From Desulfovibrio psychrotolerans (GTDB lineage Bacteria > Desulfobacterota > Desulfovibrionia > Desulfovibrionales > Desulfovibrionaceae), in the NCBI RefSeq assembly GCF_013340305.1, contig NZ_BLVP01000007.1, positions 124,001-188,000 of the forward strand: 64,000 nucleotides of DNA, read 5' to 3'. A program made the translations under genes and the position numbers. Below the pieces are notes generated by a model. The model saw nothing but the letters and a program-made list of their open reading frames with translations. It made no database searches and was not told where the DNA came from. How positions within the stretch are numbered: position 1 is the stretch's first letter; the number at the start of each line of letters is the position of its first letter. Of the stretch, positions 1-64,000 are shown piece by piece.

Positions 1-990
1 CACAACGATAGATTCATGAAACTCCGACCCGGTATCAAGACCGAGAAAATACCCCAACCGCCACGCAATGCGCCCATACCCCTCCTCACGCAGCGGCCCC
101 AGCACCCGCCGTTCCAGTTCGGCGGCCTCGTATTCCTTGATAAAGCCGTCCAGGTTCTCCACCGACTTTTTCACCGGCGAGATGATATCGCGGGTGAGCA
201 GTTCCGGCAGGTCGTGGAACAGCCCGCAAAAAAAGTTGTTCTGCCTGCGCGCGCCGCACGCCCCCTGCGCAATGGAAAAGAAGTAGCTGTAGCAGGCCAC
301 AAGAAACATGTGGCCTATGACAGATGTCTCCGGCACGCGCGGCGTCTGCGACCACCGCTTCTGAAACCGCAGCTGCCCGCACAGGTTGGCCAGCCTGCCA
401 AGAACGTTGCCCGATCCGGCAAGCAGCTCGTTCACCCCCCGCAGATGGGCGTGCGCCTCCAGCCTGCGGGTAAACGTGGCGTCTATTTCCGGAATCTCGT
501 CATCAAACCCGTTCAGCCCTTTCAGCAGGTCAAATTCCCACTTGCTGGCATACAGATGAGCGGCTTCCAGAATCTCATCCCCCAGCGTCTTCTTGCGGTC
601 AGGGGCAAAGTAGGCCACAAACCGCTCCCATACGCCCTGCCCCAACGGGGCGAGCACGGGTTCCAACTCTCCCTGCACCCATTGCAGAAGCTGCGAATAA
701 TGCTGCGGATTCTCCCGTATCTTGTAAAAGATAGGCGGCTTAATGTCCGTTATGACAAGGCGGAAAAAATAGTCAAAGATACCGCCCTCCACAATGGTTT
801 CGCCCAGCTTTATGCGCTCGCCCTGCAGCCGCCCCTCAGCATTCAGCATAAACAGCAGCCACGCCACGATCATCTTGTGCGCCTGCTTGTCCACCTCCAG
901 CAATTCCATGGGCCTGAGCTTGTCATTCCAGCGCTTCATGTACGCACCGGCAAAGGTAAACTGCAACAAACTCTTGCGGATATTGGACAT
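1..990 (-). CDS. HD-domain protein (HD_3/YfbR-like), 3' end outside window
   Basis: Reading the minus strand from ATG at 990 gives 330 codons with no stop before the window edge, so the C-terminus is missing. AAACGCAGGAG lies just upstream of the ATG. The visible protein begins MSNIRKSLLQF. It has a histidine in ETSVIGHMFL (H227) and an HD pair in CGLFHDLPELLTRDI (H259, D260). This spacing and the following acidic TRDI match the HD_3 group of metal-dependent phosphohydrolases, which act on nucleotides or phosphorylated small molecules. The roughly 200 residues before the HD motif are unassigned. It points away from rplM and looks independently transcribed. Substrate unknown; fold assignment fairly firm. 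Confidence 0.8.
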   Translation of the reverse strand, partial: MSNIRKSLLQFTFAGAYMKRWNDKLRPMELLEVDKQAHKMIVAWLLFMLNAEGRLQGERIKLGETIVEGGIFDYFFRLVITDIKPPIFYKIRENPQHYSQLLQWVQGELEPVLAPLGQGVWERFVAYFAPDRKKTLGDEILEAAHLYASKWEFDLLKGLNGFDDEIPEIDATFTRRLEAHAHLRGVNELLAGSGNVLGRLANLCGQLRFQKRWSQTPRVPETSVIGHMFLVACYSYFFSIAQGACGARRQNNFFCGLFHDLPELLTRDIISPVKKSVENLDGFIKEYEAAELERRVLGPLREEGYGRIAWRLGYFLGLDTGSEFHESIVV

Positions 991-1358
991 GGCGTGCTCC
1001 TGCGTTTTTTCCAAAAAATCACTTGGCAAGGTAGGCGGTCGTAGTATAAAGATCAACAGTTTCCACGAGGGATTGACGTTTTTTCCAGGGCCTCTCGGCC
1101 TGGACCCCCCCGTTACCCGTCGCTTTCGTGGTGCCATCAGCGGCAAGGCCATGCGTAATCCAACTCCGCAACGCCTGTGCAACTGCCCCATGCTGCCTTG
1201 GTGAGGGCGGCATACACCTGCCGGGAACGGTGCCCGGCGCATCGACGGCACGCAAGGTTCTCCGGAATTTTGCTGCGGATGCTATCGACTATTGACAACG
1301 AACTTAAAACTCCCTATGAAGTTCCCCTTTCGAGCTTCGCACTCAGGAGTATATTATT
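991..1358. other. Intergenic region, divergent HD gene / rplM
   Basis: This 368-base spacer separates the minus-strand HD gene from rplM. The only supported element is the rplM promoter near its right end. The middle (about 1050-1260) is GC-rich, with no convincing reading frame, RNA fold or repeat. Confidence 0.6.
1292..1320 (+). promoter_or_regulatory. Sigma-70 type promoter for rplM-rpsI
   Basis: A perfect -35 TTGACA (1292-1297) is followed after 17 bases by TATGAA (1315-1320). The predicted start lies about 30 bases before the rplM ATG, leaving a short leader that holds the AGGAG site. The strength suits a ribosomal-protein operon. Confidence 0.7.
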
Positions 1359-1793
1359 ATGAAGACGTTCAGCCCCAAGCCGGAAGATATCAACCGCGAA
1401 TGGTTCGTGGTAGATGCCGAAGACAGAATCCTCGGCCGCCTTGCAACCCAGATTGCCCACCGCCTGCGCGGCAAGCACAAGCCCGAATTCGCCCCCCATG
1501 TGGACAACGGCGACTTCATTGTTGTGGTTAACTGCGAAAAGATCAAAGTGACCGGCAACAAGCTGGCGGACAAGAAGTACTACCGCTATACCGGATACAT
1601 GGGCGGTCTGCGCGAAACCAATCTGGCGCTCATGCTTGAGAAGAAGCCCGAAGAAGTTATCCGCAAGGCTGTTCAGGGCATGCTGCCCAAGAACCGCCTC
1701 GGCGCTGCCATGCTCAAGAAGCTGAAGATTTATGTCGGCCCCGAGCATCCCCATGCGGCACAGAATCCCCAGACCCTGGAACCCCAGTCCTAA
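1359..1793 (+). CDS. rplM: 50S ribosomal protein L13
   Basis: A 144-residue protein matching bacterial L13 in length and sequence. It starts [15 protein letters not shown] and contains the conserved [12 protein letters not shown] stretch near the N-terminus and GMLPKNRLG in the C-terminal half. It is an early assembly protein of the large subunit that binds 23S rRNA. AGGAG precedes the ATG by about nine bases. rpsI follows 22 bases downstream on the same strand, the usual L13-S9 pair, and one promoter and one terminator bracket both genes. Confidence 0.97.
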
Positions 1794-1815
1794 GCGATAG
1801 AGGCAGGAGAAAAAC

Positions 1816-2208
1816 ATGTCCAACGAATTTGATTACGGTACAGGCAGAAGAAAGACCGCCACTGCTCGGACCCGCCTCTACGCTGGCACGGGCCAGATCC
1901 TGGTGAACGACCTGCCCTACGAGGAATACTTTCCCCGCAAGACCCTGCAGATGGTTGTGCGTCAGCCCCTTGAGCTGACCAGAAACCTCGGCAAGTTCGA
2001 CATCAAGGTCAACGTGGCCGGTGGCGGCATGTCCGGTCAGGCTCAGGCAGTACGTCACGGCATTTCCCGCGCCCTGCTGGAAGTGGACGCCGAACTGCGC
2101 GGCGCGCTCAAGAAAGCCGGGTTCCTCACCCGCGACGCGCGTAAGAGAGAACGTAAAAAGTACGGCCAGCGCGGCGCACGCGCACGGTTCCAGTACTCCA
2201 AGCGTTAA
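1816..2208 (+). CDS. rpsI: 30S ribosomal protein S9
   Basis: A 130-residue protein with the S9 signature: [15 protein letters not shown] near the start, [20 protein letters not shown] in the middle and a basic C-terminal tail ending ARFQYSKR. That tail reaches the tRNA-binding P site of the small subunit. GGCAGGAG lies upstream of the ATG. It is the second gene of the rplM-rpsI operon, and a strong hairpin-U terminator follows about 40 bases after the stop. Confidence 0.97.
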
Positions 2209-2543
2209 TCCCGCTCCGCCCTCTGCGGCGGCAGCATGTTCAGTGCATTCAGGCCGGGCCCTTTTCGGGTCCGGCCTTTTGCGTTCTCCCGCATGGGCCA
2301 AGGCCCTCTGGACGATTGACACAACCTCTGCGCAAAGGCACAACAACCCGTGCCGCATGGCGAATGTACCCTGTGCGGCCAACAGTCAGCGCGCCGCAAA
2401 ACATACCCCCGTGGCACATCCGGCAGTGACCGGCTTTTTTGCAGGGTATTCTGATGGGGCTTGCAGTGGTCCGGCCCCGTTTCAGCGGCTGCGTATACGC
2501 AGGCGAGCCTTCTTTCAACAGCCTGACACGTGAGGTTCAGAGA
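2209..2543. other. Intergenic region between rpsI and the kinase gene
   Basis: This 335-base spacer carries the rpsI terminator at its left end. The remainder (2283-2543) must hold the promoter for the kinase gene, but no convincing -35/-10 pair was seen. No repeat, RNA or coding potential stands out. Confidence 0.5.
2251..2282 (+). terminator. Rho-independent terminator of rplM-rpsI
   Basis: AGGCCGGGCCC pairs with GGGTCCGGCCT (one G-U pair) around a small TTTTC loop and is followed by TTTT. It lies 43 bases after the rpsI stop. Confidence 0.85.
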
Positions 2544-3089
2544 ATGTCAGACACTCCTCCGCTCCGGCAGCCCGTGGCCACGGATGAAAAGTGTATCAGC
2601 GTCATCGGCATGGCCGGTGCCGGAAAAAGCACCGTGGGCAAAGCGCTGGCAAACGCTCTGAGCTGGGCGTTCATGGATTCGGACCATATCATAGAGGCAC
2701 ACTACGGCACGCGCCTGCAAGACGTGGCAGACAGCATGACCAAGGATGACTTCCTTGACGTGGAGGGCGAGATAATCCGCCGTATCGGCGCACGCCGCAC
2801 CGTCATTTCCACCGGCGGCAGCGTTGTCTACAGACAGGCCGCCATAGAGCACCTGCAGAGCCTCGGCCACGTGGTTTACCTGAATGTGGAACTGCCCGTC
2901 ATTCTGGAGCGCATTCGCCACAACCCGGAACGCGGCCTTGCCATCGCGCCGGGGCAGACAGTGGAAGACCTCTATCACGAACGCAGAGCCCTGTACGAAG
3001 CCGCAGCCGACTTCACCGTCTCCTGTGCCGGGCTGTCACCGGATGAATGCGCACAGACCATCGTGCGCTGGCTGGAGTCGCAATCATGA
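2544..3089 (+). CDS. Shikimate-kinase-fold kinase, possible homoserine kinase
   Basis: A 181-residue P-loop kinase with the size and layout of AroK/AroL: Walker A GMAGAGKST (about residues 19-27), FMDSDHIIE, and ERRALYEAAADFTV near the end. Two shikimate-site features are changed. The FRxxE motif reads DFLDVE, losing the arginine that binds the shikimate carboxylate, and the GGG segment reads STGGSVV. Both P-loop and the DxD pair are intact, so it should still bind ATP-Mg. I recall that a shikimate-kinase-like protein fills the missing homoserine kinase step in Desulfovibrio, which would fit. The ATG at 2544 follows TGAGG; a longer frame from 2439 has no support. It overlaps the next gene by four bases. 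Confidence 0.75.
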   Translation: MSDTPPLRQPVATDEKCISVIGMAGAGKSTVGKALANALSWAFMDSDHIIEAHYGTRLQDVADSMTKDDFLDVEGEIIRRIGARRTVISTGGSVVYRQAAIEHLQSLGHVVYLNVELPVILERIRHNPERGLAIAPGQTVEDLYHERRALYEAAADFTVSCAGLSPDECAQTIVRWLESQS

Positions 3090-3694
3090 AAGCTGCTGCC
3101 CGCAAAAAGGGACCGGGTGTCTTCGCCCGTCTGGCCGACCTGTACGAACGCATGTCCGCCGCTTACGCGCACACCGCTGCGCAGGCAGGACTCAGCTGTC
3201 AGGACTGCGACAGAAACTGCTGCGTCAGCTATTTCCAGCACCATACCTATGTGGAATGGAGCTACCTGTGGCGTGGCATGAACGAACTCTCCGCCGCACA
3301 ACGCGACGAGTATCTGAACCGTGCCCGCAACGTGGTGCAGCAATACCGCTTTGCGCTGAACGCAGGGGTCCAGCCCACCGTCATGTGTCCGCTGAATGAT
3401 GACGGCCTGTGCGGCCTCTACCGCCACCGCCTTATGATCTGCCGCCTGCACGGCACCCGCAACACCATGATGCTGCCCAACGGCGAGCGCAGGGTATTTA
3501 CGGGTTGCTTCCGCTTTGCCGACAATGTTAAGGAATTACCAGAGGCGCAGATTCCCGCGCTGGACAGGACGGAACTGTACAGGGAACTCGTGCAGCTGGA
3601 GATGGAATTTGCCGGGCCCAGACTGCGCGTTCTTCCCAGAGTAAACATGACCCTTGCAGAAATGCTCGTGCAGGGTCCGCCTTCCATGCGCTAA
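3086..3694 (+). CDS. YkgJ-like cysteine-cluster protein
   Basis: A 202-residue protein whose ATG overlaps the stop of the upstream kinase (ATGA), indicating translational coupling. Near residue 40 it has CQDCDRNCC, followed by cysteines in TVMCPLNDDGLCGLY, MICRLHG and TGCFRF. This pattern is typical of the YkgJ/CxxCxxCC family, predicted to bind zinc or an iron-sulfur cluster. The biochemical role of that family is not established. No signal peptide or membrane segment is seen, so it is probably cytoplasmic. The coupling suggests a role linked to the kinase, but this is inference. Confidence 0.7.
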   Translation: MKAAARKKGPGVFARLADLYERMSAAYAHTAAQAGLSCQDCDRNCCVSYFQHHTYVEWSYLWRGMNELSAAQRDEYLNRARNVVQQYRFALNAGVQPTVMCPLNDDGLCGLYRHRLMICRLHGTRNTMMLPNGERRVFTGCFRFADNVKELPEAQIPALDRTELYRELVQLEMEFAGPRLRVLPRVNMTLAEMLVQGPPSMR

Positions 3695-3714
3695 CCTGAA
3701 CAGGGTACTCTTCC

Positions 3715-4206
3715 ATGAAACGAGCCGGGCTTCTCATCCTCCTTCTCATAACGTTTGTCCTTCAGGGCTGCGCGCAGCTTTCCGTCAGCCATCTGGACAA
3801 ACGCCCGTGGATAGCGGAGGCCCCGCAGACCATACATATGCGCTTCTGGCGGTTCGAATTCATGAATATGCCCCTTAAGGAAGGCGTGGGGCTGCAGGGC
3901 ATGGCCTACCCCAATACCGAGCTTTTCCCGGACTGGGCGCGCTGGTATGACCAACTGGCCTTCACGGTCTACCTCAGCGAAAGCTCAGGCACCGTGGTAT
4001 CCAGTGCCCAGCTGGACGTGCTGCCGCGCGAGCTGGGCAAGGAACCGGCCATCCCCTTCGAATTCCGCCTCCCTTCCGGCGGCGCGGATACGCCCCTGTA
4101 CGTCTCCTTCGGCTACCGCATGGTGCTCGCCGAAACACCGTGGAAACCCGGAGCCAGACAGGAAGGACGCATCTATTTTGCCCACGAGGGCGCGCTCTCC
4201 CGCTAG
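3715..4206 (+). CDS. Putative lipoprotein
   Basis: A 163-residue protein with a lipoprotein signal: MKRAGLLILLLITFVLQGC, with the lipobox cysteine at residue 19 (LQGC). The mature part has no recognised domain. It contains alternating polar and hydrophobic segments ending in GRIYFAHEGALSR and could be beta-rich. It starts 20 bases after the YkgJ-like gene on the same strand, so it is probably co-transcribed with it. The residue after the lipid-linked Cys is Ala, not the Asp inner-membrane retention signal of enterics, so outer-membrane sorting is possible. Confidence 0.7.
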   Translation: MKRAGLLILLLITFVLQGCAQLSVSHLDKRPWIAEAPQTIHMRFWRFEFMNMPLKEGVGLQGMAYPNTELFPDWARWYDQLAFTVYLSESSGTVVSSAQLDVLPRELGKEPAIPFEFRLPSGGADTPLYVSFGYRMVLAETPWKPGARQEGRIYFAHEGALSR

Positions 4207-4354
4207 CCGCCTGCTCCTCCGCAGCTTTTTTTGCGTTTCTTCCATTCCAAAGAGTGCTATACTCCTCCCAACTGCAGAACCACATGTTCCGCACGCGTGT
4301 GTTCGCTATCGTCAGCCGGATGCAGGGGAGCAGGGAACACAGGGGGAGGAAGCC

Positions 4355-4990
4355 ATGACATCGTACGTCGCCAGAACATTCCTCAAATATTCCGTCATCT
4401 TTGCAGAAAACAGCAAGGGAGATTCAGCCTACCTGCTTCAGGAAGGCCGGGTGGAGCTGTCCAAAGAGGTGAACGGCAGAAAAAAAGTGCTGGCCATTCT
4501 CTCTCCCATCAACATGTTCGGCGAAATGTCGCTGGTGCTGGACGATAAAAGGCGCACGGCCACCGCCATCGCCCTGGACGATGTTCGGGCCGTGGAAGTG
4601 AAGCAGGAGCATTTTGACGGGTTTATCCGCGAATCACCGCAGATCATGCAAACCCTTATAGATGTGCTGGTCCACAGACTCCGCAGCAGCACACGCAAGT
4701 CCATGCAGGTTCCCAGCCTGTTTCAGGGCACATGCAGAACCATTGAAATGCTCGCCCGCAACGGCGTCCGGCAATTCGATTACATGCACGCGCTCATGTC
4801 GCTCAAGGATGCCTTTGTCAGTTCCGAGGACCGGGTTCTGGACATCCTGAGCAAACTGGAACACCTCAAGCTCATAAAGATAACCTCCACGCCCGAGGGC
4901 GTGAAGGTCGTGGATATTCTCGTTCCGGAACACTTTACCATGGAAGCGGCACAACGCCTGCAAGCATGGGGACGGGGAGAAGGACCGTAA
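4355..4990 (+). CDS. Cyclic-nucleotide-binding domain protein (CRP/FNR-like)
   Basis: A 211-residue protein. Residues about 5-115 form a cNMP-binding domain with the phosphate-binding-cassette-like stretch MFGEMSLVLDDKRRTATA. A linker leads to a C-terminal region (about 125-205) with a predicted winged-helix feel: FVSSEDRVLDILSKLEHLKLIKI. It may be a CRP/FNR-family regulator, but the recognition helix is not clearly recognisable, so a non-DNA-binding sensor is possible. The start at 4355 has GGGGGAGGAAGCC before it; the frame is open far upstream but without a site. It is convergent with mucR. Confidence 0.7.
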   Translation: MTSYVARTFLKYSVIFAENSKGDSAYLLQEGRVELSKEVNGRKKVLAILSPINMFGEMSLVLDDKRRTATAIALDDVRAVEVKQEHFDGFIRESPQIMQTLIDVLVHRLRSSTRKSMQVPSLFQGTCRTIEMLARNGVRQFDYMHALMSLKDAFVSSEDRVLDILSKLEHLKLIKITSTPEGVKVVDILVPEHFTMEAAQRLQAWGRGEGP

Positions 4991-5002
4991 AAAAGGACAT
5001 AC

Positions 5003-5407
5003 TCAGGCGGCAGGTTCCTGCTTACGCCTTTTTTCCCACAGCTCCATAGACTTCATTTTCTTACGCCGTTCGCGCTGCAATGCCTTGCACACCAGCGGCG
5101 TATTCTTTTTCATGCCCCATTTTTCGCGATACTCCGGTGTATCCAACCCATGCACGGCAAGATGCTTTCTGGTGATTATCTTGAAAGCCTTACCGCATTC
5201 CAGGCAGGTAATGGACTTTTCGCGTATGGACTTCTTGGGATCAATCTCCCCTTCCACCCGCACGCTTTCAGCGGCCTCGCCTTCACTCATCCCCCGGATG
5301 CTGTCCGCAAGGGTACGCACCATGGACAGAATCTCTTCCTCGTTCATAGTACGCACACTTGCCTGTGCTTTGACAATTTCCAATGCCCCTTTCAAACAAT
5401 CATCCAC
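5003..5407 (-). CDS. MucR/Ros-family zinc-finger transcriptional regulator
   Basis: A 134-residue protein. The C-terminal half carries the Ros/MucR finger ITCLECGKAFKIITRKHLAVHGL (C-x2-C-x9-to-11-H-x3-H). It is followed by TPEYREKWGMKK, also a family hallmark, and a basic tail. The N-terminal part (MNEEEILSMVRTLADSIRG) probably mediates oligomerisation. These regulators bind AT-rich DNA and often repress surface and envelope genes. The start is a GTG at 5407 with GGGG six bases upstream; the next internal Met has no ribosome site. An AT-rich inverted repeat upstream could serve autoregulation. Confidence 0.85.
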   Translation of the reverse strand: MDDCLKGALEIVKAQASVRTMNEEEILSMVRTLADSIRGMSEGEAAESVRVEGEIDPKKSIREKSITCLECGKAFKIITRKHLAVHGLDTPEYREKWGMKKNTPLVCKALQRERRKKMKSMELWEKRRKQEPAA

Positions 5408-5451
5408 GATGCACCCCGAAATACAGGAAAATTCAATGTTGATGAAAATGA

Positions 5452-5470
5452 AATACAGTAATTATGTATT
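5452..5470. promoter_or_regulatory. AT-rich inverted repeat upstream of mucR-like gene
   Basis: AATACA (5452-5457) and TGTATT (5465-5470) are inverted around seven bases, within a local AT-rich block that also repeats TACAGTAA directly. It lies 45 bases upstream of the mucR-like start. MucR proteins prefer AT-rich sites, so autoregulation is plausible but unproven. Confidence 0.35.
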
Positions 5471-5711
5471 ACAGTAAGTAGCATATACATGGGGGCAACG
5501 CATCCGTCAACAGAGAGACAAGGCCCTCCTCATGCACAACCGCACTATTTCCGGCATGAATCCACGCTCGCACTGCGCTCAAATCAGAGACGAGAAGCAA
5601 TGCATTCATCGATATCCGCAGAACGAAAGACCGCAGCAGCGACAAGAGTGCCCACCCTATTTCAGCATGGCACCTTACAAAAGCTGCCTGTCAGCAACGT
5701 CATCCTGCAGG

Positions 5712-5742
5712 CAAAAAAGGCGGCCCCGCATGCGGGGCCGCC
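5712..5742 (-). terminator. Rho-independent terminator of gatB
   Basis: A perfect stem GGCGGCCCCGCA/TGCGGGGCCGCC (5719-5742) is preceded on the plus strand by AAAAAA, which gives a U-run after the stem on the minus strand. It lies 26 bases beyond the gatB stop. Confidence 0.9.
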
Positions 5743-5768
5743 TGTAACAAACACAAAACACCGGCGCG

Positions 5769-7196
5769 CTACAGCTTCTTCGCCAGCAACTCGTTTACCA
5801 GAGCAGGATTTGCCTTGCCCCGGGTCTTGCGCATGACCTGTCCCACGAAAAAGCTCACCAGCTTTGTCTTGCCGCCGCGATACGCCTCCGCCTCGGCGGG
5901 GTTTTCCGCAATCACCTCATCCACGGCACGCTCCAGTTCAGAAGAGTCGGAAATCTGCGCCAGCCCCTTCTCTTTCACATACGCTTCCGGCCCGGCATTG
6001 CTGACAAACAGGTCGCTGAAAATGTCGCTGCCTATCTTGGCGGAAATAAGCCCTTCTTCGATAAGACGCACCAGCTCCGCCAGCGTTTCCGGGCGCATGG
6101 GAGCATCCTTGGCAGCCATACCGCGCTCATTCAGCTCCCGCTGGAAGGGGCCCATCATCATGTTGCTTATCTTTTTCGGACTGTTGTACACGGCTGCGGC
6201 AGCTTCAAAAAAGTCTGCCATATCCCTGTCCTGCGTCAGCACTTCCGCATCATATTCCGGCAGGGCGTAGTGCGTGACAAACCGCGTCCGCCGCTGCACC
6301 GGCAGTTCCGGCAGTTCCGCGCGCCATGCCTCTATCTGCTCTGCGGAAAGCATAATGGGAATAAGGTCCGGGTCCGGGAAATAGCGGTAATCGTGGGCCT
6401 CTTCCTTGCCGCGCATGGCGGCGGTGCTGTTCTTTTCCGCGTTATACAGGCGTGTCTGCTGCACCACGGCTTCGCCGTCTTCCAGCAGGTCCTGCTGCCG
6501 CGCAATTTCGTATTCTATGCCCTTCTGCACATGCCGGAAGGAGTTCATGTTCTTCAGTTCCACGCGGGTTCCGAACTCTTCCTGCCCCGCAGGGCGCAGC
6601 GATACGTTGGCGTCACAGCGGAAGCTCCCTTCCTCCATGTTCCCGTCGCATATCCCCAGATAGAGCAATATGGCGTGAAGCGATTTCAGATACGCCACAG
6701 CCTCTTCCGCGCTGCGCATGTCCGGATCGGAAACGATCTCGATAAGCGGCACGCCCGTGCGGTTCAGGTCAACGTACGAAACGTTCTCGGTGGAAGAGTG
6801 GATGGATTTGCCCGCATCGTTTTCCAGCTGAATGCGGGTTATCCCCACCCGGCGGGTGTAGTCCCCCATGTTCAGGTCCAGATGCCCGCCGTGGCAGATG
6901 GCGTCTCCCAACTGGGAAATCTGGTACCCGTTGGGCGAATCCGGATAAAAATAGTTCTTGCGCTCAAACACCGAATGCCGGCGCACCTTGCAGTTCATGG
7001 CCAGCCCCATCTTGGCGGCATATTCCACGGCGCGCCTGTTCAGCACCGGCAGCACGCCCGGCATGCCGGAGCACACCTCGCACACGTTCTCGTTGGGGTC
7101 GTTGCCAAAGCGGGTGGAGCAGGAGCAGAACAGCTTGGATTCCGTCTTCAACTGCGCGTGCACTTCCAGCCCGATGACAACCTCATACTTCGCCAT
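5769..7196 (-). CDS. gatB: Aspartyl/glutamyl-tRNA amidotransferase subunit B
   Basis: A 475-residue GatB starting [18 protein letters not shown]. It has [31 protein letters not shown] and [12 protein letters not shown], all hallmark stretches. The C-terminal YqeY-like domain ends in [17 protein letters not shown]. Together with GatA and GatC it converts Glu-tRNA(Gln) and Asp-tRNA(Asn) to the amidated forms. gatA and gatC are not in this window. The start at 7196 has AAGGAG ten bases upstream; the frame extends eight codons further without need. A strong terminator follows. Confidence 0.96.
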
Positions 7197-7264
7197 GACT
7201 CTACACTCCTTCACTGACAACCCTGCCGGGATTCACCCCGCGCACGGCCTCTTTCTGCCTGTCT

Positions 7265-7341
7265 GCGCCCAGCTTGCGCCCAGCTTGCACCCTGTTTGCG
7301 CCCAGCTTGCACCCTGTTTGCGCCCAGCTTGCACCCTGTTT
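7265..7341. repeat. 22-bp tandem repeat (three full copies plus a partial)
   Basis: Three identical 22-bp units, GCGCCCAGCTTGCACCCTGTTT, lie head to tail at 7276-7297, 7298-7319 and 7320-7341. They are preceded by a half unit (GCGCCCAGCTT, 7265-7275). They sit between gatB and the DUF4254 gene, upstream of the gatB ribosome site. Confidence 0.9.
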
Positions 7342-7439
7342 GCGCCCTGCCCCGGCCCATATGCCTCCGTGGCCATACGGGCCGCTGCCCTGCCTGTCAC
7401 GGCAAACCCGCAACATCCGGGCTCTCCCGGAATTCCGCC

Positions 7440-8114
7440 CTAGCCCTTCGCCTTTTCCGCGCCGTACAACTGCGGATTGAGCGAAGGGTCGTTGTACATC
7501 TTGCACTGGTAATACACCTTGGGCTGCTTATGCCCGCTCCGGTAGTCTTCCAGCAGTTCCAGCACCGCGCGCGCAAGGTCTCGCCGCTGCTCCGTAAGCA
7601 CGGCCAGCTTTTCCGCACAGCGGGCCACATGGGCTGCGTCCGCGTCCTGCCGTTCCGTCTGCTCCCGCATGTGATACATCTTCAGGCTCAGAATGGACAG
7701 CCTGTCCACAGCCATGCCTGCCGATTCAGAGTTGTAGCGCACAGGGCCCTGCGCCTGCACAAGATGCGGCGTCACGGCATTCACCAGCCACGCGTCCACC
7801 TTTTCCATGTAGTCGTTGCGCCGCTGGTTGTATCCGTCTATGCGCCGCTTGCAGTCGGCAATAACCTCCGGCCCCACATCGGTACGCCGGGCCACGTCTT
7901 CCACATGCCAGAGCTTGAAGTTCATCAGGTGCTGCGCAAGCACCAGCGGCAGCAGCCCCGCCGCGTCATCCCCGTCTGCGGCACAGTCTGCGGCACAGCA
8001 TGCCGCCACCGCCTCCACAGATTCCGGCTCGCTTTCATGCCACTGTTCCGTTGCGCTGTGCTGCGCCGCAAAACACCGTTCCATCCCGGCGATAATATCC
8101 TCAAATCGTGTCAT
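7440..8114 (-). CDS. DUF4254 domain protein
   Basis: A 224-residue protein beginning MTRFEDIIAGMERC. It has a conserved-looking core FKLWHVEDVARR, RRIDGYNQRRNDYMEKVDAWL and a C-terminal helical part ending VYYQCKMYNDPSLNPQLYG. I place it in the DUF4254 family, which is often seen beside lipopolysaccharide and heptose genes, although its activity is unknown. A short alanine/cysteine-rich insertion (about 36-55) looks strain-specific. The ATG at 8114 has AAGGACAGG before it. It lies 61 bases after the DUF89-like gene on the same strand, suggesting one transcript. Confidence 0.65.
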   Translation of the reverse strand: MTRFEDIIAGMERCFAAQHSATEQWHESEPESVEAVAACCAADCAADGDDAAGLLPLVLAQHLMNFKLWHVEDVARRTDVGPEVIADCKRRIDGYNQRRNDYMEKVDAWLVNAVTPHLVQAQGPVRYNSESAGMAVDRLSILSLKMYHMREQTERQDADAAHVARCAEKLAVLTEQRRDLARAVLELLEDYRSGHKQPKVYYQCKMYNDPSLNPQLYGAEKAKG

Positions 8115-8175
8115 GCCTGTCCTTATCTGTTCCTCCGCAACGGAGGCATTGCATCGTGCGTATTCCTGCACCCGG

Positions 8176-9921
8176 CTAGGGGGTCTTTATCCCCGCGTCA
8201 TAATACTTGCCCACGCCGTATTCCGCCCGGCGGAAAAACTTGTCGGAGCTGGGGCCGATAATCTGGAGTTCCGGGTGCGCCTTCTGCAAATCCAGCGCAA
8301 TCCGCATCTCCTTGGTGCAGCCCGTGGAAAAGGTGGAATCCTTGCCCGACCACACAGAGGGCACCTTGCGTCCCATAAGCGTGAAGCTCGTCTCTATATC
8401 CTCAACGGTCTGAAAACGCCAGATGTCCAGCAGCCCGCTCCTCTGCACCCTTTCCCACATAAACATCAGGTCGTCGCCGTCCATCCCCTCTTCAAAATAC
8501 TCCGCCGGATTGATGATAAACGAGTTCTCCTGCCGCTCGCGCAAAAACCGCACAAAGGTGTCCACCACCCGTATAGCCGTGGATGTCTGCCCCGGAATGG
8601 ACCCGATGATGGCACTGTAGAACATCACGCTCTTGCCGTGCCGCTTGGCATCACGCATGGCGTCAATAATCTCCTTGGCCTTGTCGTGCAGGTCCGCCTC
8701 GGCAAACTTGCGCACAGATTTGGCCCGCGGCTTGGCGTTCAGTATAAACTCCCCGCTCTCCGAGCGGTAAAAACACACGATATCCCGCGTAAATTCGTGG
8801 CTGCACCCTATCAGGTTCTGGTAGTTGCGCCCGCCCTTGGCGATGATGAGGTCGCACTCCTTCCAAGCCCGCGCAAAGGTCACGCTGGTCTTGTACAGAT
8901 TAAGCTGCTCCCGGGTGCCATCGGAAATGACCAAAAAACGATGCTCGCGCAGCAGGCGCAGCAGTTCGTTCTTGCTCACGGTGTCATCGCTCAGAATATG
9001 CGCCCCTGCGGCGGCAGACTTAAGAACCGGATCGCTGTCCAGTTCCCACAGGGTGGGGGTATTGAAATAAAACCCTTCCTTCAGCGCCAGTATCACCTGA
9101 TGCCCCTGCCGCATGAGCGCCCGTATGATCTCCAGATCAAAAACAAAGGCACCGCTCACGTCCGGCAGATAGAGCACCTTCTTGCGCTCCTCCCCCTGCG
9201 GGCCGAGCAGCAGCCGCAGGTGGCTGCACTCACCGCACGGCTTGCGCAGTTCTTTTTCCACTTCCAGGGGCGAAGGGTCGGCGTCCTGCCACAGGTCGGA
9301 CATGGTGGAAAGATAGAGCAGGCGGCGCAGTTCAAGAAAATCCAGCTCCCAGCGCAGTTCCTTTATGTCGGTAATCCCCTCGCAGCCGGGCGGATTACCG
9401 TAGATGAGCCGCTCGGTGGAAGGCTTGCGCAAAAACTCCCCTGCCAGCCGGTTGGCCCTGCGCTTGCTATCCCGATACGGGTCCGGCTTGGCGCACTGGG
9501 TAAGCACAATGCTTATGAGCCGTTTGGCAAGCCGCGAGGGAATCATGATCTTGGAGGCCAGATGCAGCCGGAAACGGCGCTTGCAGAACTGTATGACCCG
9601 CCGCTCGTTGTACTTGTCAAACCCGTGCTGGCGGATAAGCCGCACAATGAACCGCCACGTGCGGTTATATTCCATCTGCAACGCTCTCGGGCGCTCCCTG
9701 CGCAGCAGCATGGTAAAGATATCGTCGGAACAGGGAATGTATACCTGCGCCTCGTCCAGCGCCACCATAAACCGCACCTGCTCATCCGTGGCCACATGCT
9801 CCGGGTTCATCAGGTGCTCTATGTTGTTTTCGGTCTTGAAGTGGTGCAGCCACGCATCAAGAAACGGGTCCTTGCCCCAGCGGACATCACGCACATACTT
9901 CAAATCCGGCAGCATACTCAT
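8176..9921 (-). CDS. DUF89 / ARMT1-like metal-dependent phosphatase domain protein
   Basis: A 581-residue protein. Its C-terminal half (from about residue 245) resembles the DUF89 damage-control phosphatase fold: LPDVSGAFVFDLEIIRAL (Asp 254 and 262 as metal-ligand candidates), then DLIIAKGGRNYQNL (about 357-370), replacing the usual KGxxN motif. The DUF89 family hydrolyses damaged phosphometabolites. The N-terminal 240 residues are unassigned and rich in arginine and aromatic residues. A CGECSH motif near 230 could be a metal site. GGAGG precedes the ATG at 9921. It lies between nadK and the DUF4254 gene on the same strand. Confidence 0.6.
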   Translation of the reverse strand: MSMLPDLKYVRDVRWGKDPFLDAWLHHFKTENNIEHLMNPEHVATDEQVRFMVALDEAQVYIPCSDDIFTMLLRRERPRALQMEYNRTWRFIVRLIRQHGFDKYNERRVIQFCKRRFRLHLASKIMIPSRLAKRLISIVLTQCAKPDPYRDSKRRANRLAGEFLRKPSTERLIYGNPPGCEGITDIKELRWELDFLELRRLLYLSTMSDLWQDADPSPLEVEKELRKPCGECSHLRLLLGPQGEERKKVLYLPDVSGAFVFDLEIIRALMRQGHQVILALKEGFYFNTPTLWELDSDPVLKSAAAGAHILSDDTVSKNELLRLLREHRFLVISDGTREQLNLYKTSVTFARAWKECDLIIAKGGRNYQNLIGCSHEFTRDIVCFYRSESGEFILNAKPRAKSVRKFAEADLHDKAKEIIDAMRDAKRHGKSVMFYSAIIGSIPGQTSTAIRVVDTFVRFLRERQENSFIINPAEYFEEGMDGDDLMFMWERVQRSGLLDIWRFQTVEDIETSFTLMGRKVPSVWSGKDSTFSTGCTKEMRIALDLQKAHPELQIIGPSSDKFFRRAEYGVGKYYDAGIKTP

Positions 9922-10064
9922 GGGGTCCTCCGAAATCCGTATGAAAAGGCCGCAACGCGGCCTTCGCGTTTTCATTCCGCCCTGCCGGTTCCGTTCCCGC
10001 AGAGCCGCGCGGCCCTTCCCGCCGCCTGTCAAAGCCTGCTTCCGGCCTGCCGCCGCAGGCTGGG

Positions 10065-10913
10065 CTACCGCTGGTCTTTGTAGAATCCGCGCGTCCGCAA
10101 GCGGTCAAAATAGCTCGCGCACCCCAGTTCGGCAAATACCAGCCCGCCCGGTGCACTGGTCACACGAATGCGGTCGCCGCAGCGCAGCGCCACCCCTTCC
10201 TGCCCGTCCTGGGTCAGATGCAGGTCCGCGTCCGTATCGTGCACCACAAGAGAAAACTCCATGTCCCCGCGCAGCACAAAGGGCTTGAGCGCATTCATGA
10301 ACGGGCAGATGGGCGTCACGGAAAAGGCGTCCAGATCCGGGTGCAGCAGCGGTCCGTTGGCAGATACCGCATACCCCGTCGATCCCGTGGGCGAAGAAAC
10401 AATAAGCCCGTCCGCCCGCAAATCGCCCAGACGCTCGCCCTGCACAGCCAGTTCCAGCCGCACCACCCGCGCCAACGCTCCCCGGTGCACCACCACATCG
10501 TTCACCGCCACCCCGCTGTGCAGAAGGGTTCCCTCCCGCTCCACCGTGCAGGCAAGCGCCACGCGCCGCGCAAATCCGGCCCTGCCGTCCAGCAGGCGAA
10601 CAAGCTGCTCCTGCCAGTGTTCGGAAGAAACCTCCGCCAGAAATCCCACCCGGCCCAGATTCACACCCAGCACCGGCACCCCGGTTCCCACAAGGCGGCG
10701 CGACACGCTCAGCATGGTGCCGTCGCCCCCCAGCACCAGCACAATGCCTTCCGGGGCAAAGGCAAGCTGCTTCCACGCCGCCGAGCCGTTTTCAAAGACA
10801 TCGGCGACAATTCCCTGTCCACGAAACCATGCATGCATGCTTCCGGCAAGTTCCAAAGCCGCAGCCTGTCCGGCCTTGGTCACGATATATACGGACGATA
10901 TGGTACGTTTCAT
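10065..10913 (-). CDS. nadK: NAD kinase
   Basis: A 282-residue ATP-NAD kinase that makes NADP+. It contains the GGDGTML catalytic motif, NLGRVGFLAE, a conserved SPTGSTGYAVSANGP segment and the PICPF motif near the end. Two in-frame ATGs occur at 10919 and 10913. AGGGA abuts the first, so the second (MKRTISSVYIV) has the proper spacing and is chosen. It is followed on the same strand, after about 140 bases, by the DUF89-like gene. It is divergent from gmhA. Confidence 0.93.
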   Translation of the reverse strand: MKRTISSVYIVTKAGQAAALELAGSMHAWFRGQGIVADVFENGSAAWKQLAFAPEGIVLVLGGDGTMLSVSRRLVGTGVPVLGVNLGRVGFLAEVSSEHWQEQLVRLLDGRAGFARRVALACTVEREGTLLHSGVAVNDVVVHRGALARVVRLELAVQGERLGDLRADGLIVSSPTGSTGYAVSANGPLLHPDLDAFSVTPICPFMNALKPFVLRGDMEFSLVVHDTDADLHLTQDGQEGVALRCGDRIRVTSAPGGLVFAELGCASYFDRLRTRGFYKDQR

Positions 10914-11142
10914 CGCCATTCCCTAGTAAAATCCGGCGATTCATTCAAGGATGAAAGCCCTTCCGCCCCCATATTTTTCGCGCGCGCCAAATCCACACCC
11001 GCACACCGTTGTCAGCCGGACGCATTTAGGGTACTCGGTCAGGGATTAGGCCGCAAAGGGTGCAACACCTTGCGGCAGCACAGCAGAATGATTCGTCCAA
11101 AAAGACGCTTACAGCCTGCCAGAAACGGAGTCTGAAGATTCG

Positions 11143-11778
11143 ATGACGGAAACCGCACGGAATATCGTTCTGGAACACGCCGCAGCGGGCGCACGCCTGC
11201 GCGAGGTATTTTTCGAAGCCAACGCGGACAAGGTGGTGCACCTTGCCAAGACCATGGCCCTGTGCCTCGCCCGGGGCGGCAAAATCCTCTTCTGCGGCAA
11301 CGGCGGCAGCGCGGCGGACGCACAGCATCTGGCAGCGGAATTCGTAAACCGCTTCCTCATGGAACGCCCTCCCCTTCCCGCCATCGCCCTCACCACAGAT
11401 ACCTCCATCCTCACCGCCGTGGGCAACGACTACGGCTTTGATTTCATTTTCAGCAAGCAGGTGCAGGCGCTTGCGGCAGAAGGCGATATTCTGGTCGCCA
11501 TATCCACCTCCGGCAACAGCGCCAATCTGGTGGAAGCCCTCAAGGCGGCGCGCGAACGCTGCGTCACCACCGTAGGCATCACGGGGCAGGGCGGCGGACG
11601 CATGGCCTCCCTGTGCGATCAACTGCTGGAGGTTCCGCACCGGCACACCCCCCTGATTCAGGAAGTGCAGCTCACGGTTGGCCACCTTCTGTGCCAGCTC
11701 ACCGACCATTACCTGTTTGAAAACGTGATGGAACTGCAGCCGTACCTCAACGGTGCAGAAGCCGCCTGCGGAGAATAA
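11143..11778 (+). CDS. gmhA: Sedoheptulose-7-phosphate isomerase (SIS domain)
   Basis: A 211-residue SIS-domain isomerase that converts sedoheptulose 7-phosphate to heptose 7-phosphate for the lipopolysaccharide core. It shows the phosphate-binding CGNGGSAADAQHLAAEF (about 47-63), TSILTAVGNDYG, ISTSGNSANLVEA and, near the C-terminus, QEVQLTVGHLLCQL, which supplies the catalytic histidine. The length matches GmhA. The start is ATG at 11143 after a weak site (GGAGTCTGAAGATTCG). Its presence shows that the organism makes heptose-containing LPS. It is divergent from nadK. Confidence 0.93.
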   Translation: MTETARNIVLEHAAAGARLREVFFEANADKVVHLAKTMALCLARGGKILFCGNGGSAADAQHLAAEFVNRFLMERPPLPAIALTTDTSILTAVGNDYGFDFIFSKQVQALAAEGDILVAISTSGNSANLVEALKAARERCVTTVGITGQGGGRMASLCDQLLEVPHRHTPLIQEVQLTVGHLLCQLTDHYLFENVMELQPYLNGAEAACGE

Positions 11779-11890
11779 CGTCACACTCCGGCAGGGGAAG
11801 AAAGCGCCCCGGCGCGGTCTCCACGCCTTTGTTTGACGAATGCGCCATCACGCATTATCTCAAGCCGTGACCATTTCACGGAGGAAGAAC

Positions 11891-12130
11891 ATGCCCTTAT
11901 ACGAATACAAATGCGAAGAATGCGGCAAGATTTTTGAAGAACTCGTTTTCGGAGACGATGCCCCCGCCTGCCCCGGCTGCAACTCCACGGCCACGCACAA
12001 GCTGCTTTCCGCCGTCAAATTCCGCATGCCCGGCGGCTCCTCCTATGATTCGGGCGGCAGTTCCGGCACCAGTTCCGGCGGCTCGGGCTGCTCGGGCTGC
12101 TCAGGCGGCAACTGCTCCACCTGTCACTAA
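11891..12130 (+). CDS. FmdB-type zinc-ribbon protein
   Basis: A 79-residue protein with the FmdB/CxxC regulatory-protein ribbon: [18 protein letters not shown] and [17 protein letters not shown] (two CxxC pairs). A Ser/Gly/Cys-rich tail ends in [15 protein letters not shown]. The tail may bind metal or simply be disordered. The family role is unproven despite the FmdB name. ATTTCACGGAGGAAGAAC precedes the ATG, which decides the start against a longer open frame. It is followed by hemC 53 bases later. Confidence 0.85.
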
Positions 12131-12183
12131 CCCTGCCCTGCGGCACCAGCACGCGCGAACCCTCAAGCTCAAGCGGACGCCTC

Positions 12184-13131
12184 ATGAAGAACATCGTCAT
12201 CGCCACACGCGGCTCCAAGCTCGCCCTCTGGCAGGCAAACCATATCAAGGACTGTATAGAACGGCAGCACTCCGGAGCCGTTTCCGTAGACCTGCTCGTT
12301 CTCAAGACCAAGGGAGACATCATTCTGGATGTGCCTCTGGCCAAGGTGGGCGGCAAGGGGCTGTTCGTCAAGGAGATAGAGGAAGCCCTGCTGGACGGCC
12401 GCGCCGACCTCGCCGTGCACTCCATGAAGGACGTCCCCATGGAACTGCCGGAAGGGCTGGTGCTGGGCACCATTCCGCAGCGTGAAGACGCTTCGGACAC
12501 CTTCCTCTCCGTGCACCACGATTCGCTGGACGCCCTGCCGCAGGGTGCCACCGTGGGCACCAGCAGCCTGCGCCGCCAGTCGCAACTGCTGACCCTGCGC
12601 CCGGACCTGAACGTGGTGTCCCTGCGCGGCAACGTGGATACGCGCCTGCGCAAACTCATGGAAAACCAGTTCGATGCCATCATCATGGCCACCTCCGGCC
12701 TGAAACGGCTGGGGCTCACCGCGCCCAGGCACGAAATTCTGGGGCCGCCGCGCTTCCTCCCCGCCGTGGGACAGGGCGCGCTGGGCATTGAATATCATGC
12801 GGAACGGGAAGACGTGCGCTCCCTGCTCGCGTTTCTGGAGCACACCCCCACCCGCATCTGCGTGGAGGCGGAACGCGGCTTCCTCTTCGGACTGCAGGGC
12901 GGCTGTCAGGTTCCCATCGCTGGCCACGCCGTCATGACCGGAGAAGAAACCTTCTCCCTCACCGGCTTTGTGGCCGACCTTGAAGGACGCCGCATCATCC
13001 GCCACACCGTTTCCGGTGCCGCGCAAGAGGCCCGTGCAGTTGGGCTGCGCCTTGCGGAAACCGTCAAGGCGGAAGGCGCAGGTGCCATACTGGAAGAAGT
13101 GTACGCGGCAGGCAATGCCGTGCGTCAGTAG
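12184..13131 (+). CDS. hemC: Hydroxymethylbilane synthase (porphobilinogen deaminase)
   Basis: A 315-residue HemC that assembles four porphobilinogens into hydroxymethylbilane for siroheme, heme and other tetrapyrroles. Signatures: [38 protein letters not shown] and [13 protein letters not shown]. The cysteine of [13 protein letters not shown] carries the dipyrromethane cofactor. Siroheme demand is high in sulfate reducers because of dissimilatory sulfite reductase. CTCAAGCGGACGCCTC precedes the ATG with only a weak ribosome site. Confidence 0.96.
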
Positions 13132-13181
13132 AACCCTAGTAAACCCCGATTGAACCTTCATTGCTGCCGCAACAGGAACGC

Positions 13182-14261
13182 ATGACCAGCACAGCCTATC
13201 CCCCCCTTGAGCATCTGGGCTGGGACACCTTTTTCCAAGCCCGGCTGCCGCAGCCGCTCCCCGCAGAGGACACCATCGTCCGGGTGGTGAGCGTGCACAG
13301 CATGGTCATGAACGTCATAGGCGCGCAGGGCAGACGCCAGCTTGCCATTCCGGGCAACTGGCTTTCCGGCCCTGCGGAATCCCGCCCCACCGTGGGCGAC
13401 TGGCTGGTGCTGGACGATACAGCCCAGTGGCCCGTGCAGTTGCTGGACAGACGCACCCTCGTCACCCGCCGCGCCCCTACAGACATCACCGGGGTGCAGC
13501 TGGTGGCAGCCAATCTGGATACCCTGTTCATCGTCTCGTCGCTGAACGATGATTTCAATCCTTCCCGGCTGGAGCGGTATCTGGCCATCGCCTTCCAGTC
13601 CGGCGTGGAACCGGTGGTGGTGCTCACCAAGGCAGACCTCGTCACCCCGGAACACGCGCTCGCCTGCGCGGAAGAGGCACGCGGACTGTGCCCCGGCCTT
13701 GCCGTGCTGGTCGTCAACGCGCTGGACGAAACCACCGTGAACCTTCTCTTCCCGTGGGTCGCACCGGGCCGCACCGCCACCCTTGTGGGATCTTCCGGCG
13801 TGGGCAAGTCCACACTGGTGAACACCCTCAGCCGCGAGGAACGCACCCCCACCGGAGCCATACGTGATTCCGACGGCAGGGGACGCCACACCACCTCCAG
13901 CCGCACGCTATATACCCTGCCCAACGGCGGGCTCATCATGGACGTTCCCGGCTTCCGCGAACTCCGCCTGCCCCCCTGCCCTCAGGGACTCTCGCAGGTG
14001 TTCAGGGACATAGAGGAACTGGGTATCCGCTGCGGCTTTGCAGACTGCCGCCACGATGGCGAACCGGACTGTGCCGTGGAGAAAGCGGTCCGTCAGGGCA
14101 CGCTTACGCAGCGGCGGGTGGAAAACTACCGTAAGCTGCTCAAGGAACAGGCCATGCAGGATGACGAGAAGCAACAGGCCAAAATCTACGCCCGCCAGCG
14201 CCGCGCCGCCGACAAGGTGCTTGGCCGCCCGGCCTCGAACAAACGTCGCAGAAAACGCTGA
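13182..14261 (+). CDS. rsgA: Ribosome small-subunit GTPase RsgA
   Basis: A 359-residue circularly permuted GTPase that checks late 30S maturation. The G-motif order is the RsgA one: TKAD (G4) first, then GSSGVGKSTLVN (G1), then DVPGFREL (G3). A C-terminal zinc knuckle follows (GIRCGFADCRHDGEPDCAV). An N-terminal OB-fold region precedes the GTPase domain. ACAGGAACGC precedes the ATG at 13182; the seven codons before it in frame have no site. It lies 50 bases after hemC on the same strand. The C-terminal tail RPASNKRRRKR is strongly basic, suitable for rRNA contact. Confidence 0.94.
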   Translation: MTSTAYPPLEHLGWDTFFQARLPQPLPAEDTIVRVVSVHSMVMNVIGAQGRRQLAIPGNWLSGPAESRPTVGDWLVLDDTAQWPVQLLDRRTLVTRRAPTDITGVQLVAANLDTLFIVSSLNDDFNPSRLERYLAIAFQSGVEPVVVLTKADLVTPEHALACAEEARGLCPGLAVLVVNALDETTVNLLFPWVAPGRTATLVGSSGVGKSTLVNTLSREERTPTGAIRDSDGRGRHTTSSRTLYTLPNGGLIMDVPGFRELRLPPCPQGLSQVFRDIEELGIRCGFADCRHDGEPDCAVEKAVRQGTLTQRRVENYRKLLKEQAMQDDEKQQAKIYARQRRAADKVLGRPASNKRRRKR

Positions 14262-14406
14262 TTCCGCCCTTGCGGTGCTGCGGCGTATGTCCGCCCCCCG
14301 GCACACGGTATTCCTCCAACTGCTCTCCGGTATTCTGGCGGAATCAAAGCGCTCCCGCTGACAGGCCATACCGATAACGCAACTGCAGGGAGATACAGGC
14401 ACCTCC

Positions 14407-14494
14407 TTTGTCCCATCAGATCATCCGACTGCCACATCAGACTACCAGATCACCAAACTGCCAGATTATCAGACTTCCAGATCATCAGACTGGC
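14407..14494. repeat. Degenerate repeat patch with (C)CAGATCATCAGACT-like units
   Basis: Imperfect copies of a roughly 14-17 base unit resembling CCAGATCATCAGACTG recur about six times from 14407 to 14494. The unit is unrelated to the 22-bp unit at 7276. No gene spans it. Confidence 0.6.
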
Positions 14495-14530
14495 GGACCA
14501 TCGGTTAACAAAGGCGGAATACTGCAATGA

Positions 14531-14552
14531 GATTGTGACTCATTTCACAATC
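14531..14552. promoter_or_regulatory. Perfect HcpR/CRP-type palindrome GATTGTGA-N6-TCACAATC
   Basis: Two 8-base arms, GATTGTGA (14531-14538) and TCACAATC (14545-14552), are perfect inverse complements around CTCATT. The core TTGTGA-N6-TCACAA matches the binding consensus I recall for HcpR, the CRP/FNR-family nitrosative-stress and redox regulator of Desulfovibrio. Its centre lies about 120 bases upstream of the start predicted from the promoter at 14627-14655. Confidence 0.6.
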
Positions 14553-14626
14553 GTGTTGCATTTTTGCGTCATCCATCCCGCCTTTCCGTCTGCACTTCGT
14601 TCTTTTCTTCCCATGCTCCAAATGCG

Positions 14627-14655
14627 CTGACACCCATGCCCCCGCCGGGTATAAT
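14627..14655 (+). promoter_or_regulatory. Sigma-70 type promoter for the first chemoreceptor
   Basis: CTGACA (14627-14632), 17 bases, then a perfect TATAAT (14650-14655). Transcription from here would give a leader of about 170 bases before the chemoreceptor ATG at 14832. Confidence 0.65.
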
Positions 14656-14831
14656 GATACTCTTTTTCTGGAGAGTTTTCGGGGGCAATCACGGCGAGAT
14701 GCGTTCGCAACCATTCCTCCTGCCGCCATGGCGTTTCCTGCGGCTCTCCGTGTACGGGAATTCTATAATATGTCCCCGTTCACCACATGCAGTACCGTAC
14801 GGTATAACCCTTTCCCTTGAGGAGAAACAGC

Positions 14832-17249
14832 ATGCGTCTCATATGGAAGCTCTCCATCCCCCAGGTTCTGGTCGTGCTCGTGCTGGGGCTGATCAGCTAC
14901 CTGACCATCCACGCCTCGTTTTCGGAAATGAAGCAGCGCTACGTCACAGACCTTGTGGATATCCGCTTCAAACGCATTGCGGCAGACGTGGAAACAGGGG
15001 CTGCGGCTGCCACCAATCTGGCGGCCATTTTCGCCCGCATCCCGGAAGTGCTGGATGCCTATGCCATTGCGCACAGCGGGAACATGGACGATGAAAACTC
15101 CCCCCATTCACAGGCAGCGCGCGAACAGTTGCGCACCGCCCTCGCTCCCATGCTTGACAGCTACAAGGAGTTCGCGGGAGAGGGCATGCAGCTGCACTAC
15201 CACCTGCCCAACGGACGCAGCCTTGTCCGGCTGTGGCGCGACAAGCAGACCCGCGTGAAAAATGAGTGGGTAGACATCTCAGACGACCTTTCCGGATTCC
15301 GGCCCACCGTCATGGATGTGAACCGCAACGGCAGGGCCGTGCAGGGCATAGAGGTGGGCAGCGGCGGCTTTGTGGTGCGCGGTGTTGTTCCCGTGCGCAC
15401 GGCGCAGGGCAAACACCTCGGCTCGGTGGAAATGCTGCACAACTTCGACGCCATCCTTGCCGCCGCCACAGAGGAAGGCATGAACGAGATGGTGCTCTAC
15501 ATGAACGCCGACCTGCTCCCCGTTGCCACCGCCATGCAGGATACCGCCAAGTTCCCCCATGTGGGCAACTTTGTGCGTGCCACCACGCCGCGTGATGCGG
15601 AAATTGAACAGATAGTCACCGCCGACCTGCTCACGCGCGGGCAGAAGGAACGCACCTTCGCCTTCCACGGCTCACTGGCGCTTGCCACCTCTCCCATCAC
15701 CGACTACCGCGGTGCCCAGATAGGCGTGCTGGTCTGTGCGGTGCGCATGAACGCCCTCACGGCGCTGGCAGCCCGGGCGGATACCACCCTCGCGCTCATG
15801 CTGGCGGGCATGGCCCTTGTGCCCATGCTCATCTTGCTGGTGGGTCTGCGCATGCTGGTCACGCGCCCGCTCACTGCCATCAGAACCAAGATTCAGGATA
15901 TAGCCGAAGACCGCGCAGACCTCTCGGAAAAAATCGTCTGCCGCCAGAAGGACGAAATAGGCGACCTTGCCAACTGGTTCAACACCCTCACCACCAAGCT
16001 CGCCTCCATGTTTGACAAGATGGAAGGCTACGTGAATGTGCTGAACACCGTGCCCGACCCCATCTTCGTGGTGGACGAAAACTACAAGATGCTGATGGCC
16101 AACAAGGCCACGCTGGACTTCTTGGGCATGAAGGAGTCCGACCTTGCTTCCTGCCGCTGCCATGAACAGTTCGATACCGCCGTCTGCAACACGCCGGGCT
16201 GCCCCATTGATCTCGTGAAAAAGCTGGGCAGGAAGGCAGAGGCAGAAATCATTGAACTGAAGCGCGACGGGCAGAGCGTGTTCATCAAACCCTCGGCCAA
16301 CATGCTCAAGGATTCCAAGGGCAACAAAGTCGGCTACGTGGAAGTGGCCCGAGTGGTGACCGATCTTGTCCATTCAGAACGGGAAGTGAACGATAAGCTC
16401 GAGCGCATAGCCAAGGTCAATGCGGCCACCCGCGAGGCAGCGGCGCAGCTTACCGGAACCACCGGCGGACTGACCCGGCAGTTCGACGATGTGCAGAACG
16501 CACTGGAACGGCAGCAGAACCGCCTGCACGAGACCGTGGCCGCCATGGAACAGATGAACGCCGCCGTACAGCAGGTTGCCCGCAGTGCCTCAGATGCTGC
16601 GGAGCAGTCACAGTCCGCACGCCAGCAGGCACTGGAAGGTGCAGGCATCGTAGAGCAGTCCGTCAGCGCCATCCTGCAGGTGAGCGAGCAGGCTTCCGCC
16701 ATGAAGGTGTCCATGCATCAGTTGGGCAAGCAGGCAGAAGAAATCGGCGCGGTGCTGGGCGTTATCTCCGACATTGCGGACCAGACCAACCTGCTGGCCC
16801 TGAATGCGGCCATAGAAGCCGCCCGCGCGGGCGAGGCAGGACGCGGATTTGCCGTGGTGGCGGACGAGGTGCGCAAGCTGGCGGAAAAGACCATGCAGGC
16901 CACCAGCGAGGTGGAAAGAGCCATTGCCTCCATCCAGCGCGGCGCGCAGGACTCCATCCGCATGGTGGACGACACGGGCGGACTGGTAGAAAACGCCAGC
17001 GGCCTTGCGGAACGCTCGGGCGAGGCGCTAAAATCCATTGTCGCGCTCGTCACCGCTTCGTCGGATCAGGTGCAGAGCATCGCCACGGCTGCGGAAGAGC
17101 AGTCCACCACCAGCGATCACATCAACCGCACGCTGGATGAGGTGGCGGATATGGCGGCCGATGTGGGCCACCGCATGGAAGACTCCTCGGTTTCCGTCAA
17201 GGAGCTTGCCACCCTGGCCACCCGGCTGGATACCCTCGCCGCCGGCTAA
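14832..17249 (+). CDS. Methyl-accepting chemotaxis protein with cysteine-rich PAS domain
   Basis: An 805-residue transmembrane chemoreceptor. A first membrane segment (about 8-25) is followed by a periplasmic region of about 285 residues resembling a double-CACHE sensor. A second membrane segment lies at about 315-338 ([19 protein letters not shown]), then HAMP (about 340-392). A PAS domain (about 395-525) with C-x-C-H and C-x5-C ([19 protein letters not shown]) comes next, and the signalling domain has the conserved hairpin tip [20 protein letters not shown]. The PAS cysteines suggest redox or cofactor binding. GAGGAG precedes the ATG. It is convergent with another chemoreceptor, sharing a terminator region. 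No methyl-pentapeptide tail is evident. Confidence 0.9.
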
Positions 17250-17271
17250 AGCCGGTATCCATCAAAAAATC

Positions 17272-17307
17272 AGCCGCCGGATGCCATGCACCCGGCGGCT
17301 TTTTTTG
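17272..17307 (+). terminator. Rho-independent terminator between convergent chemoreceptors
   Basis: AGCCGCCGG and CCGGCGGCT pair around a ten-base loop and are followed by TTTTTTT on the plus strand, 22 bases after the first chemoreceptor stop. Confidence 0.9.
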
Positions 17308-17332
17308 TCACAACGGTACGGTTCCCTATGGC

Positions 17333-19474
17333 CTACCGCACACCCTTGGAGCGCAGAAACTGCGAGTAGCGGCGGTCGGTGCCGTTTATGTGCTTCATGA
17401 GCCATTCCTTCAGGAACCGCATCACGTCCATGGTCACGGTCACCTTGCCGGACTTCAGCCCCTGCTCAAAATCCAGCACCTTGTCCACAAACTTCTTGTG
17501 CTGCGCCACATGCTCCTTGGTTTCCGCATAGCCGTAGCGGGCAAAGAGGTCTTCTTCGAACTTGAAGTGGGTAACGGTGTAATTCTTCAGTTCGTCCACA
17601 ATGCGCTCAAGCTCGTTCTTGCTGCGCCGCTGCTTCATGGCCTTATGCAGGCTGTTGATGAGATGCACCAGCCGCTTGTGCTGATCGTCAATGGACGGAA
17701 TGCTCAGGGAAAGATCGTTCGTCCACGTAAACAGCTCGTCCGATTCCCCGGTATTTACCCCCGTGGCCTTGCCTGCGGCAAGGGACTGGATAACCGTATC
17801 CAGTTCTTCCACCAGCCCGGAAATCTCCACAAGCGCACGGGCAGAAACCGCCATGCCCTCCGCCGTCTCAGAGGCAACCCGCGTCACTTCGGACACGGCG
17901 CGGTTTATCTGTTCCGATGCGGCAGACTGCTCTTCAGACGCCGTGGCAATGGAGGAAACCTGCATGGCGGTCTCATCCACTATATGCACAATCTCATCCA
18001 TAAACCTGCCGGATTCGCTGGCAGCCTCCGTGGAAACCACAATATCCTGCGCAGCCAGTTCCACGGCCTGCACGTTTTCACGGGCGTGGCTCTGTATGCG
18101 CTGCACGGCATCGCCCACCTCCTTGGTGGCATGCATGGTCTTCTCCGCCAGCTTGCGCACCTCGTCCGCCACCACGGCAAACCCTCGCCCTGCCTCGCCC
18201 GCGCGGGCGGCTTCTATGGCCGCGTTCAAGGCCAGCAGGTTTGTCTGGTCGGCAATGTCGGAAATGGTGGTCATGATCTGGCTGATGGAATCCGCCTGCT
18301 TCCCAAGCTGCCCCATGGTCTCCTTCAGAGACATAATGCGCTGCTGAATCTTTTCTATGGAATCCACAGCCTTGCGCACGCCCTTCGCGCCCGTCTCCGC
18401 GTTATCCTTGGAGCGAGCGGCAGACTGCGCCGCGCTGGAGGCGTTCTGCGCCACCTCGTACACGGTGCCGTTCATCTGTTCCATGGCCGTGGCGGTTTCC
18501 GTCATGCGGTCGCGCTGCACGTCCACACCCTGATTCACTACCTCTATCTGGTGCGAAAGCTCCTCAACGGAGGCAAACACCTTCTGCGAAACGCCCTGTG
18601 CCTTGTTGGCCACGGCAGACATGGTGTCAAACAGCGTCTGTACCGTTTCGCGCTGGGTGCGGGCTTCTTCAAGGGCGGCCTGCGTCTCCTCGGCCCGCGT
18701 CTGGGCCTCCCGGCCATAGGCGTCCGCCTCGGCCATCTTGGCTTTCAGGTTGCCCACCATGACCTGCATGTCTTCCCGCAGCGAAAAGAGCTCATGCCGG
18801 TAGTCTCCTTCCGGCACGGCATCCAGATATCCCTTGGCCACGGCCTGAGAATAGGCGCGCAGCCTGTCCATGGGGCCGAACATATCCCTGCGCAGCCCGA
18901 ACAGGATAAGCAGCAGCGCTATACCGCCCGCAGCGGCCACCACCGCCTGAAAAATCAGCAAGCCCTGTACCCGGCCTTCCGCGTCATGCTGCAGAATGAC
19001 CACGGCTCGGTTCATGGCCGCCACCACCGCATCGCTCTGCGCGGGAATGGCCCCCCCTGCCTGCACGTCTCCGGCAAGGGCCTTTTCCACCGTATCACGC
19101 AGGCTGCGCCACGCCTCCTGCACCTGCCGCAACTGGGCTGCGGCCTGCTCGCCCGCTGCGGGCAGCTTGGCGGCAGGGCCGGACTGCGCCAGCGTGAGCG
19201 GTGCCGCCCCGCCGTTCAGCAGCGCCGCCTGCGAGGCATCAAACACACGCACGGCGTTGTTCATGGCGTCACGGTGCGCCGTGTTACGGGTAGACAGATA
19301 CGCCAGCGCGTCCTTGGCAATGGTCTGGCTCAACATACGCTGGCGACCGGCAAGGTTTATGACCAGTCCGTCGTCCTTCTGCGCAGAAGTCACAACCCAT
19401 GTCCCCAAAAACATGGCCACAGAAATCAGAATCAGCAGCACAACGGATGCGATAATTCTTGTCTTGATAGACAT
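17333..19474 (-). CDS. Methyl-accepting chemotaxis protein with C-terminal hemerythrin domain (DcrH type)
   Basis: A 713-residue chemoreceptor. The N-terminal segment [21 protein letters not shown] is a membrane anchor. A PilJ-type periplasmic domain follows ([18 protein letters not shown]), then a second membrane segment near 190-210, a HAMP-like linker and the signalling domain with the [20 protein letters not shown] tip. Residues about 580-713 form a bacteriohemerythrin with all expected di-iron ligands: [29 protein letters not shown] and KHINGTDRR. The same domain order occurs in DcrH of D. vulgaris, which binds O2, so a role in oxygen sensing is likely. GGGGGAACC precedes the ATG at 19474. 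Confidence 0.92.
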
Positions 19475-19552
19475 GGTTCCCCCAACTGAGTGTCTCGCAC
19501 TGAGTGTCTCGGGCTCAGTGAATCGCAAAGACGAAATGTCTCTGCGTAGACG

Positions 19553-19581
19553 AATATAATGAGAGCAAATCTCATTAGCAA
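19553..19581 (-). promoter_or_regulatory. Promoter for the hemerythrin chemoreceptor
   Basis: On the minus strand TTGCTA (19581-19576) is followed after 17 bases by TATATT (19558-19553), about 80 bases upstream of the ATG at 19474. A 12-base direct repeat CTGAGTGTCTCG (15-base period) lies in the resulting leader at about 19485-19511. Confidence 0.5.
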
Positions 19582-19714
19582 CCTAAATCTCAAATTTCAC
19601 AGAATAGATTAGTTGCAGTTGCAGAGAATGCACTATATCCTCCCGTGTGTCTTACCGTCGGTCTTATCGGCAGAGTCATGAATTGCAAATAGGTTACGGA
19701 CAAAGCGGGATTGC

Positions 19715-21250
19715 ATGATTGCCAGAGTTGCCTGTGCCGCCCTGTTGGGCATAGACGCCTTCCGGGTGGATTTGGAAGTGGACCTCGCGCGGCAAGGATT
19801 GCCCGCCTTCACCATGGTCGGCCTTGCAGAAGGAGCCGTGCGCGAAGCCAAGGAACGTGTCTTTGCCGCCCTGAAAAACTGCGGCCACAGACTGCCTCCT
19901 TCACGCATCACCGTAAACCTTGCCCCGGCAGACAGACGCAAGGGAGGCAGCGGCTACGACCTCCCCCTCGCACTCGCCCTGCTCGGTGCCGCAGGCGTGC
20001 TCCCGCAGGAAAAGCTGGAAGGCTGGCACGTGGTGGGCGAACTCTCGCTTACCGGAGAACTCAAGCCCATTCCCGGCATCCTGCCCATGGCCATCCTTGC
20101 CCGCAACGAAGGGGCAAAGGGATTCATCGTTCCGGCGGATAATGCCGCCGAAGCCGCGGTGGTGGAAGGCCTGAACGTCTACGGCGTCCGCACGCTGGGC
20201 GAGGTGGCGGGCTTTCTTTCCGGCGAAACGGCCCTCTCCCCCACAATTTCAGACCCCGCCGACCTGCGCTGCGAAGCCGCACTGAGCTTTCTGGACTTCT
20301 CCGAGGTCAAAGGGCAGGAACACGCCAAACGCGCCATAGAAATAGCCGCGGCAGGCGGCCACAACTTACTGTTCCTCGGCCCTCCCGGCAGCGGCAAGAC
20401 CATGCTCGCCCAGCGCATCCCCACGGTGCTGCCCCCGCTCTCTTTCGAAGAGGCGCTGGAAGTCACCAAGATTTACTCCGTGGCAGATATGCTGGGGCAC
20501 AACCAGTCGCTCATGACCACCCGCCCCTTCCGCTCGCCGCACCACACCATTTCCGATGTGGGCCTCATCGGCGGCGGAGCCTACCCGCGTCCCGGCGAGG
20601 TCTCGCTCTCCCACCGCGGGGTGCTGTTTCTGGACGAACTGCCGGAATTCAAAAAGCCCGCGCTGGAGGTCATGCGCCAGCCGCTGGAATCCGGCAGCGT
20701 CACCATTTCCCGTGCGGCCATCTCCCTCACCTACCCGGCAGACTTCATGCTGGTCGCCGCCATGAACCCCTGCCCCTGCGGCTACCAGACCGATGACCGC
20801 CACGCCTGCGTGTGCAGCGACTTCCAGATACAGCGCTACCGCGCGCGTCTTTCCGGCCCGCTTCTCGACCGCATAGACCTGCATGTGGAAGTGCCCGCCG
20901 TACCCTACGAAGACCTGCGCAACGAAAGCCCCGGCGTAACCTCCGCCCAGATGCGCACCCGCATAGAAGCCGCGCGCCGTCTGCAATCAGCCCGGTATGA
21001 GGGCACTCCCTGCGTGACCAATGCAGACCTCTCCGGCAGATGGCTGGAAGATTTCTGCCGTCTGGGCGCGGCAGAGCACACCTTTCTGGGCAAGGCGGTC
21101 AACGCCCTCGCCCTGTCCGCCCGCGCCTACACCCGCATTCTGCGCATCGCCCGCACCATAGCGGACCTTGCGGAAGAAGAATCCATCGCCGTTCCCCACA
21201 TAGCGGAAGCCATAAACTGCCGCACGCTGGACAGGCAACACGCCGCCTGA
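19715..21250 (+). CDS. comM: ComM/YifB-family AAA+ ATPase (Mg-chelatase-like)
   Basis: A 511-residue protein matching ComM/YifB. An N-terminal Lon-protease-like fold (about 1-175, with RRKGGSGYDLPLALALL) is followed by an AAA+ core with Walker A GPPGSGKTML, Walker B GVLFLDELPEF and a C-terminal Mg-chelatase lid (ALSARAYTRILRIARTIADL). ComM is a branch-migration helicase promoting integration of DNA taken up by transformation, and it is widespread even in bacteria not known to be competent. GCGGGATTGC precedes the ATG. It is convergent with lepB. Confidence 0.93.
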   Translation: MIARVACAALLGIDAFRVDLEVDLARQGLPAFTMVGLAEGAVREAKERVFAALKNCGHRLPPSRITVNLAPADRRKGGSGYDLPLALALLGAAGVLPQEKLEGWHVVGELSLTGELKPIPGILPMAILARNEGAKGFIVPADNAAEAAVVEGLNVYGVRTLGEVAGFLSGETALSPTISDPADLRCEAALSFLDFSEVKGQEHAKRAIEIAAAGGHNLLFLGPPGSGKTMLAQRIPTVLPPLSFEEALEVTKIYSVADMLGHNQSLMTTRPFRSPHHTISDVGLIGGGAYPRPGEVSLSHRGVLFLDELPEFKKPALEVMRQPLESGSVTISRAAISLTYPADFMLVAAMNPCPCGYQTDDRHACVCSDFQIQRYRARLSGPLLDRIDLHVEVPAVPYEDLRNESPGVTSAQMRTRIEAARRLQSARYEGTPCVTNADLSGRWLEDFCRLGAAEHTFLGKAVNALALSARAYTRILRIARTIADLAEEESIAVPHIAEAINCRTLDRQHAA

Positions 21251-21277
21251 CCCGCCGGCAGAACGGCAGACACAGCA

Positions 21278-21310
21278 AAAAAACCCCGCCCGGTCAGAAA
21301 CCGGACGGGG
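21278..21310 (-). terminator. Rho-independent terminator of lepB
   Basis: CCCCGCCCGGT and ACCGGACGGGG-type arms (21284-21310) form a strong stem. AAAAAA lies immediately left of it on the plus strand, giving the U-run for minus-strand transcripts. Confidence 0.85.
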
Positions 21311-21338
21311 TGTATGCGTTCCAAAACAACGGCTGCCG

Positions 21339-22001
21339 TTACAGATCGTGCACAGACCTGCCTATGCGGTCCCAGCGTATGGAGCTTATGCCGTCCATGG
21401 ACCAGTAAAGAATGAACGCCTTGCCCACAATGGCAGAACGATCCACAAATCCCCAGAAGCGGGAATCATACGATTCATCGCGGTTGTCACCAAGGCAGAA
21501 ATACTTGCCGTCCGGCACCACTTCCGGCCCAAAGTCGTCACCGGGACCGGGAAAACTGCGCACATACTGCACATACGGCTCATCCTGCAACTCGCCGTTC
21601 ACATACAGCTTCTTGTCGCGCACCTCCACCGTATCGCCGGGCAGTCCCACCACCCGCTTGATATAGTGGATGGACGGGTCCTTGGGATACTCAAACACCA
21701 CTATTTCGCCCCGCTGGGGGTCGTTCATCTTCACAATCTCCGACCCGAGCACAAACGAATGGCGCGACCACCACGAATTGCCGGAAGGATTGGTCTCCTT
21801 CACGGCCAGCGGCAGCCTAATGCCGTAAGTAAACTTGTTCACCAGCAGGTAGTCACCTATCTGCAACGTCTGGAGCATGGACCCGGAAGGAATGGTAAAG
21901 GCCTGCACAATAAACGAGCGGATGAACAGGGCCAGCAGAATGGCTACAAACAGCGCCTCAAAGTATTCCGCAATGCCGCTTTTCGGATTTATATCAGACA
22001 T
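21339..22001 (-). CDS. lepB: Signal peptidase I
   Basis: A 220-residue S26 peptidase that cleaves signal peptides at the membrane outer face. A single N-terminal membrane segment (about 10-30, EALFVAILLALFIRSF) leads into the catalytic serine in FTIPSGSMLQTL. The general-base lysine is in HYIKRVVGLPGD, and box E GDNRDESYDSR is intact. GGGAAGCATAC precedes the ATG at 22001, and ten further in-frame codons upstream are not needed. lepA lies 68 bases upstream on the same strand, the usual lepA-lepB order. A strong terminator follows. Confidence 0.95.
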   Translation of the reverse strand: MSDINPKSGIAEYFEALFVAILLALFIRSFIVQAFTIPSGSMLQTLQIGDYLLVNKFTYGIRLPLAVKETNPSGNSWWSRHSFVLGSEIVKMNDPQRGEIVVFEYPKDPSIHYIKRVVGLPGDTVEVRDKKLYVNGELQDEPYVQYVRSFPGPGDDFGPEVVPDGKYFCLGDNRDESYDSRFWGFVDRSAIVGKAFILYWSMDGISSIRWDRIGRSVHDL

Positions 22002-22020
22002 GTATGCTTCCCAATGCGTA

Positions 22021-22042
22021 CCGCCCGGCATGCGCCGGGCGG
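22021..22042. other. GC-rich hairpin in the lepA-lepB spacer
   Basis: CCGCCCGGC and GCCGGGCGG pair perfectly around a four-base loop. There is no U-run on either side, so it is more likely a processing or stabilising stem than a terminator. Confidence 0.45.
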
Positions 22043-22069
22043 GGTGATGATGCCAAACAGGGCAGAGTA

Positions 22070-23875
22070 CTAGTCCTCTCCCACCTTGAGGGCGGCGAGA
22101 AATGCCTCCTGCGGAAGCTCCACGTTGCCCATGCGCTTCATGCGCTTTTTGCCTTCTTTCTGCTTTTCCAGCAGCTTGCGCTTACGTGTAATGTCACCGC
22201 CATAGCATTTGGCGGTCACGTTCTTGCGCAGCGGGGCGTTGCGTTCCCGCGCAATAACCTTGGTGCCAATGGCTGCCTGAATCACCACCTCGAACATCTG
22301 CCGGGGAATGGTGCTCTTCAGCTTCAGCGCCACGGCACGCCCATGGTACTGGGCCTTGTCGCGGTGAACAATGATGGAGAGCGCGTCCACGGCTTCGCCG
22401 TTGATGAGCATATCCAGCTTCACAAGGTTGGAGGAACGGTAGTCTATGATCTCGTAGTCCATAGAAGCGTACCCGCGCGTGTACGATTTCAGTTTGTCAA
22501 AGAAATCATACACTATTTCCGCAAAGGGCAGCTCGTAGGTAATGATAACCCGGTTGGTGGTCAGATACTTCAGGTCCTTCTGAACGCCGCGCTTTTCTTC
22601 GCACAGCTTAAGCACGTTACCCACGTACTCGTCCGGCACGTGAATCTCGCAGCGCACAAAGGGCTCGAACAGGGTGTCTATCTTGGTGGGGTCCGGCAGC
22701 TTGGCGGGGCTGTCCACGTCCATGGTCTTGCCGTCCACGGTCTTCACCTTGTAGATAACGGAAGGCGCGGTGGCGATAAGGTCCACGTTGAATTCGCGCT
22801 CCAGCCGCTCCTGAATGATCTCCATATGCAGCAGCCCCAGAAATCCGCAGCGGAAGCCGAATCCCAGCGCCTGCGATGTTTCCGGCTCGTAGGAGAAGGC
22901 GGCGTCGTTGAGCTGCAGCTTTTCCAGCGCATACTTTAGCGGCTCGTATTCGTTGGCGTCCGAGGGGTACAACCCGCAAAAGACCATGGGCTTCACCACC
23001 TTGAAGCCGGGAACAGCCTCTGCGGCAGGATTGCTCACCAGCGTGACGGTATCGCCCACCTTGGCATCGCCCAGTTCCTTGATGGTGGCGCACAGATAGC
23101 CCACCTCGCCCGCAGAAAGACTCTTCATCTCCTTCATTTCCGGGCTGAAGGCACCCAGCTTGGTCACCTCGTAGTCCTTGCCCGTGGCCATAAGGCGAAT
23201 CTTGTCCCCCTTGCGCACGGTGCCGTCCATGATGCGGAACATGATGACCACGCCCTGATAGGAATCGTACCACGAATCGAATATCAGCGCCTTGAGCGGC
23301 GCATCCGGCTCACCCTCGGGCGCGGGCAGCCGCTCCACAATGGCTTCCAGCACCTGCTCCACGTTCAGGCCGGTCTTGGCACTCACGCCAAGGGCGTTGG
23401 TGGTGTCCAGCCCTATAACTTCCTCAATCTCGGTCTTCACCCGGTCAATTTCCGCGCTGGCAAGGTCAATCTTGTTCAGCACGGGAATGACCTCAAGGTC
23501 GTGGTCCAGCGCAAGATACACGTTGGCAAGCGTCTGCGCTTCCACCCCCTGCGAGGCGTCCACCACCAGCAGCGCGCCTTCGCACGCCGCCAGCGAACGG
23601 GAAACCTCATACCCGAAGTCCACATGGCCGGGCGTGTCGATGAGGTTGAGAATATACTCGTTACCGTTCTTCGCCTTGTAGGGAATGCGCACCGCCTGCG
23701 CCTTGATGGTAATGCCGCGCTCGCGCTCTATGTCCATGCGGTCCAGATACTGCTCCCGCTTGTCACGGGCCTCCACAAGGCCGGTGATGTCCAGAATGCG
23801 GTCCGCAAGGGTGGACTTTCCATGGTCTATGTGCGCTATGATGCTGAAATTGCGTATGTGTTCCTGTTTCGCCAT
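22070..23875 (-). CDS. lepA: Elongation factor 4 (LepA)
   Basis: A 601-residue translational GTPase starting [26 protein letters not shown]. It shows [13 protein letters not shown], the LepA-specific [17 protein letters not shown] segment, [14 protein letters not shown] and the C-terminal CTD with [16 protein letters not shown]-like basic residues. It acts on stalled or mistranslocated ribosomes. The start at 23875 is the conserved one; a GTG six codons earlier (23893) is also open, and its spacing from GGGAG is short. lepB follows after 68 bases. Confidence 0.96.
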
Positions 23876-24144
23876 ATCTCTCTCGGACAGCACTCCCGCA
23901 GGGTGCCGTACCTCCTGTTAATGTCGCCGTTATGTCGTCGTAACTCTCCGGCCCCGCCTGCGTCCCGGAACGCATCCCTGCGGAACTGACAAGACTGCCC
24001 GCACATCCCGCACCCATGTAGACGGGAACACCAGCAGAACATCCCTCTATACGCCATTCCGGTGCGAAAGTCTAACCCTGTCCACGGCCCTCCGCACCGG
24101 GGCATTCCGGCCATCGGATAAGCCCGCTCCGGCGTGCCCGGACG

Positions 24145-25485
24145 TCACAACAGGCACTGCAACCCGCCAAGACACCACGGGCAATGCCCGCAGGGCACGG
24201 TCACTCCGTGGCAGTCCGCCTCAAAGGGGCCCATCTCGCCGGTCATGTCGTCGCACGGCCCCATCGTGCAGGAGGAGCAGTCCGGGTAGTCATACGCGCA
24301 CACCTCCTGCCGAAAACGACTGTACTCCGCCGACCGCCAGATATCTTCCAGCGGCTGCTCCCGCACGGAACCGAACCGCTGGGGCCGCACAATCTTGCGC
24401 TGCCCGTCCAGATGGCAGGAATAGGCGTGCCATAAAAAATAGCAGGGATGCACGCCCCCGTCGGAGGTAATGAAGACGCTGCCGTCCTCCACAAAATCGC
24501 ATCGCCGCTCCGCCCGGGTGGAAACAGCGGGCAGCCGCACCTCCACGCCGCATTCTTCCCCGGCTTCGCGCGCCCGGTCAAACACCGCCGCCACCTCTTC
24601 ATGGAGCAAGGTGTCCGCCCGCGCCTCACGCTCTATAAGGCGCTTCAGATGCAGATATATCCCCTGTTCGCTGGCCTCCTGCTGCATTGCCTGCACCAGC
24701 GCCACCAACCGCTTTTCCTCTTCGGTACGGTGAAAACGGCGGAAAATGGCATAATACTCGGCAAGGTTCAGCCCCTGCGCTGCCGCAGCATCCCGCCAGC
24801 GGCCATACAGGGCGCGGGCTTGCGGCGTATCCGGCGTAAAAACAGATTCCTCCGCAGCGTGGACGTCATAGGATAGCACATGGCTGGCAAGCAGAAACGA
24901 TGCCCCCTGCTCCCCTGCCCAGCGCACCACGTCAGGCAGCTCATGCAGGTTCTTGCGCATGATGACAAACTCCGCCCCGATGCGAAAATCCTTCCTGCCC
25001 GTGTTCTCGCGCGCTTCGCGCAGCAGGCGGAAAGCACGCTCAAGCCCCGGCGTATTGCCGCCCCCGTGCAGCGTATCCCGCTCCCGCAGGGCAATGGAAT
25101 CCACCGAAAGACACATGGTGTCCAGCCCCGCCCGCAACAGGTCCGCGGCAAGTCCGGCAGTCAGCATCAGCCCGTTGGACTGAAACCCTATCCACGCACC
25201 GGCGGGCATACGGCTGCGCGCACGGGCCACCATCTCAACCAAATCGGGATGCAGCAGCGGCTCGCCTATGCCGTTGAGCAGCAGGGCACGCACATGCGGC
25301 AGCACGGAATCCAGCCGCGCAAACGTCTCAAAGCTCATGTCGGCGTCTTCCAGGCAGTTGCCCTGCGTGTGCTTCATGCACATGGTGCAACGCAGGTTGC
25401 AGCGGGTGGTTGTCTCCACATACAGCCGTTCGGGATACTGCCCGGTATCAAACAATTCTGCGTCCGCAGAAGTCATAATGCTCAC
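24145..25485 (-). CDS. Radical SAM / SPASM domain protein
   Basis: A 446-residue protein with the radical SAM motif RCNLRCTMCMKH near residue 30, then LLNGIGEPLLHPDLV (a GGE-like strand). A C-terminal SPASM region of about 120 residues has many cysteines (GGVHPCYFL, CAYDYPDCSSCTMGPCDD, PCGHCPWC), likely for one or two auxiliary 4Fe-4S clusters. Such enzymes modify peptides, proteins or cofactors. No precursor peptide or partner was found nearby, so the substrate is unknown. A GTG at 25485 is the likely start: GGAGG lies four bases upstream, whereas the ATG nine bases later is 13 bases away. Confidence 0.8.
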   Translation of the reverse strand: MSIMTSADAELFDTGQYPERLYVETTTRCNLRCTMCMKHTQGNCLEDADMSFETFARLDSVLPHVRALLLNGIGEPLLHPDLVEMVARARSRMPAGAWIGFQSNGLMLTAGLAADLLRAGLDTMCLSVDSIALRERDTLHGGGNTPGLERAFRLLREARENTGRKDFRIGAEFVIMRKNLHELPDVVRWAGEQGASFLLASHVLSYDVHAAEESVFTPDTPQARALYGRWRDAAAAQGLNLAEYYAIFRRFHRTEEEKRLVALVQAMQQEASEQGIYLHLKRLIEREARADTLLHEEVAAVFDRAREAGEECGVEVRLPAVSTRAERRCDFVEDGSVFITSDGGVHPCYFLWHAYSCHLDGQRKIVRPQRFGSVREQPLEDIWRSAEYSRFRQEVCAYDYPDCSSCTMGPCDDMTGEMGPFEADCHGVTVPCGHCPWCLGGLQCLL

Positions 25486-25966
25486 ATATCCTCCGGTATC
25501 ACAGCTCCGGCTGCGTGCAGGCGGGTCTTCCCGCCCGCAATGTCTCGGGCACCCCGTCCCGGCGTTAGCCATCTCGCCACGGGATTACCCGGCCACCCGC
25601 ACACGCCGGATACCTGAAGGCATCCGGCTGCCGCAGTTGGGGAAATACACAATACACGGTGAAAACAGGTCCCGGCACGCCCTTCCTGCCTCAGCACCGT
25701 TCTGTCTGATAGGCACGGATGCCCCACAAGGCAAGCCTCGCCAAGTGACAAGAGGACAAGGGGACAAGGGGACAAGAAGACAAGAAAGCAGGGAGAGAAC
25801 AGGAAGCCCAATACCGAAGATCAATAATTGATATTGACATTCATTACAAACTCATTCACGCATACGCCATACCCGCCGAAAAACACCGAGTGCGACCCTT
25901 CAGGCCCCTACGCAGGCTGTGTCCGGCGGCATCTTCCCCCTACCGGCGGGATAAAGAGGAACACCA
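25486..25966. other. Intergenic region before the signal-peptidase-like gene
   Basis: This 481-base spacer separates two divergent genes. It holds an 8-bp tandem repeat (25747-25786) and a short AT-rich stretch (25825-25850). The rest contains no gene, RNA or strong stem that I can support. Confidence 0.5.
25747..25786. repeat. 8-bp tandem repeat GACAAGRR (five copies)
   Basis: Five consecutive units, GACAAGAG, GACAAGGG, GACAAGGG, GACAAGAA and GACAAGAA, differ only in their last two bases. They are confined to the spacer. Confidence 0.85.
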
Positions 25967-26689
25967 ATGGCAAAAATCATCCGTTTCGCCCTGTCTCTCC
26001 TGTTTCCGGGGGTTGGACAAATGCTCGGGAACAACTGGAAAAAGGGAATCCTCTTCTTCCTTCCCATGGTGCTTGTAACGGCATTGGCAGGCGCTGCATC
26101 CCTCCACTCCGGCAATGATACAATACTGCTGCTCATGCTGCTATTGGTGCCCAACATTGTCTTCCGCATATGGGCTGCCTGCGATGCCGCAGCCAGCAGC
26201 GCCCTTCCCGATACACGCATACGTCCGACGCAAAAAGTTGCCATCATAACCTGCTGCATCGCGCTTTCTGTTGCGGTAAACGCGTACGGTGATGAAGAAA
26301 GGATCACATCCTTCAAGATGGCCGCCGGAAGCGAGATCATGGAACCGGTTCTCCCGGCAGGAGCCAGAATCCTTGCCTCAGGCCCCAATCACTGGAAGGA
26401 TGATACGCATACCGGCGACTTCGTCATCGTCCGCGTCCGGAACGCGCACTCCCGAAATGACAATCATTTTGTGCTAAAAATCCACGGCGTGGCAGGCGAG
26501 CCGCGCCCTCTCTCCGCCACTCCGGGTACGCCGGACACGCCGGAAGGGCCGGAAAACATGATACCGGCGGGGCACTATCTGGTCGGTGCCACAGACCCCC
26601 AGCGATTCCACATCATTGTCCCTGAAGAGGATATCCGGGCAAAAGCGCTGTGCGTGTACTGGCCTCCGAACATTGCCGAAAAGCTGTGA
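25967..26689 (+). CDS. Multi-spanning signal-peptidase-I-like (S26) protein
   Basis: A 240-residue protein. Hydrophobic stretches at about 8-22, 26-45, 52-70 and 88-104 are predicted membrane segments, and LLFPGVGQMLGNNWKKG resembles the PGxGQ segment of small membrane proteins fused to S26 peptidases. The C-terminal half aligns by eye with LepB: SFKMAAGSEIMEPVL puts Ser in the catalytic position, but two residues (EI) are inserted before the MEP motif. HFVLKIHGVAGEP keeps the Lys. Box E GDNRDxSxDSR is degraded to GATDPQRFHIIVPEED. It is either a specialised peptidase or an inactive one. GGGATAAAGAGG lies just upstream. Confidence 0.6.
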   Translation: MAKIIRFALSLLFPGVGQMLGNNWKKGILFFLPMVLVTALAGAASLHSGNDTILLLMLLLVPNIVFRIWAACDAAASSALPDTRIRPTQKVAIITCCIALSVAVNAYGDEERITSFKMAAGSEIMEPVLPAGARILASGPNHWKDDTHTGDFVIVRVRNAHSRNDNHFVLKIHGVAGEPRPLSATPGTPDTPEGPENMIPAGHYLVGATDPQRFHIIVPEEDIRAKALCVYWPPNIAEKL

Positions 26690-27045
26690 CCCCGGTCCGG
26701 AAACGCCTGCTCCGCGGCACAGCATGTACAACGTTTTTTTCATGCAGCGCCCCGCCCCCTCTTGGCTTTTCCGAAACAGGCATTAGGTATCACAAAGTTC
26801 TTCTGCGATGCACACCCCGCACACGCCGGAACACTGGACAAACGGGAAAAAAAATCGCAGTCTGAAAAGAACCGCACAAGGCAGCCCCTTTTTGCGGGCA
26901 TTTCCGGCACCGCGCCGTGCCTGTCCTGTGTGTTTTCCTGCGGCTCACCACAAGCGCAGGAAACCGGCAAAGCAGTTGAGGCAACGCATACGGCACCCGC
27001 CGCCGCGTACCCACAAACCGACAACCTCCTAGACAGGAAAGGCCC
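26690..27045. other. Intergenic region
   Basis: This 356-base spacer lies between the signal-peptidase-like gene and the next hypothetical on the same strand. Overlapping open frames here have poor codon use and no ribosome sites. No repeat or terminator was identified. Confidence 0.5.
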
Positions 27046-27963
27046 ATGGATTCTGCATCGGACATACCCGGCAGTCCGGTGGCATGGAACGGAGTATTCC
27101 TTACCGTGCCCAAGGACTGGACCCCCGCGACCATTGAACCCAGATATATCTCGTTCACACGCAACGCCACGGCCACGCTCGAATGCAAGTGGAGCCCGGA
27201 AACAGGCACCATCTCGCTGCCGCGTAAGCGCAAGGCCCTTGAAAGACAGATGAAGCGGGCAGAAGGATTCACCTTCGCCCCGCAAGCCATTCCGCCGCAC
27301 TGGCTGCGCGCGCTGGAGCGGCTTTCCGCAGACTTCGAAATTCTTCCCTTTGCCCACGCGCTGGGCACCGGCGCGCTCTGTCTGCACCGGCCCACCAACA
27401 CGTCCCTGCTCCTGAACTGCTACATCCGGCCGGATGAACCGCAACACGACCTGCATGCCGTTCTCGCCAGCCTCGGCGTTTCCGCCCCCGGCACCCCCGT
27501 CCCCTTTGCCATTCAGGACATGCAATTCACCGTTCCCGCAGGATACGTGCTGCAAAAAGCCGAATTCAACCCCGGCAACACCTGCCTGCGTTTCGCGCGT
27601 GAGCGGTGCACTCTTACCGTGCAGCGGCTCACCCCGGCCAACGTCGTGCTGCAGGGGCGGCCCTTCCGGGCGTGGATTCAGGAAACGCAGGATGTCCCGC
27701 TGTCTCACATCCGCAAAGACAAAACCACCCTGCCGCAAGGGGCGCACAAGCGCTACCTGTGGCGGACTACCCCGCGTCCCTCGCTGCTGCAACGGCTCAC
27801 CAGCTTCAGGAACGGGCTCAAGTCCGCCCGCGCCATGCAGGGCACAGCATGGGTCGCGGACGAAGAGAACAAGCTGCTGCTGGTAACGCACGAATCAGCC
27901 ACCACCAGCCACTGCGACGAACAGGCCTTCCGCACCCTGTGGCAGAGCGTGCGCGTGTTCTGA
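27046..27963 (+). CDS. Hypothetical protein with an apparent internal duplication
   Basis: A 305-residue protein I do not recognise. Two stretches look related: VAWNGVFLTVPKDWTPA (about 12-28), continuing to a WSPETG segment, and FAIQDMQFTVPAGYVLQ (about 151-167), continuing to QRLTPA. Each has a hydrophobic strand, a TVP motif and an aromatic residue, then a further strand pair. It could be a two-lobed beta-rich domain. No signal peptide or membrane segment is present. CAGGAAAGGCCC precedes the ATG. It is convergent with larC, with only nine bases between them. Confidence 0.65.
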   Translation: MDSASDIPGSPVAWNGVFLTVPKDWTPATIEPRYISFTRNATATLECKWSPETGTISLPRKRKALERQMKRAEGFTFAPQAIPPHWLRALERLSADFEILPFAHALGTGALCLHRPTNTSLLLNCYIRPDEPQHDLHAVLASLGVSAPGTPVPFAIQDMQFTVPAGYVLQKAEFNPGNTCLRFARERCTLTVQRLTPANVVLQGRPFRAWIQETQDVPLSHIRKDKTTLPQGAHKRYLWRTTPRPSLLQRLTSFRNGLKSARAMQGTAWVADEENKLLLVTHESATTSHCDEQAFRTLWQSVRVF

Positions 27964-27972
27964 TGCCGCGCC

Positions 27973-29175
27973 CTATTCCGGGGAACCGTCCCCCGGAGTC
28001 TCCTGCCCGAACAGCATGGCACGCAGTTCGGGCAGGCTGCGCCCTGTTTTGCGTGCAAAGGCAGCCATAGCCTCGTGCTCCGGCCGCGAGACCGCCACAT
28101 CGCCCAGCGCATACTCCTTGGTCGCCAGCGGCCCGAGACTCGTCTCGCGTACCCCGCCGCGCCGCCGCACCAGCACGCGCTCCACGCGGGTGCGGCGTAT
28201 GCCCAGCGTGTGCGTATGCCGGAAAAAGGACTCCTGCACCCCGGCCAGCCGCGCAGGCTCGCACAGCACCCGCAGCACGCCGCCGGGCCTGTTCTTCTTC
28301 ATCACCCCCGGCAGATACAGCACATCCAGCGCCCCCGCGTCCATGAGCACCCCAAAGCAGTATCCCAGCTCCTCGCCGGAAAGGTGGTCAATATTGCTTT
28401 CCAGTTGCACCACCTCATCACGCTCCAATCCCTCCTCAGCACCGGCAACTCCGCAGGCAGCGCGGCATGGCTGCGCTTCCAGCAGCAACACCCGCAGGCC
28501 GCCGCCTGAATCACGGCTGCCGTAGCCCAGCCCGCTGCGCAGCAGCACCCCTTCCGGCCCGTCGGCAAACCGGTCCGCCATCGCATCCACCAGCAACGCC
28601 CCCGTGGGTGTTATCATCTCCTGCGTGAACCGGGTGGGATACACGGGCTTGCCCTCCAGCAGACGCAAGGTCGCAGGGGCAGGCAACGGCATGGTACCGT
28701 GGTCGCACTCCACAGTGCCCGTGAACCACGGCAGCGGCGAGCAGACCACCTCGCCAACCTCCAGTTGCTCCAATGCCCAGAAGCAGCCCGCCACATCCGC
28801 CAGCGTGTCTATGGCTCCCACCTCATGAAAATGCACCCGTTCCACGGGCACGCCGTGCACAGCCGCCTCCGCCTCTGCCAGACGGCGCAGTGCCGCAGCG
28901 GCACGTCCGCGCACAGCGGCAGAAAGGGGCATCCTCTCCAGAATATCCGTCAGGTCAGCCAGATGCCGCAACGGCTGCGCGTCATCCCACACCACATCCA
29001 TGCGTCTGCCTGCCACTCCGCTCCTGCACACATCATGCACCTCCAGCCGGGCGGCTATGCCCGCCCCGTGCAGCATGTCCTGCAACGGGGCAAAATCCAC
29101 ACCCATATCCGCCAGTCCCGCCAGCACCATGTCTCCGCCCAGCCCGTAGGCACAATCCAGATAGAGTGAACGCAT
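27973..29175 (-). CDS. larC: Nickel-pincer cofactor biosynthesis protein LarC
   Basis: A 400-residue LarC, which inserts nickel into the pincer nucleotide cofactor of lactate racemase-type enzymes. Signatures: MRSLYLDCAYGLGGDM, VHFHEVGAIDTLADVAG (the HFHEVGAxD motif), EMITPTGALLVDA and the C-terminal KKNRPGGVLRVLCEP. It is made as a single open frame, without the LarC1/LarC2 frameshift described in some species. GGGGAAAGGA precedes the ATG at 29175. larB and larE are not in this window. It is convergent with the duplicated hypothetical gene. Confidence 0.92.
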   Translation of the reverse strand: MRSLYLDCAYGLGGDMVLAGLADMGVDFAPLQDMLHGAGIAARLEVHDVCRSGVAGRRMDVVWDDAQPLRHLADLTDILERMPLSAAVRGRAAAALRRLAEAEAAVHGVPVERVHFHEVGAIDTLADVAGCFWALEQLEVGEVVCSPLPWFTGTVECDHGTMPLPAPATLRLLEGKPVYPTRFTQEMITPTGALLVDAMADRFADGPEGVLLRSGLGYGSRDSGGGLRVLLLEAQPCRAACGVAGAEEGLERDEVVQLESNIDHLSGEELGYCFGVLMDAGALDVLYLPGVMKKNRPGGVLRVLCEPARLAGVQESFFRHTHTLGIRRTRVERVLVRRRGGVRETSLGPLATKEYALGDVAVSRPEHEAMAAFARKTGRSLPELRAMLFGQETPGDGSPE

Positions 29176-29480
29176 TCCTTTCCCCATTGTCTGCCAGCGG
29201 AAAAACCACTTCCTCAGACGGTCTGAATAATACAAGGGTCACAGTCCTCACACAAACCTGCCGCCCATATGCACCCCATACGGGCCTTCCATACACCCCA
29301 TATGCGCAATACCTGCGCCCTGCATTCAAAAAAGCGCGCATGAGTGCGCACGGATACGCACGGGTACGCACGGGCACCGGAGCAATCCCCATCGACACGC
29401 AGAACAACCGCTCTCCCGCCGTCCGACACAACAGTGCCGCTACAGCCCCGATACAGCGCTGTGCGGCCGACAAAGGTGCC

Positions 29481-29552
29481 GGGCAAAGCATCAGGGCACG
29501 GCATCTGAGCAAAGCATCTGGGCACACCATCTGGGCAAAGCATCTGGGCACG
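29481..29552. repeat. Tandem repeat of GGGCAAAGCATCT-like units
   Basis: Roughly five imperfect units of 13-15 bases, each containing GGGCA-(A/C)-GCATCTG or a close variant, run from 29481 to 29552. Just upstream, 29348-29376 repeats an 11-base ACGGGTACGCA-like unit. Confidence 0.7.
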
Positions 29553-29603
29553 GCATACTTGCCCATGCCCCCGTTTCTCCCGCTGAAAGGCGAGGAATTT
29601 ATC

Positions 29604-29633
29604 TTGTTTGCCGCGCAAAAACGTGATTATACT
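29604..29633 (+). promoter_or_regulatory. Possible promoter of the CBS-ACT gene
   Basis: TTGTTT (29604-29609), 18 bases, then TATACT (29628-29633). The ATG is about 130 bases downstream. Confidence 0.45.
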
Positions 29634-29760
29634 AAACGTAAAGGAAATGAAACCAAAGGCATATGTGCCTATACCCGCAGCCTGTGCAGTTCCGCCGCGT
29701 TCCGCCGGACAACGTACCGGCGCAACCGGCTGACAACAGGAATTTTTTAGGAGGAACCCC

Positions 29761-30441
29761 ATGCTTATCAGAGACTGGATGACCAGAAACGTCATCACCA
29801 TAACCCCCGAAACGTCCATGATGAAGGCCTCCAAGCTGCTCAAGGAGCACGACATCAGCCGCCTGCCCGTAGTGGATGACGCGGGCCGCGTGGTGGGCAT
29901 CGTTTCCGACCGGGACATCAAGGAGGCCTCGCCCTCCAAGGCTACCACCCTCGACGTACACGAACTCTACTACCTGCTGTCCGAAATCAAGGTCAAAGAC
30001 ATCATGACCGTAGACCCCTACTGCGCCAAGGAACTGGACACGGTAGAAAACGCGGCCGTGACCATGATCGGCAAAAAGATAGGCGGCATGCCTGTGGTGG
30101 ACGAAAACGGCCACATTCAGGGAATCATAACCGACAGCGACATCTTCGAGGTTCTCATCACCATCACCGGCGTGCGGTACGGCGGCGTGCAGTTCGCGTT
30201 TGAACTGCCCAACGAACCCGGCACCCTCAAGCCCATCGTGGACGCCCTGCGCGAATACAACGCGCGCATCGTCTCCATTCTCACCTCCATGGGCAACCGC
30301 GAAGGCAGTGCAGCCTTCCGCGTGGTGAACATCCGCATCATGCCCATGGAACGGGCCATTGAGAACAAGATCGTGGAAGACCTGAAGTCCCGCTTCAAAA
30401 TGCGCTTCTGGGCGCGGGACAACGTGCATCCCCTGAGCTAG
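29761..30441 (+). CDS. CBS-pair and ACT domain protein (AcuB-like)
   Basis: A 226-residue protein beginning MLIRDWMTRNVITITPETSM, the first CBS motif. The second CBS motif starts at about residue 79 (VKDIMTVDPYCAKEL), and a C-terminal ACT-like domain runs from about 145 (FELPNEPGTLKPIVDAL). CBS pairs bind adenosyl nucleotides such as AMP, ATP or SAM; ACT domains bind amino acids. The combination suggests a small-molecule-responsive regulator, but its partner is unknown. AGGAGG precedes the ATG. A perfect hairpin with a U-rich tail follows the gene. Confidence 0.85.
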   Translation: MLIRDWMTRNVITITPETSMMKASKLLKEHDISRLPVVDDAGRVVGIVSDRDIKEASPSKATTLDVHELYYLLSEIKVKDIMTVDPYCAKELDTVENAAVTMIGKKIGGMPVVDENGHIQGIITDSDIFEVLITITGVRYGGVQFAFELPNEPGTLKPIVDALREYNARIVSILTSMGNREGSAAFRVVNIRIMPMERAIENKIVEDLKSRFKMRFWARDNVHPLS

Positions 30442-30459
30442 AACTTTTGTGATAAACCA

Positions 30460-30489
30460 ACGGGGCGCGGCACACGCGCCCCGTTTCTT
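30460..30489 (+). terminator. Rho-independent terminator of the CBS-ACT gene
   Basis: ACGGGGCGCG (30460-30469) pairs perfectly with CGCGCCCCGT (30475-30484) around GCACA and is followed by TTCTT, 18 bases after the stop. Confidence 0.75.
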
Positions 30490-30755
30490 GTGCGGCCCCA
30501 CCTTCGCGCGCAAGGCCTCCCCCGCGCCGCCGACATTTCAGGGGTTGAAATTCCAATTTCTTTGTGGCATGTAAGTCTTCGTTCACAGCGGAGCAGGACG
30601 CCGCCTTCTCCCCCGCTTTCAGGGGAACAGGTCGAGTTCAATTTGTTGCCGTCAACCATTGACAAAACCCTTTGTCCGGTTTTAAGCAAACCATGGTTGG
30701 TATAGAACCACCGTCCTGCTCTTGAACGGATCCGTGTAATCATCTGTGTGGAAAC

Positions 30756-30774
30756 AAGTAGCGGATAGCTACTT
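30756..30774. promoter_or_regulatory. Inverted repeat AAGTAGC-N5-GCTACTT upstream of dsrC
   Basis: The 7-base arms AAGTAGC (30756-30762) and GCTACTT (30768-30774) are perfect inverse complements around GGATA. They lie 83 bases before the dsrC ATG. They could be an operator or a leader-RNA hairpin. Confidence 0.45.
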
Positions 30775-30857
30775 ACTTTGGTTGCCGCGAGCTGAATGGC
30801 TTTCGGCATTGTATAGGCTCGATACATCGCTGAAGAGCATGTCCAAGGAGGACACAA

Positions 30858-31175
30858 ATGGCTAATGTTTCTTTTAAAGGCAAAGATTTCGAAGTTGATG
30901 AAGACGGTTTCCTCTTGCGCTTTGAAGAATGGTCCCCCGAGTGGGTTGACTTCGTGAAGGAATCCGAAGGCATCGCAGAAATCACCGAAGACCATCAGAA
31001 GATTCTCGACTTCCTGCAGGACTACTACAAGAAGAACGGCATCGCACCCATGGTGCGTATCCTTTCCAAGAACACCGGCTTCAAGCTGAAGCAGGTATAC
31101 GAACTGTTCCCCTCCGGCCCCGGCAAGGGAGCATGTAAGATGGCTGGCCTGCCCAAGCCCACCGGCTGCGTGTAG
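30858..31175 (+). CDS. dsrC: Sulfite-reductase-associated sulfur carrier DsrC
   Basis: A 105-residue DsrC, the partner of dissimilatory sulfite reductase. It carries the trisulfide product that the membrane DsrMKJOP complex reduces. The flexible C-terminal arm GACKMAGLPKPTGCV holds both conserved cysteines (residues 93 and 104) with ten residues between them and one residue after the last. AAGGAGG precedes the ATG. The gene is monocistronic, bracketed by its own terminator, and is not next to dsrAB, as is usual in Desulfovibrio. This is the best marker that the host respires sulfur compounds. Confidence 0.97.
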   Translation: MANVSFKGKDFEVDEDGFLLRFEEWSPEWVDFVKESEGIAEITEDHQKILDFLQDYYKKNGIAPMVRILSKNTGFKLKQVYELFPSGPGKGACKMAGLPKPTGCV

Positions 31176-31202
31176 TACGCAACGGCCTTCATGCGATTGC
31201 AC

Positions 31203-31230
31203 GGCGGGAGCTTCGGCTCCCGCCTTTTTT
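31203..31230 (+). terminator. Rho-independent terminator of dsrC
   Basis: GGCGGGAGC and GCTCCCGCC form a perfect nine-base stem closed by a stable TTCG tetraloop and followed by TTTTTT. Confidence 0.95.
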
Positions 31231-31258
31231 CTTTTCCGCTGTCTGGCCGCAGACGCAA

Positions 31259-31293
31259 AACACCCCCGGCATTCCAATCAGTGCCGGGGGTGT
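31259..31293. terminator. Second hairpin, possibly bidirectional terminator
   Basis: ACACCCCCGGCA pairs with TGCCGGGGGTGT around ten bases. AAAA lies on the left and TTT on the right, so it can work in either direction. It backs up the dsrC terminator and can end transcripts from the minus-strand hypothetical gene whose stop is at 31440. Confidence 0.65.
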
Positions 31294-31365
31294 TTGCACG
31301 CATCCCGCCGCATCAGCAATATGTCCGGCGAAATACGTTCGGTGTCATACGTCGTACGCAGGTCC

Positions 31366-31452
31366 GGAGCGGTCAGTGTTCAGCTGTCAGTAAATGCACA
31401 GCTTTCAGTGCTCAGCCTTCAGTGCCCGACGATCAGCGATCAGTGCTCTGTG
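31366..31452. repeat. Degenerate TCAGTG/TCAGC repeat patch
   Basis: CAGTGTTCAGCTGT, CAGTGCTCAGCCTT, CAGTGCCCGACGAT and GATCAGTGCTC-like segments follow each other with periods of about 14-18 bases. The right end touches the 3' end of the hypothetical gene at 31440. Confidence 0.65.
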
Positions 31453-31712
31453 CCGGAATCCGTCTCCAGCAACAGCCTGTTCCACTCTCTCTCCCGCGAA
31501 AGATGTTCGTTCTGCAACGCCGTTTTCACAGAATCCTGCGTACGGCGTACCGTGCCGAAAAGTTCCTCCACGTGCCCCACCAGCGAAACCATGACATCAG
31601 GCGGCACAATAAAATGCCCCTCTTCCGTCCGTTCCACATCCCTCAGGGTACCGGCAAACTCCGCAAAATTGCGCCCTAATCTCTCCAACATCTCGTCCAT
31701 GGAATTTTTCAC
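31440..31712 (-). CDS. Small helical hypothetical protein
   Basis: A 90-residue protein with no recognised domain. The sequence (MDEMLERLGRNFAEFAGTL..., EELFGTVRRTQDSVKTALQ, EHLSREREWNRLLLE) is strongly charged and helical, consistent with a coiled coil. AGGAGG lies seven bases before a GTG at 31712, which decides the start; a TTG-initiated frame upstream would add 42 residues without support. A good promoter sits about 200 bases upstream. It is downstream of the orphan binding-protein gene on the same strand. Confidence 0.55.
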   Translation of the reverse strand: MKNSMDEMLERLGRNFAEFAGTLRDVERTEEGHFIVPPDVMVSLVGHVEELFGTVRRTQDSVKTALQNEHLSREREWNRLLLETDSGTEH

Positions 31713-31913
31713 CACGGCTCCTCCTGAAAATACAATATCGTTCGGCAGTCCCTGTCGTGCCGCTCGGAAAACAGCGTAACGCCGGGCGCATGCGGCGGAA
31801 CATTCAGACCGGGCAGCCATGAAAAGGCAGTTCTGCAAGCCCCTCTTCCGGCAGCCTGCTCCGTGCCATCGTGCACCTGTCCGAGACCCTAGTCAGGAGA
31901 GGTCGGACCAACA

Positions 31914-31942
31914 AGTATATTTTTTTCCCCACCTGCGGCCAA
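31914..31942 (-). promoter_or_regulatory. Promoter for the small helical hypothetical gene
   Basis: On the minus strand TTGGCC (31942-31937), 17 bases, then TATACT (31919-31914). It implies a long leader of about 195 bases before the GTG at 31712. Confidence 0.55.
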
Positions 31943-31996
31943 AGTTAGGAACATTCCCAAACATCCCGACAGGCGGGGCTATGAAAAAAACATCCG

Positions 31997-33235
31997 TCAC
32001 TTGCGCAGCACATTGTCCAGCCACCCCTGCTCCAGCGCCTCCAGCCACTGGGCGGGAATCTCAGGCACTGCCACCGCTCCCAGAACCTCGGTTCCCAGCG
32101 TTGCCGCGCCAAGGTCCACCGCGGCAAAACGCGCCGCCTCTTCCGGCGCAAGCCGCTCCATGTCTATGGCGGGAAAATCCCCCCAGTTCGCAGGGTCCAG
32201 CTTGGAAACCTGCGCGTCGGGCGAAAGCAGAAAATTCATCACCACCAGAGCCCCGTTCACATTGGGCGCATTGAACGGAACAGCGGTAAAATGGGTGTTG
32301 AATATGGACCCTTCCCGCATGACAAACGTCCGCGTCGTAGCCGGATACGTCCCTTCCAGAATTCTGGACTGCGCATGCACCGGATGGTACGCCATCATAA
32401 AATCCACCTCTCCGCGCGCAAAGAGCAGTGCCTGTGCCGCAGGGTCTTTGGGGTACGTCTGCCCGCCCTGCCACAGATACGGTTCAATCTCATTCAGGTA
32501 CGCCCACAGTCTGGGGGCGTTCCGGTCATACAGCTCCTGACTGAACCCCTCCATGTATTGCTCGTGTCCGCCCGTCAGGGCGTAAAACGCCTGCCGCACA
32601 AACGCAGACCCCGTGAAATCCGGCGGCTGCGGATAGGTGAACCTGCCGGGATTCACGCGCACCCACTCCTTCAACGCCTCCAGGGAATCGGGCGGAGTCG
32701 CCGTGCGCGAGCTGTCATATTCCAGAACGAACTGTGCCCTGCCGTATGGCGCCTCATAGCCGTCCACAGGATAGCCGAAGTCCGTAGCCGCCTCCGCAGG
32801 GTCCGCATAAGCCGCAAAATTGGGCAAAAGATGTGTCACCGGGCCGTATAACAGGTCCGCTTCGCGGGCATTGCGAAAGTTCTCCCCGTTTATCCATAAC
32901 AGGTCCATGGTCCCCTGCGCCCTGCCCGCCGCCTTCTCCGCAAGCAGCTTGTTCACAAAAACCGGGGCGTCCATGGGCACACGTTCAAGCGTAATCCCGT
33001 ACCGCCTGAGCACTTCGGGTGCCACATACTCGTCCACCCAGCGGTTGGCGTTGGCCATGCCGCCATACATATACCACGCCACCCGGCTGCCGCGCGCCTT
33101 CTCCAGAATCTCCTCCCAGCTCCCCCCTTCCGGGGCTGCCGCCTGCGGGCGCGCCTTGTCCTCGTCCGCGCCGCACCCGCCCACCAGCAGGCTGCCCGCC
33201 ACCAGCAGGCACAGCAGAACCTTCTTCATCAGCAT
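31997..33235 (-). CDS. YnjB-like ABC transporter substrate-binding lipoprotein
   Basis: A 412-residue binding protein with a lipoprotein signal: MLMKKVLLCLLVAGSLLVGGCG (lipobox GGC). The mature part resembles the YnjB (COG4134) group: DLLWINGENFRNAREADLLYGP, DFGYPVDGYEAPYGRAQFV and FARGEVDFMMAYHP. The ligand of that group is uncertain. No permease or ATPase gene is adjacent, so it is an orphan. GGGAGGG precedes the ATG at 33235 by seven bases; a much longer in-frame extension upstream is spurious. It lies between the helical hypothetical gene and a histidine kinase, all on the minus strand. Confidence 0.8.
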   Translation of the reverse strand: MLMKKVLLCLLVAGSLLVGGCGADEDKARPQAAAPEGGSWEEILEKARGSRVAWYMYGGMANANRWVDEYVAPEVLRRYGITLERVPMDAPVFVNKLLAEKAAGRAQGTMDLLWINGENFRNAREADLLYGPVTHLLPNFAAYADPAEAATDFGYPVDGYEAPYGRAQFVLEYDSSRTATPPDSLEALKEWVRVNPGRFTYPQPPDFTGSAFVRQAFYALTGGHEQYMEGFSQELYDRNAPRLWAYLNEIEPYLWQGGQTYPKDPAAQALLFARGEVDFMMAYHPVHAQSRILEGTYPATTRTFVMREGSIFNTHFTAVPFNAPNVNGALVVMNFLLSPDAQVSKLDPANWGDFPAIDMERLAPEEAARFAAVDLGAATLGTEVLGAVAVPEIPAQWLEALEQGWLDNVLRK

Positions 33236-33611
33236 CCGGATACCCTCCCGTTTTTCCGTGGAACAAATAAAAAAAGCATGGCCCGGCACCTGTATGCCCC
33301 TGCCTTGCTCTACCAACACTTCCGGCATTTCCCGACATTTCCCGGCACTTCCCCGCACGTCCTCCCACATCCTCTCACGTCGAAGCACATCAGTGCACAT
33401 CGGTGTAAACCGGGGACACCGGGGACACCGGGGTACATGTCACACATCAACGATTCAGAGTACGGCAGAGACCCGCCTCACCCCATTGGCAACCACCAAT
33501 CAATGCCACAAATAGGCGACATCGGGCAACATAATAGATAGGCCCAAGAAATCCCGCCCGCACACCGGCACAGGAACTCCCCGGGGCACAGGAACTCCCC
33601 GGATCTCAGCG
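33236..33611. other. Intergenic region with repeats, between kinase 3' end and binding protein
   Basis: This 376-base spacer holds degenerate TTTCCCGGCA-type repeats (33317-33385), a CCGGGGACA repeat (33410-33437) and an 18-base direct repeat of GCACAGGAACTCCCCGG at about 33568-33602 next to the kinase stop. I found no clear terminator or promoter. Confidence 0.5.
33410..33437. repeat. 9-bp tandem repeat CCGGGGACA
   Basis: Two perfect units (33410-33418 and 33419-33427) are followed by CCGGGGTACA. The sequence on the left (33317-33400) is a looser series of CCCGGCATTTCC/CACATC-like units. Confidence 0.7.
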
Positions 33612-36600
33612 TCAGGCGTTACGCTGATACGGCAGGCGAATGGTGAACCGTGTTCCCCTGCCGGGAACTGTATCCAGACTCACCGACCCGCGATGATTAT
33701 TGGTGATGATGAAGTAGGAAACAGAAAGCCCCAGCCCCGTGCCCTCTCCGGCCCGCTTGGTGGTAAAGAACGGCTCGAACACACGCCGGGCCACGGTCTT
33801 GGGCATGCCGGGTCCGTTGTCTTCCACCTCAAACACGGCCATGTCGTCCTGCACCATGGTCCGCACGGTAATGACGGGGTTCTCTATGGGGGGCGAAGCA
33901 TCGCCCATGGCCTGAGCGGCATTTTTGAACAGATTCAGGGCCACCTGCTCTATCTCGGTGCGCACGCAGTGCACAGGGGGCATATCCTCCGCATACTCGC
34001 GGACAATGGTCACGGACTTAAAATCATACCGCTTGTTCAGGTCATAATCGGCCATGGCAAGGTCCAGCGCCCTGTCCAGCAGCTCATCAAGCCGGGCAGC
34101 CAGATAGACAGACTCCCCCCTGCGGCTGAAATCCAGCATGTTGGACGTTATCCGCGCCGCCCGTTCCGCACACTCCCGGATACCCGATAAAAACCGCAGA
34201 ATTCCACGTTCTTCCAAATATTTCCGCACATCGTCCAGCGAAACGCCCACCTGCTCGGCGGCAGTCCTGTTCGCGGGCAGCTCCGGGTCGAGCCTGCGAT
34301 GAACATTCTGATATCCCTGAAGAATACCGCCAAGCGGATTATTTATCTCGTGGGCCATCCCTGCCGCCAGACCACCCACAGAAGCCATTTTCTCACTCTG
34401 CACCATCATGTCTTCCATGCGCTGGCGCTCCGTTATATCCAGCGCAAACGAAACAATCTGCGGCAGCCCTTCCGCACTGGACATGAGCGAACAATGCACC
34501 AGCACGGTGCGCAGTTCATCGTCCTTTCGCCGCATGGTCCACTCGCGGCTCGCGTCCTCGCCTTCCTGCAGGAAAAGATGCAAGAATCTGGTGAATTCAC
34601 TCAGATCTTCGTCCCGGAACAGCAAAGAAAAAGCCGTTCCCGGCATCTCCTGCGGCGCATACCCGAACAGGGCTGCAAACGCCGGATTCACATACACAAA
34701 ACGCCCTGTGGCATCGCATATGGAAAGAGCAACGGGCGCCTTTTCCACAATACTGCGCAGATGCTGTTCGCTCCTCGCCAGCGCAGCTTCCACCTGCTTG
34801 CGCCGCGTAACATCGTAAAGTGACAGGAACAACCGTGTGCTTCCGTCCATTTCAATGGGCGCGGCATGCACCTCCACATCCTTCTCCTGCCCGTCCGCCG
34901 TGCGTTGCCGTGTTTCCAGAACATGCCCGCATGTACGCAGGGCGCGCCGGTACAAGGCCCGCACGGCAGCCTCGCCTGCCACGTGCAGGTCCCACAGGCT
35001 CATATTCAGCAGCGCGCTCCTGTCATGGCCAAAAAATTCCACCGCCGCGATGTTGGCGTCCAGAATGTCTCCCGTCTGCGGGTCAGCCAGCAGCTTGGCA
35101 AACCCCACATTCTCAAACATGCCCCGGTACAGCGACTCCTGCACATGCAGGGCCTCTTCCATCCGCTTGTGGCTGATGATGCGCGAAAGGGCAAACGCCG
35201 CCTGCTCAAACAGCGTCTCAAGTGCCTCGTCGTCATAGGCTTCCGCTGCAGAATTGTCATTGCGGGCAAAAAAAGCGCCGAATACAAGCCTGTTGTCCGG
35301 TTCGACAAAAGGCACAAAGCAGCCACGGCCCACAAGCCTTTCCACCTCTCTATCCCCCCCGAAAACAAGGGGATACGCCGCCACATCCGGCATCCGGAGC
35401 GGCTCGGCAAGGGTGCGCACATATTCAGTGTGCAAGGCGTGCTCAATGCCTGCCCTGAGCGGGTCATAGGTCTGCCCGCCTTCAAGGTGCCAGTGAATAT
35501 CCGGTCGCGAACGCTTCTCCATGGTAACAGATACCGTGCACAGGTCCGGTGCGGCAGGCACTCCCGCCGTTCCACCACCATCCTGCCTCCTGTCCCCGTG
35601 TACACCTACGGGACACGAGGGCGAAAGCCCGAACAAGGCAACCACAACAACCGGAGCCTGAACAAATCCACTCGCATTCTTCAGGAAGACAGCCACCACC
35701 TCGTCCACGGTTTCCCTTTCACCCGCCTGCACCACGGTTTCCCGCAGCATCTGCATCTGGCGCGCAAACAGTTCACTGCCGCGCAGGGCTTCCACAGCCT
35801 CCATGCGCCTGCGCGAAAGCTGCACCACAAGCAGCAGGCAGCCGCCGGTCACAACAGAAAGCAACGCGGCTATCCACAACGCGTTTATCCTGTTCCGTTC
35901 CCATCCCGCCAGCAATGACTCCAGCGGATACGCGGCGGCAAAATGCACGGGCCAAACGCCCTCAACGGGCATAACGGCGATAACGTGGGTTTCCACATCC
36001 GTCACCGTGGCCCCTCCCAGTTCCAGAAACTCACGCGGTATGCGGGAAAAAGGGTAGACATCGCGCAGCAGAACAGAGGGAAGGACTGGGGCAGCCTGCC
36101 ACACGGCATACAGGACGCCTCCGGTTCGTGAGGGCACCCGGTTTTGTTGCGAAAGACTCGCCCCTCCCGCCTTGAACAGCGCGGCAAAGGACAGCTCAGG
36201 GCCAAGCACGCTGCCGGCATGAACGCCCATGGGGGCCAACTGCAGTTCTGCCACAGCCACTCCCCGCGTTCCGCCCCTGCCGGCGAGGGTATTGTCCATC
36301 CGCACCGTCCGCCAGACAAGAACAGCGGGCTGCCCGTCATGCCGGTCCGCATCCCACGTCTCGGGACAGGCAAGCAGGCGCGTTTCACCTTCGTCGCCAC
36401 CGTCATCGGGATCAATCCGGGCAAGGTCCGCGCAGGGCTGGCGCGTGGGCACCATGCTGTACAAGATAACGCCCTCTTCCCCGACCACATAAAAATTTCT
36501 CAGCCGGGAAAATTGCATTACACTGAAATGCATGGAAATTTCTTGAAGAAACACAGCAAGGGCACGGTCTGCGCCCCCTTCTGCATCGTTTGCCGGCTGG

Positions 36601-36824
36601 TTCCCCAGTGTCTCGGGAAGCTGCGCCAGCAGCATCTGGGCATGGCTCAAGTCGCGCGCAAGGTCCGCTGCCACATGCGCAGCATGAGCCTGCGCCCGGG
36701 CCTGCGCCTCCGCCACAATCCGGCCGCGTTCTGTCCGGGCATCTTGCACGGCATACCACGAGGCGCAGGCAAAAAAGCCCATGCCCGCCAGAAGCGCCAG
36801 AAAGATGCTGCTACCTCGATGCAT
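33612..36824 (-). CDS. Membrane sensor histidine kinase with GAF-like and two PAS domains
   Basis: A 1070-residue kinase. A membrane segment near 8-25 is followed by a periplasmic region to about residue 305 and a second membrane segment at about 315-338. Next comes a GAF-like region (about 370-540), PAS domains at about 550-660 and 670-795, a HisKA box (MAHEINNPLGGILQ, about 820) and an HATPase with N box NLFKNAAQAMG, DNGPGMP and GTGLGLSVSYFI. No receiver domain or adjacent response regulator is present, so it is an orphan kinase. GGGAGGAG precedes the ATG at 36824. Confidence 0.88.
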   Translation of the reverse strand: MHRGSSIFLALLAGMGFFACASWYAVQDARTERGRIVAEAQARAQAHAAHVAADLARDLSHAQMLLAQLPETLGNQPANDAEGGADRALAVFLQEISMHFSVMQFSRLRNFYVVGEEGVILYSMVPTRQPCADLARIDPDDGGDEGETRLLACPETWDADRHDGQPAVLVWRTVRMDNTLAGRGGTRGVAVAELQLAPMGVHAGSVLGPELSFAALFKAGGASLSQQNRVPSRTGGVLYAVWQAAPVLPSVLLRDVYPFSRIPREFLELGGATVTDVETHVIAVMPVEGVWPVHFAAAYPLESLLAGWERNRINALWIAALLSVVTGGCLLLVVQLSRRRMEAVEALRGSELFARQMQMLRETVVQAGERETVDEVVAVFLKNASGFVQAPVVVVALFGLSPSCPVGVHGDRRQDGGGTAGVPAAPDLCTVSVTMEKRSRPDIHWHLEGGQTYDPLRAGIEHALHTEYVRTLAEPLRMPDVAAYPLVFGGDREVERLVGRGCFVPFVEPDNRLVFGAFFARNDNSAAEAYDDEALETLFEQAAFALSRIISHKRMEEALHVQESLYRGMFENVGFAKLLADPQTGDILDANIAAVEFFGHDRSALLNMSLWDLHVAGEAAVRALYRRALRTCGHVLETRQRTADGQEKDVEVHAAPIEMDGSTRLFLSLYDVTRRKQVEAALARSEQHLRSIVEKAPVALSICDATGRFVYVNPAFAALFGYAPQEMPGTAFSLLFRDEDLSEFTRFLHLFLQEGEDASREWTMRRKDDELRTVLVHCSLMSSAEGLPQIVSFALDITERQRMEDMMVQSEKMASVGGLAAGMAHEINNPLGGILQGYQNVHRRLDPELPANRTAAEQVGVSLDDVRKYLEERGILRFLSGIRECAERAARITSNMLDFSRRGESVYLAARLDELLDRALDLAMADYDLNKRYDFKSVTIVREYAEDMPPVHCVRTEIEQVALNLFKNAAQAMGDASPPIENPVITVRTMVQDDMAVFEVEDNGPGMPKTVARRVFEPFFTTKRAGEGTGLGLSVSYFIITNNHRGSVSLDTVPGRGTRFTIRLPYQRNA

Positions 36825-37193
36825 ACTCGCCGCTCCTCCCCCAAGCCGCAACCGCCCCTGCCCGCGCCCTGTCCGCCCTGTCCGCCCTGTCCGCCCTGTC
36901 CGACCTGTCCGACCTGTCCGGGCTGTCCGGGCTGCCCGTGCTGTTCCCGCAATGTGCCTGTCAGCGCAGAAGGCACCAGGACCATATCATATGCCTTTCA
37001 CGATACGCCAAACAGCATCGCATGTCACCCGCCACACAGAAACATGAAGACACCAAGCCCCGCACGCGGCCAAGTGCCGGAAACAGTACATGAGCAGCCG
37101 TTTAAAAACGATCCGGCAGGTGCACTTCCAATACGGCAGACGGGCAGCAGGCGGCTGGCAGATACGGCAGATACGGCAGAATAAAACAGCCCG
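36825..37193. other. Intergenic region between FadR-type regulator and kinase
   Basis: This 369-base spacer contains the 9-bp repeat upstream of the kinase and a short GGCAGATAC direct repeat at 37155-37180 next to the regulator stop. The kinase promoter should lie here but is not clear. Confidence 0.5.
36866..36937. repeat. 9-bp tandem repeat (eight units, GNCCTGTCC family)
   Basis: Four GCCCTGTCC units, two GACCTGTCC, then GGGCTGTCC and GGGCTGCCC run without a break. The repeat sits 42 bases upstream of the kinase start. In one plus frame it would encode Cys-Pro-rich sequence, but no ribosome site supports that. Confidence 0.9.
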
Positions 37194-37910
37194 CTAATGG
37201 CCCAATTCTTTCAGGGCCAGCTGCTCCACATAGGCAATATGATCGTGCATTTCCCGGAAGGCGGCATCCGGGTCCCTCTCCTGCAACGCTTTAAGAATGC
37301 GTTCGTGCGTTTCTATGGCCCAGTCCCGCCTGTGGTCGTTCTGCAGGGTAAAGTCACGGCTCTCTTCCACAAGGTCATGAATACGGCTCACCATTTCCAG
37401 CAGCACGCTGTTCCCTGTGGCTGCCGCGATAAGCTTATGAAATTCGCAGTCCGCTTCAGACCCGGAGTTCCCCCCGCGTATTTCCGCTATCTGCACGTCC
37501 AGTTGCGCCCGCAGCCCCGCCAGTTGGGCATCCGTTACGTGGCGGGCGGCAAGCGAGGCTATCTGGGGTTCTATCAGCTTACGCAGCTCAAGCACCTCGG
37601 CCAGCTTTCCCCTGCACTTCTCCAGAGCAGTGGCCAGCGGTTCTATGACCTGCTCTTCCTTCTTCTCCAGCACATAGGTGCCGTCGCCCAGCCTGCTGGT
37701 CACTATCTGCTGCTGCTCCAGAGCCCGTATGGCCTCCCGCACCGAATGGCGCGAAACGCGGAATATTTCCGCAAGTCTCCGTTCGGCGGGCAACCTGTCG
37801 CCGGACTTGAGCTCACCCCGTTCGATCAGTTCGCGTATCTGGGCCACAATCTCCTCGTGCAGCCTGACCCGCCTCACCGTCTTGGGCGTCTCTTCTGTTC
37901 CCGGTTTCAT
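37194..37910 (-). CDS. FadR-subfamily GntR transcriptional regulator
   Basis: A 238-residue regulator. The N-terminal winged helix has IRELIERGELKSGDRLPAERRLAEIF and SRHSVREAIRALEQQQIV, the standard GntR recognition unit. The C-terminal part is an all-helical FCD domain (LRKLIEPQIASLAARH, EFHKLIAAATGNSVL, THERILKALQERDPDAAFREMHDHI) with conserved histidines that commonly bind metal and an organic acid. AGGAAGGAAAGCG precedes the ATG at 37910. It is divergent from the RND efflux pair, with a perfect palindrome between them, so it is a likely regulator of that pair, of itself, or of both. The ligand is unknown. Confidence 0.88.
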   Translation of the reverse strand: MKPGTEETPKTVRRVRLHEEIVAQIRELIERGELKSGDRLPAERRLAEIFRVSRHSVREAIRALEQQQIVTSRLGDGTYVLEKKEEQVIEPLATALEKCRGKLAEVLELRKLIEPQIASLAARHVTDAQLAGLRAQLDVQIAEIRGGNSGSEADCEFHKLIAAATGNSVLLEMVSRIHDLVEESRDFTLQNDHRRDWAIETHERILKALQERDPDAAFREMHDHIAYVEQLALKELGH

Positions 37911-38251
37911 CGCTTTCCTTCCTGTGCACCGGCAAGCATGCCCGGCCTTGCAATCTGCCGCAGCACGCCCGTGTGCCTTCTCGAATTGGTCCAACCGATA
38001 TGGAGCGCAAAAATAAAGCCTGTCAATGGCAATTCGACATGCGCGAGCAGTATGCGACATATCCCCTGCCATCACAAGAGAATCCGATGACAAACGCAGA
38101 AATGTGAATTACAATTCACAAACAGGCCGCGCGACTCTGCAGGCACCTCCCTCTGGTTGCGGCGCTGGCTTCATGGTAAACAGAAAAGAAAATGCGGCAC
38201 GGTGAAACCGGACCCCCTGTCCTCCCGACTATGCCACGAGGAACAACACGC
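37911..38251. other. Divergent control region between FadR-type regulator and RND adaptor
   Basis: This 341-base divergent spacer carries a perfect palindrome at 38103-38120 and locally AT-rich sequence around it (38085-38125). No promoter pair was clear enough to annotate. Confidence 0.55.
38103..38120. promoter_or_regulatory. Perfect palindrome TGTGAATT-AC-AATTCACA
   Basis: Eight-base arms TGTGAATT (38103-38110) and AATTCACA (38113-38120) are perfect inverse complements around AC. The spacing between TGTGA and TCACA is eight bases, so it is not a canonical CRP/HcpR site. Its position between a GntR-family gene and an RND pair makes it the natural operator candidate for that regulator. Confidence 0.6.
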
Positions 38252-39619
38252 ATGAACATACCCTTCTCAAAGAAACTGCTCATTCTTCCGGCCATCGGCA
38301 TAGGCATTGTCATCTTCATAATTCTGGCCCGCACGGCGCGGGAACCGGAGCGGACAGAGTATTCCGAGCGCGCAGCCGCTGTACGGGTCATGCCCGTGCA
38401 GCGGCTTGCCGTTGTGCCCCGGGTCATCGGCTACGGCTATATCCAGGCCGGGCAGGAGTGGCAGGCGGTCACAGAGGTCGCGGGGCAGATAGTGGAAATG
38501 CACCCCAACCTCAAAAAAGGCGCTCTGCTTTCCAAAGACACGGTTCTGGTGCGCATAGACCCGGCCAAGCGGCTCACCGCCCGCGAACAATCCACGGCAG
38601 ACGTGAACAGCCTCCTGGCCCAACTCCGGGAACTGGAGCAGACAGAACTGGATACCCGCCGCTCCTTTGAGGTGGAAAACAAGTCGCTGGAACTCTACCG
38701 CAAAGATTTTGAACGCATGAGCAAGCTCATGGAATCCGGCACCATCTCCCGCTCGGAAATGGACGCCACGGAACGGCAGCTGCTGACGCAGGAAAACAAG
38801 GTGCAGAGTTACAGGGCCACGCTGAACAACCTGCCTTCCCAGCGGCAGTCCCTGCTGGCAAATATCACCGCCAGCCGCAGCCGCCTGCAGGAAGCGGAGA
38901 TAGACCTCTCCAAAACCGTCATCACCGCCCCCTTCGACAGCCGCATAACGGAGGTCACCATAGAGCGCGGGCAGGCCGTCTCGCAGGGGCAGACCATCGT
39001 AAGGGCAGACTCCATAGGCCTTTCCGAGGCAGTGGCCCAGATGCCGCTGTACATGTTCCGCCATGTGGTGCCGCGCGGCGGCAATCCCATAGCGCAGGAC
39101 GGCAAACTGAGTGCCGAGGCGTTCCAGCGGTTCATGCGGCTCAGCGCCAAGGTCCGCATAGACCTTGGCAGCGACAGGGTTACATGGACGGGCCACGTCA
39201 CGCGCATGAACGATTCTGTCGATGCCGCCACCCGCACCATAGCCATCTATGTGGCGGTGGAAGATTCCTACATCAAGGCCGAACCGGGCAAACGCCCGCC
39301 CCTGCTGCCCAACATGTTCTGCGAGGTGGAACTGCAGGGCGAACCGCTGGAGCCCTCCGTCACCATTCCCCGCTCCGCCCTGCACGGCAACGTGGTCTAC
39401 GTGATGACGGCAGAAAACCGCCTGCAACGCCGCACGGTGGAAACAGATTTCGCGCAGGGCAACTTTGTGGTGGTGCGTTCCGGGCTTGAGGAGGGCGAAA
39501 CCATCATCCTGTCCGACATCATTCCCGCTGCGGAAGGCATGCTGCTCTCCCCCACAGAAGACCGGGAAGCCACTGCCGCCATGACCCGCGAAGCGCTGGG
39601 CGAGGGGAGCGTCCGATGA
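38252..39619 (+). CDS. RND efflux periplasmic adaptor (membrane fusion protein)
   Basis: A 455-residue adaptor. An N-terminal membrane anchor (KKLLILPAIGIGIVIFIILA, about 7-26) is followed by a biotinyl-lipoyl-like half (TEVAGQIVEMHPNLKKGALL) and a coiled-coil hairpin (about 110-210). The second lipoyl half (VITAPFDSRITEV) and a beta-barrel region (HVTRMNDSVDAATRTIAIYV) follow. It links an inner-membrane RND pump to an outer-membrane channel. GAGGAACAACACGC precedes the ATG. The stop overlaps the permease start (ATGA). No TolC-type gene is adjacent. Confidence 0.88.
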   Translation: MNIPFSKKLLILPAIGIGIVIFIILARTAREPERTEYSERAAAVRVMPVQRLAVVPRVIGYGYIQAGQEWQAVTEVAGQIVEMHPNLKKGALLSKDTVLVRIDPAKRLTAREQSTADVNSLLAQLRELEQTELDTRRSFEVENKSLELYRKDFERMSKLMESGTISRSEMDATERQLLTQENKVQSYRATLNNLPSQRQSLLANITASRSRLQEAEIDLSKTVITAPFDSRITEVTIERGQAVSQGQTIVRADSIGLSEAVAQMPLYMFRHVVPRGGNPIAQDGKLSAEAFQRFMRLSAKVRIDLGSDRVTWTGHVTRMNDSVDAATRTIAIYVAVEDSYIKAEPGKRPPLLPNMFCEVELQGEPLEPSVTIPRSALHGNVVYVMTAENRLQRRTVETDFAQGNFVVVRSGLEEGETIILSDIIPAAEGMLLSPTEDREATAAMTREALGEGSVR

Positions 39620-42600
39620 AGCGCATTCTTGAATACTTTGCCGCGCACCCCACAGCGGCCAACCTGCTCATGGGGGCCTTTCTGCTCATGGGCCTGCTGG
39701 CTGCCCCCAAACTGCTGCGGGAAACCTTTCCCCGCTTCACCCCCACACAGGTGCAGGTTTCCGTGGCCTATCCCGGGGCCACCGCGCAGGATGCGGAAGA
39801 GGCCATCTGTGAACGGGTGGAAGAGGCGCTGGAATCCATTGCAGACGTGGCAGAAGTCACCTGCGAGGCGCGCGAAGGTCAGGCGACCATCGTGGCGGAA
39901 ATGGTGGAAGGCGGCAATATGGACCGCTTCCTCAATGACGTGAAAACGGAAGTGGAAGCCATTAACGACTTTCCCGAAAAGGTTGAAGATCCCATCATCT
40001 CACAACTCAACCGCATGGATTTTGTCATGTCCGTGGCCGTATACGGCCCCATGTCGCCCACGGACCTGAAGGCGTACTGCGAGCAACTCAAAAAACGGCT
40101 CATGACCGCCACGGAGATAACCCAGATAACCATCGCCGGGTTCTCCGATCATCAGATACGCATAGAGGTTCCCGCCCGCGCCCTCATGCAGTACGGCCTT
40201 TCGGTGGCGGACATTGCCTCCACCATTGCCTCCCAGAGCGTGGACCTGCCCGGCGGCACCCTGCAGACGGAATCCGGCGACCTTCTCATCCGCTTCATGG
40301 ACCAGCGCAGAACCATAGCGGAGTTTGAAGACCTCATCGTGGTGGCGGGCAGTTCCGGCGCAGAGGTGCGCCTTGGCGATATCGCCTCCATCACCGACAG
40401 GTTCGAGGTGGACGAGGACAAGGTCATCTTCAACGGACAGCGTGCGGGCATCCTGCAAATAAACAAAACAGAAAATCAGGACGCCCTGCGTCTGGTGGAA
40501 CAGGCACAGACCGTGCTGGAGCGTGAACGGCAGGAAGCACCTCCCGGAACAGGCATCGTCATCACCCGCAACGTCTCGGACATCGTGGGTGACAGGCTGA
40601 ACATGCTGCTGGAAAACGGCATGCAGGGGCTGGTGCTGGTCTTTCTCACCATGTGGCTCTTCTTCAGCTTCCGGTATGCATTCTGGGTTGCCATGGGTCT
40701 GCCTGTCTCCTTTCTTGCCGCGCTCTACGGTATGCAGATCACGGGCATGACAGTAAACATGATGACCATGGTGGGCCTGCTGCTGGCCACGGGCCTCATC
40801 ATGGACGACGCCATCGTCATTGCGGAGAACATAGCCGCCCACATCCGCCGCGGCAAACGCCCTTTCGAGGCGGTGGTGGACGGCACAGCAGAGGTAGCCG
40901 CAGGCGTCATAGCCTCCTTCGCCACCACCGTGGTCATCTTCGGCACACTGGCCGTGTTCATGGAGGGTAATATCGGCAAGGTGCTGTGGGTCATGCCTTT
41001 CGTGCTCATTCTCGCGCTGGCCGTCAGTCTGGTGGAAGCCTTCCTCATCCTTCCGCACCACCTCGCGCACTCGCTCGAAGGCATGCGCGCAGAGCGGCAG
41101 TCGCGGTTCCGGCAGGCCTTCGACCGGCGGTTCGAAGCCTTCCGCGAACAGGTTCTGGGCCGGTTGGTGGATACGGCCGTGACGTGGCGCTATCTGTTCG
41201 TGGGCGCGGTCATCGCCCTGTTCATTGTCAGCGTGGGCATGCTGGCGGGGGGGCGGCTCAAGTTCAAGGTCTTTCCCGCGCTGGAAGGAGACCAGATAGA
41301 AGCCCGCGTGCTGCTGCCGCAGGGCACCCCCCTTGCCCGCACAGAAGCCGTAGCGGAACAGCTGGTCGCCGCCATGCGCGAACTGGATGCCGAATACACG
41401 CCCGCGCAGCCGCAGGGCCTGCCGCTGGTGAAAAACATAGCCGTTTACTACAACAAGAACTCCGACGCCAACGAAACCGGCCCCCATGTGGTCACCGTTT
41501 CCGTGGATCTGCTGGCCTCGGACCTGCGCACCATGCGGCTGGATGAACTCACCGCAAAGTGGCGTGAACGCACGGGCACTGTACCCGACGTCATCTCCAT
41601 GGTGTGGAAGGAACCCGTGCTTGGCCCCGGCGGCATGGCACTCAGCTTCCGGCTCATCGGCGAAGATCTGGAACAGCTCAAGGCCGCCTCACTGGACCTG
41701 CAGCACTGGCTCAGCCAGTATACAGGCGTAGTGGACCTGCAGGACGACCTGCGCCCCGGCAAGCCGGAACTGCGGGCCACCCTGAAAAGCGGAGCCACCG
41801 CACTGGGCATGGACGCCAAGACCATCAGTTCCCAGTTGCGTGCCGCCTTCTTCGGCACCACGGCAACGGAGCTGCAATACAGGGGAGAATCCTACGAGGT
41901 GGATGTACGCCTTGCGCCGGAAGACAAGAACAGTCTGGCCGACCTGGACTACTTCCACATCACCGACAAGTCAGGCAACCAGATTCCGCTGGGCAACGTG
42001 GCCAATCTGGAGCACGGGCGCGGCTGGGCCCGCATTGCGCGCACCAACGGCCTGCGTACCGTCACCGTGGAAGGCGATGTGGACTCCGCCGTAGCCAACG
42101 CCAACCAGATACGATCCGACACCACGCGCCACTTTATGCCGCAGTTACTGGAAAAATACCCCGGCGTGCGCACCTCCCTGCAAGGCGAGGCCAAGGAAGG
42201 CGCAAAAACAGGCGGTTCCATGCAGACGGCGTTTCTGGTGGGCATTGTGGGGGTATTCATCCTGCTGAGCTTCCAGTTCAGCAGCTATGCCGAACCCATA
42301 TGCGTGCTCACCGCCATTCCCATGGCCCTTGTGGGAGTCATATGGGGCCACCTGCTCATGGGGCTGGACCTCACCATCCCTTCGGTCATGGGGTTCATCT
42401 CACTGGCGGGCATTGTGGTGAACGATTCCATCCTGCTGGTGGAATTCCTCAAAATGCGCATGACAGAGGGCATGGAACCTCTGCGGGCCGCGCCTGCCGC
42501 CAGCCGCAACAGGCTGCGGGCGGTGCTGCTCACCTCGCTTACCACCATTGCCGGTCTTGCCCCCCTGCTGGCGGAAACCAGCGTGCAGGCGCAGTTGCTC

Positions 42601-42762
42601 ATCCCGCTGGCGTGCAGCATCATCTTCGGGCTGGCCATGTCCACGGTCATGGTGCTGCTGCTGGTGCCCGCGCTGTACTGCATTCTGGACGACTGCGGCC
42701 TTACCGTGCGCTCGCGCGAACGCAGGCGGCAGCAGCGGCTTGACGCGCAGCAGGCCATCTGA
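39616..42762 (+). CDS. RND-family efflux permease
   Basis: A 1048-residue inner-membrane pump with the AcrB/MexB layout. An N-terminal membrane helix is followed by a large periplasmic loop and then helices including LLATGLIMDDAIVIAENI, where the DD pair is the proton-relay motif. A second periplasmic loop and a second helix bundle with ITLSLAGIVVNDSILL-like sequence follow. It exports small molecules using the proton gradient. Translation is coupled to the adaptor by an ATGA overlap. Substrate not predictable. No terminator with a plus-strand U-run was found; the next hairpin serves rdgB. Confidence 0.92.
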   Translation: MKRILEYFAAHPTAANLLMGAFLLMGLLAAPKLLRETFPRFTPTQVQVSVAYPGATAQDAEEAICERVEEALESIADVAEVTCEAREGQATIVAEMVEGGNMDRFLNDVKTEVEAINDFPEKVEDPIISQLNRMDFVMSVAVYGPMSPTDLKAYCEQLKKRLMTATEITQITIAGFSDHQIRIEVPARALMQYGLSVADIASTIASQSVDLPGGTLQTESGDLLIRFMDQRRTIAEFEDLIVVAGSSGAEVRLGDIASITDRFEVDEDKVIFNGQRAGILQINKTENQDALRLVEQAQTVLERERQEAPPGTGIVITRNVSDIVGDRLNMLLENGMQGLVLVFLTMWLFFSFRYAFWVAMGLPVSFLAALYGMQITGMTVNMMTMVGLLLATGLIMDDAIVIAENIAAHIRRGKRPFEAVVDGTAEVAAGVIASFATTVVIFGTLAVFMEGNIGKVLWVMPFVLILALAVSLVEAFLILPHHLAHSLEGMRAERQSRFRQAFDRRFEAFREQVLGRLVDTAVTWRYLFVGAVIALFIVSVGMLAGGRLKFKVFPALEGDQIEARVLLPQGTPLARTEAVAEQLVAAMRELDAEYTPAQPQGLPLVKNIAVYYNKNSDANETGPHVVTVSVDLLASDLRTMRLDELTAKWRERTGTVPDVISMVWKEPVLGPGGMALSFRLIGEDLEQLKAASLDLQHWLSQYTGVVDLQDDLRPGKPELRATLKSGATALGMDAKTISSQLRAAFFGTTATELQYRGESYEVDVRLAPEDKNSLADLDYFHITDKSGNQIPLGNVANLEHGRGWARIARTNGLRTVTVEGDVDSAVANANQIRSDTTRHFMPQLLEKYPGVRTSLQGEAKEGAKTGGSMQTAFLVGIVGVFILLSFQFSSYAEPICVLTAIPMALVGVIWGHLLMGLDLTIPSVMGFISLAGIVVNDSILLVEFLKMRMTEGMEPLRAAPAASRNRLRAVLLTSLTTIAGLAPLLAETSVQAQLLIPLACSIIFGLAMSTVMVLLLVPALYCILDDCGLTVRSRERRRQQRLDAQQAI

Positions 42763-42794
42763 AAAAACGGGCCGCCGGATGCACCGGCGGCCCG
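42762..42794 (-). terminator. Rho-independent terminator of rdgB
   Basis: CGGGCCGCCGG (42768-42778) pairs with CCGGCGGCCCG (42784-42794). AAAAAA on the left gives the U-run on the minus strand. It lies just beyond the RND permease stop, so the convergent genes share the space. Confidence 0.9.
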
Positions 42795-42809
42795 CCTCAA
42801 GCCATACTG

Positions 42810-43436
42810 TTACCCGTTCACCCTGCGCCAAAAATCCGGCCACTGGGCCAGCAGGGCGCGCAGGGCCTTGCCCCGGTGAGAACGCCTGTTCTTCTCGTCC
42901 TTGGGCAGTTCTGCGGAATGCCTGCCGTCGGCGGGGTCGATGAACAGCGGGTCATACCCGAATCCGTTACCCCCCTTGAAATCGCGGGCAATACGCCCCT
43001 CCCACGCGCCTTCGGCCACAATATGCGCGCCGTCCGGTGCGCAGGCTGACATGACGCACCGGAACCGCCCGGTGCGCTCTGCCTCCTGCACAGGGGCAAG
43101 AGCCTCCAGCAGCTTCTGGTTGTTCCGGTCATCGATTGAAGGACCGGGCAGATCGGGCCTGTCGTCGCTGTACCGGGCAGAATACACGCCGGGTGCGCCT
43201 CCAAGGGCATCCACCTCCAGACCGGAATCGTCGGCCACGGCGATATGCCCGGTCAGCTCGGCCACGGTACGCGCCTTTTTCAGCGAATTTTCCTCAAAGG
43301 TTACCCCGTCCTCCTCAATTTCCCCTATCTCCGGAAAGGCATCCAGCCCCAGCACGGTCAGTCCGTATCCGGCAAGCAGGTGCTCAAGCTCAGCTATTTT
43401 TCCCTTGTTCCGGGTCGCCAGCACTATGGTCGTCAT
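42810..43436 (-). CDS. rdgB: XTP/dITP diphosphatase (Ham1/RdgB)
   Basis: A 208-residue house-cleaning pyrophosphatase that removes dITP, XTP and similar damaged nucleotides. It starts MTTIVLATRNKGKIAEL and has VADDSGLEVDALGGAPGVYSARYS and GNGFGYDPLFIDP, both family signatures. Two ATGs (43442 and 43436) follow AGAGG; the second has proper spacing and is chosen. The first 47 bases lie inside the end of the upstream histidine kinase gene, in a different frame. A strong terminator follows. Confidence 0.95.
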   Translation of the reverse strand: MTTIVLATRNKGKIAELEHLLAGYGLTVLGLDAFPEIGEIEEDGVTFEENSLKKARTVAELTGHIAVADDSGLEVDALGGAPGVYSARYSDDRPDLPGPSIDDRNNQKLLEALAPVQEAERTGRFRCVMSACAPDGAHIVAEGAWEGRIARDFKGGNGFGYDPLFIDPADGRHSAELPKDEKNRRSHRGKALRALLAQWPDFWRRVNG

Positions 43437-45108
43437 GCACATCCTCTGTTGTTATCGGGCAGGCAGACGGCACGGGGCCGTTACCGCCGTTCTTCTTCCC
43501 TTCCGCTCCGCCGGTCGAAATTTTTCCCGCCCCGGCACCACGGTTTGCTGCATTACCGTTGGCAGCCGTTAGTACTTCACCGCCTACATGGGCCAAAATC
43601 TGTTCGTCTGTCACAAAATCCCTGTCCGCGTCCTTCACCGCCAGCACCGGAAGCAGATGCAGGGTTATGGAGGTACCCACTCCCTCTTTGCTGACCAGCT
43701 CCACAAAGCCGCCCATCTCTTCCACAATCTTCTTGGTCATGGCAAGTCCCAGACCGGCTCCCTTGTCCTTGGTGGAAAAGAAAGGCGAAAAAACCTTCTC
43801 CCGCAGCGCGTCCGGTATGCCGTGCCCGGTATCCTGCACGGTCACAAACACATGGGTCTGCGTCATGCCCGTGGTCACAGTCAACGTTCCGCCCGTGATC
43901 ATGGCTTCTATGGCGTTCTTCACCAAATTGATGAGACACTGCTTGAACATGTCAGGATCGCCTTTGGCCTTGGGCAGCGATTCCCCCAAATTAACAAAAA
44001 AGCGCAACCCCCTGTCGTCGCAGCCTATACGCATAAGCTCCAATGTTTCGGATGTTATGCGGTTCAGGTCCACCTCGCTTATGGAGGCGTCTGTGGGGCG
44101 GGCAAAATTGAGCGTGGTCTTGAGTATGGCGTCCAGCCGCTTCGATTCCTTGAGGATGATGTCCACCTTCTCCCGCGCCGCCTCGTCCAGCGATGCCGAC
44201 CGCAGCAACGAGTTGGCAAATCCGCCTATGGCGAACAGCGGGTTGCGTATCTCGTGGGCAATGTAGGTGGAAAGCTCGCCTATGGCGGCCATCTTCTCCG
44301 CCTGTTGCAGCCGCTGTTCCATATGCGTGCGGTGGGTTATATCCCGCCGCATCTCGATAATGCGGTTTATGTCGCCGTCCTGCCCGAACACGGGATAGGT
44401 GTAGATGCGGTAAAACCGCACCTTGCCGTCTTCCGTCACCTTGGTGTGTATGCGTTCCGCCTTGTGCCCGGTCTGCAAGGTCTCGCGGAAGGTACAGCCC
44501 CCCTTTTCAGGCGGACAACAAAAACTGCCGCCGTCCAGTTGCCAGCAGCAAAGACCTATGTAGTCATCTTTCGTGCCACCGCGCTGGACCACAAGCGAAC
44601 GGTTCACATCCACAATGCGCCCGTCCGTGTCCATAAGCAGAATATCCTCGTCCACCTGATCAATGAGCGTGGCAAAAAGGTCCTGCGCCTCCCGCAGATC
44701 CGTCATGCAGGTGCGGCACAGCTTTTCGGAAAGCAGCAGTTCCCATATAAGCCCCGCCGCATCTCCGTGCAGCACGGAACACCCTTCCGGGGCATCCCGT
44801 CGCAGGGCACTCATGTAGGTTCCGTCATCGGAAAGGTCTATGGCAAGGTTGACATCCGGCAGCGCCTGAAATAGGGCCGTGTGAGTCGCAAATCTGGGCA
44901 GACCGGCAAATCCCGGCACCTCTTCCAGCACCTCATCCGGCACATGGGCAAGCCCTGCAACGGCTATCCACGGGAATCCTTCAGCAAAATCGGGGCGGCT
45001 CACAAGCTGCGCAAACGGTCCGAACGGCTTGCCCCCCCCTACGATAGCCACCAGAAACACCCTTGCACTTTCCTGCCCGCTGCCATATTGCGCGAGTTTG
45101 ATTACCAT
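43390..45108 (-). CDS. Histidine kinase with Rossmann-like N-terminus and cysteine-rich PAS domain
   Basis: A 572-residue soluble kinase. Residues about 1-140 look like a nucleotide-binding fold: VFLVAIVGGGKPFGPFAQL, then GFPWIAVAGLAHV and DVNLAIDLSDDGTY. A cysteine pair (LCRTCMTD) precedes a PAS domain (about 160-280) with five cysteines in IGLCCWQLDGGSFCCPP and EKGGCTF. HisKA (STYIAHEIRNPLFAIGGF) and HATPase (NLVKNAIEAMITGG, DTGHGIP, GAGLGLAMTKKIVEEM) follow. The C-terminal 60 residues are low-complexity and run 47 bases into rdgB. GGAGGCTGT precedes the ATG at 45108. No response regulator is adjacent. Confidence 0.82.
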   Translation of the reverse strand: MVIKLAQYGSGQESARVFLVAIVGGGKPFGPFAQLVSRPDFAEGFPWIAVAGLAHVPDEVLEEVPGFAGLPRFATHTALFQALPDVNLAIDLSDDGTYMSALRRDAPEGCSVLHGDAAGLIWELLLSEKLCRTCMTDLREAQDLFATLIDQVDEDILLMDTDGRIVDVNRSLVVQRGGTKDDYIGLCCWQLDGGSFCCPPEKGGCTFRETLQTGHKAERIHTKVTEDGKVRFYRIYTYPVFGQDGDINRIIEMRRDITHRTHMEQRLQQAEKMAAIGELSTYIAHEIRNPLFAIGGFANSLLRSASLDEAAREKVDIILKESKRLDAILKTTLNFARPTDASISEVDLNRITSETLELMRIGCDDRGLRFFVNLGESLPKAKGDPDMFKQCLINLVKNAIEAMITGGTLTVTTGMTQTHVFVTVQDTGHGIPDALREKVFSPFFSTKDKGAGLGLAMTKKIVEEMGGFVELVSKEGVGTSITLHLLPVLAVKDADRDFVTDEQILAHVGGEVLTAANGNAANRGAGAGKISTGGAEGKKNGGNGPVPSACPITTEDVHDDHSAGDPEQGKNS

Positions 45109-45239
45109 ACAGCCTCCACTTGTGGCACACTGCGGTAGAAGAACATTCACAGCCTGCAAGACGGACACCCCCGCCACCCGCAGCCCCCGCGCTGCCCCTG
45201 CGGAGACGTTTGCACGCACTATACCCGGATTACACGCAC

Positions 45240-46532
45240 ATGATAAGCATTTATTCTGTAAGCCTCGGATGTCCCAAGAACAGGGTAGACACGGAATGGC
45301 TGCTTGGCGCCGTGCCCGGCCCCGTCACCGCCGTAAACCGTCCCGAAGAGGCTGATCTGGTGCTCATAAACACCTGCGGCTTCATCCGTCCCGCCGTGGA
45401 AGAATCGGTACGCACCATCGTGCAGGCCATAGACGATGTGGACACCGCCTCCAAACGTCCCTTGCTGGCCGTCACCGGCTGCCTTGTGGGCCGCTACGGG
45501 CAGGAGGGACTGGCTGCGGAACTGCCCGAGGTGGACCTGTGGCTCACCAATCTGGACATGGTCCGCTGGCCTGTCATGGTCGCACAGGCATTGGGCAGGG
45601 CACCCAACACAAACCCCATGCGCCTGCTCTCCACCGGTCCCTCATATGCCTACCTGAAAATCAGCGATGGCTGCGACCACAACTGCGCCTTCTGCACCAT
45701 TCCTTCCATACGGGGCAGTCTTGCCAGCACCCCGGCTGAAACGGTGGAGCGCGATGCGCGGCACCTTCTGGCGCAGGGCGTCAAGGAACTGGTCTTCGTG
45801 GCGCAGGACGTAACCGCCTACGGACGCGAAACAGGCCTCAAACACGGCCTGCGGGAACTGCTGGACCGCATTCTGCCGCTGGAAGGCCTGGCCCGCCTGC
45901 GCCTCATGTACCTGTACCCCGCCGGGCTGACCAAAGATTTTCTGCACTACCTGCGCGATGCGGGCAGCCCCTTCGTGCCTTACTTCGATGTCCCCCTGCA
46001 GCATGCCCACCCCGACGTACTCTCCCGCATGGGCCGCCCCTTTGCGCGCAACCCGCGCGAGGTGACAGACCGCATCCGCGAGGTATTCCCCCACGCGGCC
46101 CTGCGCACCAGCTTCATCGTGGGCTACCCCGGAGAAACGCAGGAACACTGGGAATACCTGCGCACGTTCATTGAGGAAACCCGCTTCCACCATATGGGCG
46201 TGTTCGCCTACATGGCAGAGGAAGGCACCCCCGCCGCCGACATGCCGGACCAGAGACCGGACGCGGAAAAAGAATGGCGGCGCGATGCACTCATGGAAAT
46301 GCAGGCGGAGATAAGCGAAGACATCCTCTCCGCCCACGAAGGTGACCGCATGGAGATTCTGGTGGACGCCGGGCACGAAGAATGGCCGGGCCTGCACGTG
46401 GGCCGCACGTGGTTTCAGGCACCGGAGGTGGACGGCGTGACCTACATAAGCGGTCCGGAAGTAGCACCCGGTGCCCTTGTGGAAGCCGACATCGTGGAAA
46501 CCCGCGAATACGATCTCGTGGCGCTGGCCTGA
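45240..46532 (+). CDS. rimO: Ribosomal protein S12 methylthiotransferase RimO
   Basis: A 430-residue radical SAM enzyme that methylthiolates Asp of ribosomal protein S12. It begins MISIYSVSLGCPKNRVDTEW with the first UPF0004 cysteine, and NTCGFI and TGCLVGRYG supply the other two for the auxiliary cluster. SDGCDHNCAFCTIP is the radical SAM motif, and a C-terminal TRAM domain (about 365-430) follows. A long upstream open frame exists, but ATG at 45240 fits the family N-terminus; its ribosome site is weak. It is divergent from the histidine kinase. Confidence 0.95.
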   Translation: MISIYSVSLGCPKNRVDTEWLLGAVPGPVTAVNRPEEADLVLINTCGFIRPAVEESVRTIVQAIDDVDTASKRPLLAVTGCLVGRYGQEGLAAELPEVDLWLTNLDMVRWPVMVAQALGRAPNTNPMRLLSTGPSYAYLKISDGCDHNCAFCTIPSIRGSLASTPAETVERDARHLLAQGVKELVFVAQDVTAYGRETGLKHGLRELLDRILPLEGLARLRLMYLYPAGLTKDFLHYLRDAGSPFVPYFDVPLQHAHPDVLSRMGRPFARNPREVTDRIREVFPHAALRTSFIVGYPGETQEHWEYLRTFIEETRFHHMGVFAYMAEEGTPAADMPDQRPDAEKEWRRDALMEMQAEISEDILSAHEGDRMEILVDAGHEEWPGLHVGRTWFQAPEVDGVTYISGPEVAPGALVEADIVETREYDLVALA

Positions 46533-46863
46533 CCGGCTGTTGAAAACGCTGCTGCGCAATGGTCCAACCCATCGCGCATGCCTCCATGCGCCCCCCGGAA
46601 GCAGACCGGAACATTTCTTGCGTCCTGCGTCGTCCATTTGTGAGCGGCCGGAAAAAATATTTTATCCGCGGCTGGCACGTGCAACCATACGGGGTTGCAG
46701 GGAATGGACGGCATGCCCTGAGCGCACACTCGCACATATCGAAAAACTGCGGCTGCAAATGCGCAGCAGCGGGCTTTTCCGGTTGAGTTTCCTTGCGCAA
46801 TCTGCTAATACACCCAATCCCGACATAAAGGCCGGGAAATTTTTGTTGGTTGGAGGATTTCGT
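46533..46863. other. Intergenic region and leader upstream of rpsA
   Basis: This 331-base spacer holds the rpsA promoter near its right end (46783-46811), giving a leader of about 45 bases. The left part has an AT-rich island (46650-46670) and no gene or confident terminator for rimO. Confidence 0.55.
46783..46811 (+). promoter_or_regulatory. Sigma-70 type promoter for rpsA
   Basis: TTGAGT (46783-46788), exactly 17 bases, then TAATAC (46806-46811). The start is predicted near 46818, and GGAGG lies seven bases before the rpsA ATG at 46864. Confidence 0.65.
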
Positions 46864-48579
46864 ATGGAAACCATGGAAAATAACAATTTCGACGCTGACA
46901 TCAGTTTCGAAGCTGCCCTTGAGGACTACCTCAGCTCCGATTTCGGCGATCTGGACGAAGGCTCCATCGTCAAGGGTGAAGTTGTCCGCGTGAGCGGCGA
47001 CTACATCCTCGTCGATGTGAACTTCAAGTCCGAAGGGCAGATCCCTGCCGCCGAATTCGTCGGTCCCGACGGGACCGTCACCATCAAGGTCGGCGACAAG
47101 GTCGACGTCTTTGTCGTTCGCAAGAACGAAATGGACGGCACCATCACCCTCTCCTTCGATAAGGCGAAGCGCATGCAGCTCTTCGACCAGCTCGAAGAAG
47201 TTCAAGAAAAAGAGACCACAATCAAGGGCCGCATCATGCGCCGCATCAAGGGCGGATACACGGTGGATCTCGGCGGGGTGGAAGCCTTCCTGCCCGGCTC
47301 CCACGTGGACCTGCGCCCCGTGCCGGACATGGATGCCCTTGTTAACGAAGAATTCGAATTCCGCGTTCTCAAGATCAACCGCCGCCGCAGCAACGTCATC
47401 GTATCCCGCCGCGTGCTGCTCGAAGAAGAACGCGATTCCAAGCGTTCGGAACTGCTGGTTAATCTCGATGAAGGCCAGATAGTGAAGGGCAAAGCCAAGA
47501 ACATCACCGAATACGGCGTGTTCGTGGACCTTGGCGGTCTGGACGGCCTGCTGCACATCACCGACATGTCGTGGAAGCGCATCCGTCACCCCAAGGAACT
47601 GGTCTCCCTCGGACAGGAACTGGAACTGAAGATCCTCAGCTTCGACAAGGAAAACCAGAAGGTTTCCCTCGGCCTCAAGCAGCTGGTCTCTGACCCGTGG
47701 CAGGACATCACCTCCAAGTTCCCCGAAGGCGAACGCCTGAACGGCAAGGTGACCAACCTTGTGGATTACGGCGCGTTCGTGGAGCTGGAACCCGGCGTGG
47801 AAGGTCTTGTGCACATTTCTGAAATGTCATGGACCCGTAAGCTGCGTCATCCTTCCCAGATGGTTCGCGTGGGCGATGAAGTGGAAGTCGTCATCCTCGG
47901 TGTGGATGAAGACAAGAAGCGCATCTCCCTGGGCATGAAGCAGATCAAGCCCAATCCGTGGGAAGTGGTTGCCGAAAAGTACCCCGAAGGCACCGTGCTG
48001 GAAGGCGTTATCAAGAACATCACCGAATTCGGCATGTTCATCGGCATAGAGGACGGCATAGACGGCCTCATCCACGTTTCCGACATCAGCTGGACCAAGA
48101 AAATCCGCCACCCCAACGAAATGTACAACGTGGGCGACACGGTACAGGCCAAGGTGCTCACCGTGGATCAGGAGAACGAAAAGTTCACCCTGGGCGTGAA
48201 GCAGCTTACCGAAGACCCGTGGACCAAGGTGCCCACCAACTACCCCGTGGGTGGCATCATCGAAGGTCTGGTGACCAACATCACCGACTTCGGCCTGTTC
48301 GTGGAAGTGGAAGAAGGCATCGAAGGCCTTGTCCATGTCTCCGAAATCAGCCAGAAGAAGGTCAAGTCTCCGAACGAAATGTTCAAGGAAGGCGTGACCA
48401 TTCAGGCTAAGGTCATCCATGTCAGCGCAGAAGAGCGCCGCCTCGGCCTCTCCATCAAGCAGCTCAAGGACGAAGAGGATCGCAAGAAGCCCCGCGATTT
48501 CCGCACCGGCTCCTCTGAAGCCGGACAGAACCTCGGCGACCTGCTGAAGCAGAAGTTCGAAGAGGATGCAGCCGAATAA
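46864..48579 (+). CDS. rpsA: 30S ribosomal protein S1
   Basis: A 571-residue S1 with six S1 RNA-binding repeats. The first two (from about 36 and 121) are divergent and ribosome-binding. The later four, starting near 206, 291, 378 and 465, each carry the G-x-V-x-x-x-x-x-x-G-x-F-V pattern, for example KAKNITEYGVFVDLGG and GKVTNLVDYGAFVEL. It unfolds and delivers mRNA to the 30S. TTGGAGGATTTCGT precedes the ATG. The longer open frame upstream is spurious. The end overlaps sppA by 14 bases. Confidence 0.96.
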   Translation: METMENNNFDADISFEAALEDYLSSDFGDLDEGSIVKGEVVRVSGDYILVDVNFKSEGQIPAAEFVGPDGTVTIKVGDKVDVFVVRKNEMDGTITLSFDKAKRMQLFDQLEEVQEKETTIKGRIMRRIKGGYTVDLGGVEAFLPGSHVDLRPVPDMDALVNEEFEFRVLKINRRRSNVIVSRRVLLEEERDSKRSELLVNLDEGQIVKGKAKNITEYGVFVDLGGLDGLLHITDMSWKRIRHPKELVSLGQELELKILSFDKENQKVSLGLKQLVSDPWQDITSKFPEGERLNGKVTNLVDYGAFVELEPGVEGLVHISEMSWTRKLRHPSQMVRVGDEVEVVILGVDEDKKRISLGMKQIKPNPWEVVAEKYPEGTVLEGVIKNITEFGMFIGIEDGIDGLIHVSDISWTKKIRHPNEMYNVGDTVQAKVLTVDQENEKFTLGVKQLTEDPWTKVPTNYPVGGIIEGLVTNITDFGLFVEVEEGIEGLVHVSEISQKKVKSPNEMFKEGVTIQAKVIHVSAEERRLGLSIKQLKDEEDRKKPRDFRTGSSEAGQNLGDLLKQKFEEDAAE

Positions 48580-49477
48580 GCTGTCTTTCCAGCAGAAGCA
48601 CCCGCTTCTGTTCGCCCTTATGCTCATATTGGCGGCCGTGGCCCTTTTTTCAGGGGTCATGGCCGCTTTGCGTCATTCAGGCACCAGCGCACGGGGCGGC
48701 CTCTTCCGGGAGGACCGCCTCGGCCTGTGCCGCATAGAAGGCTTCATCGCCGATTCCGCAAAGGTAAACGACTGGCTGCGCGAACTGCGTGAAGACCCCG
48801 CCATCATCGGCGTCATGCTGCGCATAGACTCCCCCGGCGGTGCCGTGGCTCCCTCGCAGGAAATCTACAATGCCGTGCGCCGTCTTGCGCAGATCAAGCC
48901 CGTGGTCGTCTCCATGGGCACCGTTGCCGCCAGCGGCGGCTACTACATCGCGGCTGCGGCAGACCATATCGTGGCCAATCCTTCCACCCTCACCGGCTCC
49001 ATAGGCGTGAAGATGGAACTGGCGAACATGGAAGGCCTCATGGACAAGCTCGGCATCGCGCACGATGCCCTGACCAGCGGCGACCTGAAAAACGCCGGAA
49101 GCCCCTTCAAACCCATGACGGATAAAGAGCGCGCCTACCTGCAAGGTCTTGTCTCGGACATGCACGAGCAGTTTCTGGAAGCCATTGCAGCGGGCCGCAA
49201 CATGGATCTGGAAGAAGTGCGCAAATCGGCGGACGGACGCGCCCTGACAGGCAGACAAGCCATGCAGCTCGGGCTTGTGGACTCTCTGGGCGATTTGGAA
49301 ACCGCCTTTGAACGACTGGCCGAACTGTGCAACGCAACGCAGTCAGCCCCCCTGCCGTATGTGGAAGGCCCGCCCAAGGAGAAAAGCTTTCTGCGTGACC
49401 TGCTCAGCTCCTATCTGGGCATAGAACTGGACTCCTCCCTGCGACGACGATCGGAAATACGGTTCCTCTACCTGTAG
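48566..49477 (+). CDS. sppA: Signal peptide peptidase SppA (short form)
   Basis: A 303-residue serine-lysine protease that degrades cleaved signal peptides in the membrane. An N-terminal membrane anchor (LLFALMLILAAVALFSGVMA, about 14-33) is followed by RIDSPGGAVAPSQEIY, the catalytic serine in GTVAASGGYYIAAAAD and the lysine in TSGDLKNAGSPFKPMT. This is the single-domain form about half the size of E. coli SppA. The ATG lies 14 bases inside rpsA in another frame, so translation is probably coupled, an uncommon partner for rpsA. Confidence 0.92.
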   Translation: MQPNKLSFQQKHPLLFALMLILAAVALFSGVMAALRHSGTSARGGLFREDRLGLCRIEGFIADSAKVNDWLRELREDPAIIGVMLRIDSPGGAVAPSQEIYNAVRRLAQIKPVVVSMGTVAASGGYYIAAAADHIVANPSTLTGSIGVKMELANMEGLMDKLGIAHDALTSGDLKNAGSPFKPMTDKERAYLQGLVSDMHEQFLEAIAAGRNMDLEEVRKSADGRALTGRQAMQLGLVDSLGDLETAFERLAELCNATQSAPLPYVEGPPKEKSFLRDLLSSYLGIELDSSLRRRSEIRFLYL

Positions 49478-49669
49478 CCTTCCGTCTGTCCGCAGTCCCG
49501 CCCGCGATTCCAGTCACACCGGAATATGCGGCCATACAGCAACTCTCCCGCCTTTGCCGCCCCTGCTGTCGCCGTTTGCCATACAACGCAGCAACGGGCA
49601 CAGCCTGCGGGCGCAGCAACGGGTAGCCCGCCGTGCCATACCGCACGCCGGCTGTACAGGAGCTTCAGC

Positions 49670-50647
49670 ATGTCCCTTCCGCTCCCCGCCCCTTCCGCAA
49701 GCACAGAAGAAATCCTCGCCCTAGAACACGCCTCCCTGTGCGCATGGCCCGCGCTTGCAACCGCCGCGGCAGGCCCCTTTCTCCTGCGGCATGCCAACGG
49801 ATTCACCAGACGCGCCAACAGTGCTGTGCTCGCCTTCCCGCTTCCCTCCCTGTCCGTTGTCTCCGGGGCTGATTGCAATGCTGCACCCGGTCTTGGATCT
49901 GACATTACGCCCGGCACTCCTCCAGGCACAGCCAAGACAGAACCACCGCAGAACGGCTTGCAGGCACGTGTGCAGCAAAAAGGGCCACACGAAGATGCAG
50001 CCACCCCCATCCTGCCCGATGCACTGTTCCGCGACATATGCGCGTGGTATGCCGCGCGCAACCTCCCTCCTCTCTTCCGCATACCGCAGGCGGCCGACCG
50101 GGGACTGGATGCCGCCCTTGCCGCGCGCGGCTGTCCCGTTCAGGAAGTCTCGCTGGTCATGAGCCGCCCTCTCCATGCCTTTGCGCATCCCCAGCCCTGC
50201 CCTCCCGGCACCGCCTTCGGCGAAATGCCTCAACGCCAGACCGCTCCCGACTGGCAGGTTGCCTCCCTTTCCCGCGAGGAATGGCTCAACGCCGCCCGGC
50301 ACCTGCTCACGGAAACACCTCTGGCGCAGGCCACGCTGGAACGCATGCTCGCCCTGCACACCGGACATTGCGACTTTCACGCCATACACCACGGCAGCGC
50401 GATTGTTTCCTGCGCACTGGGAGTATTTATGGAGGGCATGTACGGCCTCTACAGCATCCGCACGGCGGAATCGTGCCGCAGGCAGGGGTGCGCCACAGCC
50501 CTTGTGTCCGCCATGATGCAGCACGCGCGGCAGCTTGGCGCGCACACAGCGTGGCTGCAGGTGCTTGCCGCCAACGCCCCGGCCATCCGGCTGTATGAAC
50601 GATTCGGATTCGTGCCCCGGTACCGTTACTGGTACCGCTCGGCCTGA
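49670..50647 (+). CDS. GNAT-family N-acetyltransferase
   Basis: A 325-residue protein. The C-terminal third is a GNAT domain: GLYSIRTAESCRRQGCATALVSA (acetyl-CoA loop RxxGxA-like), AWLQVLAANAPAIRLYERFGF and a final YRYWYRSA. The N-terminal part starts MSLPLPAPSASTEEILALEHAS and resembles the non-catalytic half of tandem GNAT proteins. Between about residues 65 and 110 is a Pro/Gly/Gln-rich insertion that looks disordered. AGGAGCTTCAGC precedes the ATG. It acetylates an unknown small molecule or protein. Confidence 0.78.
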   Translation: MSLPLPAPSASTEEILALEHASLCAWPALATAAAGPFLLRHANGFTRRANSAVLAFPLPSLSVVSGADCNAAPGLGSDITPGTPPGTAKTEPPQNGLQARVQQKGPHEDAATPILPDALFRDICAWYAARNLPPLFRIPQAADRGLDAALAARGCPVQEVSLVMSRPLHAFAHPQPCPPGTAFGEMPQRQTAPDWQVASLSREEWLNAARHLLTETPLAQATLERMLALHTGHCDFHAIHHGSAIVSCALGVFMEGMYGLYSIRTAESCRRQGCATALVSAMMQHARQLGAHTAWLQVLAANAPAIRLYERFGFVPRYRYWYRSA

Positions 50648-50679
50648 TCCCTTCCACCGCCCACACCTGCCGGCACCGC

Positions 50680-50750
50680 ACCTGCCTGAACAGACCTGAA
50701 CCGATCTGAACCGGCACCGCCCCGCACCTGCCTGCGCCTTGCCGCTGGCG
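50680..50750. repeat. Degenerate repeat patch (CACCTGCCTG / ACCTGAACCG units)
   Basis: Repeats of CCGGCACCGC(C) and (G)ACCTGAACCG-like units alternate from about 50680 to 50750, between the acetyltransferase stop and malQ. Each unit occurs two or three times. Confidence 0.6.
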
Positions 50751-50849
50751 GGCCATGCAGGGCTGTGCTAGATTACACGGGCATGGAACCCATGAATGCC
50801 CCTTCACGGGCACGCATGCGCCAATGCTCACGCTTTCCCGGAGGACTTC

Positions 50850-52352
50850 ATGTTCACGCGCGCCAGCGGTCTGCTTCTGCACATCACCTCGCTTCCGTCC
50901 CGATACGGCATCGGCGACATGGGCCCCGCCGCCCATGCCTTTGCCCGCCTGCTCCGCGAAACCGGCCAGTTGTACTGGCAGTTCCTGCCTCTCGGCCCCA
51001 CCTCTCCCGCCATCGGCAATTCTCCTTACTCCGGCTGTTCGGCCTTTGCGGGCAATCCGCTGCTCATCAGCCCGGAAAAAATGGTGGAAGACGGCCTCAT
51101 CTCATGGGCAGATGTAGACTTCCCCGCTCTGGGCACCCCCGGCAGGGCAGACTACGCAGCAGCGGAGCTATGCCGCAGCAGGATTCTGCGCGCCGCCTTT
51201 GAGCGCAACCGCCACCGGCTGGAAAGCGATCATGATTTCACATCGTTCCGCGCCCGCAACAGCTGGTTGCAGGAATACACCCGCTTCGTCACCATAAAAA
51301 GCTACCACGGTGGCGCCATGTGGTCGCAATGGCCGGATTCGCTGCGCTTCCGCGACGAGCAGGCCCTTGCCCGGTGGGATGAAAGCCACGCGCAGGAAAT
51401 TCTGTACGAAACCTTCATCCAATACGTTTTCTTCCGCCAGTGGCAGGCCCTGCACGACTATTGCAAAAATCTGGGCGTGCGGCTGGTGGGCGATGTGCCC
51501 ATCTACGTCACCTACGACAGCGCAGACGTATGGGCCAACCCCCAATTCTTCAAGCTGGACGAGCAACTGGCTCCCGTCAGCGTGGCCGGTGTGCCGCCGG
51601 ACTACTTCAGCAAAACCGGCCAACGCTGGGGCAACCCCGTCTATGACTGGGAAGCACTGGCGAAAGACGGCTTTGCGTGGTGGGTTCAACGCATGGCGCA
51701 TAACTTCGCCATGGCAGATGTGGTGCGCGTAGACCACTTCCGGGGCTTTGCCGGATACTGGGAAATTCCCGCCGATGAGGAAACCGCCATCAACGGCCAG
51801 TGGGTGGATGCGCCGGGCATGGCCCTGTTTTCCGCCCTTAGCCGCCATTTCACCGCCCTGCCGCTCATCGCGGAAGACCTGGGAGTCATCACGGCGGACG
51901 TGCGGGAACTGAAAAATGCCTTCCACCTGCCGGGAATGAAGGTGCTGCAATTCGGCTTCGGCGGCGACCGGCTCATTGAGAACCCGGACTCCCCCATGAA
52001 CCACGAACGCCACTGCGTGCTCTACACGGGCACGCACGACAACCCCACCATGCGCGAATGGTTTGCGCGTGATGCGGGCGAACAGGGCCGCTCAAACTTT
52101 TCCACCTTCGCAGGCTGCGCGGTGGACGAATCCACCGTGGCAGAGGTGGCCATGCGCATGGTTATGTCCAGCGTGGCAAACACGGTCATCCTGCCCGTGC
52201 AGGACGTGCTGGGTCTCGGCGAAGAGGCGCGCATGAACACGCCTTCCGTTCCTGCGGGCAATTGGGAATGGCGTCTGCGCCCGGAGGAAATGGAACCGGC
52301 ATTCTATCGCCAGCTTGCCCGCATGACCACATTCTATGGCCGCCACACGTAG
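50850..52352 (+). CDS. malQ: 4-alpha-glucanotransferase (amylomaltase)
   Basis: A 500-residue GH77 enzyme that moves maltosyl segments between alpha-1,4-glucans. It starts MFTRASGLLLHITSLPSRYGIGDMG and shows the family stretches QFLPLGPT, GDVPIYVTYDSADVWA, VRVDHFRGFAGYWE (catalytic Asp) and LIAEDLGVITADVREL (catalytic Glu). TGTHDNPTM follows later. GGAGGACTTC precedes the ATG. The fructose-2,6-bisphosphate enzyme gene follows after 41 bases, so the two probably form an operon for glycogen or polyglucose use. Desulfovibrio species are known to store polyglucose. Confidence 0.94.
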   Translation: MFTRASGLLLHITSLPSRYGIGDMGPAAHAFARLLRETGQLYWQFLPLGPTSPAIGNSPYSGCSAFAGNPLLISPEKMVEDGLISWADVDFPALGTPGRADYAAAELCRSRILRAAFERNRHRLESDHDFTSFRARNSWLQEYTRFVTIKSYHGGAMWSQWPDSLRFRDEQALARWDESHAQEILYETFIQYVFFRQWQALHDYCKNLGVRLVGDVPIYVTYDSADVWANPQFFKLDEQLAPVSVAGVPPDYFSKTGQRWGNPVYDWEALAKDGFAWWVQRMAHNFAMADVVRVDHFRGFAGYWEIPADEETAINGQWVDAPGMALFSALSRHFTALPLIAEDLGVITADVRELKNAFHLPGMKVLQFGFGGDRLIENPDSPMNHERHCVLYTGTHDNPTMREWFARDAGEQGRSNFSTFAGCAVDESTVAEVAMRMVMSSVANTVILPVQDVLGLGEEARMNTPSVPAGNWEWRLRPEEMEPAFYRQLARMTTFYGRHT

Positions 52353-52393
52353 CGTGCCACAAAAGCTGCCCCTGCGCACACACGGAGGATAAC

Positions 52394-53635
52394 ATGGACA
52401 AACTCTATATCGCCATGGTCGGCCTGCCCGCACGGGGCAAGACCACGGTTGCCTCCAAGTTGCAGGAAGGCCTTGCGCAGGAAGGCCTGAACGTGCGCAT
52501 CTTCAACAACGGCGACCTGCGGCGCGAGATTCTGGGCGCAGCCTCCTCGCGTCCGGAATTCTACCACCCGGATAATCAGGACGGACGGGAGGCCCGTGAT
52601 GAACTGGCGCGCATGAACATGGAGCGCGCACAGGCCTTTCTTGCGGCGGACGGCCATGTGGCCATTCTGGACGCCACCAATGTGAGCACCCAGCGCAGAC
52701 GCATGCTGGAATCGGCGCAGGAAGATCACACGGTGCTCTGGGTGGAGTGCGTCAACGATGATCAGGAACTGGTGGACGCCAGCATCCTCCGCAAGACAAG
52801 GCTGCCGGAATTTTCCGGCCTCACGGAGCAGCAGGCCATAGCCAGCTTCAAACGGCGCATAACCTATTATGAGGATATCTACGCCCCGCTGGGGCGTGAA
52901 CGGTTCTGGGTGCGGGTGGATTCGCTGACCAACCGCATCATCGACGAACAGGTGTTCCATTCTGTGCCGTACTACGTGACCATCCGCGACATCCTTGTCT
53001 CGGACTGGATACGCAACCTCTATCTGGTTCGGCACGGGCAGACCCTGTATAATCAGGAGGGACGCATCGGCGGCGATTCAGACCTCACCCCGGAAGGCTT
53101 CGAGCAGGCAGAGGCGCTGGGCCGCCACTTCCACGGCTTCAGCATTCCCTACGTCTTCACCAGCACCCGCAAACGCTCGCACCAGACAGCCGCCCCCATC
53201 CGCAAGGGGCAGACCCGCTGCACGGTTACCGCCCTGCCGGACTTCGACGAAATAAACGCCGGCGTCTGTGAGCATATGCGCTACGAAGACATCAAAAACA
53301 CCCTGCCGGAGGAATATCGCAGCCGCCAGCGCGACAAATACAACTACGTGTATCCCGGCGGCGAAGGCTACGTCACGCTCAAGCCCCGCGTGGACAGGGG
53401 ACTGAAAAAGGCCCTGTTCCTGTCTGGAAACGCAGAAGCGCTCATGATTGTGGGGCATCAGGCTATAAACCGGATGATTCTCTCGCACTTCCTCTTCCGC
53501 AGAACGGAAGACGTGCCCTACATCTACATTCCGCAGGACCAGTACTTCCACATCACATCCACGCAGAAGAAGAAGCTGTTCGAGCAGATCCGCTTCACGG
53601 GCAGGCGCGAACAACACAGCCCATCCGCGACCTAG
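52394..53635 (+). CDS. Bacterial 6-phosphofructo-2-kinase/fructose-2,6-bisphosphatase
   Basis: A 413-residue fusion with the layout of eukaryotic PFK-2/FBPase-2. Kinase part (about 1-215): MVGLPARGKTTVASKL (P-loop), FNNGDLRRE, FDATN-type LDATNVSTQRRRM and YEDIYAPLG. Phosphatase part (about 215-413): LVRHGQTLYNQEGRIGGDSDLT with the phosphohistidine, TSTRKRSHQTA, EINAGVCEHMRYEDI and IVGHQAINRM with the second histidine. All key phosphatase residues are kept. Such enzymes make and destroy the allosteric effector fructose 2,6-bisphosphate, rare in bacteria. ACGGAGGATAAC precedes the ATG. Whether both activities work here is untested. Confidence 0.85.
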   Translation: MDKLYIAMVGLPARGKTTVASKLQEGLAQEGLNVRIFNNGDLRREILGAASSRPEFYHPDNQDGREARDELARMNMERAQAFLAADGHVAILDATNVSTQRRRMLESAQEDHTVLWVECVNDDQELVDASILRKTRLPEFSGLTEQQAIASFKRRITYYEDIYAPLGRERFWVRVDSLTNRIIDEQVFHSVPYYVTIRDILVSDWIRNLYLVRHGQTLYNQEGRIGGDSDLTPEGFEQAEALGRHFHGFSIPYVFTSTRKRSHQTAAPIRKGQTRCTVTALPDFDEINAGVCEHMRYEDIKNTLPEEYRSRQRDKYNYVYPGGEGYVTLKPRVDRGLKKALFLSGNAEALMIVGHQAINRMILSHFLFRRTEDVPYIYIPQDQYFHITSTQKKKLFEQIRFTGRREQHSPSAT

Positions 53636-53712
53636 CGCAGTGAGCGTGTGATCGCGGTGAGCGCAGTGATATGGCCGATCGTAACCCTATGGGTCGTTTC
53701 ACCCGGCCGGAA

Positions 53713-55095
53713 TCAGAACACCTTGCCGGGATTGAGCACGCCGTTGGGGTCAAACACGCGGCGGATGCCCCGCTGCAGACGGATGGACTCCGGCGAAAGC
53801 TCCATGGGCAGCAGCCCCTTTTTGGCCTCGCCTATGCCGTGCTCACCGGAAAGCGTTCCGCCCATATCCAGCACCTGCTGCACAATAGCGCGGATGCCGT
53901 CATCCACACGGTGTTTTTCACTGCGTTCCGGCGCGGTGACAATAAGATGAATGTTGCCGTCTCCCGCATGCCCGAAACAGAAAATATCCAGGCCGAACTC
54001 CTCCTCAAATCCCGGCACCAGTTCAATGAACGGGGCAATGCGCCCTATGGGCACGGCAATATCCTCGGAGATGGTGATGGGAGCATGCGCCCGAATACGG
54101 GTAGAGGTGCGCCTGCGCACGCCCCATATGCGCTCCCGCTCTTCTTCCGTGCCTCCGGGCATGGTGTGGGTGGCTCCCGTGGCAACACATATGCCCTTCA
54201 CCGCTTCCATTTCAGCGGTTATCTGGTCGCGCGCTCCGTCCAGTTCCACAATCAGCAACGAGGCAGTGCAGCCCGGAACGCTGAACGGCAGATCATCTCC
54301 CGCCAGTTGCAGGCACTTGTGGTCAAGAAATTCCAAGGCAGAAGGCAGATGCCCGGCAGTAAGAATGGCGGTCACGGCGCGCATGGCGTCCGCCATGGAG
54401 GCAAAAACCGCCGCCAGCCCCACCGTGGCGGCAGGCAACGGAATGAGCTTGAGCGTCAGCCCGGTAATAACCCCAAGGGTTCCTTCAGAACCGCACAGCA
54501 GGTGCGCCATGTCATAGCCCACCACGCCCTTGCGGGTCTGCACCCCGGCACGTATGCGCTCGCCCGTGGGCGTAACCGCCTCCACCCCCAGCACGTAATC
54601 GCGGGTCACGCCGTACTTCACACAGGCAGGACCGCCTGCGTTGGTCGCCACGTTTCCCCCGATGGTAGAAGCATCCATGCCCGCAGGGTCCGGCGGATAA
54701 AACAGCCCCTTGGCTGCTGCGGCGTCACGCAGGGTCTGGGTAATCACACCCGGCTCCACCACCGCCACCAAATTTTCCGTATGAATGGACACAATGCGGT
54801 TCATGCGCTCCAGCGAGAGCACCACCCCGCCGCCCAAAGCCACGCAGCCGCCGGAGGTTCCGGTGCCGCCTCCGCGGGGAATCACGGCAAACCCATGCTC
54901 GTTGGCAAGGCGCATAACCTGCTGCACATCCTCCACGCACTCGGCCAGCACCACAAGGTCCGGCACCGCCGTGTAGCTGGAGGAATCGCGGTCATAAGGC
55001 TCGCCGGGGTTTTCCAGAATCTTGGCGGCACCAAGGGCGGCAACAAGCGCCGCCCGCGCCCTGCTGTCCGGGGAAAGGGAGGGAGAAGAAGTCAT
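53713..55095 (-). CDS. GlcD-type FAD-linked 2-hydroxyacid dehydrogenase
   Basis: A 460-residue FAD oxidoreductase of the D-lactate dehydrogenase/glycolate oxidase GlcD group. The FAD-binding PCMH part has VIPRGGGTGTSGGCVAL and PPDPAGMDASTIGGNVATNAGG. The C-terminal part carries FCFGHAGDGNIHLIV and SGEHGIGEAKKG. No iron-sulfur partner (GlcF-like) is adjacent. CAGGAGTGCGCTC precedes the ATG. It lies 39 bases after the second permease of an amino-acid ABC operon on the same strand, suggesting that the transported compound or a derived 2-hydroxy acid is its substrate. Confidence 0.88.
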   Translation of the reverse strand: MTSSPSLSPDSRARAALVAALGAAKILENPGEPYDRDSSSYTAVPDLVVLAECVEDVQQVMRLANEHGFAVIPRGGGTGTSGGCVALGGGVVLSLERMNRIVSIHTENLVAVVEPGVITQTLRDAAAAKGLFYPPDPAGMDASTIGGNVATNAGGPACVKYGVTRDYVLGVEAVTPTGERIRAGVQTRKGVVGYDMAHLLCGSEGTLGVITGLTLKLIPLPAATVGLAAVFASMADAMRAVTAILTAGHLPSALEFLDHKCLQLAGDDLPFSVPGCTASLLIVELDGARDQITAEMEAVKGICVATGATHTMPGGTEEERERIWGVRRRTSTRIRAHAPITISEDIAVPIGRIAPFIELVPGFEEEFGLDIFCFGHAGDGNIHLIVTAPERSEKHRVDDGIRAIVQQVLDMGGTLSGEHGIGEAKKGLLPMELSPESIRLQRGIRRVFDPNGVLNPGKVF

Positions 55096-55134
55096 GAGCG
55101 CACTCCTGCGGCTGACGCAAAAACGGGTAAAAAG

Positions 55135-55800
55135 CTACTTCTGGCGTCCGAAACCCGGAATGTACAGGGCATCCTCGATACGCTTCAGCAGCCACGTGGC
55201 AATGGAGACAAGAAACAGGTAATACAGGGCCAGCACCATAAAGACCTCGGCAAAACGAAAGGTCTTGGCGGCAATGGCGCGTGCCTCGCCCGTCACTTCC
55301 ATGCAGGAAATAAGGTAGGCAAGCGAAGAATACTTGATAAGGTAGATAATCTCGTTCCCGCATCCCGGCAGTGCCCTGCGAAAAGCCTGCGGCACCACTA
55401 TCCAGGCCACGGTCTGCACCCGGCTCATGCCCAGTGCCGCCCCGGCCTTAAGCTGCCCGTCGCGGATGGAATGCAGCGCCCCCCGGATGTATTCCGAGTG
55501 ATACGCCGCGCTGCACAGGATGAAGCAGGTGACTGAAGCACCATACGCTTCAAAATAGATGCCGAAGGCCGGAAGCCCGAAATAAAAGATGAACAGCTGC
55601 ACCATGAGCGGCACCCCCCGGAACAGGGCGGTATACCCGTCAAAGAAGCGGCGCACTGCCGTGCCCCCGAACACACGCAGCGTTCCCACCACAACGCCCA
55701 GCAGCGTGCCGAACACGGCAGAGGGCACTATCAGCTTGGCGCTCATCCACAGCCCCTTGTTCAGGGCGGGCAGGAGCATATCCAGAAACTCGGCGTCCAC
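55135..55800 (-). CDS. Polar amino-acid ABC transporter permease (second)
   Basis: A 221-residue HisM/GlnP-type permease with about five membrane segments. It has the family EAA loop: IRGALHSIRDGQLKAGAALGMSR. The start is a GTG at 55800, overlapping the ATPase stop as TAGTG, with AGGAG eight bases upstream; a longer frame beginning inside the ATPase gene is not needed. It forms the membrane channel with the other permease, feeding one ATPase. The glcD-type gene follows. Confidence 0.88.
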   Translation of the reverse strand: MDAEFLDMLLPALNKGLWMSAKLIVPSAVFGTLLGVVVGTLRVFGGTAVRRFFDGYTALFRGVPLMVQLFIFYFGLPAFGIYFEAYGASVTCFILCSAAYHSEYIRGALHSIRDGQLKAGAALGMSRVQTVAWIVVPQAFRRALPGCGNEIIYLIKYSSLAYLISCMEVTGEARAIAAKTFRFAEVFMVLALYYLFLVSIATWLLKRIEDALYIPGFGRQK

Positions 55801-56561
55801 TAGCACATCTCCTGATACAGGTCGGAAAGACGGCTGCAAAAATCCGCCGTGCGCGTTCCGGAGCCTGCGGCAAGCAGTGCGGCGGGACTCCCCTGCTCAA
55901 TGATGGCTCCCTGCTGCATAAAGACAATCTCATCCGCCAGCGCACGGGCAAAATCCATCTGGTGCGTTGCCATAACCATGGTCAGCCCGCTCTGGGCAAG
56001 GTCGCGGATAACTGCCAGCACCTCGCCCACCAGTTCCGGGTCCAGAGCAGAAGTAGGCTCATCCAGCAACAACACGTTGGGGTCCATGGCAAGGGCGCGG
56101 GCAATGGCCACACGCTGCTTCTGCCCGCCGGAAAGCTCCGCCGGATACAGGTGCATCCTGTTACCCAGCCCCACCCGTTCCAGCTCTGCCACGGCGCGTT
56201 CCTGCGCCTGTTTGCGGCTCATGCCCTTAACCTTGCGCAGGGCTATGGAAACGTTGTCCACGGCGCGCAGATGGTCAAAGAGATTGAAGTCCTGAAAAAT
56301 CATGCCCACATGCTGGCGATACTCGAAAAGCCGCCTCTTATGGTCCATATCCACCTTTTCGCCATCCAGCCATATCTCCCCGGAATCCGGATGGATAAGA
56401 CAGTTTATACTTTGCAGAAAGGTAGACTTTCCCGCACCGGAGGGGCCTATAAGCACCTTCAGCTCCCCTTTGTTCACGGACAGGGAAACATCCTTCAGAA
56501 TACTCTTGCCCCCAAGGGTCACACGAATATTTTCAACACGCAGAACAGGCGTCTGTGTCAT
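55800..56561 (-). CDS. Polar amino-acid ABC transporter ATPase
   Basis: A 253-residue ABC ATPase of the GlnQ/HisP group. Walker A GPSGAGKST, Q-loop MIFQDFNLF, signature LSGGQKQRVAIARAL, Walker B VLLLDEPTSALDPE and the switch histidine MATHQMD are all intact. Two ATGs occur (56570 and 56561); AAGG is properly spaced for the second. It lies between the two permease genes, with the stop overlapping the next start, so translation is coupled. Confidence 0.93.
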   Translation of the reverse strand: MTQTPVLRVENIRVTLGGKSILKDVSLSVNKGELKVLIGPSGAGKSTFLQSINCLIHPDSGEIWLDGEKVDMDHKRRLFEYRQHVGMIFQDFNLFDHLRAVDNVSIALRKVKGMSRKQAQERAVAELERVGLGNRMHLYPAELSGGQKQRVAIARALAMDPNVLLLDEPTSALDPELVGEVLAVIRDLAQSGLTMVMATHQMDFARALADEIVFMQQGAIIEQGSPAALLAAGSGTRTADFCSRLSDLYQEMC

Positions 56562-56572
56562 GCTATGCATCC

Positions 56573-57238
56573 TTACTGGGTATAACCGGGAATACGGACT
56601 TTCTTCTCAAGGGCGAGCAGCAGCTTCACGCCCACAAGGGTGATGATGAAGTAGAGCACCCCCGCGTTGATGAACAATGCCAGATGCTCATACGTGCGTG
56701 AGGCCACGAAATGCGTGCGCGTAAAAATATCCATGGCGCCCACCACGTAGGCAAGCGCAGAATCCTTGAGAATTATGGAATACTCGTTGGACCAGGCGGG
56801 AATGGAAAGCCGCAGTGCCTGCGGCAGGATTATGGAAACAATGCCCTGCCTGTCGCTCATGCCCAGTGCCCGTGCAGCCTTGAGCTGTCCCTGCGGCAGC
56901 GACTGGATGGCCCCCCGGAATATCTGCGATTGATACGCGGCACTGGTGAGTCCCAGCACCAGCGAAACGGCGGAAATGGCGTTCAGGTCCAGATCCAGCA
57001 GATCAAAGATGCCGAAATAGAACAGGAACATCAGCACCAGAATGGGTACGCCGCGGAAAAACCACACGTACAGGCCGATGAGCCAGCGCACCGGGGCAGG
57101 ACCATACACCAGCCCCACCGCCATGGGCACGCCCATAAGCAGACCCAGCCCCATGGAAAAGCAGACTATGGCCAGAGAAACGCCTGCCCCCTGCAAAATG
57201 AAGGGCAGGGCGTCCATGATTACGGAAAGTTGCTGCAT
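56573..57238 (-). CDS. Polar amino-acid ABC transporter permease (first)
   Basis: A 221-residue permease with five or six hydrophobic segments and the EAA loop FRGAIQSLPQGQLKAARALGMSD. It is paralogous to the second permease in the operon. The ATG at 57238 is taken as start; a GTG nine codons upstream is also in frame, and neither has a strong ribosome site. The stop is followed almost at once by the ATPase gene. Confidence 0.85.
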   Translation of the reverse strand: MQQLSVIMDALPFILQGAGVSLAIVCFSMGLGLLMGVPMAVGLVYGPAPVRWLIGLYVWFFRGVPILVLMFLFYFGIFDLLDLDLNAISAVSLVLGLTSAAYQSQIFRGAIQSLPQGQLKAARALGMSDRQGIVSIILPQALRLSIPAWSNEYSIILKDSALAYVVGAMDIFTRTHFVASRTYEHLALFINAGVLYFIITLVGVKLLLALEKKVRIPGYTQ

Positions 57239-57327
57239 GATTCGTTGTGTGGAAAACCGCGCCACGCGGAAAAAACGGCTTTCGCGCTCCGTGCTTGTAT
57301 CGTTGTGCGTGCACGGACGCTATACAG

Positions 57328-57373
57328 AAAAAAAGGCCGGAAGGCGACAGGAAATCTCCCCCACCTTCCGGCC
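57328..57373 (-). terminator. Internal terminator between binding protein and permease
   Basis: GGCCGGAAGG (57335-57344) pairs with CCTTCCGGCC (57364-57373). AAAAAAA on the left gives a U-run on the minus strand. It follows the binding-protein stop by about 24 bases but precedes the permease, so it should let only part of the transcripts continue. Confidence 0.85.
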
Positions 57374-57396
57374 CGAAAAACTGCAAAACTCAGGAA

Positions 57397-58155
57397 TTAG
57401 TGGGAGCCGTCCTTCAGGTGCTTGGCCTTCAGTTCTTCCCAGTAGGGGTCAGCCATGAGCAGCTTAAGCCCCTTGTTGATGGTCTCAAGCAGTTCGGCAT
57501 CGTCCTTGCGCACTGCCACGCCAAAGAACTCGGGTTCGCCGAACTCACCCGCAATCTCAATGTCCTTGCCGTGGGCAATAGCGTCATTGGCAGGGGCAAT
57601 GTCCATGGCGGCTGCGGGAACGCGGCCGTTCAGGATATCCATAATGGCGAGCGGGGCGGAATCATAGTACTTCAGATCATAGCTGTAGCCGTCCTTGCCC
57701 ACCATGTTCTGCAGGGAATCCGCTTCGGAGGTGCCGGACTGCACGCCTAGAGCTTTGCCGCCCTTCATCGCGCCGTCAACGGTAAGGCCGGAGTCCTTCT
57801 TGGCCACGATAACCTGCGCGACCTTCCAGTAGGGGTCGGAGAAGTTTACCTGCTTGGCGCGTTCTTCCGTGATGGACATGCCGGAGTACACAAGGTCAAT
57901 CTTCTTGGAAACCAGGCTCTGCACGATGGTGGACCATTCCATGGGCTTGTGCTCCACGGTAAAGCCCATCTTCTCGGCAATCCAGTTCAGGGAATCCACA
58001 TCAAATCCGGCGGGCTTGCCGCTGGCGTCAATGTAGCCGAAGGGAGGGTAGTTGGCGTCAATGCCGTTCACATAATGCTTCTGTGCAAAGGCCATGGAAC
58101 CAAAGAGCAGAACAAAACTGAGGGCGGCAACAAGCAAAGTGCTTTTTCTGAGCAT
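57397..58155 (-). CDS. Polar amino-acid ABC transporter substrate-binding protein
   Basis: A 252-residue family-3 binding protein. A signal peptide (MLRKSTLLVAALSFVLLFGSM, cleavage probably after AFA at about 24) precedes NYPPFGYIDASGKPAGFDVD, DLVYSGMSITEERAKQVNFS and GVQSGTSEADSLQ, which line the ligand cleft. The exact amino acid is not predictable. GGAAGGAAGAAGGAT precedes the ATG. It is the first gene of the operon running leftward through two permeases, the ATPase and a glcD-type gene. Confidence 0.92.
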   Translation of the reverse strand: MLRKSTLLVAALSFVLLFGSMAFAQKHYVNGIDANYPPFGYIDASGKPAGFDVDSLNWIAEKMGFTVEHKPMEWSTIVQSLVSKKIDLVYSGMSITEERAKQVNFSDPYWKVAQVIVAKKDSGLTVDGAMKGGKALGVQSGTSEADSLQNMVGKDGYSYDLKYYDSAPLAIMDILNGRVPAAAMDIAPANDAIAHGKDIEIAGEFGEPEFFGVAVRKDDAELLETINKGLKLLMADPYWEELKAKHLKDGSH

Positions 58156-58292
58156 ATCCTTCTTCCTTCCTGAAAAATGGTGACGTCCAAAAGGGACCGG
58201 ACGGCTGGCAAAAATTCACTGAACCGCCCGAAAATCCTGTACATCAGAATCCGCTAGCAGAAACCCGCACAGCACGCAAGCATCGCAGGCGA

Positions 58293-58308
58293 CAAATTTG
58301 GCAATTTG
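58293..58308. promoter_or_regulatory. Short inverted repeat CAAATT-N4-AATTTG
   Basis: Six-base arms, CAAATT (58293-58298) and AATTTG (58303-58308), are inverted around TGGC. They lie between the two divergent genes, about 100 bases upstream of the flavoredoxin -35. Confidence 0.3.
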
Positions 58309-58400
58309 GGATATCCGTGGTATGCAGCGCCATGAGCGCGTGCCCGAAGGGCATGGCAAAGGTAACGCCCCCGCAGGCTGCCGTGGCACCATCACCACAT

Positions 58401-58429
58401 TTGTCCTTTTTTCGCCACACGATTATGCT
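58401..58429 (+). promoter_or_regulatory. Probable promoter of flavoredoxin
   Basis: TTGTCC (58401-58406), 17 bases, then TATGCT (58424-58429), about 70 bases before the ATG. Confidence 0.45.
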
Positions 58430-58501
58430 ACGGATACAGCGCGCTGTTCGGCATGCCCCCTGAAGACCGTCCGGAATCCCGTTTCCTAAGGAGATAGCAA
58501 G

Positions 58502-59074
58502 ATGAAGACATCCATCGGTGCCAAAACCATAGCCTACCCCGCCCCTCTCTTCCTCGTGGGTTCCTATGACCGGGAAAACCGCCCGAACATCATGGCCGCC
58601 GCATGGGGCGGCATCTGCTGCTCCAAGCCGCCCAGCGTGGCTGTTTCGCTGCGCGCTGCCACCTACACCCACGGCAGTATCATGGAACGCGGCGCGTTCA
58701 CGGTTAACATCACCCCCCGCGCCTTTCTGGAACAGGCGGACTACGCAGGCATTTTTTCAGGAAGAGATGAGGATAAGTTCGCCGCGCTGGGGCTTACCCC
58801 CATCAAGGCAGAATTTGTGGACGCCCCCTACGTGAACGAGTTTCCCGTGGTGCTGGAATGCGCCCTGACCCAGACCGTGGAAGTGGGACTGCACACCCAG
58901 TTCATCGGCGAAATCAAAGACGTAAAGGTAGAAAAGGGCGTACTGCGCGAAGACGGTCTGCCGGACCTGCTCAAGGTAGACCCCGTCATCTTCACCCCTG
59001 TCAGCCGCGAATATTACGCCGTGGGCGATTTTCTGGGCAAGGCCTTCTCCATGGGCAAACGGCTCAAGCGCTGA
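58502..59074 (+). CDS. flr: Flavoredoxin (FMN-binding flavin reductase family)
   Basis: A 190-residue FMN protein, the size of D. gigas flavoredoxin. It has the flavin reductase-like segments NIMAAAWGGICCSKPPSVAV and RGAFTVNITP, with the DEDKFAALGL loop. D. gigas flavoredoxin has been linked genetically to thiosulfate reduction and accepts electrons from ferredoxin-like donors. AAGGAGATAGCAAG precedes the ATG. It has its own promoter and terminator. The gene symbol follows the D. gigas name and is provisional. Confidence 0.85.
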   Translation: MKTSIGAKTIAYPAPLFLVGSYDRENRPNIMAAAWGGICCSKPPSVAVSLRAATYTHGSIMERGAFTVNITPRAFLEQADYAGIFSGRDEDKFAALGLTPIKAEFVDAPYVNEFPVVLECALTQTVEVGLHTQFIGEIKDVKVEKGVLREDGLPDLLKVDPVIFTPVSREYYAVGDFLGKAFSMGKRLKR

Positions 59075-59171
59075 AAGACTGTACGTTGCGCGCAGCCGCA
59101 TGCAGCGACTCCTGACCGTGCTGACCGTGCCGCCCAAGTAGCCTGAGTAACCCGGATATCCACTACAATCA

Positions 59172-59205
59172 TGCGTCGCACTCCGAAAAGTGCGGCGCAT
59201 TTCTC
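59172..59205 (+). terminator. Rho-independent terminator of flavoredoxin
   Basis: TGCGTCGCACT pairs with AGTGCGGCGCA (one G-U pair) around CCGAAA and is followed by TTTCT, about 100 bases after the stop. Confidence 0.6.
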
Positions 59206-59266
59206 ATTGCTCCGGACCAACAACCCTGTATGATGGCGACAAACGACATCATACGGAGGAATTCTC

Positions 59267-60103
59267 ATGGCCGAACTGCTGGAGCAATACGGCGACACAC
59301 TGGTCCTGTGGGCCGCCAAAAATGGCACAAACTTCGTTGTTGCGCTGCTCATCCTCATCATCGGCAACTGGATAGCCAGACGCCTTGCCAACCTGCTGCG
59401 CAAGGCCATGGAACTGAAGGCGCTGGACCTGCTGCTCATCAACTTTCTGCGCGGCGTGGCCTACTACGTGCTCATGGCCACGGTGCTCATCGCGGCAGCC
59501 TCGCAGGTCGGCATAGACACCACCTCGTTCATCGCCATTCTGGGTACTGTGGGTCTGGCTGTCGGTCTGGCCATGAAGGACAATCTGGGCAACTTCTCCT
59601 CCGGCGTCATGCTGGTGCTCTTCCGCCCCTTCACCTTCGGCGACTTCGTTCAGGTAGCCGGCATATCCGGCTCCGTGGTGTCCATAAACCTGTTCAACAC
59701 GGTGCTCAAATCGCCGGATAACCAGCGAATCATCATTCCCAACAGCCTCATCATGGGGCAGGTCATCACCAACGTCACCGGCAACGACACCCGGCGCATA
59801 GACCTGACACTGGGCATCGGATACGCAGACGACACGGCCAAGGCGCGCGAGGTCATCACCGCCGTGCTGGATGCAGAGCCAAAAATTCTCAAGGACCCTG
59901 CCTACACCGTGGCACTTGCGGAACTGGCAGACTCCAGCGTCAACTTTGTCATCCGCCCGTGGGTGAACACATCAGATTACTGGGATGTGCGGTTCCGCCT
60001 GACAGAGGCCCTCAAGCTGGCACTGGACGCCAACGGCATCAGCATCCCCTTCCCGCAGCGCGACGTGCACATCTACCAGCACAGTGCCGCAAAAGAGGCT
60101 TAG
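59267..60103 (+). CDS. mscS: Small mechanosensitive channel (MscS family)
   Basis: A 278-residue MscS channel that opens under osmotic downshift. Three membrane segments lie at about 20-42, 62-80 and 85-110. The pore helix AVGLAMKDNLGNFSSGVML matches the MscS TM3, followed by the beta domain (FRPFTFGDFVQVAGISGSV) and the alpha/beta domain ending ISIPFPQRDVHIY, with no extra domains. ACGGAGGAATTCTC precedes the ATG. It appears monocistronic. Confidence 0.93.
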   Translation: MAELLEQYGDTLVLWAAKNGTNFVVALLILIIGNWIARRLANLLRKAMELKALDLLLINFLRGVAYYVLMATVLIAAASQVGIDTTSFIAILGTVGLAVGLAMKDNLGNFSSGVMLVLFRPFTFGDFVQVAGISGSVVSINLFNTVLKSPDNQRIIIPNSLIMGQVITNVTGNDTRRIDLTLGIGYADDTAKAREVITAVLDAEPKILKDPAYTVALAELADSSVNFVIRPWVNTSDYWDVRFRLTEALKLALDANGISIPFPQRDVHIYQHSAAKEA

Positions 60104-60167
60104 AGCGGGGCACCACAAAACCCCGGAAGCGGGATGGCATCTTGCAGCGTGAAGCTATTACGGACAC

Positions 60168-61286
60168 TCACTCCACCCAGAGCATCCGTTCCCGCGTTTT
60201 GGGATCAGGAACAATGCCCCAGCGGGCCATCTCCCTTTTGCTGAACACCAGAACGGGCTGTGTCGTTTGCGGCACAGCCCCACCTTGATTGCCCTCAAGC
60301 AATACACGGGCAAGTACCGCTGCCGCCCGCCCCTGTTCCTCACCCCGCATGACAAAGCCTCCGGCAGCCTTACCCGCTCCTATGCTGAAATCCCACAGCG
60401 CAAAATAAGGCACCGGAGAATGGGCATGCATCCACGACATCACAGCCTCGTCCGCCACCACATCCCCGTCCTGTTCATGCAACGTGAAATACGTTCCCAG
60501 CAAAATGGCATCGTACCCGTTTTCCGCACTGTGCAGCACCATCTCCTGCCATTCATGGTAAGAGGCCACCAAGTGCATCCTGCATTCGGCGTTTTCCACA
60601 TAAAAATGCTCTTCGCCGTCCAGCAGCTCCACCAGTACGGCGGCAGCCGTAGGGCTTGCGTCAAACAAGGCAAGTACCTTGCGAAGCCCCGGATGCAGTT
60701 CCGATAGCAACAACACAGAACGTTTAACGAGTGGGCGCTCCAGCACCCCCAGCACGTTGGGTGCCCCGTAAAGGCCGTACCCGCGCGGATTTCCGGTCAC
60801 TCCAAGGTAGACCACAGGCACTCCCTCGTTCACGAGACGACTGCCCAACATGGCTGCCGCGTTGTCGTCCCCAATAATCACGAGGTCGGGCTTCAATTCG
60901 TGGTAAAAGGCAAGCGCGGCTTCCGCTTGTTCCAAAAACCGCTCTCGCGGTAGCCGCTTGGTGTCCATCTGAAAAGAGTGCAGGTCCACTCCGTCGCCCA
61001 GTCCGGCACGGATGCCTGCAAGATAGGATTTATCCCATTGAAATTCGGCGTGGTAACTCTCTATGACCAATACGATCGAACGATTGGCCCCGTCCGGTTC
61101 GCCTTGCCCGCCCATGTCAACCCGTTCATCCTGCTCACCCGGTTGCGCCTCATGGGTTCCGTTTCTGGGCGCATAGGCGCCCTCGGCACCAGCCATCGCC
61201 ACTCCGGCCCAGCACACTGTACTCAACAGCATCGCTACCAGCCATATCGGTTGCCGCCCAATTCCTTGCCCGAACAGCTTCTTCAC
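60168..61286 (-). CDS. Orphan ABC substrate-binding protein (TrpX-like, PF04392 type)
   Basis: A 372-residue periplasmic binding protein. A signal peptide ends near AMAGAE (about 32), then a disordered stretch leads into SIVLVIESYHAEFQWDKSYLAGI, DLVIIGDDNAAAMLGSRLV and VPVVYLGVTGNPRGYGLYG, the two-lobed fold seen in PF04392. Members are often sensor inputs for a kinase or transporter. No kinase, permease or ATPase gene is adjacent. A GTG at 61286 has GGGAGG four bases upstream and is the likely start. Ligand unknown. Confidence 0.72.
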   Translation of the reverse strand: MKKLFGQGIGRQPIWLVAMLLSTVCWAGVAMAGAEGAYAPRNGTHEAQPGEQDERVDMGGQGEPDGANRSIVLVIESYHAEFQWDKSYLAGIRAGLGDGVDLHSFQMDTKRLPRERFLEQAEAALAFYHELKPDLVIIGDDNAAAMLGSRLVNEGVPVVYLGVTGNPRGYGLYGAPNVLGVLERPLVKRSVLLLSELHPGLRKVLALFDASPTAAAVLVELLDGEEHFYVENAECRMHLVASYHEWQEMVLHSAENGYDAILLGTYFTLHEQDGDVVADEAVMSWMHAHSPVPYFALWDFSIGAGKAAGGFVMRGEEQGRAAAVLARVLLEGNQGGAVPQTTQPVLVFSKREMARWGIVPDPKTRERMLWVE

Positions 61287-61445
61287 GGTTCCTCCCGGCT
61301 GTCTCAAGACCCGCCTCACCTCATGACGTGCCTAGCCGAATGATACCACATCCGCTGCGGGGTACAATCCGCCAGCCAGATTCGTTCTCCCCGTTTCCGG
61401 CAGAAACATTCTTTCGTCTTCCGCCCCTCTCTCCTCCGTCTCCTT

Positions 61446-62639
61446 CTACGCCGGCCCCCTGTTTCTTCCGATGAGCGGACGCAGCAGGGGGCCGTCTTGT
61501 GCTGGCCTGCCCACCAGTTGCGGCAGATACCGGCGCAGAAACACCACGGCAGGCACGCAGCAGGCCAGACTCAGCACCGTAAAGCCGCTTCCCGCCGCCG
61601 TGACCGTGACCGGATTAACGGGCAGGCTTGCCATAAACCATTCGGCAAACGGCCCGTTGAAGAAATGATAAAACACCCCGTTCAGACAGAAGAAAATAAG
61701 CGTATTCTCTCCCAGATACCGCAGCGATCTGCTGTTACCGCACAAAGAGCCTGCCAGCAGAAGCATCACGCTCCCCGCCAGCGCCGTAAAGGGAAACCAG
61801 AATAGATGCCCGTGCCCGCCCAGCACAATGACCACGGCATCAAAGAACCGGAACGGCCCCTTGTTCAGGGTAAAGGTCAGTGCCACGACAAACGCGCATG
61901 CGGCAATCCCTCCCAGCAATGCGGAAACAGAAGGCCTGCGCAATAAAAACCCCTTCCTGCGCAAAAACACCCCTGCCAGATAAAAGGCATACACCACAGG
62001 CGCTTCATATACGAACCACAGGTTCGCTCCCGGAAAGAACTGCACCTTCAGGGTCAGGTAATAGCCGCCTATATAAAAAAGCACGGCAGCCGCCAGCAGC
62101 CTGAAATCCGTGTTCAAAAACCTGCCCGTCCCGTAATGCAGCAGCTCCACGGCAAACAGGCTTACAAAAAACCAGAGCGGAATGTTGAAAACGGGAAAGC
62201 CCAGCAAGGTGGTGAGCATCCCTTTCATGTATCCCTGTGCCGAGGTCACGTCTGCCAGCACAAAATGCCCCGGCAGCACAAGACTCATCAGTATCAGCAA
62301 GGCAGAAAAGAACAGATACGGGACCAGCCGCGATGCCGCCTGCCGCCTGAGAAACAGCCGCAGAGGCAGATGCCCCTTGCCCGCGTCCGCCACATACCCC
62401 GCCAGCAGAAAAAAGAACGGCATGTGGAACGAATAGATGAGCTTGTAGTGCATAGTCGCCGTGGGGTCATGCAGATACATCACCCGTTCTATGATATGCC
62501 CGTAATACACCAGAACAATGCCCAGAAAACGGGCAATATCCGGCATGGGCATACGCTGGTTCAGCGCAGTTATCCCGTTCATGGCGGCAGACAGGCTCCC
62601 GCCCTGCCCGGCGGTACGTGTAGCGTGATCAGTGCTCAT
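61446..62639 (-). CDS. Acyltransferase family 3 membrane protein (OafA/COG3594-like)
   Basis: A 397-residue integral membrane protein with about ten predicted segments. The N-terminal motif DIARFLGIVLVYYGHIIERV matches the acyltransferase-3 signature, with the catalytic histidine in YGHI, and FHMPFFFLLAGYV follows. Such proteins O-acylate surface sugars, for example lipopolysaccharide or capsule. AAAAGGAGCCTGCA precedes the ATG at 62639; the longer frame upstream has no ribosome site. It runs toward the orphan binding-protein gene on the same strand with a 159-base gap. Confidence 0.82.
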   Translation of the reverse strand: MSTDHATRTAGQGGSLSAAMNGITALNQRMPMPDIARFLGIVLVYYGHIIERVMYLHDPTATMHYKLIYSFHMPFFFLLAGYVADAGKGHLPLRLFLRRQAASRLVPYLFFSALLILMSLVLPGHFVLADVTSAQGYMKGMLTTLLGFPVFNIPLWFFVSLFAVELLHYGTGRFLNTDFRLLAAAVLFYIGGYYLTLKVQFFPGANLWFVYEAPVVYAFYLAGVFLRRKGFLLRRPSVSALLGGIAACAFVVALTFTLNKGPFRFFDAVVIVLGGHGHLFWFPFTALAGSVMLLLAGSLCGNSRSLRYLGENTLIFFCLNGVFYHFFNGPFAEWFMASLPVNPVTVTAAGSGFTVLSLACCVPAVVFLRRYLPQLVGRPAQDGPLLRPLIGRNRGPA

Positions 62640-62958
62640 TGCAGGCTCCTTTTCCTTCATGCGCCCGGCCGTTTTCCGGTTCCGCAGCATCGCAGAAACC
62701 CGAAACACGCCTGCGGACGACAAAGACGGGATGAATCGTGTTGCAGAAGCGGAATACGGTAAAGATTGACCGACACCATATCCTAATGCGGCAGAGACAC
62801 AAGCCCCGTATGGTCGGCACTCTCTGCACGCAACGAGCATCCTGCGCAAACAACCGCTCCACCCGACACAAGGACACTTTTTGTAATCTATGGTTCACAT
62901 TGGCACCCTGCACGTGGCAAAAGAGACTCATTCTTACGCATACAAACAGATATGGTGC

Positions 62959-62978
62959 AAAATCAAGATTATGATTTT
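62959..62978. promoter_or_regulatory. Perfect palindrome AAAATCA-N6-TGATTTT upstream of fdhE
   Basis: Seven-base arms AAAATCA (62959-62965) and TGATTTT (62972-62978) are perfect inverse complements around AGATTA. The right edge is seven bases left of the fdhE -35 element, a common position for an activator or repressor. Confidence 0.5.
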
Positions 62979-62984
62979 TTCACA

Positions 62985-63012
62985 TTGAAATTTCGCCGTT
63001 CGTGGCTACTAT
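62985..63012 (+). promoter_or_regulatory. Probable promoter of fdhE
   Basis: TTGAAA (62985-62990), 16 bases, then TACTAT (63007-63012), leaving a leader of about 42 bases before the ATG. Confidence 0.5.
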
Positions 63013-63060
63013 GTCCTATCGCGCGAACTACATTTTCATCATTCCCCATCAGGAGATCTC

Positions 63061-63942
63061 ATGAAATTCGAACTGGAAAAGGAACAGAAGCAGTTGGAAC
63101 GCAAGCTCACCTCGCTCCGCAAGAAAGATTTCCTGCCTGCCGCCCTGCTCGACATCGTTTCCGACACCGCCGCGCTGCAACTGGCTTCGCGCGCCGCCGT
63201 CAGCGTGCAGTTACCCGAGCATCTCGCCACGCCGGACGCCCATGTGCAGGGGCTGCCCCTGCTCCCCCGCGAACAGTTTCCCTACGATGCCAAGCAGACA
63301 GCCATTCTCTTCGGCAAGCTGCTGGCGTTGATGGAGGCTTCCGGCGGCCCGCTGGCCCAATCCGCCGTTATCGTACGCAAGGCACTGGAAGACGGCAGCT
63401 TCCAGCTCGCCGATGCCTGCACCGCCTTTCTGCACGACAGCTCCGAATTTTTCGCAGACTGGGCCGCACGCCTGCCGGACGCCCCCAGCCTTGTCCGCTT
63501 TCTCGTGCAGGGCAGCATCACGCCTTCGCTGCAAGCCACAGGCCTGCTTCTCGCAGAACTGCACAATAATGACGAACCGTGGGCGTTCGGGCACTGTCCG
63601 TGCTGCGGATCCATGCCCATCATGGCTTCGCTGCACGAAAAAGAAGGCTTCCGCCACCTCACCTGTTCGTTCTGTCGGGCGGAATACCGTGCCAAGCGCC
63701 TGCAGTGCGCGTTCTGCGGCGAAGAAGACCACAAGAAGCTGGAATACTTCAAGGCAGAAGGCGAAACAGGCTTTGAGGTGCACGTATGCAGAACCTGCAA
63801 CTGCTACATCAAAACAACCGATTTCCGGGAACTGGACGCTGTAAGCATTCCCGTACTCGACGATCTGGAATCGCTCACACTGGACATACTCGCCCGGGAG
63901 CAAGGACTCTCCCGGCCCACACTTTCCGCCTGGGGGTTCTGA
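63061..63942 (+). CDS. fdhE: Formate dehydrogenase accessory protein FdhE
   Basis: A 293-residue FdhE, needed for maturation of formate dehydrogenase; family members bind iron through CxxC motifs. Four such pairs occur in the C-terminal half: HCPCCGSMPIM, CSFCRAEYRA, CAFCGEEDH and CRTCNCYIKT. An N-terminal helical part precedes them. AGGAGATCTC precedes the ATG. The next gene starts two bases after its stop. Formate is a major electron donor and shuttle in sulfate reducers. Confidence 0.92.
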   Translation: MKFELEKEQKQLERKLTSLRKKDFLPAALLDIVSDTAALQLASRAAVSVQLPEHLATPDAHVQGLPLLPREQFPYDAKQTAILFGKLLALMEASGGPLAQSAVIVRKALEDGSFQLADACTAFLHDSSEFFADWAARLPDAPSLVRFLVQGSITPSLQATGLLLAELHNNDEPWAFGHCPCCGSMPIMASLHEKEGFRHLTCSFCRAEYRAKRLQCAFCGEEDHKKLEYFKAEGETGFEVHVCRTCNCYIKTTDFRELDAVSIPVLDDLESLTLDILAREQGLSRPTLSAWGF

Positions 63943-63943
63943 C

Positions 63944-64000
63944 ATGCCTACCGAAACCATTTCCGGCCTGCAGGGGGGTCCTGCCGCTGCACCGCGGGAA
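63944..64000 (+). CDS. Start of a gene downstream of fdhE, truncated by window edge
   Basis: An ATG two bases after the fdhE stop opens a frame of 19 codons (MPTETISGLQGGPAAAPRE) that runs off the window. The tight spacing indicates co-transcription with fdhE, so another formate dehydrogenase maturation or molybdenum-cofactor gene is likely. The visible part is too short to identify. Confidence 0.6.
   Translation, partial: MPTETISGLQGGPAAAPRE

Follow-up and report, generated by a model that had tools for sequence, protein, structure and literature searches.

Gene organization at the locus

The window, i.e., the whole stretch of 64,000 nucleotides analysed here, comes from Desulfovibrio psychrotolerans (contig NZ_BLVP01000007.1, positions 124,001 to 188,000 of the forward strand). 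On its plus strand, 3' of rpsI and of a terminator-like hairpin that we recognized by eye at about 2251-2284, lies an open reading frame (2544-3089) that starts with ATG, stops with TGA and encodes a protein of 181 residues. The sequence GTGAGG, which resembles a ribosome-binding site, stands 7 bases ahead of the ATG, and an alternative upstream start, TTG at 2439, is possible as well.

The encoded protein has the motifs of the shikimate kinase fold. The P-loop GMAGAGKST (2607-2633, residues 22-30), the site of ATP binding, has its Gly22, Gly27 and Lys28 invariant in our alignment. The DxD pair (2676-2684), Asp45-Ser46-Asp47, is invariant in all groups compared and corresponds to Asp32/Asp34 of MtSK, which serve Mg and the substrate hydroxyl (PMC2593004). 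Two segments on the substrate side deviate. DFLDVE (2748-2765, residues 69-74) replaces the FRxxE motif, placing Leu71 at the position of the shikimate-binding arginine, and in STGGSVVY (2808-2831) the STGGS of residues 89-93 has Ser93 in place of the third glycine and is followed by Tyr96. These features, from the intact P-loop and DxD pair to DFLDVE and STGGS, had been described in the original prediction and were all found in the reading frame. It had passed over two other substrate-side arginines that are retained: the LID arginine Arg130, which contacts the ATP phosphates and forms Arg130-Gly131 (2931-2936) instead of the RP of AroK, and Arg147 (2982-2984), the counterpart of MtSK Arg136 and HpSK Arg132.

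The stop codon of the kinase gene overlaps the ATG of the next plus-strand gene (ATGA), which suggests that both are carried on one transcript. This second gene (3086-3694) encodes a Cys-rich protein with the motif CQDCDRNCC; it had no match in Pfam, and a homologue adjoins the kinase gene in most genomes of the order. The following ORF (3715-4206), also without a Pfam match, encodes a lipoprotein-like product with a signal containing LQGCA, and its homologues are found beside the kinase gene in several families of the order.

The protein belongs to the homoserine kinase family NF040667

The protein matched the curated NCBIfam model NF040667 (hom_kin_desulfo, homoserine kinase) over the full profile (1-163 of 163) with 250.1 bits, exceeding the cut-off of 197 bits by 53 bits. 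PF01202 gave 119 bits, and this Pfam family sees mainly the fold family. None of the AroK/AroL equivalog models was passed by the protein: the best score was 103.4 bits (cut-off 204), and the AroL model NF002988 gave 97.8 bits (cut-off 161). The AlphaFold2 model, predicted from the window protein and its relatives, had a pLDDT of 91.3 and a pTM of 0.86, and the closest solved structures were shikimate kinases (1kag, 4y0a).

A homoserine kinase of this type is known from Desulfovibrio vulgaris Miyazaki. Mutants in DvMF_0971, which had been annotated as shikimate kinase, were rescued by threonine, and DvMF_0971 rescued an E. coli thrB- strain (Price et al. 2018, PMC5764234). The shikimate kinase of that organism is DvMF_1410, which is apparently essential (PMC5764234). 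In a study of a termite symbiont, RSDT_0983 was likewise read as homoserine kinase (PMC7608387). The gene in the window resembles the DvMF_0971/NF040667 system in passing the model over its full length, in its order-wide distribution, in the presence of a separate canonical shikimate kinase and in the lack of ThrB, and no difference from DvMF_0971 was found; through the model NF040667, we read it as the orthologue of DvMF_0971 in another species.

A further protein on the shikimate kinase fold is the plant protein SKL1, in which the ATP site is mostly retained, the shikimate site is altered and shikimate kinase activity is absent (PMC2593004). SKL1, however, belongs to a separate plant lineage and has lost the LID motif too.

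Threonine pathway and shikimate kinase in the same genome

The genome (completeness 99.86%) encodes homoserine dehydrogenase (hom, C8:374271, 206 bits) and threonine synthase (thrC, C6:32557, 184 bits), and the kinase gene is located apart from both. No known alternative for the step between them exceeded its cut-off in the genome: the best scores were 15.5 bits for thrB (TIGR00191, cut-off 168), 24 bits for thrB_alt (cut-off 256) and 114 bits in the search with TIGR02535 (cut-off 446). Since hom and thrC are present and no other known homoserine kinase is above the cut-off, the gap in the pathway would be filled by the gene in the window. ThrB, the GHMP homoserine kinase, catalyzes the same reaction but has an unrelated fold, and it was missing above the cut-off from this genome and from the sampled genomes of the order.

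The gene hom is part of a tight run (L083:121-3990, G000:C8) consisting of an aminotransferase, the homoserine dehydrogenase and a phosphoglycerate-mutase-like protein, which reached neither the cut-off of apgM (266.6 bits, cut-off 320) nor that of TIGR02535, 'proposed homoserine kinase' (212.5 bits, cut-off 446).

A separate canonical shikimate kinase is encoded at G000:C8:379670-380146 (PF01202, 144.8 bits). It is AroL, with 215.7 bits against a cut-off of 161 and with FRDMES and TGGG intact, and it scored only 88.9 bits with NF040667, compared to 250 bits for the protein in the window. The original prediction, which pointed to genetic evidence from Desulfovibrio for a homoserine kinase resembling shikimate kinase, had proposed looking in the genome for a second, canonical aroK and for thrB; its reading would fail if no other shikimate kinase existed and, together with this, phosphorylation of shikimate could be measured. 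The second kinase was found, no thrB exceeded the cut-off, and the genetic evidence is that of Price et al. 2018 (PMC5764234).

Distribution in Desulfovibrionales

The NF040667 cut-off was passed in 37 of the 39 genomes of the order, and one more genome had a match at 191.9 bits; the remaining one, G033, had a weak match alone. No genome of the 39 had thrB above the cut-off. For the phylum as a whole, the lack of thrB says little by itself, as only 7 of 395 genomes matched it at 1e-30. In G033, a degraded copy of the kinase gene lies beside the same Cys-rich neighbour (L070, G033:C116:64200-65900, minus strand); it is without the P-loop glycine and without the equivalent of Arg147, and a thrB search of this genome was negative.

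Diagnostic residues of the substrate site

We aligned 38 orthologues of the order with 36 AroK/AroL paralogues from the same genomes and with E. coli AroK. The P-loop, both aspartates, the LID arginine and Arg147 are common to the orthologues and AroK/AroL, Arg147 being present in 38 of 38 orthologues and in all 35 AroK/AroL sequences that have a residue there. Ser93 (the third glycine of TGGG) is found in 38/38 orthologues, whereas all 37 AroK/AroL proteins have glycine. Tyr96, three residues after Ser93, is likewise present in 38/38 orthologues and in 0/37 AroK/AroL, and RG in the LID in 37/38 orthologues. Position 71 is occupied by Leu in 34, Val in two, Met in one and Arg in one of the 38 orthologues, as compared to Arg in 37/37 AroK/AroL. 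Because Ser93, Tyr96 and Leu71 are fixed or nearly so across the orthologues, they are not sequencing noise. Judged by this alignment, the fixed changes of the family are the replacement of the TGGG glycine by serine, the tyrosine at +3 and the change of RP to RG in the LID.

The loss of the FRxxE arginine, on which the original prediction had built its argument for another substrate, is real in the window protein (Leu71) but is not a signature of the family. Arginine at this position is kept by L025, a member of the order above the cut-off (224 bits), and among 20 relatives from outside the order found with the family model Arg71 was present in 15, while Ser93 was present in 20, Tyr96 in 19 and Arg147 in 20. 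As arginine was also kept in 19 of 66 loci of the contig scan described below, we rejected its loss as a diagnostic of the substrate switch. It seems to be a trait of most of the order rather than of the enzyme type, the relatives outside the order being candidate homoserine kinases. Alternatively, the loss may have gone with a substrate switch within the order; L025, which retains the arginine, speaks against this.

In MtSK, shikimate is contacted by Arg58, Arg117, Arg136, Asp34, Phe49 and Gly79-81 (table in PMC2593004), and its carboxyl group is bound by Arg58 and Arg136 (PMC3646032). In the H. pylori enzyme, R57A and R57K retain 2% activity and F48A none, and the ligand contacts listed include the main-chain N of Gly81 (PMC3306394). 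The protein in the window has Leu71, Ala62 and Ser93 at those places of HpSK, which makes efficient phosphorylation of shikimate unlikely. Of the two carboxylate-binding arginines, the alignment thus places one as lost (position 71) and the other, Arg147, as retained. Homoserine also has a carboxylate, and Arg147 is therefore our proposed anchor for it.

Function of the enzyme and alternative explanations

We conclude that the gene in the window almost certainly encodes a non-GHMP homoserine kinase of threonine synthesis that is built on the shikimate kinase fold. It is an ordinary orthologue of an enzyme already known and curated, with nothing new in its identity. The enzyme (EC 2.7.1.39) would produce O-phosphohomoserine for threonine synthase. 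As in AroK, ATP-Mg would be held by the P-loop, Asp45 and the LID arginine Arg130, and Asp47 would position the hydroxyl of the substrate. The carboxylate of homoserine is probably bound by Arg147, and Leu71, Ser93 and Tyr96 may reshape the pocket that fits the shikimate ring in AroK. Two points count against this reading: the distance of the gene from hom and thrC, and the mutase-like gene, a relative of TIGR02535, immediately 3' of hom.

It is very unlikely that the gene encodes a second shikimate kinase, an isozyme of AroK whose substrate site has diverged. The fold, the Pfam family and the retained Asp47, Arg130 and Arg147 are indeed those of shikimate kinases. However, the scores with every AroK/AroL equivalog model were far under the cut-off, the protein differs from AroK/AroL by leucine for the arginine of FRxxE, serine for the third glycine, tyrosine three residues further on and RG for RP in the LID, and the first two of these changes affect shikimate contacts, the leucine at the position where R57A and R57K were almost inactive in H. 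pylori. Furthermore, the genome already has a canonical AroL, and the Desulfovibrio orthologue rescues a thrB- strain (PMC5764234). The objection of the original prediction to the name aroK is borne out by the homoserine kinase model, the separate AroL and the genetic evidence for DvMF_0971. Under the name aroK, the annotation would wrongly make the organism a threonine auxotroph and give it a second shikimate kinase that it does not have.

A bifunctional enzyme acting mainly on homoserine and additionally on shikimate is just as improbable. The common fold and the common logic of a substrate with a carboxylate and a hydroxyl would allow it, and with 20-34% identity to the AroK/AroL set some activity with shikimate may be conceivable. 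Nevertheless, side chains of the shikimate pocket are lost, and the other shikimate kinase of D. vulgaris is apparently essential and is thus not replaced by the homoserine kinase gene.

Least probable of all is that homoserine is phosphorylated by the mutase-like protein beside hom (L083:2641-3990), the gene in the window having another role: the mutase-like gene lies immediately 3' of hom and is related to TIGR02535 (212 bits), but its best model is apgM, its score is far under the TIGR02535 cut-off of 446 bits, the TIGR02535 member BT2402 failed to rescue an E. coli thrB- strain (PMC7311316), and the Desulfovibrio gene of the shikimate kinase-like type did rescue one (PMC5764234).

Relatives outside the order

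In the draw of 395 genomes from the phylum, 17 were over the NF040667 cut-off and 44 further ones matched at 158-186 bits. Among 14 named controls, a match of this strength was seen in Methanosarcina acetivorans alone, which belongs to the three controls without thrB at 1e-30. A contig scan based on the alignment yielded 80 loci, 14 from the Desulfovibrio group and 66 from elsewhere, including Lachnospiraceae, Oscillospiraceae, Marinobacter, SAR86, Nitrospirota, Methanosarcinales and Methanospirillum; the scan partly selects for TGGS, so that the serine in all loci is no independent evidence. For ten scanned members of this wider clade, which extends to gut Clostridia, marine bacteria and methanogens, NF040667 was the best model (151-191 bits, all under the cut-off). 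In a rapidly computed tree, in which many inner branches have weak support, the relatives from outside the order grouped with its homoserine kinases, and one branch (SH-aLRT 92) separated them from all AroK/AroL.

None of 30 genomes searched with TIGR00191, 28 of them from the wider clade, had a match at 1e-20. This fits a role as homoserine kinase, but thrB may be rare in those families in any case; two Roseburia genomes are reported to lack homoserine kinase (PMC7478625). Whether the TGGS-Y clade (Lachnospiraceae and other Clostridia, Marinobacter, SAR86, Nitrospirota, many Desulfobacterota, Methanosarcinales and Methanospirillum) forms a wide, unrecognised homoserine kinase family, with the Desulfovibrio enzyme as one branch, is evenly balanced on these comparisons. 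If it does, the 'missing ThrB' so often met in threonine synthesis would be explained in part. Few pathways are left incomplete as often as this one when pathways are predicted from genomes; GapMind, for instance, gave the ThrB step low confidence in 29 of 148 prototrophs (PMC7311316). The clade, which has the fixed residues of the Desulfovibrio enzyme and occurs in genomes where no ThrB was detected, offers a cheap and concrete candidate for part of this gap.

Two other kinds of evidence were discarded for the wider clade. Gene neighbourhood gave no link to threonine metabolism, with no homologues of hom or thrC within 4 kb of the loci examined (in our own ORF picks, in which some genes were lost), and co-occurrence with TIGR02535 was uninformative, since 326 of the 395 phylum genomes have it. 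A RidA-like gene adjoins the kinase-like gene in 6 Lachnospiraceae loci, a pattern too weak to use. The TGGS-Y loci of our collection are L127-L193 except L129, plus L094-L113, and come from Clostridia, Gammaproteobacteria, methanogens and Desulfobacterota.
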